Positions 1 to 47,446 of a stretch of DNA of 47,446 bases are shown in pieces. The notes under the pieces are model-generated. The model saw only the letters and a program-made list of their open reading frames with translations. It did not search any database and was not told where the DNA came from. The DNA comes from Oscillospiraceae bacterium. GTDB lineage: Bacteria > Bacillota > Clostridia > Oscillospirales > Oscillospiraceae. Position 1 is the stretch's first letter. Each line of letters opens with the position of its first letter. The DNA is taken from the NCBI GenBank assembly GCA_017406005.1, contig JAFQZI010000079.1:1-47446 (forward strand). Direction: 5' to 3'. A program made the translations under genes and the position numbers.

Positions 1-300
1 GATCGCCTTCACACTCGGGTCGGTCACGTGCACGCCCATGGCGTGGCAGGAGATCTCGGAAATGTTCTCATCCGCAAACGGAACCTTGTTGCGGCCGTAG
101 CCGGTACCGATGAGGTACTCCAGCTCCTTGCTGCTCTTCAGGCCGACCTGCTTCAGAACTTCATCCATCGCCGCAATGGCACTCTGCTCGGAATTGATCT
201 TGCTCTTAATCGTGGTGTCGGCAACCATCTTGCCGTTCTCGTCCAGAATAACTGCCTTGGTGTAGGTGGATCCAACGTCGCAACCGCCGAAATATTTCAT
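1..300 (-). CDS. 2-hydroxyacyl-CoA dehydratase activase (ASKHA ATPase), 3' part cut by window edge
   Basis: This is the N-terminal 100 residues of an activator of the HgdC/BcrA type. It begins MKYFGGCDVGSTYTKAV, the phosphate-1 motif of ASKHA-fold ATPases, and continues with a GTGYGRNKV segment typical of these activases. The family is a homodimer that holds one [4Fe-4S] cluster and uses ATP hydrolysis to push one low-potential electron into the partner dehydratase. The cluster cysteines would lie beyond the window edge, so they cannot be checked. It is the last visible gene of the minus-strand operon and starts 28 bases after the large dehydratase subunit, so it very probably serves that enzyme. 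Family confidence is high; the substrate of the system is unknown. Confidence 0.9.
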   Translation of the reverse strand, partial: MKYFGGCDVGSTYTKAVILDENGKMVADTTIKSKINSEQSAIAAMDEVLKQVGLKSSKELEYLIGTGYGRNKVPFADENISEISCHAMGVHVTDPSVKAI

Positions 301-328
301 AATATGTATATCCTCCAAATCAATATTA

Positions 329-2125
329 TTACATGCAGACTTCGTCTTCGAATTCTACCAGGGACGGGTCAACCGGCTCGGCACGCATGACCGTGCGCAT
401 ATACTCGTTGACCTTGTCGCGCATCGTGCGGCGGGAAACCGTACGCGGATCCATGAGGTCGTGCTCGACCCAGATCAGGTCGTAGCCGCGCTGACGGCCC
501 TGCTCGTCCAGGAGGCCCTGAACCGTTGCCATGTTCTTGCAGGCAACATTCTGATACATGATGATCAGCTTTGCATTCCAGGCTTCGCACTGGCGCCAGC
601 ATTCATCTACGACGTTCTGGTAACCGCCGTTTGTATGACGGCGCATAACCATACGCTCGTACAGACGGGCCAGGTCACGAAGCGCCTCTTCCTTGTCTTC
701 GGTTTCCAGATGCTTCGTGTAGTTGAGCGATTCCATCTCAACCAGAACATCGATACCCCAGCAGTTGGCAAGCCAGTTCGAGAAGTTGGCATAGTAGTGA
801 GCCGGGCAGGACCAGACCAGAGCGCGGTACTTCATCTTGCGTGCGGGCCATGCGGTCTCGCCATTCTCATAAGCCTTGTGCAGCATCTTGTTCATCTTCT
901 GCATCTCAGGCAAAACACGCGGGTCGATACCGCCGTCCATTTCATAGTTCCACTTGCGGAAGAGCTCATAGCTCGGCCCGATGAACTGCGGACGGGAAGT
1001 CTTGTTGATCTCCCACTTCTGAAGTTCAAGATCCGTCTCCTGGTTAAAGCGCTTCATGCAGGTAAAGTAGTGATCCCAGTTCCATTTGGCTCCGGTGGCG
1101 TCCTCAATGGCCTTAATGCAGGCTTTAATGTCTTCGGCGCCCATCTGTACGGTTTCCTCATCCAGGTAACGAACCGGGAAGCAGAGATGGAAGACCGGAA
1201 TATTGGGGAAGCGGCGGGCAAAGTAGGAACTCGCCATCGTGGAACCGTCGCAGGGCATGGAGCTGGAGATAAACAGGGAGCCCATGTCGGGAAGTGCATT
1301 AATCACCAGCGCACCGCATTCGGAGGACGGAACCGGGCAGGTATCGGAAGGAAGACCGTAGCTTTCCACCGCATCGATATACGGGATGCAGACAAGCTGG
1401 TCAATTTCAGAGACGAGGAACATCGGGAGAAGCTGATGCGGGATCGCAAGCAGATCCGGGAAGCCTGCGGCGATCTGACCCATGGTCATCTCGTCAAAGG
1501 TGAAGAGCATCTTGTTGAGCTCGTCGCTGTTGCCGTTCTTGCGGTCTGCTTTGGAAAGGAGAACCAGGTTCTCGGCAACATAGCGGAAAATGGAGAAGGT
1601 TGCGGCATGGCTCATGCGGAGGTTGGAACCGCGCAGACCCATGATATTTTTGTCCATAAAGCCGTGGCAGCAGAAATAGGAGATCATCCAGCGATACCAC
1701 AGCGCGCTGTTCATGGCGGGAATCAGATCCTTGGAGAAGGTCATGAGGAGCATGCCCCACATGCGTGCCCACTCCCAGAAATCGTAGGCAGTATCCACAA
1801 CGCCGCGCCACTCACGACGCACGGTGCACATGGCGCCCTTGCGATAGAGACGGCCGAGGCTGCGCTCGCCGTTTACTACGCGATCCCACTTCTCTTTGCT
1901 GTCAAGAGCCATGAAGTCTTCGTATTCGCTCTTGATCCGTTCCTTATCGGACTTCAGAATGTCAACCATGCCTTCACCGAAGGCTTTCCAGTCGGTTCCG
2001 GCAAGCATCTTGCCAAAGATGCCCATGACTTCTTTCAGGTTTTCTCCCTGTTTTTTCCACTCAATGTTATCTTTGGCTTTAAAGAATTTCGGATTTGGGT
2101 ACTGTACTTTCTGAGCTTTTGCCAT
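329..2125 (-). CDS. 2-hydroxyacyl-CoA dehydratase / benzoyl-CoA reductase-type subunit, long form
   Basis: The 598-residue protein belongs to the HgdA/BcrB superfamily, whose members bind a [4Fe-4S] cluster and either dehydrate 2-hydroxyacyl-CoA or reduce aromatic acyl-CoA by ketyl-radical chemistry. Its start codon shares one base with the stop of the preceding 398-residue subunit (TAATG), so the two are translationally coupled, as expected for a heterodimer. It is clearly longer than the roughly 400-480 residues usual for alpha subunits; the extra length includes a charged N-terminal stretch. Cysteines scattered near residues 430-500 are candidate cluster ligands, but I cannot assign them without alignment. 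The downstream activase and upstream partner subunit support the call. Whether it acts on an amino-acid-derived or an aromatic substrate cannot be told from the sequence. Confidence 0.85.
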   Translation of the reverse strand: MAKAQKVQYPNPKFFKAKDNIEWKKQGENLKEVMGIFGKMLAGTDWKAFGEGMVDILKSDKERIKSEYEDFMALDSKEKWDRVVNGERSLGRLYRKGAMCTVRREWRGVVDTAYDFWEWARMWGMLLMTFSKDLIPAMNSALWYRWMISYFCCHGFMDKNIMGLRGSNLRMSHAATFSIFRYVAENLVLLSKADRKNGNSDELNKMLFTFDEMTMGQIAAGFPDLLAIPHQLLPMFLVSEIDQLVCIPYIDAVESYGLPSDTCPVPSSECGALVINALPDMGSLFISSSMPCDGSTMASSYFARRFPNIPVFHLCFPVRYLDEETVQMGAEDIKACIKAIEDATGAKWNWDHYFTCMKRFNQETDLELQKWEINKTSRPQFIGPSYELFRKWNYEMDGGIDPRVLPEMQKMNKMLHKAYENGETAWPARKMKYRALVWSCPAHYYANFSNWLANCWGIDVLVEMESLNYTKHLETEDKEEALRDLARLYERMVMRRHTNGGYQNVVDECWRQCEAWNAKLIIMYQNVACKNMATVQGLLDEQGRQRGYDLIWVEHDLMDPRTVSRRTMRDKVNEYMRTVMRAEPVDPSLVEFEDEVCM

Positions 2126-3321
2126 TACTCGACGCCCTCCTCTTTATGAATGCGTTTGATCTCAAGCGATTCCACGAAGGCCTGGCAACGGGTCCGGAGC
2201 TGACCGGAATTGCCGTTGTTGTACAGACGATCGATGGAAAGCACGGGCCAGCCGTATTCATCGTGCATAATGTGGCTGACAAGGGCACGTTCGAAGCCCC
2301 AGTAGTCACAATATTTCATCTGCTCATAAATAATGCCCTCTGCACCGTATTCCTTCGCCAGGCGGTCTGAGGTCTCACGGCGCTGCATGACCTTTTCATC
2401 GGAGATGTAACGGGCGCACTCGGAAACTTCCATATAATGGCGGCAGATCTGAGTCAGGACGTCTTCCTTATCGTTCAGCTCAATCACTTCACGACCGGGA
2501 GTCGAGCCGAAGCAGTAACGGTCAGATACCACCAGGGCGCCGCAGCCTTCAATCAGCTTGGTGAGGTTGGGATCGTCAATTTCGGAGCCGACAATCGCAA
2601 CTCTGGCCCGGAACGGATTCTTGCGGTCGGGACGCCTTGCCTTGATCTCTTCCAGTGTCTCGCGCAGGTAGGGAAGAATCTCGCTCTTCGGGCAGACATA
2701 AGTGACCAGGTTCAGGACATGGAACTCATAGCCCGTAATCACCGGGTTCTTTCTCTTGCGCAGCTGTCCGATTTCAGAGATGATGCGGCAGACTTCATTG
2801 TGTTCTTCCACCGCTTTTCGGAGCGCGTCGTCCGAGGTGTCAACACCGAACACTTCGGTCAGACGGTCCAGAACCCGGACGCGCATCTGTCTGCGATAGC
2901 CTTCAATGGTATAGTCAGTGATCTTGAAAGGCATATCGGTATGCGTCACGAAGAAATCCGGATTCTCGTTGACCTGAAGGATTTCAAAGTGTTCCATCGA
3001 ACGGTTCATCATCGAGCAGGCATCGACGCCGATCAGCGCATTCAGGAACTGATACCCGCCTTCAATGGCACGCTCCAGAAGAGCGCGGGCATATTCGCAG
3101 GTGTAGTTCGACATGTAATACGTTGCAATGTCGATGGAGCCGGTGTTGGGCGCGCGGAGCCTGGTCGAGAAGCACTTGTCAACATTGAGAATCACTTCCG
3201 GGATATGGAAGCAGGTATAGCCGAGGCAGATGCCGCCTTCGGCCTTTTTCTTCTCAATCAGTTCGTTGTCAGCGTTCTCAAGCAGCCTCTCAAAGTAGAT
3301 CAAATGCTTAAGATCTTTCAA
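2125..3321 (-). CDS. 2-hydroxyacyl-CoA dehydratase second subunit (HgdB/BcrC-like)
   Basis: At 398 residues this matches the usual size of beta subunits. The N-terminal GYTCFHIPEVIL segment is the characteristic region in which a cysteine ligates the [4Fe-4S] cluster; Cys32 and Cys37 are nearby. The segment RRPDRKNPFRARVAIVGSEI followed by a glycine-rich core is typical of the family fold. It overlaps the start of the larger subunit by one base and follows the CooC-like ATPase gene by 18 bases. In the family the two subunits form a heterodimer that receives electrons from the activase. Assignment to the family is firm; orthology to a particular pathway (2-hydroxyglutarate, lactate, phenyllactate or an aromatic acid) is open. 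Confidence 0.87.
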   Translation of the reverse strand: MKDLKHLIYFERLLENADNELIEKKKAEGGICLGYTCFHIPEVILNVDKCFSTRLRAPNTGSIDIATYYMSNYTCEYARALLERAIEGGYQFLNALIGVDACSMMNRSMEHFEILQVNENPDFFVTHTDMPFKITDYTIEGYRRQMRVRVLDRLTEVFGVDTSDDALRKAVEEHNEVCRIISEIGQLRKRKNPVITGYEFHVLNLVTYVCPKSEILPYLRETLEEIKARRPDRKNPFRARVAIVGSEIDDPNLTKLIEGCGALVVSDRYCFGSTPGREVIELNDKEDVLTQICRHYMEVSECARYISDEKVMQRRETSDRLAKEYGAEGIIYEQMKYCDYWGFERALVSHIMHDEYGWPVLSIDRLYNNGNSGQLRTRCQAFVESLEIKRIHKEEGVE

Positions 3322-3339
3322 ATGTTACACCTCTTCTTC

Positions 3340-4104
3340 CTATAAGATTTCTATTTTTTGGAGTGCTTCCTCCACTCCCTTGAGCATAGCGGAATCTGCG
3401 GGAAGATCCAACACACTCTGCCCCCGGATGTCGTTGGCGGCAAAGGCACTGTCCGCAGGGATCGCCGTGAGAATCTCAACTCCGGGAAGACTGATCAGAT
3501 CGACCAGTTCCGGGTTTGTCACACGGTTGATGATAATACCGATGCGGTCATATGCGATGAGTTCATCGGCAACACTCTTGATGGTGGAAATTACCTGCCC
3601 GCCCTTCTTGCTCTGGTCGGTAATCAGCAGAAGATGCGTGACTTTTTCCATGACGCGGCGCTGAATCTGTTCAATACCGGCTTCCCCGTCAATGACAACA
3701 TAGTCAAAACTGCCGGCAAGAAGACCGATCACTTCTTTCAGATAGGAGTTGACTTTGCAATAGCATCCGGAACTCTCAGGCCTGCCGATGGCAAGAAAGG
3801 CAAATCCCGGCAGTTCGACCAGCGCATCAAAAATCCGGAACCGCGCCTCACTGAGCAGTTCAAGTGCTTCCCGTGTTTCTCCATTCTCTACACTGTCGAC
3901 AATGCTCATGCGAATATCGTCCAGCGTAAGCTTTACATCCACGCCAAGCGCTACGGAAAGGCCAACCGCAGGGTCTGCGTCGATTGCAAGAATCTTCTTA
4001 TCCGGATACCGTTCGGCTAAAAGCCGTACGATGGAAGCACAGATCGAGGTCTTGCCAACGCCGCCCTTACCGGCCACCGTAATAATCTTGGCTTCATTTC
4101 CCAT
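3340..4104 (-). CDS. CooC/MinD-type P-loop ATPase, likely metal-centre accessory protein
   Basis: The 254-residue protein opens with a deviant Walker A, GKGGVGKTS (residues 12-20, signature lysine 13), found in SIMIBI ATPases such as CooC, NifH and MinD. It has a CXC motif at Cys114/Cys116. In CooC the equivalent CXC pair sits at the dimer interface and binds nickel or zinc during CO dehydrogenase maturation. DYVVIDGEAGIEQ (residues 134-146) is the Walker B region. No CO dehydrogenase or acetyl-CoA synthase gene is visible; the gene instead leads the dehydratase operon. I infer a role in cluster or metal handling for that enzyme. A purple-black CooC role for a distant CODH cannot be excluded. 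The start is supported by a GGGGGGA ribosome site upstream. Confidence 0.8.
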   Translation of the reverse strand: MGNEAKIITVAGKGGVGKTSICASIVRLLAERYPDKKILAIDADPAVGLSVALGVDVKLTLDDIRMSIVDSVENGETREALELLSEARFRIFDALVELPGFAFLAIGRPESSGCYCKVNSYLKEVIGLLAGSFDYVVIDGEAGIEQIQRRVMEKVTHLLLITDQSKKGGQVISTIKSVADELIAYDRIGIIINRVTNPELVDLISLPGVEILTAIPADSAFAANDIRGQSVLDLPADSAMLKGVEEALQKIEIL

Positions 4105-4200
4105 ATACGTCCCCCCATTTCAGCTGGCTTTTGATCCGATAGCTTCGCTGCAAAGCCGACCGAATACAGCAAAAAAGCATACTATCTCACTATCTTTTGC

Positions 4201-4229
4201 ATTTTAGCATACGGAGGCAAAATATGCAA
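4201..4229 (-). promoter_or_regulatory. sigma-A-type promoter of the dehydratase operon
   Basis: On the minus strand TTGCAT (4229-4224) and TAAAAT (4206-4201) are separated by exactly 17 bases. The first gene of the operon begins about 100 bases downstream, leaving a leader of roughly 90 bases in which I see no clear riboswitch. Confidence 0.7.
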
Positions 4230-4320
4230 GATGAACACAGCGACAACAACTGCATACCGTGTTTTCGTGCAATTTGCAGATAATAATCCTAAGTATAGAC
4301 AAATAGAATTCAGCTGTATA

Positions 4321-4358
4321 AAAACCCGGTACAGAAAACAGCGTCTGTACCGGGGTTT
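4321..4358. terminator. bidirectional terminator after polC
   Basis: AAAACCCGGTACAGA and TCTGTACCGGGGTTTT form a stem of about 15 bp around a short loop, with A and T runs on either side. It closes the long polC operon on the minus strand and could also stop plus-strand transcripts. Confidence 0.85.
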
Positions 4359-4399
4359 TCGCATGTTGCACAAAATGCGTATATAAATTTCGTAAAACA

Positions 4400-7300
4400 T
4401 TACCAACCGTCAAAGGAGACCTGACTGCTGTCCGGCAAATCGCCGAACGCGCCAAGCCTTTTCAGCGCCTCCAGATGCGTCTGGGAAACCTTCGGGCATA
4501 CCGCGCCGATTTCATCCACGGAAACATACTCCGTGACGGACTCCCCTGCCCTGGCAAGGTCCTGAGCGGCCGATTCTCCAAGTCCGCCGATTGCCACATA
4601 GGGCGGCCGGATTTGTCCGTCATCGGTCAGGAGAAATCTGGATGCATCGGATTTGCGGAATTCGATCGGTGCAAAACGGAATCCCCGCATGTTGAATTCA
4701 TATACAGCCTCCAGCGTAACCAGAAGGTCTTCTTCATTGGCTGTCAGGCTTGCGGCACGGCGCAGTTCATTGATTTTCCGCCGGACCTTCTCAGTCCCGC
4801 CGCACATCATCTCCGCATCAAACCCGCCCTTCTGACTCCGCCTGTAGAAATAGGCGGAATAGAAGGCCAGCGGTTCATGGACCTTAAACCACGCGATTCG
4901 AAACGCCATCATGACATAAGCAACCGCGTGTGCCTTCGGGAAAAGATATGCAATCTTTCGGGCGGACTCCACCCACCAGCCGGGCACGCCCATATCTTTC
5001 ATCTGCTGTTCCGCATCATCCGGAAACTGGCCGGTTTTCTTGACCTTTCCCTTACGCACAGCCTCCATGGTCTTAAAGGCAAGCGACGGCTGCATTCCCC
5101 TGTCGATCAGGTAGCTCATGATGTCGTCGCGGCAGCCTATCGTTTCGTCAACCGTGGCGGTTCCGTCCACAATCAGGTCGTGGATGTTTCCGGCCCACAC
5201 GTCGGTGCCGTGCGAGAATCCGGAAAGGCGCACCAGGGTGTCAAACTGCTTCGGCTGTGTATCCACCAGCATCTGCCTGGTAAAAGCAGTGCCGAACTCC
5301 GGCACGCCGATGGTACCGGTATCGCCGATAATCGGATCTCCCTTTGAAAGGCCGAGCGCTTCCGGACTGGTGAATATGCTCATGGTTTCCGGATCCGAAA
5401 GTGAGATTTCCTTCGCGTTCACTCCGGTCATGTCTTCCATCATACGTATCATGGTGGGATCATCGTGACCGAGCTCGTCAAGCTTCAGGAGATTGTCTTC
5501 CATGCAGTGATACTCAAAATGCGTGGTGATGATGTCGGAGTTCGGGTCATCCGCCGGGTGTTGAACCGGGCAGAAATCCGTCACGTCCATGTCCTGCGGG
5601 ATCACGACCAGCCCGCCGGGATGCTGCCCGGTCGTGCGTTTGATCCCGACCAGCCCGCCGGCCAGCCTGTTTTCCTCGGCATGCGTGGCTTTGATTCCCC
5701 GCTCCTCGAGATATTTTTTGACATAACCGTAGGCTGTCTTTTCGGCAAGAGTACCGATGGTGCCGGCACGGAAAACATGATCGGAACCGAACAGTACTTC
5801 CGTGTATTTGTGGGCTCTGGCCTGATATTCCCCCGAGAAGTTCAGGTCGATATCCGGTGTTTTCTCATTCCCCGGAAATCCAAGGAAGGTCTCAAAGGGG
5901 ATGTTAAATCCGTCTCTGAGCAGTTTCGCACCGCAGCAGGGACAGTCTTTCTCCGGCATGTCGGCACCGCACCCGTAACTCTCGCCCAAAGCATCCTCCA
6001 GAGGCAGCTGTTCGACCATATCCGGCTTCCAGGCAAAATGCTGCATGGGAAATTCCGAATAGCAGCAGTCCGGACAGACATAATGCGGCGGAAGAGAGTT
6101 TACCTCGGTGATTCCGGACAGAAAGGCAACCATCGAAGACCCGACGCTTCCCCGGCTTCCAACCAGGTAGCCGTGCTCCAGGGAATTCTGGACCAGTTTC
6201 TGCGCACTCATGTAAATCACATCATAGTTGTGATCCAGAATGGTATTCAATTCCGTTTCGACACGCTCGGTCACAAGCGGCGGCGGAGTCTTTCCGTAAA
6301 CCCGGTGCATTTTTTCTAGAACCAGCATTTTGAGATCTTCAGCCGAGTTTTCAATCTTTGGCGGAAACAGGCCCTTCGGAAGCAGCTGGATCTCCTCGAC
6401 TTCATCTGCAATCGCGCGGGTGTTGGTTATTACCACTTCGCGGGCCGTCTCTTCACCGAGATATTGGAACTCCTGCAGCATCTCATCCGTCGTTCTGAAG
6501 AAAATGGGGCAGTCCCGATCCGGATCTGAGAATTTTTTGGCCGCCTGGAGGATCTTTCGGTACTGCTCGTCCTCCGGGTCCATAAAATGCACGTCGCCGG
6601 TGGCAACAACAGGCTTTCCCAGCTCTCTGCCGATCCGCAGAATCGTCCGGTTATAATCTTCCAGAACCTGCGCAGACTCTACCCTTCCGTCTTCAATCAG
6701 AAAGGCATTGTTGCAGATCGGCTGGATCTCCAGATAATCATAGTAGGAGGCAATCCTGCGGAGTTCTTCATCCTCCTCGCCTCGCATGACCGCACCGTAA
6801 AGCTCTCCCATCCCGCAGGCAGAGCCGACCAGGATTCCTTCCCGGTGCTCTTCGAGCAGGCTCTTCGGAATGATTGGGCTTCTGTCAAAGTGCTTCAGGT
6901 ACGATTGCGAGATCATTTCGTACAGGTTTTTCAGGCCTTTCCGGTTTTTGACCAGAAGAATCATATGCCAGGTTTTCTGTACGTCGCTGCGCTTCAGGCT
7001 CTGATATACCGCTTCGGCTCCCCGCAGGGTACCGGCGCCGTGCTCCTGCAGCATTGGGAGAAACTTCTCCATAATTCTTGCAACCACCAGCGCGTCATCG
7101 CTGGCCCGATGATGGTTGAACTTCGGAAGATTCAGATGGTTGGAAACCGTGTCCAGTTTAAAGCGCTTCAGATCGGTCAAGAGCGCCTGGCTCAGGGTCA
7201 GGGTATCCAGATAGACCGGGTGAAAGTCCAGACCGCAGCGTTTTGCGCTCTCTCTCATGAAACTGGTATCGAAGTGGGCATTGTGCGCCACCAGCGGCCG

Positions 7301-8467
7301 ATCCCCTGCAAAGGCGAGGAAAGCCTGCATTGCGTCTTTTTCATCCGGCGCGTTCATCACATCGTCATTCCGGATGCCGGTCAGTTCCGTGATCTCGTCA
7401 GGGATCTGCCGCCCCGGATTCACAAAGGTGTCGAAAGATTTCAGGATACTGCCGCCGGAAAAAATAACCGCCCCGATTTCAATCATGCGGTCATTCTGAG
7501 CGTTCAGACCGGTGGTTTCAATGTCAAATGCGACAAACTCTGTATGGAGCGGCAGGTCCGAGTCTCCGATTACGGCATGGCTGAGATCAATGTCGTTTTT
7601 GTAATAGGCCTCGAGACCATAAATGATTTTGACGCCGAGTTTCCTGCCCGCGGACCACATATCCGGAAAAGCCTGGGCAACCCCATGATCGGTTACGGCA
7701 ACCGCCTGCATCCCCCAGTCCGCAGCGCGTTTGACCACGGCTTTCGGATCGGTCAGCGCATCAAGGGCGGAGAAGCGGGTGTGCAGGTGCAGTTCCACGC
7801 GTTTTTCCGGGGCATTGTCCGGGCGCAGTTTCTTTTTTGATTTCACAATGTTCTTTGGCTCAAGAACCATGTCGTCGTCAAATTTTGAATAACCGATTTC
7901 GCCCTGAACCGTCAGATGGCTGCCTTCCGCAATTCTGTCGAGAACACTCTGATCTTCATCGGAACGCAGGAATCTCGTCACCCGGATGCTGTTGGTATGG
8001 TCCGTAATGTCGAATGACAACACCGCGCCGCCGCGTTTTTGCAGCTGACGGCTGGAAACGGCAAAAACGTCCCCTTCCACTGTCACCCTGCCCGATTCCA
8101 GAGTCAGGGTATCCATCGAAACCGGCTGCTGACGGATGGAACGGCCCATCAGGACATCTCCCGCCGGCACATTTGGGCCTGCGGCGGCGGTCCCTAAAAA
8201 CTCAGTACCAGATTTCTGAATCTCGGTTCTGGGATAATCTGGATCAAGCTTCACACTTTTCAGCCCGTAAAGCAGAGCAATCCGGTCTTCCAGCTGCTTC
8301 TGCTCCACTGGCGACGGCATTGCCGCAAACTTGGCTTCGATTTCCATCCTGGCTTCCGCCGCATGAACCTTCACCTGGGTAATATGTGATTTTTCCAGTC
8401 CGCCTGCCAGATCATGCAGATCCCGGCAGTCCGGAAAAATGGTTAAAAACGGTGTATATTCCATCAC
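4400..8467 (-). CDS. polC: DNA polymerase III alpha subunit, PolC type
   Basis: The 1355-residue replicase has the full PolC layout. An OB-fold region lies around residues 115-215. The PHP domain is split by the proofreading exonuclease: HLHTRFSALDALT and VTDHGVAQAFPD belong to PHP, and FVAFDIETTGLN, LVAHNAHFDTSF and HHRASDDA are exonuclease motifs I-III. GSRGSVGSSMVAFLSG and the palm motif PDIDLNFSGEYQ, with catalytic aspartates, follow. A zinc-binding cysteine set (CPDC and CPCC) lies between fingers and palm. It is somewhat shorter than the roughly 1430-residue Bacillus protein, mainly at the N-terminus. It is the last gene of the operon and begins one base after ispG ends. It performs leading and lagging strand synthesis in Firmicutes. 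Confidence 0.97.
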   Translation of the reverse strand: MMEYTPFLTIFPDCRDLHDLAGGLEKSHITQVKVHAAEARMEIEAKFAAMPSPVEQKQLEDRIALLYGLKSVKLDPDYPRTEIQKSGTEFLGTAAAGPNVPAGDVLMGRSIRQQPVSMDTLTLESGRVTVEGDVFAVSSRQLQKRGGAVLSFDITDHTNSIRVTRFLRSDEDQSVLDRIAEGSHLTVQGEIGYSKFDDDMVLEPKNIVKSKKKLRPDNAPEKRVELHLHTRFSALDALTDPKAVVKRAADWGMQAVAVTDHGVAQAFPDMWSAGRKLGVKIIYGLEAYYKNDIDLSHAVIGDSDLPLHTEFVAFDIETTGLNAQNDRMIEIGAVIFSGGSILKSFDTFVNPGRQIPDEITELTGIRNDDVMNAPDEKDAMQAFLAFAGDRPLVAHNAHFDTSFMRESAKRCGLDFHPVYLDTLTLSQALLTDLKRFKLDTVSNHLNLPKFNHHRASDDALVVARIMEKFLPMLQEHGAGTLRGAEAVYQSLKRSDVQKTWHMILLVKNRKGLKNLYEMISQSYLKHFDRSPIIPKSLLEEHREGILVGSACGMGELYGAVMRGEEDEELRRIASYYDYLEIQPICNNAFLIEDGRVESAQVLEDYNRTILRIGRELGKPVVATGDVHFMDPEDEQYRKILQAAKKFSDPDRDCPIFFRTTDEMLQEFQYLGEETAREVVITNTRAIADEVEEIQLLPKGLFPPKIENSAEDLKMLVLEKMHRVYGKTPPPLVTERVETELNTILDHNYDVIYMSAQKLVQNSLEHGYLVGSRGSVGSSMVAFLSGITEVNSLPPHYVCPDCCYSEFPMQHFAWKPDMVEQLPLEDALGESYGCGADMPEKDCPCCGAKLLRDGFNIPFETFLGFPGNEKTPDIDLNFSGEYQARAHKYTEVLFGSDHVFRAGTIGTLAEKTAYGYVKKYLEERGIKATHAEENRLAGGLVGIKRTTGQHPGGLVVIPQDMDVTDFCPVQHPADDPNSDIITTHFEYHCMEDNLLKLDELGHDDPTMIRMMEDMTGVNAKEISLSDPETMSIFTSPEALGLSKGDPIIGDTGTIGVPEFGTAFTRQMLVDTQPKQFDTLVRLSGFSHGTDVWAGNIHDLIVDGTATVDETIGCRDDIMSYLIDRGMQPSLAFKTMEAVRKGKVKKTGQFPDDAEQQMKDMGVPGWWVESARKIAYLFPKAHAVAYVMMAFRIAWFKVHEPLAFYSAYFYRRSQKGGFDAEMMCGGTEKVRRKINELRRAASLTANEEDLLVTLEAVYEFNMRGFRFAPIEFRKSDASRFLLTDDGQIRPPYVAIGGLGESAAQDLARAGESVTEYVSVDEIGAVCPKVSQTHLEALKRLGAFGDLPDSSQVSFDGW

Positions 8468-8468
8468 A

Positions 8469-9518
8469 TCAAGATTCTTCGATCAGTTCCATCAGCCTAG
8501 CGAGCAATTCCTCATATGGATACGTTCCAAGCACTTCGCCTTTCCGGAACAAGATCCCCCTTTCTTTCCCGCCGGCGATCCCGTAGTCAGCTTCCCTTGC
8601 CTCTCCCGGGCCGTTTACCACACAACCCATCACGGCAACGGTAATATCCCGGTCGAGATTACGCACTCTGTTTTCCACTTCCTCTGCAAGAGCGATCAGG
8701 TTGATTTCCGTTCGCCCGCAGGTCGGGCAGGAAACGAATTTGACTCCGCCCGTGCGCAAGCCGGCCGCTTTCAAAATGGCAATTCCGGCAGAGACCTCAC
8801 GGACAGGGTCGGCCGTCAGTGAAACACGGATGGTGTTTCCGATCTCTTCGCTGAGAAGGGTCCCGATCCCGACAGCGGACTGGATGGTTCCGTTCCATTC
8901 GGTTCCGGTTTCCGTGACTCCCAAATGAAGCGGGAACGGAAACTCCTCCGCCGCCAGGCGATATGCCGCAATCGTCAGCGGTACTGTCGACGACTTCAGA
9001 GACAAGCAGATATCCTCAAAACCATACTTCAGCAGGAGTGCCGCATGGCGTCTCGCACTCTCCACCATTGCTTCCGGACAGGGGTGGCCGTATTTTTCCA
9101 AAAGCGGCTTTTCCAGGCTGCCGGCATTCACGCCGATACGGATCGGAATTTTCCTCTCACGGCATGATTCTGCCACAGCCTTGACGTTCTCTTCTCCGCC
9201 GATGTTCCCGGGATTAATACGGATCTTATCGATGCCGCGTTCAGCGCACAGCAATGCCAGCCGATAATCAAAATGAATATCCGCAACAAGGGGCACGTCT
9301 GTTCTGTTTTTGATCTCTTCAATGGCAAATGCCGAACGTTCGTCCGGCACAGCAAGGCGGACAATGTCAACGCCGGCGGCACGCAGTGCACGAATCTGGG
9401 TGACCGTTGCTTCCACATCCCAGGTTTTGGTATTGCACATGCTTTGCACGGTAACCGGAGCATCGCCGCCGATATAAACCTTGCCGACGCGAATTTGTGT
9501 TGTTTCGGTACGCTTCAT
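8469..9518 (-). CDS. ispG: 4-hydroxy-3-methylbut-2-enyl diphosphate synthase
   Basis: IspG (GcpE) converts methylerythritol cyclodiphosphate to HMBPP in the MEP isoprenoid pathway using a [4Fe-4S] cluster. The 349-residue protein has the TIM-barrel start RVGKVYIGGDAPVTVQSMCN and the C-terminal cluster ligands in SCPTCGR (Cys264, Cys267) and GCVVNGPGE (Cys299, with Glu306 as the fourth ligand typical of the family). Length is normal. It sits between rseP and polC, and dxr of the same pathway lies two genes upstream, so transcription couples two MEP steps with membrane proteolysis and replication. Confidence 0.97.
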   Translation of the reverse strand: MKRTETTQIRVGKVYIGGDAPVTVQSMCNTKTWDVEATVTQIRALRAAGVDIVRLAVPDERSAFAIEEIKNRTDVPLVADIHFDYRLALLCAERGIDKIRINPGNIGGEENVKAVAESCRERKIPIRIGVNAGSLEKPLLEKYGHPCPEAMVESARRHAALLLKYGFEDICLSLKSSTVPLTIAAYRLAAEEFPFPLHLGVTETGTEWNGTIQSAVGIGTLLSEEIGNTIRVSLTADPVREVSAGIAILKAAGLRTGGVKFVSCPTCGRTEINLIALAEEVENRVRNLDRDITVAVMGCVVNGPGEAREADYGIAGGKERGILFRKGEVLGTYPYEELLARLMELIEES

Positions 9519-9532
9519 GGGTTCCTCCGAAG

Positions 9533-10588
9533 CTACTGAAAGATTTTGAAGATGTCCTGGAACATGATGACCGCCATCAGGGTAAGCAGCAGCACCATTC
9601 CGGCCGCGTGAATGTAACCTTCATACTTCGGATTCATCTTTTTGCCGGTCACGGCACAGATTACCGTTGAAACCAGCAGCAGGAATACCCTGCCGCCGTC
9701 CAGGGCGGGAATCGGCAGCATATTCATGATGGCAAGATTGACGGCGATAAAGGCTGCCAGATACAGAATATCAAAGACTCCGTCCGATACGCTTTCCGCG
9801 TTTTCGCCGGTTTCCGCCATCAGTTCCACAATTCCGACCGGCCCCGACATTTCCTTCAGTCCGACCTCACCATTCACAAGCATCCGGAGGCTTACCCAGA
9901 CCATCCGTCCGAACTCCATGGCAGTATTCCAGGTATGACGCAGTTTGACCGGAAATGTCGCTTCTTCGTATCCGAAATTAAAGCCGAAGAGTTCCCGATC
10001 CTGGCCCTCATACTGTCTCGGCGTCATTTCAAAGTCTTTCAGCCGAACCGTTTTCCCGTCGCGTATCAGAACCAGATCATAGACGCCGTCTCCGTCCCGA
10101 AGAAGGTCGCCCACATCGTAGTACTGGTAAACCCGTTTCCCGTTGATTTTCACAAAACGGTCGCCGACCTGCAGGGCATCCGCACCCTCATAAGGGCAAC
10201 CGTCAAGAAAACTGTCAATCGTAGGAGAAAGAAACGCTCCTGCTCCCAGATACAGGAAGAAAATGATCAGAATCCCAAGCAGAAAATTGTTGAAGGAACC
10301 CGCACAGAGAATCAGCAGACGTTTCCAGACATTCTGGGAAGTAAATGCACGCGGATCTTCCGAATCGCCGTCCTCGCCCTCCATCGCGCAGTATCCGCCC
10401 AGCGGAATTCCGCGCAGAGCATAAAGAGTTTCCCCTCTCTGCCTTTTCCAAATAGCCGGTCCCATGCCCACGGAGAATTCATTGACTTTCACCCCGCAAA
10501 GCTTGGCCGCAAGGAAGTGCCCGAACTCGTGCACTGCAATCAGCACGCCGAAAATCAGGATTCCGAATAAAACATATGCCGCTGTCAT
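9533..10588 (-). CDS. rseP: RIP site-2 metalloprotease RseP/RasP
   Basis: The protein is an intramembrane zinc protease of the S2P family. HEFGH at residues 20-24 is the zinc motif in the first membrane segment, and ALDGG near 295-299 supplies the third zinc ligand. A PDZ domain lies between them around residues 130-190 (VGDRFVKINGKRV). The length of 351 residues is that of the single-PDZ Gram-positive form. It cleaves membrane-bound anti-sigma factors and leftover signal peptides. It lies between dxr and ispG, the order usual in Firmicutes. Confidence 0.95.
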   Translation of the reverse strand: MTAAYVLFGILIFGVLIAVHEFGHFLAAKLCGVKVNEFSVGMGPAIWKRQRGETLYALRGIPLGGYCAMEGEDGDSEDPRAFTSQNVWKRLLILCAGSFNNFLLGILIIFFLYLGAGAFLSPTIDSFLDGCPYEGADALQVGDRFVKINGKRVYQYYDVGDLLRDGDGVYDLVLIRDGKTVRLKDFEMTPRQYEGQDRELFGFNFGYEEATFPVKLRHTWNTAMEFGRMVWVSLRMLVNGEVGLKEMSGPVGIVELMAETGENAESVSDGVFDILYLAAFIAVNLAIMNMLPIPALDGGRVFLLLVSTVICAVTGKKMNPKYEGYIHAAGMVLLLTLMAVIMFQDIFKIFQ

Positions 10589-10592
10589 TCGT

Positions 10593-11741
10593 TTACTCTC
10601 CGGTCACACGGTGTACATACTTTCTTGCCGCTTCATCCGCAAGAAGGATCGTTTCCAGAGAACCAGCATCATCACCGGCGACTTCCGAAACCGCACCGGC
10701 TGCCAGATCATAGATCCGGTTAAAGCCGATTTTTCCCTTCAGAAACAGATGGACCGCCTCCTCGTTAGCGGCACTCATTACACAGCCAGCAGTGCCGCCG
10801 CGGCGGGCACAGTCCATGGCAAGCTTCAGGCACGGAAACTCTTCCAGATCCGGCGCCTCGAAAGTCAGATTCTGCATCGCAGTAAAATCAAGCCGGGAAA
10901 ACATGGAGGGGATTCTATGCGGCCAGGTCAACGCCAGCTGAATCGGCAGACCCATGTCGGGAACGCCCATCTGTGCAATTACCGTTCCGTCAACAAGTTC
11001 CACCATGGAGTGGATCACGCTTTGCGGATGAACCACAACCTGAATGACGTCCGGTGTTACACGGAAAAGACGCATGGCCTCGATGAATTCCAGCCCTTTG
11101 TTCATCAGCGTTGCACTGTCTACCGATATTTTTGCACCCATGTTCCACTTCGGATGTTTTACCGCTTCCGCCGGGGTGATGTGTTCCAAATCCGCACGTT
11201 TTCTGCCGCGAAAGGGCCCGCCGGAGCATGTCAGCAGGATTTTACGCAGTTCTCCGGGGCCTCTGCCGGTCAGGCACTGAAAAATCGCCGAATGCTCGGA
11301 ATCCACCGGGATAATTTCCGCTCCCGTTTCGGAGGCTCTCTGCATTACTAGTTCTCCTGCGCAGACCAAAGTCTCTTTGTTTGCAAGAGCAATGCGCTTT
11401 CTGGCATCAATGGCGGCAAGCGTCGGCTTTAAACCGACGGCGCCGGAAACAGCAGTAACGACACAGTCAACGGAAGAAAGTGTTGCCGCTTCGATCAATC
11501 CATCCATTCCGCTGCCGACACGAATATCCGTATCGGCAAGGGCTGTCTTCAGTTCTCCGGCTGCCCCTTCGTCATAAACTGCCACAAATTCCGGATGAAA
11601 CTTTCTGGCCTGCTCCTCCAGACGGTCAATCTGGCGATTGGCTGTCAGCGCCGCCACGCGAATCCCGGTGTAATCCGCAACCGCAGCAGTCTGCCGGCCG
11701 ATCGAACCGGTGCAGCCAAGAATTGAAATGCTTTGTACCAT
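10593..11741 (-). CDS. dxr: 1-deoxy-D-xylulose 5-phosphate reductoisomerase
   Basis: Dxr catalyses the NADPH-dependent conversion of DXP to MEP. The N-terminal GCTGSIG dinucleotide motif, NKETLV (121-126), and the metal and substrate ligands in VDSEHSAIFQ (Asp147, Glu149) and GLEFIEA (Glu218) are all present. I place the start at 11741 (MVQSISILG) rather than at an in-frame ATG 48 bases upstream. The shorter start has a GGGGG ribosome site, puts the dinucleotide fold at the N-terminus and does not run into uppS. This gives 382 residues. cdsA, usually between uppS and dxr, is absent here; only about 20 bases separate the two genes. Confidence 0.95.
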   Translation of the reverse strand: MVQSISILGCTGSIGRQTAAVADYTGIRVAALTANRQIDRLEEQARKFHPEFVAVYDEGAAGELKTALADTDIRVGSGMDGLIEAATLSSVDCVVTAVSGAVGLKPTLAAIDARKRIALANKETLVCAGELVMQRASETGAEIIPVDSEHSAIFQCLTGRGPGELRKILLTCSGGPFRGRKRADLEHITPAEAVKHPKWNMGAKISVDSATLMNKGLEFIEAMRLFRVTPDVIQVVVHPQSVIHSMVELVDGTVIAQMGVPDMGLPIQLALTWPHRIPSMFSRLDFTAMQNLTFEAPDLEEFPCLKLAMDCARRGGTAGCVMSAANEEAVHLFLKGKIGFNRIYDLAAGAVSEVAGDDAGSLETILLADEAARKYVHRVTGE

Positions 11742-11760
11742 AAAAACCCCCAGTGGTTTC

Positions 11761-12492
11761 TCAGCGGAGTCCGCCGTAACGTCGGTCACGATTCATATAT
11801 GCGGCAATGGCCCTGTCCAGCTCGCCAGTCGTGAAATCCGGCCACAGGACATCCGTAAAATAGAATTCGGAATATGCGCACTGCCACAGCAGAAAGTTGG
11901 AAATGCGAAGCTCGCCGCCCGGCCGGATCAAAAGATCCGGGTCCGGAATACCCGCAGAATAGAGGTAGCTTCCGAATCTTTCCTCAGTCAGCGGCTCGCT
12001 GACGACTCCGTCACGGAAATCGCGCGCATAGCGTTCCGCCGCCTGAATCAGTTCGGCTCGGCCGCCGTAATTCAGACAGATGTTAGCCTGAAAACCGTCG
12101 TAATGTTCAGAGATTTCATTCGTACGGGCAACCAGTTCCTGTAGTTCTCCGGGCAGTCCGCTGACATCGCCGAAGACGCGCATTTTGATTCCGTCGCGCT
12201 CCATCGTTTCGATCGCTTCATGCAGATACTTGCCGAGAAGGCGCATGATGGTCCTGACCTCTTCCATGGGGCGTTTCCAGTTTTCCGTTGAGAACGCATA
12301 TACCGTCAGATAGTCAAGCCCGATATCCCTGCAGTAATAAGCGATTTTACGGAAGTTTTCGGAACCGGCAGAATGCCCCGCAGTGCGCGGAAGCCCCCTC
12401 TGTTTTGCCCAGCGGCCGTTTCCGTCCAGTATAATCGCAACATGGCGGGGGAACCCGTCCCCCGCCTGCTCTGTTTTCATTCCTGATGCCAT
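11761..12492 (-). CDS. uppS: (di-trans,poly-cis)-undecaprenyl diphosphate synthase
   Basis: UppS builds the C55 lipid carrier for peptidoglycan and wall polymers from FPP and IPP. ILDGNGRWAKQRG at residues 21-33 contains the catalytic Asp23 and the conserved tryptophan, and RPGGELRISNFLLWQ near the C-terminus is the IPP-binding signature. The 243-residue length is typical. The start codon overlaps the frr stop by one base (TGATG), so the two are coupled. A second in-frame ATG four codons later is an alternative start. Confidence 0.97.
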   Translation of the reverse strand: MASGMKTEQAGDGFPRHVAIILDGNGRWAKQRGLPRTAGHSAGSENFRKIAYYCRDIGLDYLTVYAFSTENWKRPMEEVRTIMRLLGKYLHEAIETMERDGIKMRVFGDVSGLPGELQELVARTNEISEHYDGFQANICLNYGGRAELIQAAERYARDFRDGVVSEPLTEERFGSYLYSAGIPDPDLLIRPGGELRISNFLLWQCAYSEFYFTDVLWPDFTTGELDRAIAAYMNRDRRYGGLR

Positions 12493-13043
12493 CAGATTTC
12501 CGTCAGCTCTTTTTCTTTCTTTTCCGTAATCTTGTCGATTTCCTTGATGAAGTCATCCGTCAGCTTCTGAATATCCTTTTCGGCGATCTTGTAATCATCT
12601 TCCGTGATCTCAGAACTCTTCTGCTGTTTTTTCAGCTTCTCGATCGCATCCCGGCGGATGTTGCGGATGGCAACCTTGCTCTCCTCCCCATACTTGCGGG
12701 TCTGCTTGGCAAGATCTTTGCGGCGTTCTTCGGTAAGCGGCGGGAAGACCAGGCGGATGCATCTGCCGTCATTCTGAGGATTGATTCCCAGGTCCGAGGC
12801 AAGAATCGCCCGTTCGATTCCCTTCAGCAGGCTGCTGTCCCAAGGCTGAATCAGGAGTGAGCGGGGATCCGGGGTCGCAATGGTTGCAACCTGCTGAATG
12901 GGCGTTGGTGAGCCGTAGTAGTCCACCTGAATCTGATCCAGAACAGCGGCATTGGCACGACCGGCCCGGATCGTCGCAAGCTGAGAAGTCAGTGCGTCAC
13001 AGGTCTTTTTCATTTTGTTTTCAAATTCCGGGTAATCTGACAT
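12492..13043 (-). CDS. frr: ribosome recycling factor
   Basis: The 183-residue protein has the usual RRF signature: a helical N-terminus, AGRANAAVLDQIQVDYYG with family-typical residues, LIQPWDSSLLKGIERAI, and KQTRKYGEESKVAIRNIRRD. With EF-G it splits post-termination ribosomes. It lies 65 bases downstream of pyrH and overlaps uppS by one base. Confidence 0.97.
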   Translation of the reverse strand: MSDYPEFENKMKKTCDALTSQLATIRAGRANAAVLDQIQVDYYGSPTPIQQVATIATPDPRSLLIQPWDSSLLKGIERAILASDLGINPQNDGRCIRLVFPPLTEERRKDLAKQTRKYGEESKVAIRNIRRDAIEKLKKQQKSSEITEDDYKIAEKDIQKLTDDFIKEIDKITEKKEKELTEI

Positions 13044-13108
13044 CGTTCAAATCCTCCTGTAAACAGTAATATTTGTTATAAGATCCGTCCGGGAAGACGG
13101 CAGAATAC

Positions 13109-13819
13109 TCAGTGAACCAGTGTTCCGACGGCCTCGCCGTTCAGAACCCGGACAATATTCTCCGGATCTGCAAGGGCAAACACAATGACGGGAATGCCGT
13201 TATCCATTGCAAGGCTTGTCGCGGTGGAGTCCATCACCTGCAGCCTGCGTGCAAGTACTTCATCATAACTGATTTCGTCAAATCGCACGGCATCCGGATT
13301 CTTTTTGGGATCCGCGGAATAAACACCGTCGATGTTTTTAGCCAGCAGAATTGCGTCTGCACCGATTTCAGCCGCACGCAATGCCGCGGCTGTATCCGTG
13401 GAAAAGAACGGATGACCTGTCCCACAGGCAAACAGAACGACTTTTCCCTCTTCCAGATACTCAAGCGCTTTGCGTACATCATGCCGCTCGCCCACGCTCT
13501 GGATCTCAACGGCCGTCATCACGCGTGCATCCACTCCGCACTGACGGAACACATCGGAAACCGCCAGGCAGTTCATCGCAGTGGCAAGCATACCCATGCG
13601 GTCCGCGCTGACACGCTCAATCTTGCCGGCACCGTCTTTTACACCGCGCCAGAAGTTTCCGCCGCCGATGACAATTCCCACCTGAACTCCCATCTTGAGA
13701 CAGCGCTTTACGCTTTCACAGACCTCCGTGACAAACGCAATGTCATATCCGGTTCCCTTTCCTCCGCTCAGTGCTTCGCCGCTGATTTTGATCAAAACAC
13801 GCCGATATTTTCCACCCAT
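13109..13819 (-). CDS. pyrH: uridylate kinase
   Basis: PyrH phosphorylates UMP to UDP and belongs to the amino-acid kinase fold. RVLIKISGEALSG at the start and IGGGNFWRG bind phosphate, and GTGHPFFSTDTAAALRA is the acceptor region. Length of 236 residues is standard. It heads the operon here; rpsB and tsf, which often precede it, are not in front of it. Its own promoter lies in the 3' end region of the nudix gene. Confidence 0.97.
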   Translation of the reverse strand: MGGKYRRVLIKISGEALSGGKGTGYDIAFVTEVCESVKRCLKMGVQVGIVIGGGNFWRGVKDGAGKIERVSADRMGMLATAMNCLAVSDVFRQCGVDARVMTAVEIQSVGERHDVRKALEYLEEGKVVLFACGTGHPFFSTDTAAALRAAEIGADAILLAKNIDGVYSADPKKNPDAVRFDEISYDEVLARRLQVMDSTATSLAMDNGIPVIVFALADPENIVRVLNGEAVGTLVH

Positions 13820-13866
13820 GTCAGCATAGTTCCTTTCCCATCGTACTCATCGTATTCGCGTGTAAC

Positions 13867-13895
13867 AGTGTAGCACAACACATCGACCTTGACAA
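13867..13895 (-). promoter_or_regulatory. promoter of the pyrH-frr-uppS-dxr-rseP-ispG-polC operon
   Basis: On the minus strand TTGTCA (13895-13890) and TACACT (13872-13867) are 17 bases apart, about 50 bases before the pyrH start and just beyond the stop codon of the nudix gene. This separates the housekeeping operon from the upstream genes, although read-through is likely because no terminator lies between. Confidence 0.6.
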
Positions 13896-13901
13896 CCGCT
13901 T

Positions 13902-14375
13902 TTAAATCTCCATAACTCTTCCATTCAGCTCCGCGCCGGTCAGCAGATCGCCTCGGTAACAGAGCTTCAGAGAGAAAAACGGTTCGTTGTTTTCCATCAT
14001 CCGAAGGAAAATCCGGTCTCCTTCCCACAGGTCCGGCAAAGATGCCAGAGCTGATTTTTCGATCCACTCCAGTGATCCTTCGTCACATTCACGCAGCGAA
14101 CCGTGGAAGTCTTCGGAATGGAACAGGTGCATGTATTCCGTTCCCCATTCGTCCGAGACGAAGGTCACAATCCCGCAGTAACGCCAACTGCCGAGGGTCA
14201 GGCCGGTTTCCTCCCGCACTTCACGCAACAGGCAGTTTTCCGGGCTCTCACCCTCTTCAAACTTTCCGCCGATGCCGATCCACTTGTCACGGTTCAGATC
14301 ATTCTCTTTTTTGATCCGGTGAAGCATCAAATAGCATCCGTCACGCTCCAGATAACAGAGCGTCGTATTGCGCAT
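13902..14375 (-). CDS. NUDIX hydrolase, MutT/8-oxo-dGTPase-like
   Basis: The protein of 157 residues carries a complete Nudix box from Gly37 to Gly58 (GGKFEEGESPENCLLREV continuing to EETG) with the metal-binding glutamates of REVREE. NTTLCYLERDG at the start is typical of Firmicute proteins annotated as 8-oxo-dGTP diphosphatase. I chose the ATG at 14375; an ATG 18 bases upstream is also possible and would overlap the clpE-like gene by a few codons. The hydrolase probably cleans nucleotide pools or a related nucleoside diphosphate; substrate is inferred from the family only. Confidence 0.88.
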   Translation of the reverse strand: MRNTTLCYLERDGCYLMLHRIKKENDLNRDKWIGIGGKFEEGESPENCLLREVREETGLTLGSWRYCGIVTFVSDEWGTEYMHLFHSEDFHGSLRECDEGSLEWIEKSALASLPDLWEGDRIFLRMMENNEPFFSLKLCYRGDLLTGAELNGRVMEI

Positions 14376-14377
14376 GT

Positions 14378-16792
14378 TCAGCCTGCTGTGCATGGAATTT
14401 CCGCTGCTTTCTTTCCAACGGTACAGAGAATATGCTCCTCGTCCGCGGTGAGTGCAATTGCCTGAATTTCGGTTCCGCGGGCTTCTATTATGCGGGCGGC
14501 GATCTCGTCTTCCACTTCCTTCTGGATCAGGCGTCTGAGATTCCTGGCGCCGTAAACCGTCGAGTATCCTTTTCTGACCAGATACGCGGGAACGCTGTCA
14601 TCCCAGCTCAGTTCGATTCCGTTTCCTGCCAGGACATCCCGCACCTCTTCCAGCATGAGTACCGCAATCGAAGCGAAGTCTTCCTCAGTCAGGCTGTTGA
14701 AGCAGATGATTTCATCCACGCGGTTCAGAAATTCCGGACGCAGGAAGTCATTCAGCGCTTTCAGAGCCTTCTCTCGGCCCATGTCACCGACCGTGCCGCC
14801 AAAGCCCACGGTGGCCGTATTCGTATTGCTGCCTGCATTGGTGGTCATCACAATGATGGTATTCTCAAAATTGACGGTTCTTCCCTGCGCATCCGTGATT
14901 CTGCCGTCATCAAGAATCTGAAGCAGTATATTCATCACATCGGGATGCGCTTTTTCAATTTCATCAAAGAGCACAACGGAATAAGGCTTCCGGCGGATCT
15001 TCTCCGTCAGCTGGCCGGCCTCGTCATACCCCACATATCCCGGAGGCGAACCGATAATCCGCGAAACGGAAAACTTCTCCATGAACTCAGACATATCCAG
15101 GCGGATCAGACTCTCCGGGCTGTCGAACATATCGGCGGCAAGGCGTTTCACCAGCTCCGTTTTTCCGACGCCGGACCCTCCGACAAAAATAAAGCTGACC
15201 GGTTTCCGTTTCACTTTCAGCCCGACACGGCCGCGGCGGATCGCGGCGCACAGGGTGTCGATTGCCTCGTCCTGCCCGACCACATGTTTCTTGAGTCTCT
15301 CATTCAGGCCTGCCAGACGTTCCAGCTCATCCTCTTTGATCGAAGAAGCTGGAATTCTGGTCCAAAGCTCAATGATTCGTGCCAGATTATCCACGGTCAG
15401 TGCCGGGCGGGGTCTGGCATTCAGTTCCTTCAGTTCCTCTTCCCGCTGCATTTCGCGGCTTCTGAGTTCCGCAATCCGTGCGTAACGCTGATCGAGCATC
15501 TCATCGGTCAGTTCCATTCCCTGGGGCGCATCGGCGCTCATCAGCGCCTCGCGCTCAAATCGCAGGTTCTCCAAATCCCGTTCCAGCTCCATCCGCCGAT
15601 TGATGTCCGGGTGCTTGAGATTGACATCCGAGCAGGCTTCATCCAGCAGGTCGATCGCCTTATCCGGGAGGAAGCGGTCGGTAATATACCGTTCACTCAT
15701 GGTGACGGCTTTTTCGCACATTTCGTCCGGAACCGTCACTCCGTGGAATTCTTCATAATAGTGGGCAATCCCCTTGAGAATCAGGATGCTGTCCTCTATG
15801 GACGGCTCGTTGACCGTAACCGGCTGGAAACGGCGTTCCAGGGCGGAATCTTTTTCAATATGCTTCCGGTATTCCGTAAAGGTTGTCGCACCGATGACCT
15901 GGATTTCGCCGCGAGATAAGGCCGGCTTGAGAATATTGGCGGCGTTCATGCTGCCCTCGGCATCTCCGGCACCGACGATCGTGTGGACCTCATCTATGAC
16001 AAGGATAATATTCCCCTGCTTCCTGATTTCTTCGATCAGGCCTTTCATCCGGCTTTCAAACTGGCCGCGAAACTGAGTTCCCGCAACCAGCGACGTCAGA
16101 TCCAGCAGGAAGATTTCTTTCTGGAGCAGTTTTGCCGGAACATTACCCATGGCAATACGCTGAGCCAGCCCCTCGGCAATGGCGGTCTTCCCGACACCCG
16201 GTTCACCGATCAGGCAGGGGTTGTTTTTCTGTCTTCGGTTCAGGATCTGGATCACTCGTTCCAGTTCTTCCTCACGGCCGATCATGGTATCCAGCTTCCC
16301 GGCACGCGCACGCGCGGTCAGATCAATGCAGTAGTTATCCAGGAACTTGCGCTTCGGCTGTTTCCCGTTCTGCCGCTGTGCCTGTCCGGGTGTTTCACTG
16401 CGTTCACGGCTGCGGCCCGGCGTCTCGTGAGGCTGATCCTGTGAAGAAGAGCCTTGCTGCACGGGCCCGTCGCCGGATCGGAACGCGTCCAGAATCTTCC
16501 CGAAAAACGGAAAAGTTGCCGTTTTCCCGTCGTCGTCTTCTTCGCTGTCGCTGTCGTCCGTACCGATGAGATCTTCCACCCCGCTCAAGGCATTCATCAT
16601 TTCCCCGGAAAGGTTGTCCAGATCTTCGTCGGAGATTCCCATTTTGGTCAGGATATCGTCCACAGGTTTGATGCGGAGTTCTCTTGCGCACTTCAGGCAG
16701 AGTCCTTCGCTTTTAGACTGTCCGTTTTCTATTTTGGTGATAAACACGACTGCGGGATTCTTCCCGCAGCGTGAGCACATACTTGCCTGCAT
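14378..16792 (-). CDS. Clp/Hsp100 ATPase with N-terminal zinc finger (ClpE/ClpC-like)
   Basis: The 804-residue protein is a two-ring AAA+ unfoldase. Instead of a Clp-N domain it begins with a zinc finger made of Cys6-X2-Cys9 and Cys32-X2-Cys35, the arrangement of ClpE. A low-complexity acidic and glutamine-rich linker follows. The first AAA domain has GEPGVGKTA and VIDEVHTIVGAG. A middle coiled-coil with many RE/EL repeats follows, then the second AAA domain with GGSGVGKTE and LFDEIEKAHPDV. The VGF tripeptide near TATVGFGGTVG is in the place of the ClpP-docking loop, so it probably feeds a ClpP protease encoded elsewhere. No CtsR or McsAB gene is adjacent, which is unlike the classical clpC operon. 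Confidence 0.88.
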   Translation of the reverse strand: MQASMCSRCGKNPAVVFITKIENGQSKSEGLCLKCARELRIKPVDDILTKMGISDEDLDNLSGEMMNALSGVEDLIGTDDSDSEEDDDGKTATFPFFGKILDAFRSGDGPVQQGSSSQDQPHETPGRSRERSETPGQAQRQNGKQPKRKFLDNYCIDLTARARAGKLDTMIGREEELERVIQILNRRQKNNPCLIGEPGVGKTAIAEGLAQRIAMGNVPAKLLQKEIFLLDLTSLVAGTQFRGQFESRMKGLIEEIRKQGNIILVIDEVHTIVGAGDAEGSMNAANILKPALSRGEIQVIGATTFTEYRKHIEKDSALERRFQPVTVNEPSIEDSILILKGIAHYYEEFHGVTVPDEMCEKAVTMSERYITDRFLPDKAIDLLDEACSDVNLKHPDINRRMELERDLENLRFEREALMSADAPQGMELTDEMLDQRYARIAELRSREMQREEELKELNARPRPALTVDNLARIIELWTRIPASSIKEDELERLAGLNERLKKHVVGQDEAIDTLCAAIRRGRVGLKVKRKPVSFIFVGGSGVGKTELVKRLAADMFDSPESLIRLDMSEFMEKFSVSRIIGSPPGYVGYDEAGQLTEKIRRKPYSVVLFDEIEKAHPDVMNILLQILDDGRITDAQGRTVNFENTIIVMTTNAGSNTNTATVGFGGTVGDMGREKALKALNDFLRPEFLNRVDEIICFNSLTEEDFASIAVLMLEEVRDVLAGNGIELSWDDSVPAYLVRKGYSTVYGARNLRRLIQKEVEDEIAARIIEARGTEIQAIALTADEEHILCTVGKKAAEIPCTAG

Positions 16793-16831
16793 GGTTACCT
16801 CGCCATTATCAGAGTTGGGTTCTTACAAACC

Positions 16832-17551
16832 TCAGAGAAGTCCGTTCGTAAGGAAACGGAACGTCATAAAAAAACGCGCCAGAAGGGTCTTTTCCAGTGT
16901 GCCTCTGCCGATAATGAGCCCGAGGAAACTCAGCAGCCAGCACAGAAGCACACAGTACAAAAAGCCTTTTACAAAGCCCATCAGGGCTCCGCCGAGTTCA
17001 TCGAGCAGTTCCATGCTGTCCGGCAGCCGGAATACCAGCCCGCCGATATTGCTGATTGCCACCAGCAGGATCAAAATCAAAAGGAAGCAGAGTGCCAAAC
17101 CCATCACATAAGTGATTGTATCGCAAAGGATGCTGACAACGGCCTCGGTCATCGACACGCCGTTCTGATCGGAATACCGGACTGAGCGTTCTGCCAGTTC
17201 CTCTGCACGTTCTTCATGGAAGCCTGTTTCCTCCATGCAAAACACCGCATAATCATAGCGCAGTGAGCTGTCGCTTTCCAGCACATCCTCCAGAGACAGG
17301 TCCGTGGAACCGTAGCCCATCTCTTCTAGAACCGCACTGCGGGTTTTCTGGGAATCGATGTAGCCGTCCACAAAGGGTTCCAGAACCGGAACCGCTTCCG
17401 AAGCGTAATTGTCGGAAAGAGAGCTTCCTGCCAGGAGTGCAATAATAATTGCGAAAATCCCGGCAATCCCGCCAATCAGGCCGCGCTTATATCCGTCCCA
17501 AATGCAGAGCGCGACAATCAGCAGCAAAAGCAGATCAAGAATGATGTTCAA
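16832..17551 (-). CDS. CvpA-family membrane protein
   Basis: About four membrane segments are visible: a long hydrophobic stretch at the N-terminus with DGYKRGLIGG, the hallmark of CvpA proteins, a second with GGIAGIFAIIIALLAG, and two C-terminal segments before and after MELLDELGGALMGFVKG. The family is linked to colicin V production in E. coli but its biochemical role is unknown. I use a TTG start at 17551 with a GGTGA site four bases upstream, just after the truA stop; the longer reading frame from 17593 would overlap truA by 38 bases and adds a non-conserved, polar leader. Confidence 0.75.
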   Translation of the reverse strand: MNIILDLLLLLIVALCIWDGYKRGLIGGIAGIFAIIIALLAGSSLSDNYASEAVPVLEPFVDGYIDSQKTRSAVLEEMGYGSTDLSLEDVLESDSSLRYDYAVFCMEETGFHEERAEELAERSVRYSDQNGVSMTEAVVSILCDTITYVMGLALCFLLILILLVAISNIGGLVFRLPDSMELLDELGGALMGFVKGFLYCVLLCWLLSFLGLIIGRGTLEKTLLARFFMTFRFLTNGLL

Positions 17552-17555
17552 GCGT

Positions 17556-18353
17556 TCACCAGCTTTCCGTAAGCCCGAGATCGTCCGGATCACCGAGTTG
17601 AAAATCGGGATACCAGATTTGGTTCATATAAAGGCCCTGAGGCGGCATTGTAGGCCCTGTCAGGCGGCGGTCGCCTTTTTCGAGAAGTTCCGGGATCTCT
17701 TCCGGCTGCAGCTTCCCGTACGAGGCGTACACCAGCGTCCCGACAATTGCCCTGCACATATTATACAGAAACCCATCCGCACAGATGGAAACCGTGATCA
17801 GGTTCCCCGATCTGTTTATCCTGCAATGATATACGGTACGCACCGTCGTCTTCGTTTCCGTACCGACAGAACGCACGGCCCGGAAGTCATGCGTTCCTTC
17901 AAAGGCCGCGGCAGCACGGCGCATCTGGTCAAGATCCAGTTTCTGTGGATAGAAGCAGACACGATTTTGCAGAAACGGCTCGCGTATGGGCGCATTCAGG
18001 ATCCGGTAGACATACTCTTTTTTTACACAGCTGCCGATTGCATTAAAGGACGCCGGGCCGTCCCAGGCTTCCCGGACGGCAATATCTCTCGGCAGCCGGG
18101 CGTTCACCGCAAACGGAATCCGGTCTGCCGGGATCCCGCAAACAGTGCGGAAGTTTGCGCAGTAATGCCGCGCATGGACGCCTGCATCCGTTCTTCCGCA
18201 GCCTACGGCTTTCACCCGGTGACCGCACACCTGAGACAGCGCAGCCTCCAGCGTTTCCTGAACGGTACGTCCGTTTTTCTGAGTCTGCCAGCCATGATAG
18301 GCACTGCCGTCATAACTGAGATGAAGAATCACATTTCTTTCATCTGTCTCCAT
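17556..18353 (-). CDS. truA: tRNA pseudouridine(38-40) synthase
   Basis: TruA modifies the anticodon arm. GCGRTDAGVHARHY (residues 51-64) holds the catalytic Asp56, and LSYDGSAYHGWQ and FLYNMCRAIVGTLV are family motifs. The 265-residue length is normal. It follows ecfT by five bases, a common linkage in Clostridia (ecfA1-ecfA2-ecfT-truA). Confidence 0.96.
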   Translation of the reverse strand: METDERNVILHLSYDGSAYHGWQTQKNGRTVQETLEAALSQVCGHRVKAVGCGRTDAGVHARHYCANFRTVCGIPADRIPFAVNARLPRDIAVREAWDGPASFNAIGSCVKKEYVYRILNAPIREPFLQNRVCFYPQKLDLDQMRRAAAAFEGTHDFRAVRSVGTETKTTVRTVYHCRINRSGNLITVSICADGFLYNMCRAIVGTLVYASYGKLQPEEIPELLEKGDRRLTGPTMPPQGLYMNQIWYPDFQLGDPDDLGLTESW

Positions 18354-18358
18354 GCTCG

Positions 18359-19156
18359 TTACACCCCGAAGTGCTTCATCACAATAATCCCGGCTGTCAG
18401 AGCCGCTCCAAGCAGCAATGCGATATAATCAATCCCGGTATAATGCAGCTCGTTCATCCTTGTTCTGCCTTCACCGCCGTGATAACAGCGGCTTTCCATC
18501 GCGACGGCAAGCTCATCCGCGCGCCGGAATGCCGAAACAAACAGCGGAACAAGAATCGGCAGCAACGCTTTTGCCCGCTGGATCAGATTTCCGGTCTCGA
18601 AATCTGCCCCGCGCGCACGCTGGGCCGACATGATCTTATCCGTTTCTTCAATCAGGGTCGGGATAAAGCGAAGCGCCATGCTCATCATCAGCGTCAGGGC
18701 GTGCACCGGCACCTTCAGCTTCTTCAGCGGATTCAGAAGATGTTCCAGCCCGTCAGTCAGTGCCATAGGGCTGGTCGTATAGGTCAGGAGAAATGTTCCC
18801 GTAATCAGCAGCGTAATGCGCAGAATCATTTTGACCGCGCGGTCCATGCCTTCCCAGGTAATGATCCAGCCTTCCCGGATCGGCGTTCCGCGGGTATAGA
18901 AGAGGTTGAGCAGCGCCGTCAGCACGATGATAAACAGCATCGGCTTCAGGCCCTTGAATATGTTTTTCAGACGGATGTTGGCGACGCGCATACAGACAAG
19001 CGTCAGCACAAGGATCAATCCGTTTGAAACCCAGCCTCTGGTATTGAACAGTGCGATAATATACAGAACTACGAGAATCAGCTTGGTACGCGGGTCAAGC
19101 CGATGTACCACGGTATCGCCGGGGAAATACTGGCCGAGTGTAACATCCTTCAGCAT
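18359..19156 (-). CDS. ecfT: ECF transporter transmembrane subunit EcfT
   Basis: EcfT couples the two ATPases to interchangeable substrate-binding S components for vitamins and metal ions. The protein has the usual membrane segments and the two cytoplasmic coupling helices with Ala-Arg-Gly type signatures, one of them at AQRARGADFE. The N-terminal HRLDPRTKLI is typical. Its start overlaps ecfA2 by a few bases. No S component is encoded nearby, so this is the shared (group II) core module. Confidence 0.95.
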   Translation of the reverse strand: MLKDVTLGQYFPGDTVVHRLDPRTKLILVVLYIIALFNTRGWVSNGLILVLTLVCMRVANIRLKNIFKGLKPMLFIIVLTALLNLFYTRGTPIREGWIITWEGMDRAVKMILRITLLITGTFLLTYTTSPMALTDGLEHLLNPLKKLKVPVHALTLMMSMALRFIPTLIEETDKIMSAQRARGADFETGNLIQRAKALLPILVPLFVSAFRRADELAVAMESRCYHGGEGRTRMNELHYTGIDYIALLLGAALTAGIIVMKHFGV

Positions 19157-20010
19157 GCGGGCTCACCTCCCGCACAGCGGATTGCGCTGAGAAGCTGTTC
19201 ATGCGTATAGATTGGCCCGTTCAGCCTGAGCCCCGAATCACGCAAAGCAGAAGCAAGCGCCGCCGCTTTCGGTACATTCAGGCCGATGGAAGTCAGTTCA
19301 CGCGGATGCGAGAAGACCTCTTCCGGGCTTCCGTCCATGCTGACCGATCCGCGTTCGAACACGATCAGCCTGTCCCCATATTCAGCAGCGCTGTCCATAT
19401 CATGGCTAACGACAATAATTGTTGCGCCGGTCTTCTCACGGTAACTGCGGATGTTTTCCATGATCTGCCGGCTTCCTGACGGATCCAGCCCGGCGGTCGG
19501 TTCATCCAGAATCAGGACTTCCGGATGCATGGCGATCACGCCGGCAATCGCAATCCGGCGCTTCTGTCCGCCTGACAGTTCAAGTGGGGAACGGGACAGG
19601 AGCTCCTCTCCAATGCCTGTAAAGCCGGCGGCCTCCAGAACACGTTCCTGCACTTCTGTTTCCGGCAGTTTCATGTTGCGCGGGCCGAAGGCAATATCGG
19701 CCTGCACGGTTTCTTCAAACAACTGATACTCCGGGTATTGGAACACCAGGCCGATTCTGTGCTTGATGTCCCGGCGGCTGATTTTGCTGCGATTGATATC
19801 CTCTCCGTCGACGAGGACCTCCCCTGCGGTCGGCTGGAGCAGTGCGTTCAGGTGCTGCACAAATGTCGATTTCCCGGAACCTGTGTGTCCGAGGAGAAAA
19901 ATATTCTCTCCCTGGCCGATCTTCAGATCAATATCCCGGATGGCAGTTTTTTCAAAGGGCGTCCCCACACTGTAGGTGTGCAGGAGATTCCGTACCGTTA
20001 TTTCTGCCAT
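19150..20010 (-). CDS. ecfA2: ECF transporter ATPase 2
   Basis: The 286-residue ATPase has Walker A GHTGSGKST, signature LSGGQKRRIAIAG and Walker B LILDEPTAGLD. The start at 20010 (MAEITVRNLL) is preceded by AGGAAGC and gives the normal ECF ATPase N-terminus; the 17 residues upstream in frame lie inside ecfA1. The gene overlaps ecfA1 by 13 bases, and with EcfA1 it forms the heterodimeric motor of the ECF transporter. Confidence 0.95.
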   Translation of the reverse strand: MAEITVRNLLHTYSVGTPFEKTAIRDIDLKIGQGENIFLLGHTGSGKSTFVQHLNALLQPTAGEVLVDGEDINRSKISRRDIKHRIGLVFQYPEYQLFEETVQADIAFGPRNMKLPETEVQERVLEAAGFTGIGEELLSRSPLELSGGQKRRIAIAGVIAMHPEVLILDEPTAGLDPSGSRQIMENIRSYREKTGATIIVVSHDMDSAAEYGDRLIVFERGSVSMDGSPEEVFSHPRELTSIGLNVPKAAALASALRDSGLRLNGPIYTHEQLLSAIRCAGGEPAC

Positions 20011-20858
20011 GCTTCCTGCTCCCGCTTTCGCAGCGATGCGGCAATATACTCCGCACAGCATTTCATCTGCAGCACATCCGGCGGCAGCTCTTCCCCGGCC
20101 AGATTCAGGTCGAACAGGACGCGCATTGTTTCAGGGACATCCAGGCCTTCCTGTTCCATCCGTTCGACATTGCGGAACACCTCAATCGGCTTTCCGTCAA
20201 GGACGATTTTCCCGTTCGACATGACAACAAGTCGGTCCGCATCGATGCACTCGTCCATATGATGCGTAATCAGGATAACGGTAATATTCTTTTCCCGGCA
20301 GAGCCGGTGGATCGTAGAAATGACTTCCTGCCTGCCGACGGGATCCAGCATGGCGGTAGGTTCGTCCAGAACAATCACCTTGGGCTGCATGGCAAGCACA
20401 CCGGCAATGGCCACTCTCTGCTTCTGTCCACCGGAAAGCAGGTGCGGCGCATGCATCCTGTATTCATACATGCCGACCTGTTTCAATGCGTTGTCAACGC
20501 GTTCACGAATCTCCTCTGAAGGGATCCCGAGGTTCTCCGGGGCAAACGCCACATCCTCTTCCACGACATTGGAAACGATCTGATTGTCGGGATTCTGGAA
20601 TACCATTCCCACTGTCTGCCGGATTTCCAGCAGATGATCTTCATTTGCAGTATCCATGCCGGAAACCAGGACTCTCCCCTCGGTCGGGAGAAGAATCCCG
20701 TTCATCTGTTTGGCGAGGGTAGACTTTCCTGATCCGTTGTGACCGAGAATAGCATTGAAGCTTCCCGGTTCGAACCCGATTGAGATGTCACAAAGGCTGT
20801 CGTGATCGCTCTCGGGATAACGAAAACGAACACTCTCAAACTCGATGATAAAAGCCAC
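19998..20858 (-). CDS. ecfA1: ECF transporter ATPase 1
   Basis: Walker A GHNGSGKST, signature LSGGQKQRVAIAG and Walker B VIVLDEPTAMLDPVG are present. I place the start at a GTG at 20858 because it is preceded by AAGGAG at a spacing of six bases and opens directly into the ATPase core (VAFIIEFESVRFRYPE); an ATG 45 bases upstream lacks such a site. It is the first gene after a promoter that diverges from the tRNA cluster. Confidence 0.94.
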   Translation of the reverse strand: MAFIIEFESVRFRYPESDHDSLCDISIGFEPGSFNAILGHNGSGKSTLAKQMNGILLPTEGRVLVSGMDTANEDHLLEIRQTVGMVFQNPDNQIVSNVVEEDVAFAPENLGIPSEEIRERVDNALKQVGMYEYRMHAPHLLSGGQKQRVAIAGVLAMQPKVIVLDEPTAMLDPVGRQEVISTIHRLCREKNITVILITHHMDECIDADRLVVMSNGKIVLDGKPIEVFRNVERMEQEGLDVPETMRVLFDLNLAGEELPPDVLQMKCCAEYIAASLRKREQEAWQK

Positions 20859-20893
20859 TGCGAACTCCTTGCTGCATAGGAATAAACTGTGAT

Positions 20894-20922
20894 ATTTTAT
20901 CATTGTTCAGGGCTTTGGTCAA
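20894..20922 (-). promoter_or_regulatory. promoter of the ecfA1 operon
   Basis: TTGACC (20922-20917) and TAAAAT (20899-20894) on the minus strand are 17 bases apart and about 36 bases upstream of the ecfA1 start. Confidence 0.75.
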
Positions 20923-20936
20923 CTAAAAAAAAGAGG

Positions 20937-20965
20937 TTGACAAACGCAGTTGAATCGGGTATGAT
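20937..20965 (+). promoter_or_regulatory. promoter of the tRNA cluster
   Basis: Consensus TTGACA (20937-20942) and TATGAT (20960-20965) are separated by 17 bases, with the first tRNA beginning 17 bases later. It is back to back with the ecfA1 promoter. Confidence 0.85.
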
Positions 20966-20981
20966 ACATAAGCTGTCGCGC

Positions 20982-21058
20982 GGGAGCATAGCTCAGCTGG
21001 TTAGAGCACCTGCCTTACAAGCAGGGGGTCACTGGTTCGAGTCCAGTTGTTCCCACCA
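20982..21058 (+). tRNA. tRNA-Val (UAC)
   Basis: A full cloverleaf is visible: acceptor GGGAGCA pairs with TGTTCCC, the anticodon loop is CTTACAA within CCTGC/GCAGG, and the T-arm carries GGTTCGAGTCC. CCA is encoded at 21056-21058. Confidence 0.95.
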
Positions 21059-21067
21059 TATTGATTT

Positions 21068-21143
<76 letters not shown>

Positions 21144-21159
21144 CCCCTAACTGGGGTAT

Positions 21160-21235
21160 GCGGGCATAGCTCATCCGGTAGAGCGCCACCTTGCCAAGGT
21201 GGAGGTAGCGAGTTCGAGCCTCGTTGCCCGCTCCA
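21160..21235 (+). tRNA. tRNA-Gly (GCC)
   Basis: Acceptor GCGGGCA pairs with TGCCCGC. The anticodon loop TTGCCAA lies between CCACC and GGTGG. The T-loop TTCGAGC and an encoded CCA are present. Confidence 0.95.
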
Positions 21236-21238
21236 AAC

Positions 21239-21263
21239 ATCTTGCGGGGTTCCCCCGCAAGAT
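21239..21263 (+). other. hairpin between tRNA-Gly and tRNA-Cys
   Basis: ATCTTGCGGGG and CCCCGCAAGAT form an 11-bp perfect stem with a TTC loop, followed by TATTATG rather than a T run. It could be a leaky terminator or a processing signal between the third and fourth tRNA. Confidence 0.5.
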
Positions 21264-21269
21264 TATTAT

Positions 21270-21344
21270 GGCGCCATAGCCAAGTGGTAAGGCAGCGGAC
21301 TGCAAATCCGCGATTCCCCGGTTCAAATCCGGGTGGCGCCTCCA
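21270..21344 (+). tRNA. tRNA-Cys (GCA)
   Basis: Acceptor GGCGCCA pairs with TGGCGCC. The anticodon loop CTGCAAA lies between GCGGA and TCCGC. CCA is encoded at the 3' end. Confidence 0.95.
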
Positions 21345-21347
21345 AAG

Positions 21348-21375
21348 AGATGCAGTTCAAGCTGCATCTTTTTTG
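21348..21375 (+). terminator. terminator of the tRNA cluster
   Basis: AGATGCAG and CTGCATCT pair around a six-base loop, followed by six T residues, three bases after the CCA of tRNA-Cys. Confidence 0.85.
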
Positions 21376-21388
21376 TTATCCTGCAGCG

Positions 21389-21451
21389 AAAAACAGGCTG
21401 TCTCAGTCACGAAATCCCGAATTCGGGAATGGACCTGTGACAGCCTGTTTT
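21389..21451. terminator. long bidirectional terminator-like hairpin after ybaB
   Basis: AAAACAGGCTGTC and GACAGCCTGTTTT form a 13-bp stem that encloses a second palindrome, TCCCGAATTCGGGA. On the minus strand it lies 30 bases after the ybaB stop, so it probably ends the SRP RNA-dnaX-ybaB unit. Confidence 0.7.
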
Positions 21452-21480
21452 CAGATGCTGAACTGTGCGATTCTGCTGAA

Positions 21481-21825
21481 TCAGAACATTCCGGGGAATC
21501 CTCCGAGACCTCCCTGCAGTTTGGCCATCGATTCGCCCGTTTTTTCGTCCGCCATCTTCAAAGCTCCGTTGACGGCGGCCAGGATCAGATCCTGCAGCAT
21601 TTCAACGTCTTCCGGATCGACCGCTTCGGGATCGATGGTGATCTCCTTGAACTCCCTTGTTCCGACAATGACTGCTTTCACGGCACCGCCGCCAGCTGTA
21701 AACTCAAACGCAGTATTCTCCAGTTCCTGCTGCATCTTCATGAATTCCTGCTGCATTTTCTGAGCCTGCTTCATCATGTTTACCTGACTGCCGGGCATGC
21801 CCCCGCGGAATCCGCCTTTTGCCAT
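21481..21825 (-). CDS. YbaB/EbfC nucleoid-associated protein
   Basis: The 114-residue protein has the helical MMKQAQKMQQEFMKMQQEL stretch followed by the beta-rich AGGGAVKAVIVGTREFKEI and DPEAVDPEDVEMLQDLI of the YbaB family. These dimers bind DNA. Linkage directly downstream of dnaX is standard. A GGGAGG ribosome site precedes the start. The N-terminus is glycine-rich and slightly longer than the E. coli form. Confidence 0.94.
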   Translation of the reverse strand: MAKGGFRGGMPGSQVNMMKQAQKMQQEFMKMQQELENTAFEFTAGGGAVKAVIVGTREFKEITIDPEAVDPEDVEMLQDLILAAVNGALKMADEKTGESMAKLQGGLGGFPGMF

Positions 21826-21886
21826 AGTATTGTACCTCCCTGCTGCCGCAGATGCGGCTGACTATGCTTTAAAAATATCTGCTGAA

Positions 21887-23536
21887 TTATGAAAGAAAAC
21901 TTACTTCAGGAAACTGCTTCAGTTCATTCAGGTCTCTCAAAGAGCGCTGATCCGGCTTCAGTTCCTGAACCTGGACCGCGACCGGAACGCCGGTGATCCG
22001 CTGCGCAGCAGCCGAGAATACATTCCTGATCTCAGGGCGCTTCATCCGTTCAAACAAAAAGCCGGGTATCGCTTCCAGAATAAGATCCTGACCATATAAA
22101 CTCATCCGGAACCGTGAAGGATCGTCCACCGCAAAGCGGATCTCAATCGGCAGGTTTATCCTTGCCTCCTGCAGAATACCGCTGACCGCATCTTCCGGTG
22201 CTGCCGGGACAGGCTCCGGCCCAACCGCGTTCTGCCCGTCATCCTGCGGCAGCTCTGGACCTGACTCCGGCTCTTCGGGCTTGTTCTCAACGGGCAGCAT
22301 GCTTTTTGCCGAGTCCTGCAAGCCCTCCGGTTCGCTTGCTGCCGGCTGAATTGCAGATTCCACAGGCACCTCAATCCTGCTCTGAACAGAAATTCCCTTT
22401 TTCATCTCGGCTTCCAGCCTTGAGAGCCTTGCACGCAGGGATGCCGCCGTATCAGCAAGCCTGTTATCACAGAGGCTGACAATACAGAGTTCCGCAACAA
22501 TCCGCGGATTTCGAACCGTGCGGATTCTGCTGAGTGCGCTCTGCATCGTATCCGCGCAGTAAAGTATTTCTTCCTCGGTCATGCTCCTGGCGAAGCTGTT
22601 CAGATCATCCCGCTCATAGTTGCCGGAGATCAGCTCTTCGGCGCCTGCGCCGGCAGCTTTCACGATCATCACATCACGCAGGAGGCCGTTCAGTTCCCCT
22701 AAGAAGGTTGCCGGTTCTTTTCCATCCAGCCAGATCTGCTGGAAGAGCTGGAGGGCTGATGCGCTGTCATGTCGAAGAATGACCTGAAGCAGTTCCACCA
22801 GATTACGGTTTCCGGCGAGCCCCATTGTTTCAAACACGGTATTGACCGTAATCCTGCCACCGGCGGAACACTGGTCCAGGATGCTCAGCGCATCACGCAC
22901 ACCGCCCTCGGCAAGCCTGCCAATCTGGACAGCCGCCTCCGGTTCCAGCTGAAGGCTTTCACGGGCTGCGATCTCCTGCAGGTAGGCAGCCAGCCGCTCT
23001 GTCGGGATTCTGCGGAAGCTGTGCCGCTGGCATCGCGAAAGAATCGTCGCCGGCACCTTCTGAAGTTCCGTGGTGGCGAGAATGAACATCAGATGCTCAG
23101 GCGGTTCTTCTATGATCTTCAGAAGCGCATTGAAAGCCTGCATGGAAAGCATATGAACTTCGTCAATGATATAAACGCGTTTTTTTGCTGCCGCAGGCGA
23201 GAAGATCGCCTCTTCCTTCAGGTCCCTGACATTATCAACGCCGGTATTTGACGCGGCGTCCAGTTCAACGATATCCAGAATGCTGCCGTCATCGATTCCG
23301 CGGCAATACCGGCAGCGGTTGCACGGGTTCCCGTCAATGGGGTTTTCACAGTTTACCGCTTTTGCCAGAATGCGCGCACAGGTTGTCTTGCCGGTACCGC
23401 GTGTTCCGATAAATATATATGCGTGAGAAAGATGCCCCGTTCGCACCTGGTTTTTCAGTGTTTCTGTAATATGCTCCTGACCGATGACCTCATCAAAGGT
23501 CTTCGGCCTCCATTTTCGATACAGCGCCTGGTACAA
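21887..23536 (-). CDS. dnaX: DNA polymerase III subunit gamma/tau
   Basis: DnaX is the ATPase of the clamp loader. Walker A GTRGTGKT is at residues 44-51; zinc cysteines are Cys63, Cys72, Cys75 and Cys78; Walker B IIDEVH is at 123-128; the SRC motif is at 167-169. A proline- and glutamate-rich linker (about residues 385-450) separates this from a C-terminal domain. At 549 residues it is close to the usual Gram-positive length. The start is TTG at 23536, supported by GGGGGAGG about nine bases upstream. It follows the SRP RNA gene, a classic arrangement in Firmicutes. Confidence 0.96.
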   Translation of the reverse strand: MYQALYRKWRPKTFDEVIGQEHITETLKNQVRTGHLSHAYIFIGTRGTGKTTCARILAKAVNCENPIDGNPCNRCRYCRGIDDGSILDIVELDAASNTGVDNVRDLKEEAIFSPAAAKKRVYIIDEVHMLSMQAFNALLKIIEEPPEHLMFILATTELQKVPATILSRCQRHSFRRIPTERLAAYLQEIAARESLQLEPEAAVQIGRLAEGGVRDALSILDQCSAGGRITVNTVFETMGLAGNRNLVELLQVILRHDSASALQLFQQIWLDGKEPATFLGELNGLLRDVMIVKAAGAGAEELISGNYERDDLNSFARSMTEEEILYCADTMQSALSRIRTVRNPRIVAELCIVSLCDNRLADTAASLRARLSRLEAEMKKGISVQSRIEVPVESAIQPAASEPEGLQDSAKSMLPVENKPEEPESGPELPQDDGQNAVGPEPVPAAPEDAVSGILQEARINLPIEIRFAVDDPSRFRMSLYGQDLILEAIPGFLFERMKRPEIRNVFSAAAQRITGVPVAVQVQELKPDQRSLRDLNELKQFPEVSFLS

Positions 23537-23573
23537 AACGGTTCACCTCCCCCTGTTCAGCTTATAAAAACGT

Positions 23574-23867
23574 GGCTCTTGACAAGACTGCACACCTTTC
23601 CTTGAGTCCCCTTCCATGCCCGTTACGCCGGCAGCCGGCTCGGACCCGGCAGCCCCGCGGCACACGAAAAGCACCGCTTAATGCTGCTCGGTTCCCCGCC
23701 TGACATGGTTCACGGGTTTCCGTTGCGCGGGACCGGATCGTCAACGCTGCTTACCGGAGTCAGACAACACAGAAACAGCCCTCGGTCAGGAATTCATCCC
23801 TGCTGTAGCGGATTGCAGGTTACAGGGCACCGCTGGCTCCCCGACTAGTGCAGCCTTGTCAAAAGCC
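23574..23867 (-). ncRNA. ffs: signal recognition particle RNA, large bacterial type
   Basis: The 5' GGCTTTTGACAAGGCTGCAC and 3' GTGCAGTCTTGTCAAGAGCC pair along 20 positions with two imperfect pairs, closing a molecule of about 294 nt. The universally conserved domain IV is visible on the minus strand near 23704-23682: TGTCAGG, then a CGG stem capped by GGAA and CCG, then AGCAGC. The 5' region has the extra Alu-type domain of Firmicute SRP RNAs. A T run after the 3' end (ACGTTTTTAT) is the likely terminator. It lies directly upstream of dnaX as in Bacillus. Confidence 0.9.
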
Positions 23868-23876
23868 ACGGGTGGT

Positions 23877-23905
23877 ATCTTACACCTTTTTAATTCTCCT
23901 TGCAA
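23877..23905 (-). promoter_or_regulatory. promoter of SRP RNA (and probably dnaX-ybaB)
   Basis: TTGCAA (23905-23900) and TAAGAT (23882-23877) are 17 bases apart on the minus strand, placing the start about 8-10 bases downstream, at the 5' end of the SRP RNA. Confidence 0.75.
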
Positions 23906-23925
23906 CTGGTTTTTTCAAACCGGGC

Positions 23926-24981
23926 TCAGGGCAGATAGACGGACGCGCTCTGCCCGAGCATCAGGCCGGTGTCATTGACACTGAGATGTACATTATAATA
24001 GGCTGCATTCTGTTTCGTGTTTCCAAGGGCGGAAATCTCCGTCACAGTCCCGGTCAGGACTCTGGATTCATCGGTATCCATGGTAACCGGGATCTGGTCT
24101 CCCACACTCAGATTCCCCAGATCCATCTCATCCACTTCGGCCACCACTTCCGTGGTGCCGCTCCGCCAGACCCTGCAGAGGAGCTGTCCCTTCCAAACCT
24201 GTTGGCCTGGACTCACGGCAACCGTGCCAACCACGCCGTCCGCAGGAGCAGAGACCGCCGCCTGCGCGCCGGCGTCCGCGTCCTGAGCCATCACGCACAG
24301 AAGCACGTCGCCTTTCTTCACTTCATCTCCCTGCGCCACCAGGATTTCCGCAATCCTTCCGGCTGCCGCCACGGTGACATCATCCCGAAGATAAACTTTG
24401 CCTTTTCCGACTTTGTCATGAGACCGGTATCCGGAATCCTTATACAGGTCCATTTTTTTGTCTGCGTCAAAACTGCCGGTAAGGATCTCCACTTCGTAGT
24501 TGTCACCCGCCGCGGCAATCACAACGCCGGAGCCTTTCTCGCTGCTGGATTTGAAGTAGAGCACATCGCCGATATGCAAATGCTTGTTCTCCTCATAATC
24601 GGCAGCGTCCTCGTAGGTGCAGTGCATCCTCTGCCGTGCGGATGGCTCCAGGGCCAGAACCGCGCCGTAGGTTGCCATCGCGGAATCGGCACTGTCACCC
24701 TGTTCGGCAAAAAGATAGCGAACCGTCCCGTCTTCCGGGGCACAGATATTTGTCGTCATCATTTTAAACATTGCCGTTCCGGCATCAACCGTGTCCCCAG
24801 CCTCCCAGTCAAAAGGCAGGAGCGTCCCGGAGCAGGGCGCAGTAATATCATCAAAAGCGGAAGCTCGTACCACTCCGTTTGCGATGGCATACTGCGTCAG
24901 ATCCGTCTCAGCAGCCGCCCGGGTGCCGGGAAGGCAGACCAGCAGGACCAGACACAGGATCACAGGGATAAGTTTTTTCAT
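23926..24981 (-). CDS. HlyD/MacA-like adaptor subunit of an ABC exporter
   Basis: The 351-residue protein has an N-terminal signal or anchor (MKKLIPVILCLVLLVCLPG) and two biotinyl-lipoyl-like barrel regions, one near residues 45-110 (DDITAPCSGTLLPF, DTVDAG) and one near 205-265 (VAAAGRIAEILVAQGDEVKK, SAPADGVVGTV). A C-terminal beta domain (AEVDEMDLGNLSVGDQIPV) follows. These are features of periplasmic-adaptor-like proteins, which in Gram-positives work with FtsX-like permeases. The start at 24981 has a perfect AAGGAG at a spacing of seven bases; an upstream in-frame ATG overlaps the permease stop. It is the third gene of the exporter operon. Confidence 0.8.
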   Translation of the reverse strand: MKKLIPVILCLVLLVCLPGTRAAAETDLTQYAIANGVVRASAFDDITAPCSGTLLPFDWEAGDTVDAGTAMFKMMTTNICAPEDGTVRYLFAEQGDSADSAMATYGAVLALEPSARQRMHCTYEDAADYEENKHLHIGDVLYFKSSSEKGSGVVIAAAGDNYEVEILTGSFDADKKMDLYKDSGYRSHDKVGKGKVYLRDDVTVAAAGRIAEILVAQGDEVKKGDVLLCVMAQDADAGAQAAVSAPADGVVGTVAVSPGQQVWKGQLLCRVWRSGTTEVVAEVDEMDLGNLSVGDQIPVTMDTDESRVLTGTVTEISALGNTKQNAAYYNVHLSVNDTGLMLGQSASVYLP

Positions 24982-25016
24982 AATCGTACTCCTTGCAAGT
25001 ATGTTCAATTCAGAAT

Positions 25017-27371
25017 TCATTCCACACTTTTCAGTGCTTCCACCATGTCAATACCGCGGACCTTCCGGGTCAGAAGCCCTTCCACAAACAAACTGTAAAC
25101 ATAGGTGATCACGCTGGCGAGCAGAACCGAGCGGGCACTCACATGCCTGACAAACACCATGGATTCAAACTCGCAGGTTCGCAGAATGATGCCGACCAGC
25201 ACGATACCCGGGACAATGCCGAGCACCACGCCGATGATGGCGGTCAGGTCGCTCTCGCGGAGCATCAACGAACGGATTTCCCGCTGGTGATAGCCCAGCA
25301 CTTTCAGTGTCGCATAATCTCTCACCCGCTCGGTAAAGTTCATCAGGCCCATATTGTAGCAGATCACAAATGCCAGCCCGAGAGCGGCTCCGGACAGGAT
25401 GGAAAACGCAGCCGACGTGGCATCCAGGATCGTCATCCCGTCTGCAAACTGATCTTCCAGATAGTGGACCGCGTCCACTTCGTCCATTTCATCAATTTTA
25501 TGAAGCGTCATGGAATCCGGTCCACGCAGCAGAAGCGACGTAACCCGGAAGTCTCCCTTTCGGCAGCTGTTCCAGGCCGATTCGCTCATGAAGATGCCCT
25601 GTGCCGCATTAGTTTCGGCAAACGCCGCTATCTTCATCTCAAGAGGTTCGTCATCATCCGGAAAATAAATACTTACTGTTTCTCCCATGGAGATTCCCAT
25701 GATGGATGCCAGTTTCCGGCTGATGACCAGATCCTTTTCCGGCATGGGCATGATCTCCTGATCTCCCGTGAGCCGGATCATGGTCTGGTTATCCTTCAGG
25801 ACGGTGAGCAGACATGCCCTGGAAGTATCGCCGCCATGGAGCGATACGCTGAGATCCATAATGCCCTCAATTTGCTCGGCGTTCAGGCGCTTCTGATAGC
25901 TCTCAAGTGTTCCGGCTTTTCCGTCAATCAGGTCCACGCGGAGTTCATAGCCCAGAGTGCCGCCGTAATACTGGCGCATGAACCAGGTCAATGACTCCTT
26001 CAGGCCGAAGGTCGCAATGATCAGCATGTTGCAACACAGGATGCCAACCAGAACAATGACCGTGCGGCCCTTATTGCGCATCAGGTTGCGAATGATCATC
26101 TTGCTGTTAAAGCTGAGTTTTGACCAGAACCATTTCCAGCGTTCCAGAAGGATCCTGGTTCCGCCTTTCGGCGGTCTCGGCCTCATGAGATCGGCTGTCT
26201 GCTCCCGCAGTGAACTCCGCAGGGTCAGCATGCAGATTGCAACAGACAGCAGCACCGACAGAACGGTCATTCCGTAGGCAATACGGCTGATGGGCGGCCG
26301 CAGCATATACGGGTAGCGGGAGTTGTGCACCATCATCTTCCACAGAACATCCGGAATGGTGTATCTACCCACATACAGGCCGATCAGGGATCCGATCGTC
26401 GAGGGCAACAGGGCGTACCACAGATAATGCCGGCGGATCTGCCGGTTGGTATATCCGAGCGCTTTCAGAGTCCCGATTTCCAGCCGTTCCTTGTCAATCA
26501 TGCGCTTCAGCGTGGATACTACGATCAGGGCCGCAACGGAGAACGCAAGAACCGGGAACACATAGGTCATGCCCTTAAACATCTTGGCATAGCTTCGTGC
26601 CATTGAAATGTTTTTATGAGAACCCGTCGACACCACAATCGCCGACGGCACTGCTGACTCAAGGGCTTCGCGGACCGTGTTCTCATCGGCGCCGTCTTCA
26701 ATTCTGACCATCACGCTGGTATACGGCAGATTGGGAAATGCAGTATGTGACAGGATGATAAATCCGTAATGATCCGGATCCGGAACAATTTCTTTGCTCG
26801 TAATCGCATACTCCGCAGAAAGCACGGTTCCTCGTATGATAAACTGCATCTGCTGGCCGAAAACATCCATCGTTACGGTGTCTCCGAGTTTCAATCCGAG
26901 CGCCTTTGCAAACTGTTCCTCAATCAGGCAGCCTTTGGTATCGGACGCGGCAAGCATGCTTCCCGAGCGGAGATAGGGTTTGTTCAATTCAAAATCGCCC
27001 TCATAGATCTCCAGCGCAGCTTCCACATCGCCGCCCACGTTTTCCAGATCCACCGTGATGGAAGTGCGGCTCTGGGCGGCGGCAACGCCGGGCGTATGAC
27101 GGATTCTATCGATATCCTGCCTGGAAAGCGAAGAGGTACTCACCCAGAAGTCTGAGAGATTGCATTCTTTGAAATAGGTCTCCACTGTTGTGTCCATCAG
27201 CCGCCAGGTGCCATCCAGACCTGAGAAGACCCATGTGCCGAGAAAACACAGCAGGATCATCGCGATGAACTGCATGGCGTTCTCGCGCATATCCCGCATC
27301 AGCTTCCGGGCCAGCATGCCTTTTCGTGCAGAAGCATGTTTCGATCCCGGAGGCACGGCTTTTTTTACCAT
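25017..27371 (-). CDS. FtsX-like (MacB-type) ABC transporter permease
   Basis: The 784-residue protein has one N-terminal membrane segment (about residues 35-50), a large extracytoplasmic region of about 200 residues, three membrane segments in the middle, a second extracytoplasmic region, and three or four C-terminal segments, the duplicated FtsX layout. The coupling sequence IGTLKALGYTNRQIRRH and its repeat ATLKVLGYHQREIRSLML mark the two halves. The family moves lipoproteins, peptides or antibiotics by mechanotransmission rather than membrane passage. It overlaps the ATPase by seven bases. The cargo is unknown. Confidence 0.88.
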   Translation of the reverse strand: MVKKAVPPGSKHASARKGMLARKLMRDMRENAMQFIAMILLCFLGTWVFSGLDGTWRLMDTTVETYFKECNLSDFWVSTSSLSRQDIDRIRHTPGVAAAQSRTSITVDLENVGGDVEAALEIYEGDFELNKPYLRSGSMLAASDTKGCLIEEQFAKALGLKLGDTVTMDVFGQQMQFIIRGTVLSAEYAITSKEIVPDPDHYGFIILSHTAFPNLPYTSVMVRIEDGADENTVREALESAVPSAIVVSTGSHKNISMARSYAKMFKGMTYVFPVLAFSVAALIVVSTLKRMIDKERLEIGTLKALGYTNRQIRRHYLWYALLPSTIGSLIGLYVGRYTIPDVLWKMMVHNSRYPYMLRPPISRIAYGMTVLSVLLSVAICMLTLRSSLREQTADLMRPRPPKGGTRILLERWKWFWSKLSFNSKMIIRNLMRNKGRTVIVLVGILCCNMLIIATFGLKESLTWFMRQYYGGTLGYELRVDLIDGKAGTLESYQKRLNAEQIEGIMDLSVSLHGGDTSRACLLTVLKDNQTMIRLTGDQEIMPMPEKDLVISRKLASIMGISMGETVSIYFPDDDEPLEMKIAAFAETNAAQGIFMSESAWNSCRKGDFRVTSLLLRGPDSMTLHKIDEMDEVDAVHYLEDQFADGMTILDATSAAFSILSGAALGLAFVICYNMGLMNFTERVRDYATLKVLGYHQREIRSLMLRESDLTAIIGVVLGIVPGIVLVGIILRTCEFESMVFVRHVSARSVLLASVITYVYSLFVEGLLTRKVRGIDMVEALKSVE

Positions 27372-28066
27372 TGGATGTCCTCCACACGGATCGGATTCTC
27401 ATTGATGGTGATTTCCTGCACTTTGCCGTTGCTCAGGCGGATAATCTTGTTCCCGAGAGGAGCAATGGAAGCATTATGCGTGATGATCACCACCGTAGTG
27501 TGATAGTCACGGCAGAGGCGGGTCAGGAGCTCCAGCACCTGCTCACCGGTGGTGCTGTCCAAAGCGCCGGTCGGCTCATCGCACAGCAGCAGAGCCGGGT
27601 TCTTGCAGAGAGCCCGGGCAATGGAAACACGCTGCTGCTCACCGCCGGAAAGCTGCGGCGGGAAATTGTCTATCCGTTCCGCAAGGCCGACGTCCCTCAA
27701 CACCTCCGCCGGGTCCAGCGCATCTTTGCAGACCTGCTGAGCAAGTTCCACATTCTCCAGAGCCGTCAGGTTATGCATCAGGTTATAGAACTGAAATACG
27801 AAGCCCACGTCCAGCCGACGGTATTCCGTCAACTGGCTGTCGTTCATATCGGTGATCACTTTGCCGCCGACCGTGATTTTCCCGGAAGTCGCGCGATCCA
27901 TCCCGCCAAGCAGGTTCAAAACGGTCGTCTTCCCCGCGCCGCTGTGGCCGAGGATGACACAAAGGTCCCCCTTTTCGATGGTGAAACTCACGTGATCCGC
28001 CGCATGTACCACCGTATCTCCGGTCGGATAATCCTTGCAGACATTTTCGAACTCAATATAACTCAT
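27365..28066 (-). CDS. ABC exporter ATPase, MacB/LolD type
   Basis: The 233-residue ATPase has Walker [10 protein letters not shown], the signature [15 protein letters not shown] and Walker [13 protein letters not shown]. This set is typical of ATPases that partner FtsX-like permeases. It leads the three-gene exporter operon and overlaps the permease. Antimicrobial peptide export or resistance is the most common role of such trios in Firmicutes, but here it is only inferred. Confidence 0.9.
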
Positions 28067-28110
28067 TTGCCTTAACCCTCAACCAAAAGCATACCTGAAA
28101 ACTTGTATAC

Positions 28111-28153
28111 TAATCTGATATTATAGATTATCACTACCCCGGTTTTCTGTCAA
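28111..28153 (-). promoter_or_regulatory. promoter of the MacB-type operon with overlapping palindrome
   Basis: On the minus strand TTGACA (28153-28148) and TAATCT (28130-28125) are 17 bases apart. The -10 box is one half of an inverted repeat, TAATCT-N8-AGATTA at 28111-28130, a likely operator that would let a repressor block the polymerase. Confidence 0.6.
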
Positions 28154-28308
28154 TCTTCTGCAAAGTACAGAGGATTCCCGCTTCTGGAGGGTTTACAATG
28201 ATGTGTGATAGTTAACAAAAAAACAGTGAACAGAAGTGGCCTGTACTAAGGTTGAGTTGTCAAGACAAAACCGAAAGGCAGGTTCCACGCTATTCGCCAG
28301 ATATATTG

Positions 28309-28500
28309 ATGGATGAAGAGATATGCCGGTACATACAGGACTTGCGTGCAAACAAGGCTGGCATTCCGGAGCATCACAATGTGACGCCGCTGTTACGCGA
28401 CCGTTACGTAGAGAAAGAGAAAGATATAGAGATAGAGCCAGAGGCGGTAAAAAGATGTCAAGTAGAAATTTTTATAGAATGGCGCACAAACAGGGTTTAA
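28309..28500 (+). CDS. short hypothetical reading frame, possibly a gene remnant
   Basis: A frame of 63 residues from an ATG (or 82 from a TTG at 28252) lies upstream of the sigma factor. Its charged run ending in KEKDIEIEPEA recalls low-complexity tails of mobile-element replication proteins, but I do not recognise it. No good ribosome site is visible. It may be a decayed fragment left by an earlier insertion. Confidence 0.25.
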   Translation: MDEEICRYIQDLRANKAGIPEHHNVTPLLRDRYVEKEKDIEIEPEAVKRCQVEIFIEWRTNRV

Positions 28501-28550
28501 TTCCGTTATACATATTAAAGATTACACTGAGGAAGGAGGTCGTTCGTTGA
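28455..28550 (+). CDS. possible 31-residue leader peptide overlapping the sigma factor start
   Basis: An ATG with an AGGCGG site opens a frame of 31 residues (MSSRNFYRMAHKQG...) whose stop TGA overlaps the TTG start of the sigma gene (TTGA). The overlap suggests translational coupling. The peptide is basic and has no recognised domain. Confidence 0.35.
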   Translation: MSSRNFYRMAHKQGLIPLYILKITLRKEVVR

Positions 28551-29008
28551 ATCTGGAAGAGCAATATGACCGGATCTATAAATATCTGTATTTCCGCCTT
28601 CATGACCAACATACAGCGGAAGACCTGACACAGGAAACCTTCCTTCGGTTTATTGGAAGTAGGACGTATCAGGATGAGAACCGCCAACTGCAGTACCTGT
28701 ATACGATTGCGCGCAATCTGTGCAGTCAGTATTACAGAGACAGGATGATTGTTTTCAACTTTGATGAAGCATTGGATATCCCGCAGCTGGAAGAATCGGA
28801 ACAGTCATTATTAGAGCGTATCAGCCTGACAGATGCTCTCCAGAAGCTTTCACAGGAGGAGCGGGAAATGCTGCTATTGCGGTATGTCAATGGCGTCCCA
28901 GTCCCCGTGATAAGCCGTCTGTACCATATATCAAGGTTTTCTGTATACAGGAGGCTGAAGAGGATACTGAAAAAGGTCAAGGTTGAAATGGAGGGAGAAA
29001 ATGGATAA
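28547..29008 (+). CDS. ECF-type RNA polymerase sigma factor
   Basis: The 153-residue protein has region 2 (AEDLTQETFLRF, then LQYLYTIARNLCSQYYRD) and region 4 (LSQEEREMLLLRYVNGVPVP, with the helix-turn-helix VISRLYHISRFSVYRRL). Regions 1 and 3 are missing, as in ECF sigma factors. The start is TTG with AAGGAGG seven bases upstream. It overlaps the next gene by eight bases. The three genes behind it encode membrane and ABC transporter proteins, so it likely controls their expression in response to an envelope or antibiotic signal. No typical zinc-binding anti-sigma protein follows. Confidence 0.85.
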   Translation: MNLEEQYDRIYKYLYFRLHDQHTAEDLTQETFLRFIGSRTYQDENRQLQYLYTIARNLCSQYYRDRMIVFNFDEALDIPQLEESEQSLLERISLTDALQKLSQEEREMLLLRYVNGVPVPVISRLYHISRFSVYRRLKRILKKVKVEMEGENG

Positions 29009-29726
29009 TGACAGGATCATCAAGCATCTGAAAGAAATCTGCCGGACTCCGGAACCGGAAGAGAAGAAGGCTTTCTTTCAAGGATTAGAAGAGCGGGGCC
29101 TGATATCCAGACATCCTGAAGCCATAAATCATGGAGACTTTCTCCTGAGACAGTTTTTTTATGTTGGTAAATGGATATGGCTGTTGTCGGCGGTCTTATT
29201 GTTGCTCATTACGGGAATCTGTTATGGCAACACAGGAAACTATCCTTTTGCATTAACTCCTCTTCTGGCGGTTGGGATCCTTGCAGAGACAGGAAGGTCT
29301 TTTCGGTGGAAAATGGCTGAACTGGAGTATACTGCCAGATTTTCATTAAGGAGTGTAATGCTTGCAAGGATGTTTCTGGTGGGAGTCGTGGAGACGGCAG
29401 GCCTCATGCTTGTTGTTTTGGTGGTACGTCCATGGTTTTCGTATTCTCTGATCAGAGTATTCCTATACATGATGGTGCCGTATCTGGCAGCTTCACTGTC
29501 AGGCTCAGTGTATGAGAGGAAGACCAGGTCGGACAACAGCTGGGGAAGCATCATAATCTGCTTCTTGTCATCAGGACTTTTTGCGGCGGCACCATATTTT
29601 CTAAGCAGTTTATATGAAGAAAGGTTTACTGTCATCTGGACAGTGGCGTTTATCCTGCTTATCTTCAGCCTTTTTGTCAGCGTGCGCAGATGGATTTGTG
29701 AGTTGGAGGAACCGGTATGGAACTAA
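29001..29726 (+). CDS. six-segment membrane protein following the sigma factor
   Basis: The 241-residue protein has a soluble N-terminus of about 50 residues with a charged helix (IIKHLKEICRTPEPEEKKAF), then about six hydrophobic segments. I do not recognise a named family. Its position between an ECF sigma gene and an ABC transporter, with overlaps on both sides, suggests that its cytoplasmic N-terminus could bind the sigma factor as an anti-sigma protein, or that it is a transporter subunit. The start at 29001 has a GGAG site. Function is inferred from context only. Confidence 0.6.
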   Translation: MDNDRIIKHLKEICRTPEPEEKKAFFQGLEERGLISRHPEAINHGDFLLRQFFYVGKWIWLLSAVLLLLITGICYGNTGNYPFALTPLLAVGILAETGRSFRWKMAELEYTARFSLRSVMLARMFLVGVVETAGLMLVVLVVRPWFSYSLIRVFLYMMVPYLAASLSGSVYERKTRSDNSWGSIIICFLSSGLFAAAPYFLSSLYEERFTVIWTVAFILLIFSLFVSVRRWICELEEPVWN

Positions 29727-30415
29727 TAGCAGACAGAATCACCAAACAATATAAGAACAAGATTGCGGTTGACCGGATGTCATTTACCCTGACAAAAGGA
29801 GTAACGGGACTTCTGGGTGCAAACGGAGCGGGAAAAACAACCCTGATGAGGCTGCTCTGCGGGATTCTCACTCCTGACAGCGGAACCGTTTCCTGTGACG
29901 GAATGAGCGTAGGAACAGAGGAATATCGAGATATTTTGGGATATCTTCCCCAGGACTTCGGTTTCTATCCGGAATTCTCCGGAAAGGATTTCCTGCTCTA
30001 TATGTCCGCTGTAAAGGGCCTGACAAAAAAAGATGCCGATCGAAAAACAAAGGAACTGATCGAGCTGGTCGGGCTGGGAGATTCCGCCGGGAAAAAGGTG
30101 CGTACGTATTCCGGTGGGATGAGGCAGAGGCTTGGGATCGCGCAGGCTCTCTTAAATGATCCACAGATTCTGATCATGGATGAACCGACAGCGGGTCTTG
30201 ATCCGCAGGAGAGAATCCGCTTTCGCGAGCTGATCTCAGGATTGGGACAGAATAAGATCGTTCTGCTCTCCACACACATCGTATCGGATCTGGAGCATAT
30301 CGCAGACCGGCTGATGATTATGAAGGACGGACAACTGCGCTGGCAGGGAAACCGGTCTGCCGGGGGAGAAGATCTGGAGGCATTCTATATCTCTCAGATT
30401 GGGGAAAAGAGGTGA
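29717..30415 (+). CDS. ABC transporter ATPase (BcrA/CcmA-like)
   Basis: The 232-residue ATPase has Walker A GANGAGKTT, the signature YSGGMRQRLGIAQAL, Walker B ILIMDEPTAGLDP and the switch histidine in LLSTHIVSDLEH. It belongs to the group of two-component ABC-2 exporters for bacitracin-like or lantibiotic self-protection and for multidrug export. It overlaps the upstream membrane protein by ten bases and precedes its presumed permease by six bases. Confidence 0.88.
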   Translation: MELIADRITKQYKNKIAVDRMSFTLTKGVTGLLGANGAGKTTLMRLLCGILTPDSGTVSCDGMSVGTEEYRDILGYLPQDFGFYPEFSGKDFLLYMSAVKGLTKKDADRKTKELIELVGLGDSAGKKVRTYSGGMRQRLGIAQALLNDPQILIMDEPTAGLDPQERIRFRELISGLGQNKIVLLSTHIVSDLEHIADRLMIMKDGQLRWQGNRSAGGEDLEAFYISQIGEKR

Positions 30416-30421
30416 ATTTGC

Positions 30422-31558
30422 GTGATGCTTCGGACGATATATTTGTACGAACTGAAAAAGCTGTTTCGTGCAAGGGTAAATTTGATTGCGCTTACAGGAG
30501 CAGTCCTTATGCTCTTGTTCCTGGTGATATTCTCCATCTTGGAGGTCCAACCGGTATCCCGGGAAGCGGCCAAAGAACTGGACGGCAGGACCATTGACGG
30601 AGATCTGATAGAGGAAATGAAGCCTGCCATGAGGTTTGAAAACGGAACTACGTTTTTGGAGATTACTGCAGAGTCTGAAAAATATGTTCCTGTTATGGAG
30701 GTGATCACTTCCGTGACCGGTTATGTCGGTGATCTTACCCGCTTTGATGGATCAGAGTTTTATGTCTTGCGTGAGCAGGAACTGAAGCAGCGAATCGAAA
30801 AACAGGGACTCTCAGAAACAGAAAAGGAATTCTGGCGCAGCCGGGAGGCGCAGGTTTCCAAACCTTTTGTTTATCATTATCACAGCGGGCCTGCAAACCT
30901 GCTCAAAGCCTTTCAGGTACTTGGATTCTTTATCTTTCTCCTGTCTACTGTCGGACTGTCAGGTGTCTATGCAAGAGAAACGGCAGATAATATGAATCAG
31001 CTTCTGTTGTGCAGCCGATACGGAAAGAAAGAACTTTATCTGATCAAATTTGCTGCTGGCCTTACTTGGATTCTTGCAGCGGCATTCCTTTTGCTTCTTG
31101 CGATATTTACCCCTTATTCCTTTGTTTACGGGATGGAAGGGATGGGGGAAATGCTGCAGCTGGTGAAGCCGTGGTCCATGCTTCCGTATACGCTCGGACA
31201 AATGCTGGGGGTGTACGTAGGAATTTACCTTCTTACAGCAGTCCTTTTTGCCGCTGTGACTATGCTGCTGTCTGTGATTACGCAGAATCAACCCGCTGTG
31301 ACCTGCGGATTGTTGGGGTATCTGATCGTTGATATGTTTGCGAATCTTCCGGACCGCTTTGGCGTATTACAGAAGATATGGCTTCTCCGACCAAATGCGG
31401 TTCTGATGAATACAGGATTTACCAACTACCGACTGATACACCTGGCGGGCAGATTGTTTTTTAACTTTCAGGCAGCACCGGTAATATACGCTGTGATTAT
31501 CATGGCAGCATTTTTGATTGGAGGGTGGAAATACCGCAGGCTTCAAGTCGGGAATTGA
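30422..31558 (+). CDS. ABC-2 type permease partner
   Basis: The 378-residue protein begins with one membrane segment (LIALTGAVLMLLFLVIFSIL), carries an extracytoplasmic region of about 120 residues, then five or more hydrophobic segments. This is the layout of ABC-2 permeases with an enlarged first loop. GTG at 30422 is favoured by a GAGG site nine bases upstream; ATG three bases later is possible. A terminator follows about 85 bases after the stop. With the ATPase it probably forms an exporter or a peptide sensor. Confidence 0.75.
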   Translation: MMLRTIYLYELKKLFRARVNLIALTGAVLMLLFLVIFSILEVQPVSREAAKELDGRTIDGDLIEEMKPAMRFENGTTFLEITAESEKYVPVMEVITSVTGYVGDLTRFDGSEFYVLREQELKQRIEKQGLSETEKEFWRSREAQVSKPFVYHYHSGPANLLKAFQVLGFFIFLLSTVGLSGVYARETADNMNQLLLCSRYGKKELYLIKFAAGLTWILAAAFLLLLAIFTPYSFVYGMEGMGEMLQLVKPWSMLPYTLGQMLGVYVGIYLLTAVLFAAVTMLLSVITQNQPAVTCGLLGYLIVDMFANLPDRFGVLQKIWLLRPNAVLMNTGFTNYRLIHLAGRLFFNFQAAPVIYAVIIMAAFLIGGWKYRRLQVGN

Positions 31559-31642
31559 TGCCCACCTAAATAGAAACATCAGCAAAGCATAGATGCAAAC
31601 AAGAAAAAGCGAGTAAACATGGTAATCAAGCCATAAAAGCAA

Positions 31643-31684
31643 AAATCCTGAGCTGGGATAAACCCGGTTCAGGATTCCTTTTTA
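31643..31684 (+). terminator. terminator after the sigma/ABC operon
   Basis: AATCCTGAGCTGGG and CCCGGTTCAGGATT pair with one internal mismatch region, followed by CCTTTTT. Confidence 0.8.
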
Positions 31685-31696
31685 ATCTAATAGCGG

Positions 31697-31744
31697 AAAA
31701 GTGCCAAGAATAGCCGTATTTCTACGCATTCAAGGCACTTTTTA
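31697..31744. terminator. second terminator-like hairpin
   Basis: AAAAGTGCC and GGCACTTTTT pair, extended by GAAT/ATTC after a short internal loop. T runs lie on both strands, so it can stop transcription from either side. Confidence 0.6.
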
Positions 31745-31754
31745 GCAAAATAAA

Positions 31755-31793
31755 AAGAAGGAATGCTATCTTGTTAAAATAACAATCCTTCTT
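31755..31793. terminator. third hairpin in series
   Basis: AAGAAGGA and TCCTTCTT pair and enclose a TTGTTA/TAACAA inner stem. A short T run follows on the plus strand. Confidence 0.5.
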
Positions 31794-31830
31794 TGGGAAA
31801 GGTACTCTGTTTTGATAGAATAATAGTCAA

Positions 31831-31898
31831 GGGGGTGCACCGCCTGCTCAGGGGGGTGCATTTCGATTTAGGGGGGTGCAAATGGCAAAGGGGGTGCA
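31831..31898 (+). repeat. four direct repeats of GGGGGTGCA
   Basis: GGGGGTGCA occurs at 31831, 31852, 31872 and 31890, with start-to-start distances of 21, 20 and 18 bases. Spacers differ in sequence. The array sits in the 350-base gap between two convergent operons and ends eight bases before the thioredoxin-like gene's stop codon. Regularly spaced sites of this kind occur as transposase-binding arrays at IS21-type ends and as plasmid iterons; no transposase lies next to it. Confidence 0.7.
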
Positions 31899-31906
31899 TT
31901 TCACTT

Positions 31907-32305
31907 CTACGCTTTAAGGATTTGCCCTATTAGCGCCTCGACATCTCTCGGCTTCAGAACTTTCCCAACCGAAACGATCTTATCGTTCACAAGCAGGGCT
32001 GGCATGCTCATCACACCGTAACTCATTACTTTTTCCATGTCAGTAATGTATTCAACTTCAATATTCAGGCCAAGATTCTCGACGGCTCTCTTTGCGTTTT
32101 CATACAGCTCGTGGCAGGATTTGCATCCTGCACCCAGCACTTTGATGCAGCAGATTCCGTCGACCTTCTCTCCGCAGCATGTCGCTTCTGCGGAACCTTC
32201 TGCCGGACTACAGCAGCATGCGGTCTCGGCGGCAGCTACCGCTGTATTGCAGCAGCAGGACGGCTCAGCCTTCGCTTCTTCTTTCTTCTTTCCAAACAGT
32301 GCCAT
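31907..32305 (-). CDS. thioredoxin-like redox protein with cysteine-rich N-terminal tail
   Basis: The C-terminal about 80 residues form a small thioredoxin fold of the redox-active disulfide 2 type, with active site GAGCKSCHE and the cis-proline in SMPALLVND. The N-terminal 55 residues contain two CCC runs and two CC pairs, giving 12 cysteines up to and including the active site. Proteins like this occur at the end of arsenic operons. I infer handling of arsenite or disulfide exchange for the ArsP-like permease next door. The start at 32305 has AAGGAGG at good spacing; an ATG six bases upstream is too close to it. Confidence 0.8.
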   Translation of the reverse strand: MALFGKKKEEAKAEPSCCCNTAVAAAETACCCSPAEGSAEATCCGEKVDGICCIKVLGAGCKSCHELYENAKRAVENLGLNIEVEYITDMEKVMSYGVMSMPALLVNDKIVSVGKVLKPRDVEALIGQILKA

Positions 32306-32319
32306 GATCATTTCCTCCT

Positions 32320-33318
32320 TCAAATAAACAGATATTGAAATACATTAAAGCCATATCCCACGACGATGATGCCTATCGTGCAGATGGCTATGAATGTCCG
32401 TAACAGTTTTGGCTTGATAGCCTTTCCCAGCATAATCATAGAGGGCAGGCTCAACGTGGTGACTGCCATCATAAAGCTGAGTATTGTACCGAGCAAAGCA
32501 CCTTTTGCCAGAAGAGCTTCTGCAATAGGAATGGTGCCAAAAATGTCAGCGTACATCGGAACGCCCACGAGAGTCGCCAATATCACACCAAAAGGATTGT
32601 TGCTGCCGAGGATCTTTTCCACCCAGCTTTCCGGAATCCAGTTGTGGATGATCGCTCCTATGGCAACACCTACAAGAATATAGGGAAATACCTTTTTGAA
32701 AGTAGATACAACTTGATCCTTGGAATAAACCAGTCTGTCACGGACGGTCAGGTCAGGAGCTTCAATGTCTACACTGCTGTTGCTGTTTCGGATAAAGTCA
32801 GCAATCTGATCTTCCATGTGCAGTTTCTCGATCATTGTTCCTCCGATAACAGCGATCACGAGACCGAGTACCACATAAGCGACAGCAATTTTAACACCAA
32901 AGATACTCATCAGGAGAACAAGGCTTCCGAGATCCACCATCGGGGAGGAAATCAGAAAGGAGAAGGTTACTCCAAGAGGCAGTCCGGCACTGGTAAATCC
33001 CATGAAGATCGGGATGGAAGAGCAGGAGCAGAACGGAGTCACCGTTCCAAGGAGCGCCCCGATGATGTTAGCCCAGATCCCGTGGAATCTGCCCATGATC
33101 TTCCTGCTGCGCTCCGGGGGGAAGAAGCTCTGGATATACGAAATCAAAAAGATCAGTACACAGAGGAGCACCGTGATCTTGATAACATCGTAAATAAAGA
33201 ACTGTATGCTGCCGCCGATCCTGCTTCCCGTATCAAGGCCAAGTGTGGACAGGAAACTGCCAATCACTGTATTCAGCCATTTCATTCCAAGGATCTGATC
33301 CTGAATAAATGCCCACAT
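32320..33318 (-). CDS. ArsP-like permease (DUF318 family)
   Basis: The 332-residue membrane protein has about eight to nine hydrophobic segments and the family motif TPFCSCSSIP with Cys97 and Cys99. ArsP members export trivalent organoarsenicals; relatives move other metals. It starts directly at the end of acr3 and precedes the cysteine-rich redox protein, whose cysteines could pass metalloid to it. Repeat-like halves are suggested by two segments, GFTSAGLPLGVTFSFLISSP and TLVGVPMYADIFGTIP. Substrate assignment rests on the operon. Confidence 0.82.
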   Translation of the reverse strand: MWAFIQDQILGMKWLNTVIGSFLSTLGLDTGSRIGGSIQFFIYDVIKITVLLCVLIFLISYIQSFFPPERSRKIMGRFHGIWANIIGALLGTVTPFCSCSSIPIFMGFTSAGLPLGVTFSFLISSPMVDLGSLVLLMSIFGVKIAVAYVVLGLVIAVIGGTMIEKLHMEDQIADFIRNSNSSVDIEAPDLTVRDRLVYSKDQVVSTFKKVFPYILVGVAIGAIIHNWIPESWVEKILGSNNPFGVILATLVGVPMYADIFGTIPIAEALLAKGALLGTILSFMMAVTTLSLPSMIMLGKAIKPKLLRTFIAICTIGIIVVGYGFNVFQYLFI

Positions 33319-34359
33319 TTAAGAAAACCATCCTTTCGTTTTGTTCGCTATCTTTACCAGCGTGAGCATCACAGGAACTTCCGTCAAGACCCCGACTGTT
33401 GTTGCCAATGCCGCCGGGCTGGTGGTTCCGAACAGGGCTATGGCAACCGCGACCGCCAGTTCAAAGAAATTGGATGCTCCGATCATGCCTGCCGGGGCAG
33501 CAATGTCAAAAGGCAGTTTGATCAGTTTTGCTGCACCATAAGCTATGAAGAAGATCAGGAAAGTCTGCAGGATAAGTGGCACTGCGATCAACACGATATG
33601 GATTGGATTTGACAAGATTACTTCTGCCTGTGAACTGAAGATGATGACCAGTGTCAAAAGCAGGCCGATGATCGTCGCGTTATCAAATTTGTGGACAAAG
33701 ACTGTGTCAAAGTATTCCTGTCCCTTATTTCTGACAACCGACACACGTGTCAGCACACCTCCGGCAAGCGGGATCACAACAAACAGGATCACACTCACGA
33801 ACAGCGTGCTGTATGGCACAGCGACATTCGAGACGCCCAGCAGGAATTTCACGATGGGTACGAAGGCAACGAGGATGATCAAATCGTTTGTGGCAACCTG
33901 CACCACGGTGTACGCTGGGTTGCCCTTCGTCAGAGTGCTCCACACGAAGACCATCGCCGTGCAGGGGGCAGCTCCGAGCAGTACCGCGCCTGCAAGATAC
34001 TCCGTTGCCAGTTCCGGGGCAATGAATGCCTTAAACACGACGAACAGAAACAGATATGCGATCCCATACATCGTGAAGGGCTTTATCAGCCAGTTTGTCA
34101 CCCATGTTACGATCAGACCTTTCGGATTTCTGCCGATCTGCTTCATGCTTTGAAAATCCACCTTCATCATCATCGGGTAGATCATGACCCAGATCAGTAT
34201 GGCAATCGGGATGGAAATACCCGCAATCTGCAGCGCTCCGAGCGTATCGGGTATGGCAGGCAGAAATCTGCCGATCAGGACCCCGATGGCCATGCAAAGC
34301 AATACCCACAATGACAGATATCGCTGGAAAAAACTGATCCCGCTGTTCTCTTTTTTCAT
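33319..34359 (-). CDS. acr3: arsenite efflux permease Acr3
   Basis: Acr3 exports arsenite by proton exchange. The 346-residue protein has about ten membrane segments, the essential cysteine in APCTAMVFVW (Cys133) and the conserved glutamate in NFFELAVAVAI. I place the start at 34359 (MKKENSGISFFQR); the frame extends 29 residues upstream but these are polar and lie in the arsR intergenic region. The ribosome site (AGGGCGG) is only moderate. Confidence 0.92.
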   Translation of the reverse strand: MKKENSGISFFQRYLSLWVLLCMAIGVLIGRFLPAIPDTLGALQIAGISIPIAILIWVMIYPMMMKVDFQSMKQIGRNPKGLIVTWVTNWLIKPFTMYGIAYLFLFVVFKAFIAPELATEYLAGAVLLGAAPCTAMVFVWSTLTKGNPAYTVVQVATNDLIILVAFVPIVKFLLGVSNVAVPYSTLFVSVILFVVIPLAGGVLTRVSVVRNKGQEYFDTVFVHKFDNATIIGLLLTLVIIFSSQAEVILSNPIHIVLIAVPLILQTFLIFFIAYGAAKLIKLPFDIAAPAGMIGASNFFELAVAVAIALFGTTSPAALATTVGVLTEVPVMLTLVKIANKTKGWFS

Positions 34360-34469
34360 AACAATCGCCGCCCTTACTTTGACATATTTAGATTTGTCGA
34401 TATGAAGTTCTTTTATATAGGCAATCCAGCGAGGACTGCCTATCATATCCTTCTGAAACTCTCAGACGA

Positions 34470-34784
34470 TTACTTGCCACATGCACATTTTACAGTTTCA
34501 TCCGTTTCGCAATCGCAACGGGCATAGGTTGCCACCATATCACGAAAGCTCTCAACTCCTTCACGGGAGATGGAATAATACATCCATTTGCCCTCTTTTC
34601 GACTGCTTACAAGTTCGCTATCACAGAGGATCTTCATATGATGAGAAAGTGTTGGCTGCGTGATATTCAGTTCCTCTAACAGCACACAACCGCACTTTTC
34701 GCCATGCTGTAGCGCCAACATGATCGCAAGGCGGTTTTCATCAGCCAGCGCCTTAACTTTTCGGACGTCTTCACGAAATCCCAT
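34470..34784 (-). CDS. arsR: ArsR-family metalloregulatory repressor
   Basis: The 104-residue protein is a winged-helix repressor. KCGCVLLEELNITQPTLSHH contains the sensor pair Cys31 and Cys33 at the start of the recognition region, the place of the ELCVC motif in the As(III)-sensing type. A C-terminal cysteine set (CDCETDETVKCACGK) may add ligands. The start at 34784 has GGGAGG upstream. It represses its own operon through the palindrome at 34824-34851 and is released by arsenite. Confidence 0.93.
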   Translation of the reverse strand: MGFREDVRKVKALADENRLAIMLALQHGEKCGCVLLEELNITQPTLSHHMKILCDSELVSSRKEGKWMYYSISREGVESFRDMVATYARCDCETDETVKCACGK

Positions 34785-34811
34785 GTTTATCGCCCTCCCT
34801 GAGATGACCAA

Positions 34812-34851
34812 ATGATAACACAAACATTTATAGTTGTCAATATGTAAATGT
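34812..34851 (-). promoter_or_regulatory. ars promoter and ArsR operator
   Basis: On the minus strand TTGACA (34840-34835) and TATCAT (34817-34812) are 17 bases apart. An inverted repeat, ACATTTA at 34824-34830 and TAAATGT at 34845-34851, overlaps the spacer and -35 box, which is where ArsR proteins bind. Confidence 0.8.
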
Positions 34852-34893
34852 GAAATAAAGACGTTTTCTTTTGATTGCTTCTTACAAGCAGAA

Positions 34894-34926
34894 AGCCCAC
34901 AAGCCGTCAAGCCTGTGGGCGATTGC
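34894..34926. terminator. hairpin at the end of the mobile-element operon
   Basis: GCCCACA and TGTGGGC pair around a 13-base loop containing AAGCC and CAAGCC. Six T residues follow on the plus strand after GATTGC. A near copy lies at 35478-35506. Confidence 0.5.
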
Positions 34927-35044
34927 TTTTTTCGGGGAGCAGTTTGAGAAGTATATCGTATTTGTTTTTGAATTCTGCGTCTGACGGATATGTTTCATCT
35001 ACTGCAACATCTATTTTGCAGAGGTCATTTTCAAGTCTTGTCAT
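34907..35044 (-). CDS. 45-residue hypothetical protein
   Basis: This small frame (MTRLENDLCKIDVAVDETYP...) has a GAGG ribosome site seven bases upstream and begins 14 bases after the preceding small gene. Its 3' end runs into the hairpin. It is acidic at the start and helical in the middle; I do not recognise it. It is the last gene of the recombinase operon. Confidence 0.5.
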   Translation of the reverse strand: MTRLENDLCKIDVAVDETYPSDAEFKNKYDILLKLLPEKSNRPQA

Positions 35045-35058
35045 CTTCGTGCCTCAGT

Positions 35059-35256
35059 TTACCAGTCATCATCCAGCATTGCAGACAGGCCCTCGGCCTC
35101 GTCCACCCATGATGGATCATACTTTGCTTTCTTCATTGGCGCTCCACAGGATGGGCATACTTTGTAGGGCTTATCGCATGATGCCTTACACGCGGAGCAA
35201 AAATACTCATCAGATCGGAATAGATGTGTGCGCTGAGTCCAGTGAGCCGCTTTCAT
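35059..35256 (-). CDS. 65-residue zinc-ribbon protein
   Basis: FCSACKASC and VCPSCGAPM give a CX2C...CX2C zinc ribbon in the middle. A tail rich in acidic residues follows (DEAEGLSAMLDDDW). Its start overlaps the stop of the preceding 57-residue gene (ATGA). Small zinc ribbons of this kind often accompany integrative elements; function is unknown. Confidence 0.6.
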   Translation of the reverse strand: MKAAHWTQRTHLFRSDEYFCSACKASCDKPYKVCPSCGAPMKKAKYDPSWVDEAEGLSAMLDDDW

Positions 35257-35426
35257 TCGTGTTCACCCATTTTCTCAATCAGATCATGCAGGCTCTTATC
35301 ATGCTGCGCCTGAGTGATCGCGCCGTGCTCCAAAAAACCATCGAGCAGCGCCTTTTGCCGCAAGAATAGCTGATGGTTTTTCTCCTCATACGAGAGAACG
35401 GACCATTCTTTGTTTTCGACTTCCAT
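35253..35426 (-). CDS. 57-residue hypothetical helical protein
   Basis: The predicted product (MEVENKEWSVLSYEEKNHQL...) is mostly helical, with LRQKALLDGFLEHGAITQAQ and a C-terminal HDLIEKMGE. The ATG at 35426 is preceded by GGTGA. It is coupled to the zinc-ribbon gene by ATGA overlap. I do not recognise a family. Confidence 0.5.
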   Translation of the reverse strand: MEVENKEWSVLSYEEKNHQLFLRQKALLDGFLEHGAITQAQHDKSLHDLIEKMGEHE

Positions 35427-35477
35427 AAAAATCACCGCGCACGATTATACCATTTATACAGCCAGATAACAAGGACA

Positions 35478-35506
35478 AAGCCCACAAGCGACAAAGCCTG
35501 TGAGCT
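35478..35506. repeat. hairpin resembling the one at 34894
   Basis: AAGCCCACAAGC...GCCTGTGAGCTT is a diverged copy of the operon-end hairpin. It lies between the third module gene and the small-gene trio, where it may attenuate transcription. Confidence 0.45.
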
Positions 35507-35511
35507 TAATG

Positions 35512-35871
35512 CTATGGTTTATCAATGACCTCTGCCAGCCCCAAATTAAAGATCGCAGCAGTCCGATCTTGCAGGACAAACCCGGGCACTCGGTATGAGC
35601 GATCAGAATCCCATTGATACATCCTCGCGATTATTTGGCAAAGTTTCATGCTGCTCACTTCCATTCCGTGTGTCCCGGTTCCCGTATAAACAGTGAGCGG
35701 GACACGGTGAGAATGAAAGTCTTTTTTCGTATAGGGAGCGATCGCCAGAGTGTGACCGTTTTCCTGCAGGTAGAAACGGATGAATCTCGGGCACCCTATT
35801 CCCCGCAAGGAGTCCACAAAGACGTGTATACGGTTAGCTCGGAGATAAAAGGAAATGAAAGTTTCATTCAA
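35512..35871 (-). CDS. recombinase-associated module protein, short divergent copy
   Basis: The 119-residue protein follows the pattern of the module found in the recombinase C-terminus: a beta-type stretch (ISFYLRANRIHVFVDSL), then RFIRFYLQENGHTLAIAPY, then a helical segment (SMKLCQIIARMYQWDSDRSY) and a last strand with VPGFVLQDRTAAIFNL. It lacks the N-terminal GYQV part. The relationship is by pattern and position rather than by high identity. It is coupled to the previous gene by an ATGA overlap. Confidence 0.5.
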   Translation of the reverse strand: MNETFISFYLRANRIHVFVDSLRGIGCPRFIRFYLQENGHTLAIAPYTKKDFHSHRVPLTVYTGTGTHGMEVSSMKLCQIIARMYQWDSDRSYRVPGFVLQDRTAAIFNLGLAEVIDKP

Positions 35872-36311
35872 CTCTTTTCCACCTTCTTGGTTTTCCAGTT
35901 CTCTGCATTGGAAAAATCAAAGAGCAGCATAATCTTGTTTCGGGCGGACACCAGCCTGCCCACGGCTCGATAGTTGTATTCAGGGTCCAATCCCCATGCC
36001 CGGTAGATCTCATCACCAAACAGCTTAGATTCCATATTACGGACGCTATGCTCTTTCTGCCCTTTAATCCACCGAATGCTATCTTTGTCGGATGAGGGCG
36101 TTGGAGAAACCAGTAGGCACTTTGTCGACGGGTTGACCTCCAGCCGGACATACTCACAGTTGTTCAGTGCACTAAGCGACATGCGACTAAACGAAATCTT
36201 TGTAGGCCAGATTGTGCACGTGGGGTCAGCTTTGCGGGGCAAGTGCAAGAACATCTCGGATTTCACTATTTGGAAACCATCGAGGCTCAGTTCTTCAACG
36301 GCGCTTATCAT
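35868..36311 (-). CDS. recombinase-associated module protein, 147-residue copy
   Basis: The protein carries the module almost end to end: LDGFQIVKSEMF, PTCTIWPTKISFSRMSL, EYVRLEVNPSTKCLLVSP, DSIRW, and RAWGLDPEYNYRAVG followed by IMLLFDF. These match in order the segments of the recombinase tail and of the 200-residue protein upstream. No catalytic motif is evident. It starts 13 bases after the 200-residue gene ends. A DNA- or recombinase-binding role is the best inference. Confidence 0.6.
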   Translation of the reverse strand: MISAVEELSLDGFQIVKSEMFLHLPRKADPTCTIWPTKISFSRMSLSALNNCEYVRLEVNPSTKCLLVSPTPSSDKDSIRWIKGQKEHSVRNMESKLFGDEIYRAWGLDPEYNYRAVGRLVSARNKIMLLFDFSNAENWKTKKVEKS

Positions 36312-36324
36312 TTTCTTTTACCTC

Positions 36325-36927
36325 CTATGTTTTGTCTGTTGTGATATAGCCATCCGCGAGATCGATTTTAAAGGACTCTTCATGTTGCTCAACCGGGGTG
36401 CCGAAGTAATCCCGCCAGTCGCCGGGCAGATAGGATTTGGATTTCTTACCGCTCGTAAACAGCTCGAAATCTGTCAGCCTGAACAGAAATAACATCTCAC
36501 CATCGCATACAGCCGGGTTGCCCATCATCTTATAACGGTACTGCGGGTCCCAGCCCATCAGGTCAAAAACCTTCGCAGCAAAGATTTTGCAAAGCAAATC
36601 ACGGTTTGAGATTTCTTTGCTCCCGCCTCCTCTGGACCAGCGGAGTGAGTCAGGTGCATCCGGACTGCATGGCCGTATAATCAGGCGCTTTTGCACGGGG
36701 TGGATCAGAATTTGAATATGCGTGACCCCCGGAAACCTCCGGAGGCAGGCCATATTGAACTTGATTCGGTTTTCCCATATGGTGATGGCGGGCTCCCTCG
36801 AATGAGCAAAAAGCTCTGCTTTGGTTACCTGATATCCTGCAAGGTTCACTAAAACCTCGGGGTCCTCTGTTGGCTCCTGTAGAATTGTGCTCCTGGTGAA
36901 ATATCGTTCAAGTTCCTGATTGTCCAT
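36325..36927 (-). CDS. recombinase-associated module protein, 200-residue copy
   Basis: Residues 29-154 repeat the recombinase tail: LAGYQVTKAELF, AITIWENRIKFNMACLRRF, THIQILIHPVQKRLIIRPC, DSLRW, MGWDPQYRYKMMG and MLFLFRL. The similarity continues into LPGDWRDYFG, which matches CPEEWDDDFG near recombinase residue 540, so this is a free-standing version of the whole recombinase C-terminus. The start lies 20 bases inside the recombinase gene. I do not know a named family for it. Confidence 0.65.
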   Translation of the reverse strand: MDNQELERYFTRSTILQEPTEDPEVLVNLAGYQVTKAELFAHSREPAITIWENRIKFNMACLRRFPGVTHIQILIHPVQKRLIIRPCSPDAPDSLRWSRGGGSKEISNRDLLCKIFAAKVFDLMGWDPQYRYKMMGNPAVCDGEMLFLFRLTDFELFTSGKKSKSYLPGDWRDYFGTPVEQHEESFKIDLADGYITTDKT

Positions 36928-38749
36928 TGTCTGCCTCCATACCTCTCATTAAAGAATCCATTGATAATTGCAGCGACTCCGGTGTCGGTGCGGTGTATTG
37001 CTCAATACCAGGAGCGAGGATGCTCTTGGCTTGGGAGTGCCATTCAGATTTCGGCGCAATGTAATAGAACCCGTTTTCAAGTGTATGCTCATAGAACTCG
37101 GCTCCAAAGTCGTCATCCCACTCCTCCGGGCACAGGTTAACTCTACGCCTACCACTTGTATCCTCGCCCTCAGACGGAGGTACAAGCACCGCAGGCACAG
37201 CGTTTGGTAGGTTGTAGACGATTATCTGTTCTGAGCCCCGGCAAGCCCACGTTCCTCTGGTTTTATACACATAGTCTGGATTCCATCCCATGATGCTGTA
37301 TAGTGCATTCCCGAAATGCTGGCAGTTGAGTGTCTTGACATATACAGGCTTATCAGGGTCAGGACGCCATTTAATACTGTGCGCATCACTGCGCTGGCAC
37401 GGCCTGATGGCGATCTTACGTTCTGCCGGGTGAAGGAGTAGCTGAATGTATGCAACGTTTTCAAATTTCTGTACGCAGAACTTGTTAAAGCTGATTCGAT
37501 CGTTTGAAATCGTTAGGCATGGGCCTTCAAACCGTATCTGCATAAACTGCCCCCTGACTACTTGATAACCCTCAAGGTCAAATGCGCTCAGCTTTCGCTT
37601 CTCAACGCGCACCGTTCCCGTGACCTGCCTGACGCTGTTTGAAATATCGTAATAGGTGCCGGGATCGTCATTGACCCAGTGATGGTTGATAGGAATAAAA
37701 CCCCGGAAGATGCCTTCGTCGATCACGTGCATCATCGGAAGCCCGCCTCGAATATGGTGTTTCCGGTTTTCCATCAGGACCTGCACTGCCTCAAACTTCT
37801 CAACCGTTACAATGGCTTCGTGGCGGTCCTTGTATAGGTATTGATCTCGGTCCTGTTTGTTCTTTTTGTGCTTGTGCTCATACAGATCAGCAGTGAAGGT
37901 TTTCCAAGTCAATACGTTGCCGCAGTACCGCTCGTTTGTGAGAATGTAGCCGATTGAGGCTGTGTTCCATCCGGTCCCGCCGGATTTCGTTTCACAGCCT
38001 ATATCAGTCAGGAAAGATGCGATTTGCTCCTGCGACCAACCTGAGAGATATGCGTCGTAGATAAACCGGACCACCTTTGCCTCTGCTTCATTCACTTCGA
38101 GCGGCGCGTATTTGATATACCGCCCCGTAACATCCTTTGGGCGATCATAGCCGAGTGGTGCAGGCGTCAGCAGCTTTCCGTCTTTAAACCGCTGTTGAAG
38201 CGACCAGTTCATGGCCTCACTTTTTTTGACGGATTCTTCCTGTGCGAACGTAGCGAGGAAGGACAACATGAATTCGGTATTCTCCGAAAGTGTGTACAAG
38301 TTGTCGGATTCAAAGTAAACTCCGACCGGTGGATTCTGCCCCTTCAGCATCCGGATTAAGGAGATACAGTCAACAAGGTTTCGGGCAAATCGTGATACGC
38401 TTTTAGTGATGATGAGATCATATTCTCCGCGCTTACAGGCTTCGATCATTTCATTGAAAGCATCACGGTTTTTTAGCGAGGTCCCGGATATACCCTCGTC
38501 GGCATAAATCTGCTTCAGTTCCCAATTGGGATGTTCCAGAACCAGTTGTTTGTAGTGGGCCTGCTGGAGCTCGAAGGAGGAAAGCTGTTCATCATTATCC
38601 GTTGAAACCCGACAGTATGCACACGCCCGAAAAGGGTACCCTGCGCCATAGAGATCTACCTTTGGCTTGGCTGGGATGAATGTTTTTTCTCCTGTATCCT
38701 CGCGCCTGTAAAGCTGCCGCAATTCTTCTCTGGATTCATTGCTCGGCAT
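36908..38749 (-). CDS. large serine recombinase with novel C-terminal module
   Basis: The 613-residue protein has the resolvase catalytic domain (about residues 40-190) with YCRVSTDND, catalytic Ser49, and the arginine-rich VSRFARN at 118-124. The recombinase domain with LGYDRPKDVTGRYIKYAP lies at about 199-320. The zinc ribbon plus coiled coil that normally follow are not visible: no CX2C pairs occur after residue 275. Instead residues 393-516 form the module shared with the next two or three genes (LEGYQVVRG, LTISNDRISFNKFCVQKF, AYIQLLLHPAERKIAIRPC, MGWNPDYVYKTRG). It starts one base after the AAA ATPase ends. It probably integrates and excises the element. Confidence 0.9.
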   Translation of the reverse strand: MPSNESREELRQLYRREDTGEKTFIPAKPKVDLYGAGYPFRACAYCRVSTDNDEQLSSFELQQAHYKQLVLEHPNWELKQIYADEGISGTSLKNRDAFNEMIEACKRGEYDLIITKSVSRFARNLVDCISLIRMLKGQNPPVGVYFESDNLYTLSENTEFMLSFLATFAQEESVKKSEAMNWSLQQRFKDGKLLTPAPLGYDRPKDVTGRYIKYAPLEVNEAEAKVVRFIYDAYLSGWSQEQIASFLTDIGCETKSGGTGWNTASIGYILTNERYCGNVLTWKTFTADLYEHKHKKNKQDRDQYLYKDRHEAIVTVEKFEAVQVLMENRKHHIRGGLPMMHVIDEGIFRGFIPINHHWVNDDPGTYYDISNSVRQVTGTVRVEKRKLSAFDLEGYQVVRGQFMQIRFEGPCLTISNDRISFNKFCVQKFENVAYIQLLLHPAERKIAIRPCQRSDAHSIKWRPDPDKPVYVKTLNCQHFGNALYSIMGWNPDYVYKTRGTWACRGSEQIIVYNLPNAVPAVLVPPSEGEDTSGRRRVNLCPEEWDDDFGAEFYEHTLENGFYYIAPKSEWHSQAKSILAPGIEQYTAPTPESLQLSMDSLMRGMEADNGQSGT

Positions 38750-39733
38750 TTAATCATCCTCCCGCCATGTTTTGTCGCCTGGTAGCTGCCAGTACCAAAC
38801 GCCATCTTTTTTTATCGACCTTATGCCCATCTCCTTTTTTACGGAGAGAAGGGTCCGCTCACTGATGTTTGCACGTGAAAAGAGAGCCTGCACTTCAGAA
38901 GCCTTCATCGGTTCTGCTTCAAGCATTACCATAAGCATGTTTGCAGCCTGAGTCTGCTTGTTCATCTTCGGAGTTGGGATGTCCAGTCCATCTGGCGCAG
39001 CAGGACCTTCACCTTCAAGCCACTGAACTCGACGCTGTGAATCGATGGTGAAATATTGGTCGCGACCTTTGGGCGTAAGGCTGCTTTTGATATGGTGTAA
39101 AACCCTTACGTCAGAGTCATTATCCGTTGTGCTTATCTGGATGACACTTCTGGCAGCCGCTATGAGGTCGATGCTACCGAGACTTCGGTACAGGTCCTTT
39201 GACCCTTCCTTTTTGTTTAGATGGCCGATCAAGACGATAGCGCAATCATAGAGTGAAGCCCAAACAGCTAACTGTCGGAGCATTTTTCTCATTCCAGCAG
39301 CATTGGATATATCTGCATCACCGAGGTAAGCCTGAACTGGATCGATGACCAGTAATTTTGCATTGAAGTCAGCTATGGCACGGCGTATCTTTTCATCTCC
39401 AAGTGTCAGCCAGTCCATCTCCTCATCTAAAAAAGCAACATTACTGCAATCCGCTCCGGCTGCTGTAAGTCGAGGCTTAATTGTGTCTCCAGCCCCATCT
39501 TCGGAGCATTGGTAGATGACGTGCATAGGTTTTTTGATCTTCCTGCCATCTGGTGAAAAACTGCCATTTGAGATTGCAGAGATGATGTTCATCATCACAG
39601 TAGATTTTCCGCAACCCGGATCACCTTGAAGAAGCGTTATTTTCCCGAATGGGATATACGGATACCACAGCCAGTCAACATTAGTTGCTGTCACGTTGCT
39701 GTATAATTTGAGCTGGCCATTCAACAATTCCAT
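38750..39733 (-). CDS. RepA-like AAA ATPase / helicase of a mobile element
   Basis: The protein of 327 residues belongs to the RecA-like RepA/DnaB group. GDPGCGKST at 37-45 is Walker A; LLVIDPVQAYLGDAD is the Walker B region; VLIGHLNKKEGSKDLYRSLGS carries the motif that follows in RepA-type hexameric helicases. A winged-helix-like C-terminus (MKASEVQALFSRANISERTL) follows. Such ATPases accompany serine recombinases in Firmicute integrative elements and may replicate the excised circle. The ATG at 39733 is used; a GTG 21 bases upstream is an alternative because the ribosome site AAAGGA is somewhat distant. Confidence 0.85.
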   Translation of the reverse strand: MELLNGQLKLYSNVTATNVDWLWYPYIPFGKITLLQGDPGCGKSTVMMNIISAISNGSFSPDGRKIKKPMHVIYQCSEDGAGDTIKPRLTAAGADCSNVAFLDEEMDWLTLGDEKIRRAIADFNAKLLVIDPVQAYLGDADISNAAGMRKMLRQLAVWASLYDCAIVLIGHLNKKEGSKDLYRSLGSIDLIAAARSVIQISTTDNDSDVRVLHHIKSSLTPKGRDQYFTIDSQRRVQWLEGEGPAAPDGLDIPTPKMNKQTQAANMLMVMLEAEPMKASEVQALFSRANISERTLLSVKKEMGIRSIKKDGVWYWQLPGDKTWREDD

Positions 39734-39875
39734 AGCTCTGCATAGTCCTTTCACGGTCAAAATAAAGCCTGAGACCAACAAAACCCTAACGAGGAATATC
39801 ATACTTGCATCGTTGCCGTATCACCACAAACAGGTAGTGAAATTTAGCTGTCCGAATTAACTGTGAGTTAAATCA

Positions 39876-39924
39876 GGTGCAAGGCTGCAACATTCGGGGA
39901 GAGAAATCGTTGCAGCCTTGCACC
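39876..39924. repeat. perfect 16-bp inverted repeat between ATPase and XRE regulator
   Basis: GGTGCAAGGCTGCAAC (39876-39891) and GTTGCAGCCTTGCACC (39909-39924) are exact inverted copies separated by 17 bases. No T run follows. It lies upstream of two divergent genes, so an operator for the XRE protein or an origin-type hairpin for the RepA-like ATPase are the main possibilities. Confidence 0.85.
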
Positions 39925-39939
39925 CTTGTTATATTTGAG

Positions 39940-39968
39940 TTGCTATTAGGCGACACCAGAGTTAATAT
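39940..39968 (+). promoter_or_regulatory. probable promoter of the XRE regulator
   Basis: TTGCTA and TAATAT are 17 bases apart, starting 16 bases after the right arm of the inverted repeat and about 40 bases before the GTG start. Confidence 0.5.
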
Positions 39969-40007
39969 ACGACGACCTTGGCGGAGCCGATTTCAGGAGG
40001 GGTAAAC

Positions 40008-40355
40008 GTGGCCATTGACTGTGAAAGCATCGGCGCTCGTATCAAATATCATAGGCTGAAGAACCAGCTTTCTCAGGAGCAGCTCGCGGAGAAGGCAGAG
40101 CTTAGTAATGTCTATATTAGTTATCTGGAACGGGGCGAAAGGATGCCCAGCCTCGATGCGGTAATCAACATTGCAAATGCGCTCAATGTCTCCGCCGACG
40201 ATCTGCTGTCTGGCTGTTTGCTGGTATCAAATTCCCTGCAGGACGCGAGAGAGTTTGATACGCTTTATGGCTGTTCTTCAGAAGAACTTAGTATCATTCT
40301 GAAATGCATGGCGTTTCTCAAAGATCTGTTGAAAGGATACAAAATCACAAAATAA
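40008..40355 (+). CDS. XRE-family helix-turn-helix regulator
   Basis: The 115-residue protein has a Cro/C1-type HTH in its first 60 residues (IGARIKYHRLKNQLSQEQLA, then ELSNVYISYLERGERMP). The GTG start at 40008 has AGGAGG seven bases upstream; an upstream ATG in frame is not so supported. It is divergent from the ATPase-recombinase operon and likely controls it, and perhaps itself, through the inverted repeat. Confidence 0.85.
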   Translation: MAIDCESIGARIKYHRLKNQLSQEQLAEKAELSNVYISYLERGERMPSLDAVINIANALNVSADDLLSGCLLVSNSLQDAREFDTLYGCSSEELSIILKCMAFLKDLLKGYKITK

Positions 40356-40440
40356 AAAATGGCCCGCCAAGTCGCATGCGCACTCCGGCACATCTTCCGG
40401 GGTGTGTCTGCGATAGACGGGCCTATCGTTTAACCATTTT
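40354..40440. terminator. large structured element after the XRE gene
   Basis: AAAATGG/CCATTTT and GGCCCG/CGGGCC form a long base-paired stem. It encloses further pairing of TCGCA/TGCGA and CCGG/CCGG. It probably terminates XRE transcription and may act in both directions. Confidence 0.5.
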
Positions 40441-40621
40441 ATTGCACTGTGCTCACCATGATCTCACGGCCATTCTGAAACTTGAAAGTCAAATCCCCGT
40501 TATGATACACGGTTACATTATCAATGACGTCCAGCCATAGCCGCTCATCGAAATGCTCCAAGGATATTTGCGACAACATACTCAGCAAACTTTTTAATGT
40601 AATTATTGATGCCGGAATCAC
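40439..40621 (-). pseudogene. C-terminal remnant of another serine recombinase
   Basis: ISLEHFDERLWLDVIDNVTV followed by YHNGDLTFKFQNGREI is the typical extreme C-terminus of large serine recombinases or integrases. The rest of the gene is missing: upstream sequence on the minus strand has no continuation of the family. This is a second recombinase, unlike the intact one, so the region has hosted more than one element. Confidence 0.55.
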
Positions 40622-40639
40622 CAGCTTCCTTTTTGAGTG

Positions 40640-40769
40640 CCGCCATGATTCTACCCTTACGGCAACAAACTATTTGAAAAAAGACAAAAACTACTACGAC
40701 ATTCTTAGCAGCCAGTGGACACGTACTGTTGAGGACATCAACAAGGTTTTCGAGGAGGCGGGGATGTAA
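40640..40769 (+). pseudogene. possible 3' remnant of an unidentified gene
   Basis: A plus-strand frame ending at 40769 finishes in NYYDILSSQWTRTVEDINKV plus a short acidic tail. Its upstream portion is antisense to the recombinase remnant and has no ribosome site, so only the last about 40 codons look gene-like. I cannot name the family. Confidence 0.25.
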
Positions 40770-40782
40770 TCCTCAAATTGAA

Positions 40783-40828
40783 CGATTCCCCCTCTGTGAG
40801 AACGATTTGTCTTGGAGGGGAAGAATCG
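40783..40828. repeat. hairpin 1 of a cluster of four
   Basis: CGATTCCCCCTC and GAGGGG-AA-GAATCG pair along 12 bp with an AA bulge. Confidence 0.55.
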
Positions 40829-40847
40829 CAAGTTTACATAACAACAA

Positions 40848-40887
40848 AACGCCGCTGCGGAAAATGCTCCGTAGCGGCGTTGCTTTT
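40848..40887 (+). terminator. strong terminator-like hairpin 2 of the cluster
   Basis: AACGCCGCTGCGGA and TCCGTAGCGGCGTT form a 14-bp stem with one G-T pair and a six-base loop, followed by GCTTTT. Confidence 0.75.
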
Positions 40888-40901
40888 CGGTAATTATAAT
40901 A

Positions 40902-40946
40902 AAAATGTTCTGAAACAGCCGGATTTCGACGTTCTCAGAACATTTT
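40902..40946. repeat. hairpin 3 of the cluster
   Basis: AAAATGTTCTGA and TCAGAACATTTT are perfect 12-bp inverted copies around a 21-base loop. Confidence 0.7.
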
Positions 40947-40957
40947 CAGGCAAAAGT

Positions 40958-40994
40958 AAAAGGTAGATAATTCTATCAAAATTACCTACCTTTT
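40958..40994. repeat. hairpin 4 of the cluster
   Basis: AAAAGGTAG and CTACCTTTT pair around a 19-base loop. It ends one base before the tRNA-like scar. Confidence 0.65.
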
Positions 40995-40995
40995 A

Positions 40996-41018
40996 TGGCG
41001 CAGAAGGAGGGATTCGAA
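40996..41018 (-). other. tRNA 3'-end fragment, likely attachment-site scar
   Basis: Read on the minus strand, TTCGAATCCCTCCTTCTGCG followed by CCA is the T-loop, 3' T-stem, acceptor strand, discriminator and CCA of a tRNA. The 5' part of the T-arm and the rest of the cloverleaf are absent; the sequence upstream of TTCGAA does not pair with CCCTC. This is what remains when a tyrosine integrase recombines inside a tRNA T-arm. The stretch from here to 41427 is AT-rich and contains no gene I can support. Confidence 0.65.
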
Positions 41019-41427
41019 TTGCCAGACGCGTAAAAATCTACCTGAATCTAAGCAAATGTATAATATAATATTGTAGAAGCAAAGTCAACAGCTACAATTT
41101 AGTGAAATCTGATAGAATCAAAAGCAAAGCGTTAATGGGGAAAAATGTGGGGTAAAATAGGATGCATTCTTTTATGATTCAACAGCAATACAAAAGAAAT
41201 CATATGATAATAATCGCCTTGCAGATTGGATAATAACAGTCTGTTTTCCTGTTTAATAACTAATCATCCTTACAGAGCAGGATTTCCCGTGACATTATTA
41301 TTTATAAAATATCGGAAATAACAACTATATAAGGCGCTCTCATTAGCCGTTAAGTTTAGTCAAAAAATGATATATTCTTAAGCTCAACTTATATATACGT
41401 CAGTTGATTTTCTATACCAATTTTTTA

Positions 41428-41456
41428 TTGACTTTGCGAAACCAATGATTTATATT
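41428..41456 (+). promoter_or_regulatory. promoter of the importer/bicupin/TIM-barrel operon
   Basis: TTGACT (41428-41433) and TATATT (41451-41456) are 17 bases apart, about 44 bases before the first gene. The 400 bases upstream are AT-rich without a clear T-box or riboswitch. Confidence 0.7.
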
Positions 41457-41499
41457 GAATTAAATTGATAAATAATCATGAAGAATGAGGAGCCGTCAC

Positions 41500-42240
41500 A
41501 TGGAAAAAGATCTGATTCTCCGCGTTCGGGACCTGCGCAAAAGCTTTGGCAGCAACGAGGTGCTCAAAGGAATCAACATTGATATTTCAAAAGGTGAAGT
41601 GATTGCTATTATCGGCCCCTCAGGCTGTGGGAAAAGTACCTTTATCCGTTGCTTGAATTTCCTAGAGATTCCGGATGCTGGAGAGATTATTCTAAATGGC
41701 CAGGAACTCAGAGCTATGCGAAAAAGGGAACGTGCTGAAGCGCTGAAACCTGTCGGGATGGTCTTCCAACAGTTTAACCTCTTCCCACACAAAACGGTTC
41801 TGGATAATATCACAATGGCACCTATCCTCGTCCAGAAGATTACTAAAGCTGAAGCCGAAGCAAAAGCAATGCGTTATCTTGAAACTGTACATCTTACGGA
41901 CAAAAAAGATTCTTATCCTGCCAATCTTTCTGGAGGCCAGCAGCAGCGTGTTTCTATTGCAAGAACTCTTTGTATGGAGCCTGAGTTGATTCTTTTTGAT
42001 GAACCGACCTCTGCCCTTGACCCGGAAATGGTTGGAGAAGTGCTTGAAGTGATTAAAGAACTTGCCCTCCAAGGGCAAACGATGATCGTGGTTACACATG
42101 AAATGGGGTTTGCAAGGGAAGTTGCTGATCGCGTCATTTTTATTAACGAGGGCATTATTCAGGAAGATACCGCACCTGACCTCTTCTTTGAAAACCCGAA
42201 GAATGAAAGGTTAAAAGAATTTTTAAGTAAAATGCTTTAA
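41500..42240 (+). CDS. polar amino acid ABC transporter ATPase (GlnQ-like)
   Basis: The 246-residue ATPase has Walker [10 protein letters not shown] at 39-47, signature [13 protein letters not shown], Walker [15 protein letters not shown] and the H-loop [11 protein letters not shown], the last being typical of the GlnQ/HisP class. The start at 41500 follows GAGGAG by seven bases. It leads the operon. Its membrane partner and binding protein are the last two genes, with four enzyme-like genes in between, an unusual separation that suggests the enzymes act on what is imported. Confidence 0.9.
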
Positions 42241-42251
42241 AGGAGATTCGC

Positions 42252-43004
42252 ATGAGCTTCGTCCAGATCTCAAAACGTAAAGACATCGTCTTTGGCTACC
42301 AAGACGGATATTCAGAAGTAGAAATCCTGAAAAATGCTTGCTCCGAAGCACAGTTTTTTCGCTGTTCCCTCCTACCCGGAAAATCTGTAAAACCAGAGCT
42401 GTTTTCGACCGTAGAACATACGCAGCTCTTTTTGTTCATGGAAGGCAACGGATACATTGTCACTCCACGAAAGGGATTTAACATCGATGACAAGTTTGCC
42501 GTCTTCGTTCCGGATTATGATACGGAACCATTCGAAATTGTCTGTGCAAGTGACAGCAAAAAGCCGCTGGAGTACATCCACATTATCACGGAGCTGAATG
42601 AGTATGACAAACATTGTCTGTATGCTTCCAAGATGCGGCTACCCAGATTCCGCCATATTGAAGACGGATGGGAATATTATGAATCATTTAAGTCAGAAAA
42701 TGTAGCTTCCAAAATGTTGCTGGAGCACAGGAATCTCGGCAGGGTTTCCTGCGGAGCCGTACTTGGTACCGGACCGTGTACAGTAGGTCAGCATATTCAT
42801 AGAGAAATTCTGCAGTGGTACATCATGCTGCCCGGTTCCAGGATGACATATACCGCCGGCGATGAATCTGTTCTACTGGAGGGTGGAGACATCAGCTATA
42901 CCCCCACTGGCTATTATCACGGCAGTGAAGTTGCTCCGGGAGACAAACTGGATTACGTCTGGTATGAGATGGTAGCTGAAATGTATCCAGGAGAAATCGA
43001 GTAA
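42252..43004 (+). CDS. bicupin protein, first paralogue
   Basis: The 250-residue protein has two cupin-like halves. The C-terminal half carries metal ligands in VGQHIHREILQ (His181, His183) and TPTGYYHGS (His223), but position 187, where its paralogue has Glu, is Leu. The N-terminal half (EHTQLFLFMEGNGYIVTP) lacks the HXH motif. It shares order and many residues with the next gene, for instance LLEHRNLGR and YIVTPR/YIRTPR. Size and layout resemble bicupins such as ureidoglycine aminohydrolase and sugar isomerases, but I cannot assign a reaction. An AAGGAG site lies upstream. Confidence 0.75.
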   Translation: MSFVQISKRKDIVFGYQDGYSEVEILKNACSEAQFFRCSLLPGKSVKPELFSTVEHTQLFLFMEGNGYIVTPRKGFNIDDKFAVFVPDYDTEPFEIVCASDSKKPLEYIHIITELNEYDKHCLYASKMRLPRFRHIEDGWEYYESFKSENVASKMLLEHRNLGRVSCGAVLGTGPCTVGQHIHREILQWYIMLPGSRMTYTAGDESVLLEGGDISYTPTGYYHGSEVAPGDKLDYVWYEMVAEMYPGEIE

Positions 43005-43014
43005 GGAGGACGAC

Positions 43015-43779
43015 ATGGCTTTTGTAAAAGTATCAAGAGAAAAAGATATTGTTTATCAATATGATGAAAGCGGCGTCGCTCGGGTTCCGATACTCGTAGG
43101 AGAATGCAAAGACTGTGCTTTGGAACGGGTGGCAATTCTCCCTGGTTGCGACTGGTCTCCCGAGATTTATAAACTTGAGGAACATAATCAGGTCTTCCTG
43201 ATCATGGATGGAGAAGGCTATATCCGCACACCCAGAAGAGTATTTAATATTGATGAGCAGGCCGTTTTCGTCCCAGAATTTGATAAAGAGCATTTCATCA
43301 TTCACTGTTCACCAAAATCAGAAAGACCTATGAAGATTATGCATGCAGTGTCGGAGATTCATCCCTTTGATCTTGATTGCCTCACAAATGCCCGTATGGC
43401 TCTCCCTCGTTTCAGACGAATCTCAGATGCCTGGCTGTATAAAGAATATAATACTGCCGAAAATGTAAAGCAGTTGACCCTTCTTGAGCACAGAAATCTG
43501 GGCCGCCTTTCTATGGGGGGCACTATAGACAAAGGCCCTACAAAAGTCGGCACCCATATTCATAATGAATTGGAGCAGTGGTATATTGTGCTTCCCGGCT
43601 CAAAATTCACCTATTATGCCGAACGTGACGGGGAACGTGATGAAATTCATGTGACAGAAGGAGATATCACTTTTACTCCACACGGGTCACACCACGGAAG
43701 TTGGTGTGACGAGGGCGAAAATTATAAATATATTTGGTTTGAACTCTGCACAGACGGATATCCCGGTAACATTTCTTAA
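43015..43779 (+). CDS. bicupin protein, second paralogue
   Basis: At 254 residues this is a clear paralogue of the preceding gene. The C-terminal cupin has a full ligand set, VGTHIHNELEQWYI (His181, His183, Glu187) and HGSHHGSW (His227), so this copy is the more likely metalloenzyme. The N-terminal half is again without HXH. The start has AAGGAGG upstream. The two probably form a heteromer or act on successive intermediates; the reaction is unknown. Confidence 0.78.
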   Translation: MAFVKVSREKDIVYQYDESGVARVPILVGECKDCALERVAILPGCDWSPEIYKLEEHNQVFLIMDGEGYIRTPRRVFNIDEQAVFVPEFDKEHFIIHCSPKSERPMKIMHAVSEIHPFDLDCLTNARMALPRFRRISDAWLYKEYNTAENVKQLTLLEHRNLGRLSMGGTIDKGPTKVGTHIHNELEQWYIVLPGSKFTYYAERDGERDEIHVTEGDITFTPHGSHHGSWCDEGENYKYIWFELCTDGYPGNIS

Positions 43780-43784
43780 ATAAA

Positions 43785-44645
43785 ATGATGAATAACCTGC
43801 TTTTGGGTAGTAATGCTCAATATTTCCGTTATCCGTTTTCTGATTTTGTCAAGGCTATGGTTAAAGAAAACATTAACTCTGTCGATATTACACTTCTTGC
43901 CCCTCACATCTATATTGATAGTTTTGAGATTCTTGATCCATGCCATGTAGTTGAAACGCTTCACATACACGGCATCTCAGTCACAGCTGTCACGCCTCTT
44001 CCCTATCGTTATTCTATCTGTGCTGGTGCAGGCACAATGCAGAGAGAAAAAACCCTCGGGTATTATAAACAGTGTATCCTGTTTGCTCATATAGCCAGAG
44101 CAGAGTTTATGCTTCTGACTGCCTCGGGAGCAGATTTCGACATTCCTCACAAAATCCTTCTGGATAACGCAGCGGAAATGCTCAGCCTGCTTTCCACTTT
44201 TGCAGAAGAATGCGGTGTAACTCTTCTCCTCGGCACTGTTATGGGCATGGAGAGCCCGTTAAATGCGTCAACACCCGTTCTTCTCACACTTCCGGAACTG
44301 AAAGACATGCTGGAAAGAGTCAATTCTCCTGCTCTAAAGGCATACCTTGATACAGCAGTTGTCAGTCTTGTCGGAGAGACGATCCAACAGTGGTTCAGTC
44401 TGTTGGGTAGCGAACTCCGGCTCGTCAGATTTACAGATGGAAATTATAACGGTTACAGAATCTGGGGTACTGGCTGCCTGCCTTGTGAACAATATCTGCT
44501 TGCTATATCCGAAGCAGGTTTTACCGGTCCACTCTCTTTAGCCGTACCGGGAGAGAGATATTGTGAAAATCCATCCAACGCCCAAAGCGTTCTGCTCAGC
44601 AATCTTCAAGTTGCCATGAAGAAGGTAACAGCATGGCAACAATAA
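43785..44645 (+). CDS. TIM-barrel sugar-isomerase-like protein, ligand-poor paralogue
   Basis: The 286-residue protein belongs to the xylose-isomerase-like (AP endonuclease 2) superfamily and is a paralogue of the next gene. When the two are laid side by side, three of the four metal ligands are replaced: Gly150 for Glu, Arg215 for His and Ala253 for Glu; Asp189 is kept. It may be a pseudo-enzyme that supports its partner, or bind ligand without metal chemistry. The gene starts five bases after the bicupin stop without a visible ribosome site, so translation may be coupled. Confidence 0.8.
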   Translation: MMNNLLLGSNAQYFRYPFSDFVKAMVKENINSVDITLLAPHIYIDSFEILDPCHVVETLHIHGISVTAVTPLPYRYSICAGAGTMQREKTLGYYKQCILFAHIARAEFMLLTASGADFDIPHKILLDNAAEMLSLLSTFAEECGVTLLLGTVMGMESPLNASTPVLLTLPELKDMLERVNSPALKAYLDTAVVSLVGETIQQWFSLLGSELRLVRFTDGNYNGYRIWGTGCLPCEQYLLAISEAGFTGPLSLAVPGERYCENPSNAQSVLLSNLQVAMKKVTAWQQ

Positions 44646-45469
44646 AACGCAGCCAGCTGGTGGCAATGAATCAGCATTACCGCAGGTTTTCCTTTGACTA
44701 TTTTTTGGATTGCCAGCAAAAAGTCGGCTTCCGGAACATAGAACTATGGTGCGGTGCCTCCCATTTCTTTATCGATGCACAGGGCTACGATAATCCCGCC
44801 CCACTGAAGCGAAAACTCAAAGATCATAATCTTCAGGTTGTTTCCGTCACAACACCGAGCATTGCTTATCAATATCAGTATGCCTCGCAAGAGGAGGGGA
44901 TTCTGCAAAAAAGTTTCTCCTATTTCCGAAACGGAATCCAGCTTGCTGCAGAGCTTGGCGCTGACAGGGTAGTTATCAATTCTGGATGGGGTTATTGGAA
45001 TGAGTCTGCATCGGATAGTTGGAAAAGATCCCGCGACAATTTGACACTTCTTTGTGAAGAAGCCGCAAAACTGGGGATTATCTGTATGATGGAATCTCTT
45101 CGAAGCGATGAGAGCAATATTGTCAATAGCCTGCAGACTGCCAAAAAGATGTTCGACGAAGTCAACCATCCGAATCTGAAAATGATGGTAGATACCATCG
45201 CCACTGGTGCTGCGGGTGAAACCTTGGAAATGTGGTTCGAAACCTTTGGAGAGAATCTCGTCCATATGCACTTCTTGGATGGAGATCCTTATGTGCACAA
45301 TATCTGGGGAGACGGCAACACTCCACTGGAGGCTCAGTTGGAAGTGATAAATCGTTATCGGTTTTCCGGTTATCTGGTTCAAGAGATTGCCGATGAAAAG
45401 TACTTTAATGATCCTTTTTCAGCAGACGTAAAAAACATGCGTATGCTGGAACGTTTCATTGAAGAATAA
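44633..45469 (+). CDS. TIM-barrel sugar isomerase/epimerase-like enzyme
   Basis: The 278-residue protein has the xylose-isomerase-like fold with a complete apparent metal site: Glu154 (CMMES), Asp187 (MMVDT), His213 (LVHMHFLDGD) and Glu251 (LVQEIAD). Family members isomerise or epimerise ketoses, inosose or keto-acids. It overlaps its ligand-poor paralogue by 13 bases and has AAGG before its start. Operon context suggests a sugar or sugar-amino acid substrate. Confidence 0.85.
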   Translation: MATIKRSQLVAMNQHYRRFSFDYFLDCQQKVGFRNIELWCGASHFFIDAQGYDNPAPLKRKLKDHNLQVVSVTTPSIAYQYQYASQEEGILQKSFSYFRNGIQLAAELGADRVVINSGWGYWNESASDSWKRSRDNLTLLCEEAAKLGIICMMESLRSDESNIVNSLQTAKKMFDEVNHPNLKMMVDTIATGAAGETLEMWFETFGENLVHMHFLDGDPYVHNIWGDGNTPLEAQLEVINRYRFSGYLVQEIADEKYFNDPFSADVKNMRMLERFIEE

Positions 45470-45491
45470 AATTCAAAAAAGGAGTAAAAAC

Positions 45492-46298
45492 ATGAAGAAA
45501 GTCCTCGTCCTCGTTGTCTGCCTTGCTATGCTGTTCTGTCTGTCTGCTACAGCATTTGCCGAAGGTGACGGTTCCCTGCAGAAAGTGCTCGACAGAGGTG
45601 TCCTGAGAGTTGGTGCAGAAGGTAACTGGTCTCCGTATGTCTACAATGAACCCGATGGAACTCTCGTCGGCTTTGAAGTCGAAATGGCTGCTGCTATCGC
45701 AGAAAAGCTTGGTGTGGGCATCGAAGAAAATCCGTCAGATTCCTGGGACGGCGTTCTTGCCGGTTTGGAAGCCAACCGCTATGATGTTGTTATCTGCGGT
45801 GCAAGCCCCAACCCCTCCAGACAGGAAGCCTACGAAGTCACTCAGCCATACGGCGAACAGCTGATTGCACTTGTCGTTTCCGAAAAGAATGAAGACATCA
45901 AAGAATGGACCGATCTCAAGGGCAAAGTCTCTGCTAACTCTCTTACTTCGTCTTCCGGTAACATTGCCAGAAACTATGGTGCAGACCTTGTTGAAGCCTC
46001 TCTGGAAGAAGCCATGATGCTCATCCGTGATGGTCGCGCCGACTGCCAAGTTAACGATGCAGCTGCCATCAATGCTTACATCGCTGCCAATCCAAACGCT
46101 GGTGTAAAGATTGCTCTCTATTACACACCGGAGAATGCTTACGAAATCCAGTCCGCTGCCATTATCAAGAAGGGCAATGTCGATCTCCGCGATGCAATTG
46201 ACAATGCCATCTCAGAACTCATTGAAGAAGGCACAGCTTATGAACTCTGTGTAAAGTACTTCGGGAAAGACTTCGCTGATAATGTAACGCTTTATTAA
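45492..46298 (+). CDS. polar amino acid ABC transporter substrate-binding protein
   Basis: The 268-residue family 3 binding protein starts with a signal peptide (KKVLVLVVCLAMLFCLSATA, cleavage likely after AFA) and continues with VLDRGVLRVGAEGNWSPYV and LVGFEVEMAAAIAEKLG, classic SBP_bac_3 segments. The two cysteines in the signal (Cys10, Cys16) do not sit in a good lipobox, so the protein may not be lipid-anchored. The start has AAGGAG at seven bases. Ligand type is likely an amino acid or a derivative; charged residues of the pocket cannot be judged by eye. Confidence 0.88.
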   Translation: MKKVLVLVVCLAMLFCLSATAFAEGDGSLQKVLDRGVLRVGAEGNWSPYVYNEPDGTLVGFEVEMAAAIAEKLGVGIEENPSDSWDGVLAGLEANRYDVVICGASPNPSRQEAYEVTQPYGEQLIALVVSEKNEDIKEWTDLKGKVSANSLTSSSGNIARNYGADLVEASLEEAMMLIRDGRADCQVNDAAAINAYIAANPNAGVKIALYYTPENAYEIQSAAIIKKGNVDLRDAIDNAISELIEEGTAYELCVKYFGKDFADNVTLY

Positions 46299-46354
46299 TT
46301 CTGCAGTAACCATTTCATCTTCTTCGCAAAATACTTTAAACCGGGAGAACATAT

Positions 46355-47047
46355 ATGAATAGCTACGTAGGAATGAAAGGCATACAACTCTTTGCCGTTT
46401 CTTTCTGGCCGATGGTGAAAGCCGGATTGCTCTATTCCATCCCGATGATGCTGCTGTCCTTCCTACTGGGTCTAATCGTTGCCCTTTTTGTGGCCTTGGG
46501 CAGAATGTCACGCTTCAAGCCGTTGTCGTGGCTTTGTGCAACCTATGTGTGGATCATCCGTGGCACTCCTCTTCTCGTCCAGCTGTTTATCATCTTTTAT
46601 GGCCTTCCTACGCTTGGCATTGTGTGGTCTCCATTTACTTCTGCAATTGTAGGCCTTACCATCAGCCAAGGGGCCTACAATTCAGAAGTAATTCGTGGCG
46701 CGCTTACCGGTATTCCAAAAGGACAGCATGAAGCACCGCAGTCGTTGGGAATGACCAAATGGCAAACCTTAGTCCATGTGATTATTCCCCAAGCAGCTAT
46801 TACAGCTGTTCCAGCTCTTGGTAATTCTTTTATTAGTCTCTTGAAGGACACTTCGCTGACTTCAGTGTTGACCGTACAGGAGATCTTTATGCGGGCAAAA
46901 CAGATTTCCGCAGTTGCTTATAAACCAATGCTGCTTTATTGTGAAGCTGCACTAGTCTATTTGATTTTCAGTACATTCCTTACTTTCCTTCAGCACGCTA
47001 TTGAGAAAAGAATCGGCAAACACCTTGTCCCGGAAACTGATAAATAG
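46355..47047 (+). CDS. polar amino acid ABC transporter permease
   Basis: The 230-residue HisM/GlnP-type permease has about five membrane segments, the ATPase-contact motif EAPQSLGMTKWQTLVHVIIP and FISLLKDTSLTSVLTVQE. GGGAG lies seven bases before the ATG. Only one permease is present, so it would act as a homodimer with the GlnQ-like ATPase encoded 4 kb upstream. Confidence 0.9.
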   Translation: MNSYVGMKGIQLFAVSFWPMVKAGLLYSIPMMLLSFLLGLIVALFVALGRMSRFKPLSWLCATYVWIIRGTPLLVQLFIIFYGLPTLGIVWSPFTSAIVGLTISQGAYNSEVIRGALTGIPKGQHEAPQSLGMTKWQTLVHVIIPQAAITAVPALGNSFISLLKDTSLTSVLTVQEIFMRAKQISAVAYKPMLLYCEAALVYLIFSTFLTFLQHAIEKRIGKHLVPETDK

Positions 47048-47065
47048 TTTGCCTAACCACAGCAT

Positions 47066-47095
47066 AAAAAATATGTTTCTTCAAACATGTGTTTT
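47066..47095 (+). terminator. terminator of the importer operon
   Basis: ATATGTTT and AAACATGT pair around CTTC, flanked by an A run before and GTTTT after, about 20 bases downstream of the permease stop. Confidence 0.65.
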
Positions 47096-47190
47096 CCTCA
47101 CACGCAGAACTACAAGGTTTCAAGTGAAAATGAAAAATCTTGGCTCAAAAGTAACTATTAACTAACAATATTGGGTATTGATTAGAAAAA

Positions 47191-47254
47191 AGTGTAAATA
47201 TTATTAACCTCCATAGCAGTAATATAAAACTGCTGTGGAGGTTAATAATACACT
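47191..47254. repeat. long inverted repeat
   Basis: A 22-base arm (TATTATTAACCTCCATAGCA plus GT) at 47199-47220 matches its inverted copy at 47229-47250 with one mismatch, around an eight-base loop. AGTG/CACT extends it outward after a bulge. No T run follows. It may be a small mobile repeat or part of the end of the adjacent IS. Confidence 0.75.
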
Positions 47255-47315
47255 ACGCTACTCATCAATCTGGTATCTATTATTTGAACTGAAAATGACA
47301 GTTTTATACTAATCT

Positions 47316-47446
47316 TCAATTAAAAAAGGATATAATCCAGGAACGAGCAGTAATGCTGTGAATAGTAGAAGGAAGAAGATTACGGATAGTCTCACAAAGC
47401 CGATCCATCACCTTATCAAGCGTAGCAAATACTTCGTTGCGGAACC
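47316..47446 (-). mobile_element. IS630-type transposase, C-terminal end, cut by window edge
   Basis: The minus-strand frame reads FRNEVFATLDKVMDRLCETI and ends in HSITARSWIISFFN before a stop at 47316. This is the usual tail of IS630-family transposases. The catalytic DDE region lies outside the window, so intactness cannot be judged. Confidence 0.65.

Follow-up and report, generated by a model that had tools for sequence, protein, structure and literature searches.

A large serine recombinase whose C-terminal module recurs in separate proteins of the same operon

The locus lies in a window of 47,446 nt, the whole stretch analysed, from contig JAFQZI010000079.1 of an Oscillospiraceae bacterium. 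It comprises a gene for a large serine recombinase (LSR), here called REC, three downstream genes for small proteins (P200, P147 and P119, named after their lengths), and neighbouring genes for an ATPase and a repressor-like protein (Table 1). The REC stop and the P200 start overlap by 20 nt, a gap of 13 nt separates P200 from P147, and P147 and P119 overlap by 4 nt. The ATPase also matches PHROG 3123, of unknown function (E 5e-17), and PHROG 296, “DNA transposition protein” (E 2.4e-15). The second LSR, of which the window holds a remnant, is complete as part of an upstream pair in some relatives, e.g., at loci L080, L132, L138 and L145.

Table 1. Features of the recombinase locus, in positions of the window.
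Feature	Position	Strand	Basis
REC: LSR with PF00239 and PF07508, no zinc-ribbon pattern, C-terminal module	36908..38749	-	613 aa; Pfam, catalytic residues
REC tail: module and P-W-FG extension, in the zinc-ribbon position of other LSRs	36908..37594	-	sequence comparison
P200: 200-aa free module protein, carries the extension	36325..36927	-	BLASTP, profiles; REC upstream in relatives
P147: 147-aa second P200-like free module	35868..36311	-	BLASTP; tree; nearly confined to the window's clade
P119: 119-aa divergent free module, TTG start	35512..35871	-	family profiles
AAA_25 / KaiC-RepA-like ATPase	38750..39802	-	PF13481 E 6.7e-24
Divergent HTH repressor-like gene	39978..40355	+	PF01381 E 4.7e-16
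Remnant: C-terminus of second LSR	40439..40621	-	phmmer E 3.7e-11 to paired LSR2 of L141/L142; target set consisting of LSRs of the compared loci only

REC contains a resolvase-type catalytic domain (PF00239, residues 43–192, E 1.3e-26) and a recombinase domain (PF07508, residues 221–329, E 2.9e-24). Ser49, Arg120 and Arg123, which we take to be the catalytic residues, are conserved: the serine is kept in 75 of 76 rows of the REC alignment, the remaining row being a gap, and both arginines are kept in all 76. We regard REC as an LSR in the broad sense, with predicted recombination activity. Ordinary serine integrases make contact with their attachment sites through a zinc ribbon with a coiled coil, a part that also gates which way the reaction runs. 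Using a relaxed pattern (a narrower one gives 0 in both groups), the zinc ribbon was found in 0 of 164 REC proteins versus 131 of 142 other LSRs from the same loci, or 0/146 versus 112/122 after removal of duplicates. Nor does REC have a Pfam zinc-ribbon match. As far as sequence comparison tells, it is the module in the tail (residues ∼390–555 of 613) that occupies the zinc-ribbon position in REC.

An earlier sequence-only reading of this DNA had proposed that a module of the recombinase tail recurs in the 200-, 147- and 119-residue proteins, in the last of them in a weaker version. BLASTP and profile comparisons bear this out, and the residue ranges given for the module were right within a few residues. 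In pairwise BLASTP, REC 391–555 aligns with P200 28–182 (31% identity, E 3e-28), REC 390–517 with P147 8–136 (26% identity, E 5e-17), and P200 with P147 (29% identity, E 1e-24). The weaker P119 is marginal against P147 (E 0.003) and not significant against REC (E 2.8), while its family profile matches that of the tail at E 6.6e-18 (probability 99.0) and that of the 200-family at E 1.3e-16 (probability 98.8). The tail matches the 200-family profile at E 5e-50 (probability 100). Three reversed-alignment and five column-shuffle control comparisons all stayed at a probability of ≤0.7%. The P-x-x-W-x-x-x-FG match that had been noticed between REC and P200 outside the module is also real. The genes had been described as tandem copies; within one operon the module does occur both in cis and in trans, but the copies are not recent duplicates. 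The other copies are 26–34% identical to P200, and in a tree the rows of tail, P200, P147 and P119 cluster by gene and not by element, with the P147 clade at 100/99. Judged by these comparisons, the REC tail, P200, P147 and P119 are old paralogues of one module of ∼130 residues.

No curated family in the libraries searched, including Pfam, NCBIfam and PHROGs, covers the module, in line with the initial impression that it had no name. PDB-sequence searches started from the P119 and P200 families yielded no significant match (best E 0.34, and no hit). Weak matches to DUF6128 are seen in 17 of 80 P200 members (best E 0.0028). An AbrB/SpoVT fold for P119, suggested by eye, was rejected, as profile comparison gave no support: for PF04014-type similarity, hhalign of the four module alignments against nine AbrB-type sequences, a shallow AbrB profile, returned probabilities of 0.1–0.7.

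A survey of co-occurrence, one of the checks that had been suggested, showed that the order REC, 200-like, 119-like is nearly invariant among relatives across deep divergence. The relatives are mostly Clostridia prophages (“Ca. Heliusvirales”) and islands. Among testable related loci, a REC gene of the same orientation lies upstream of P200 in 88 of 89 and in 56 of 59; P119 follows P200 within 1.5 kb in 44 of 50 and in 93 of 94 testable loci. P147 and the ATPase hardly occur outside a single clade: a second P200-like gene of the P147 type is found in 48 of 50 testable loci of the window's type versus 1 of 94 others, and the ATPase gene, first in the operon, in about half (27/52) of the testable window-type loci. 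An HTH match is present ≤2.5 kb upstream of REC in 35/49 window-type and 53/67 other testable loci. In the reverse search, all six class-sample genomes with a tailed REC, the window's own genome counted, also have P200 and P119. Weak tail matches in two further genomes, G315 (E 7e-5) and G508 (E 8e-5), were not accepted; the G315 stretch shows no module match.

Some lineages carry the module detached from the recombinase. An LSR lacking the tail is followed 5–14 nt later by a module gene in L035, L050, L051, phi1207.3, phi-SsuHCJ31 and phi-SsuNJ2; the split REC of L043 was left out because of many N at the junction. Stand-alone module genes at L232 and L234 have no recombinase in the 12–13 kb examined, and a shortened module ORF persists in phi-m46.1 and YS771, whose examined end stretches contain no REC. 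The module may therefore also have a function outside recombination. P119-like genes are also present where there is no tailed REC: in G402 next to two other LSRs, and in G356 as two pieces.

One of the split forms, that of Streptococcus phage phi1207.3 (AY657002), is among the closest known systems. Its orf2 (370 aa) is a REC-type LSR that, like REC, has no zinc ribbon; it shares 44.7% identity with the split LSR of L050 (tblastn E 5e-93 from the split LSR) and matches the RECN profile at 7e-102. The adjacent orf3 (138 aa, “hypothetical protein”) was matched in hmmsearch by the tail (2e-10), P200 (2e-11), P119 (8e-16) and split/solo (1.5e-24) profiles, and by the P119 family in hhalign (8.9e-12, probability 97.4). 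Both genes sit at the left end of the element, in a stretch annotated as Tn1207.1 in related records. phi1207.3 differs in having a single separate module rather than a P200/P119/P147 set, and in having no repressor or ATPase gene directly beside orf2/orf3. A 2014 study of phi1207.3 lists three serine recombinases and attributes integration to orf56/57, and the portions of it available to us do not discuss orf3 (PMC4260502).

Our best explanation, which we consider an even call, is that the operon encodes a multi-subunit LSR in which the free modules partner the REC tail. The 613-residue REC, with its conserved residues, would do the cutting, and the ∼130-residue module would have taken the place of the zinc ribbon/coiled-coil part. 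The diverged free modules, encoded in the same operon in the observed order, would be co-expressed with REC and would most likely join the tail, or each other and the tail, in a hetero-oligomer. Such a complex could bind DNA beside the crossover site and control synapsis or directionality. Since the operon usually adjoins a repressor-like gene, it is probably switched on together with the prophage at induction. The step we hold least firmly is that REC works beside another integrase, perhaps on a site of its own within the accessory region close to where the element is attached. Partner subunits were among the roles originally suggested, and remain the best reading because some lineages pair a tail-less recombinase with a separate module gene.

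A target-specificity role had also been suggested. In several elements at most a few kb separate REC from the junction with comEC, comM, dprA or cpaF, as might be expected if REC and the modules were an integrase that sets the chromosomal insertion site. We consider this decidedly improbable. Across three streptococcal phages labelled comEC or rum, REC is 98.6–99.2% and the module 97–99% identical, whereas the LSR pair of the same phages is 72–73% identical within comEC and 36–49% between sites. phi-SsuSH0918 has the same comEC junction and an LSR pair 93–97% identical to that of phi-SsuHCJ31, but its first 20 kb, a 1-kb run of N excepted, contain neither REC nor module. In the streptococcal phages compared, the site thus follows the LSR pair and not REC or its module, which disfavours target-specificity modules as far as the chromosomal insertion site is concerned. 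REC was likewise rejected as sole integrase of the cpaF islands, one of which has three tyrosine recombinases and a DUF6262 protein at its other end, and as sole recombinase of the L095 element, which has an LSR pair at the far end; the G603 prophage has an LSR pair at its other end. No other LSR was seen in 19 of 24 loci, a count for the stretch examined that is uninformative for the whole element. Since a further integrase is present in the elements examined in full, and the streptococcal insertion site goes with the recombinase pair, the REC system looks accessory, and the primary integrase of these elements is probably another enzyme. No direct repeat >11 bp came up as a candidate att core, and repeat and cargo-border searches found no REC-specific recombination site. 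An invertible switch around the cassette was rejected, inverted repeats being absent or no longer than in five shuffles in 16 of 19 loci; they were longer in L162 (17 nt), L080 (14) and L145 (13).

The free modules could instead be recombination directionality factors (RDFs), with REC alone performing one reaction and P200/P119 switching it through the tail to excision at prophage induction. The adjoining repressor-like gene and the closeness of the operon to the element end in several elements fit this, but each operon has two or three different free modules, unlike the RDFs known to us, which are single. The RDF gp3 is described as acting through the zinc domain of phiC31 integrase (PMC5814800), and it is in the place of this domain that the module sits in REC. 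Against this, a phage without REC occupies the same comEC site, and the free proteins match no RDF or excisionase family (those of the window in Pfam, NCBIfam and PHROGs, the P200/P119 family members in Pfam); we hold this reading to be unlikely. It is rather improbable that REC and the modules shuffle or capture cargo beside the attachment site, such as restriction-modification, resistance or sugar-use genes. The cargo next to near-identical REC blocks does differ, being either mef(A)/msr(D) or a tagatose operon, and related cpaF islands carry type IIG versus type I restriction-modification beside REC; yet no recognisable site marks the cargo border in the three islands compared, and cargo beside attachment sites commonly varies with no enzyme dedicated to the task. 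Finally, the stand-alone modules in chromosomes and the module ORFs of phi-m46.1 and YS771 would suit DNA-binding regulators of the operon that were fused to a recombinase by chance. We find this most improbable, given that in REC the module stands where other LSRs have the zinc-ribbon domain, that the gene set is co-conserved with REC, and that AbrB-like similarity was not found.

The multi-subunit recombinase may, more tentatively, represent a distinct class. Such a class is possible, if doubtful: a modular hetero-oligomer that serves the accessory regions found in gut prophages and in defence islands, and in which a separable module replaces the zinc-ribbon/coiled-coil unit and the assembling free modules set site choice or direction. 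Serine integrases have found wide use as DNA-editing tools, and a central question about them is how direction is set by the C-terminal part. In REC the usual C-terminal part appears to have been lost in evolution, and the module in its place is also a free subunit, fused or separate by lineage, which makes the question testable by mixing parts. The module also offers a way into genes that lack annotation in human gut phages and in known streptococcal prophages.

REC shares the resolvase catalytic domain and PF07508 with the canonical large serine integrases of the phiC31, Bxb1 and A118 type, but has no zinc-ribbon pattern and carries in its place a different module with paralogues in trans. 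Its N-terminal ∼290 residues match the CcrA/B/C recombinases of SCC (CcrB model E 5.7e-29), and some window-type loci likewise have several recombinases and an ATPase; the scores of 59–101 bits stay below the cut-offs of 700–900 (CcrB 101 versus 900), and the REC tail and partner proteins are unmatched by the Ccr models. XisF, from the fdxN element of cyanobacteria, is a serine recombinase that depends on extra proteins, XisH/XisI. The XisF model reaches 61 bits against REC (cut-off 375) through the common N-terminal part only, and no XisH/XisI model is among the matches. The gin element of Bacillus cereus (GirA/GirB/GirC/GirX) resembles the present system by description: in the part of the source available to us, it has three serine recombinases, a pair plus one, with GirC working together with a separate factor, GirX (PMC5595907).

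Pairwise BLASTP joined the C-terminal tail of the 613-aa large serine recombinase (REC) to the free 200- and 147-aa proteins of its operon (P200 and P147) beyond doubt. For the 119-aa protein (P119) single-pair BLASTP was insufficient, and the link became visible through profiles. Profile against profile, alignments of the tail (38 rows), the P200 family (80 rows) and the P119 family (62 rows) gave E-values of 5e-50 for tail and P200, 6.6e-18 for tail and P119 and 1.3e-16 for P200 and P119; three reversed and five column-shuffled control comparisons all had probabilities of at most 0.7%. Thus, the proposal of the sequence-only reading that the tail and the small proteins share a module, in a weaker version in P119, is borne out. 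The window's free proteins had no match above the Pfam or NCBIfam cut-offs and none in PHROGs. Module family members gave weak, scattered Pfam matches alone, most commonly to DUF6128 (17 of 80 P200 members, best E-value 0.0028).

In a module tree of 108 rows, with several long end branches, the P119 group (96/84), the tail together with P200 and P147 (100/98) and P147 (100/99) formed clades; neither the tail alone nor P200 alone was a supported clade. The rows cluster by gene and not by element, six groups requiring five changes, the minimum possible. The copies therefore appear ancient and seem to have been retained together, with P147 as an addition seen almost solely in the window's clade.

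The module occurs both in cis, as the tail, and in trans. In three fetched loci a tail-less recombinase gene is followed 5–6 nt later by a module gene, which encodes 155 aa in L035, 158 aa in L050 and 124 aa in L051; the recombinase itself has 404 aa in L035 and 400 aa in L050, and is truncated by the end of the contig in L051. Streptococcus phage phi1207.3 has a similar arrangement, in which the 370-aa product of orf2 lacks a zinc ribbon according to the published table (PMC4260502) and the 138-aa product of orf3 is annotated "hypothetical protein"; the split type is also seen in gut phage NatCom_18656. The tail can thus be separated, and works, if at all, either as a fusion or as a free protein. 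Among the stand-alone modules, those in L232 and L234 have no recombinase within the stretch, and that in L233 adjoins phage-like genes and recombinase fragments. In phage phi-m46.1 and in YS771 an acetyltransferase gene lies upstream of a shortened module ORF, and the fetched end stretches hold no REC.

Positions of the operon, its surroundings and related features (L, fetched loci; G, genomes; C, contigs)
Feature	Position	Strand or remark
AAA_25 ATPase gene	window 38750-39802	minus
REC, 613-aa large serine recombinase	window 36908-38749	minus
Three small genes, 200, 147 and 119 codons	after REC, packed end to end with ATPase gene and REC	minus
HTH gene	window 39978-40355	divergent, facing ATPase gene
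Large serine recombinase C-terminus remnant, 60 codons	window 40439-40621	
ArsR-family regulator gene	window 34470-34910	downstream of operon
Stand-alone module genes, ~130 aa	L232:6585-6977; L233:5845-6219; L234:6639-7031	
Shortened module ORF, 117 aa	phi-m46.1 L339:2857-3210; YS771 L347:3307-3660	
ParB-like pair, examples	L032:7470-9333; L240:3863-5720	
cpaF islands	G609:C49:27.6-47.2k; G610:C122:65.2-84.8k; G607:C12:410.3-432.2k; G613:C1 from 30.3k	

The counterpart of the window's recombinase remnant is complete in some relatives, in the same place, where it is the second member of a pair of recombinases. DNA similarity of relatives to the window ends near 35680 and 39720, so what the window holds is probably a small leftover of some larger element. 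Window 40990–41030, in which ARAGORN called no tRNA, looks by eye like the 3′ terminus of a tRNA gene and could be a former attachment site.

The operon is conserved. We annotated 160 loci found via P200, including some near-duplicates, on genome contigs (80 kept of 225 confirmed) and viral contigs (80 kept of 125). According to how closely their P200 matches that of the window, 61 were classed as window-type (≥59% identity) and 99 as Heliusvirales-type (≤43%). Among loci with enough sequence, REC lay upstream on the same strand in 88/89 Heliusvirales-type and 56/59 window-type loci, P119 lay at most 1.5 kb downstream in 93/94 and 44/50, and a second P200-like gene was present in 1/94 versus 48/50. 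The ATPase gene was found in 27 of 52 testable window-type loci, and an HTH match at most 2.5 kb upstream of REC in 35/49 window-type and 53/67 Heliusvirales-type loci. Beyond P119, the operon goes on with two ParB-like genes, the second matching PF20188 and PHROG 1033, in 65/76 Heliusvirales-type and 0/32 window-type loci with enough sequence.

As these loci were collected through P200, the reverse test starting from the tail matters. The tail profile matched 10 of 391 genomes of the class, own genome included; six had a tailed REC, each with P200 and P119. The other four comprised G538 with two stand-alone ~130-aa modules, G559 with one, and two genomes whose weak matches we did not accept. 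The P119 profile also matched 10 of the 391, including G402 and G356, both without a tailed REC. Co-occurrence of the genes with this recombinase type, a question raised by the earlier reading, held in this sample from tailed REC to P200 and P119, and not from P119 to tailed REC. Of 200 genomes sampled from the family, 17 gave a match.

REC, which carries the catalytic domain and PF07508, has kept its catalytic residues and lost the zinc-ribbon pattern. The catalytic serine is present in 75 of 76 aligned relatives (the remaining row is a gap) and both arginines in all 76. The cysteine pattern past residue 290, used in a relaxed version as a narrower first pattern was too strict, was found in 0/164 REC versus 131/142 other recombinases of the same loci (distinct sequences, 0/146 versus 112/122).

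Directly upstream of REC, L038–L042, L048, L173, L198, L207, L210 and L211 have a ~200-aa gene with a resolvase catalytic domain alone. A subgroup (L171, L174, L175, L181, L185, L200, L201, L209 and L237) has a REC of ~720–750 aa spaced 0.7–0.85 kb from P200, with a 260-aa gene in between in L237.

Each element examined in full carries another integrase besides REC. The G603 prophage has a pair of large serine recombinases (LSR pair), and the ~20 kb island of G609 has three tyrosine recombinases and a DUF6262 protein (Pfam scan), with ORFs of matching starts in G607 and G610. These cpaF islands, about 20–22 kb long, lie at one conserved cpaF stretch in four genera; both ends were located in three, and the far end in G613 was not found. 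The REC cassette is at one end, the tyrosine recombinases and DUF6262 protein (Pfam-scanned in G609) at the other, and the restriction-modification cargo between them differs among islands. Cassette elements are also found within or next to disrupted competence genes: they split comEC in G604 and G606, comEC pieces are on two contigs in G611, and comEC fragments occur in or beside the elements of L097, L099, L103, L118, L122 and L032. The C-terminal part of comM (Mg_chelatase C-part) is beside the cassette in L162, and that of dprA in L241 and L101. Restriction-modification or Schlafen/AlbA-type genes adjoin the cassette in several loci. At L060:9680-11832 a window-type operon has a 555-aa serine recombinase as its neighbour. 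Next to this recombinase is a gene carrying sigma-70 regions 2 and 4, and a relaxase gene is close by; this may be an element that intervenes in a sigma-factor gene.

In three streptococcal phages compared, REC and module were 97–99% identical across comEC- and rum-labelled records; the LSR pair, also compared in three phages, was 72–73% identical within comEC and 36–49% between sites. Phage phi-SsuSH0918 has the same comEC junction and an LSR pair 93–97% identical to that of phi-SsuHCJ31, and no REC or module was found in its first 20 kb, which includes a 1-kb run of N. The chromosomal insertion site therefore seems to follow the LSR pair, and REC is probably an accessory and not the integrase setting that site. 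A GA dinucleotide is named as the phi1207.3 target (PMC4260502). By eye, this dinucleotide is enclosed at the phage ends by a roughly 24-bp imperfect inverted repeat, whose left arm is also present in phi-SsuSH0918. In rum-labelled phages the REC-bearing block starts with the same arm, so the block may have passed between phages. In phi-SsuNJ2_rum, the stretch downstream of the module resembles phi1207.3 up to about L343 3784–3795, where the match breaks off halfway through an inverted repeat; phi1207.3 and phi-SsuHCJ31 have this repeat whole.

Most likely, the free modules would bind the tail or one another and touch DNA, taking over the part that a zinc ribbon with its coiled coil would play in synapsis or in setting direction. 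Judging by its place next to a repressor-like gene, the operon is probably expressed at induction. REC might act at its own site close to the attachment region; none was identified in searches of inverted repeats around the cassette in 19 loci and of the cargo border in three islands.

Our literature search covered order and family names, large serine recombinase parts, comEC prophages, multi-recombinase systems and phi1207.3/Tn1207.1, with most subscription papers and all preprints outside its scope; among the open-paper matches listed, no title or abstract start described the module. All five gut phage records examined are filed as "Ca. Heliusvirales", an order treated in a later paper (PMC12427128). 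Ca. Heliusviridae was defined with nine shared genes, in a paper whose main text uses neither the word recombinase nor integrase (PMC9226167).
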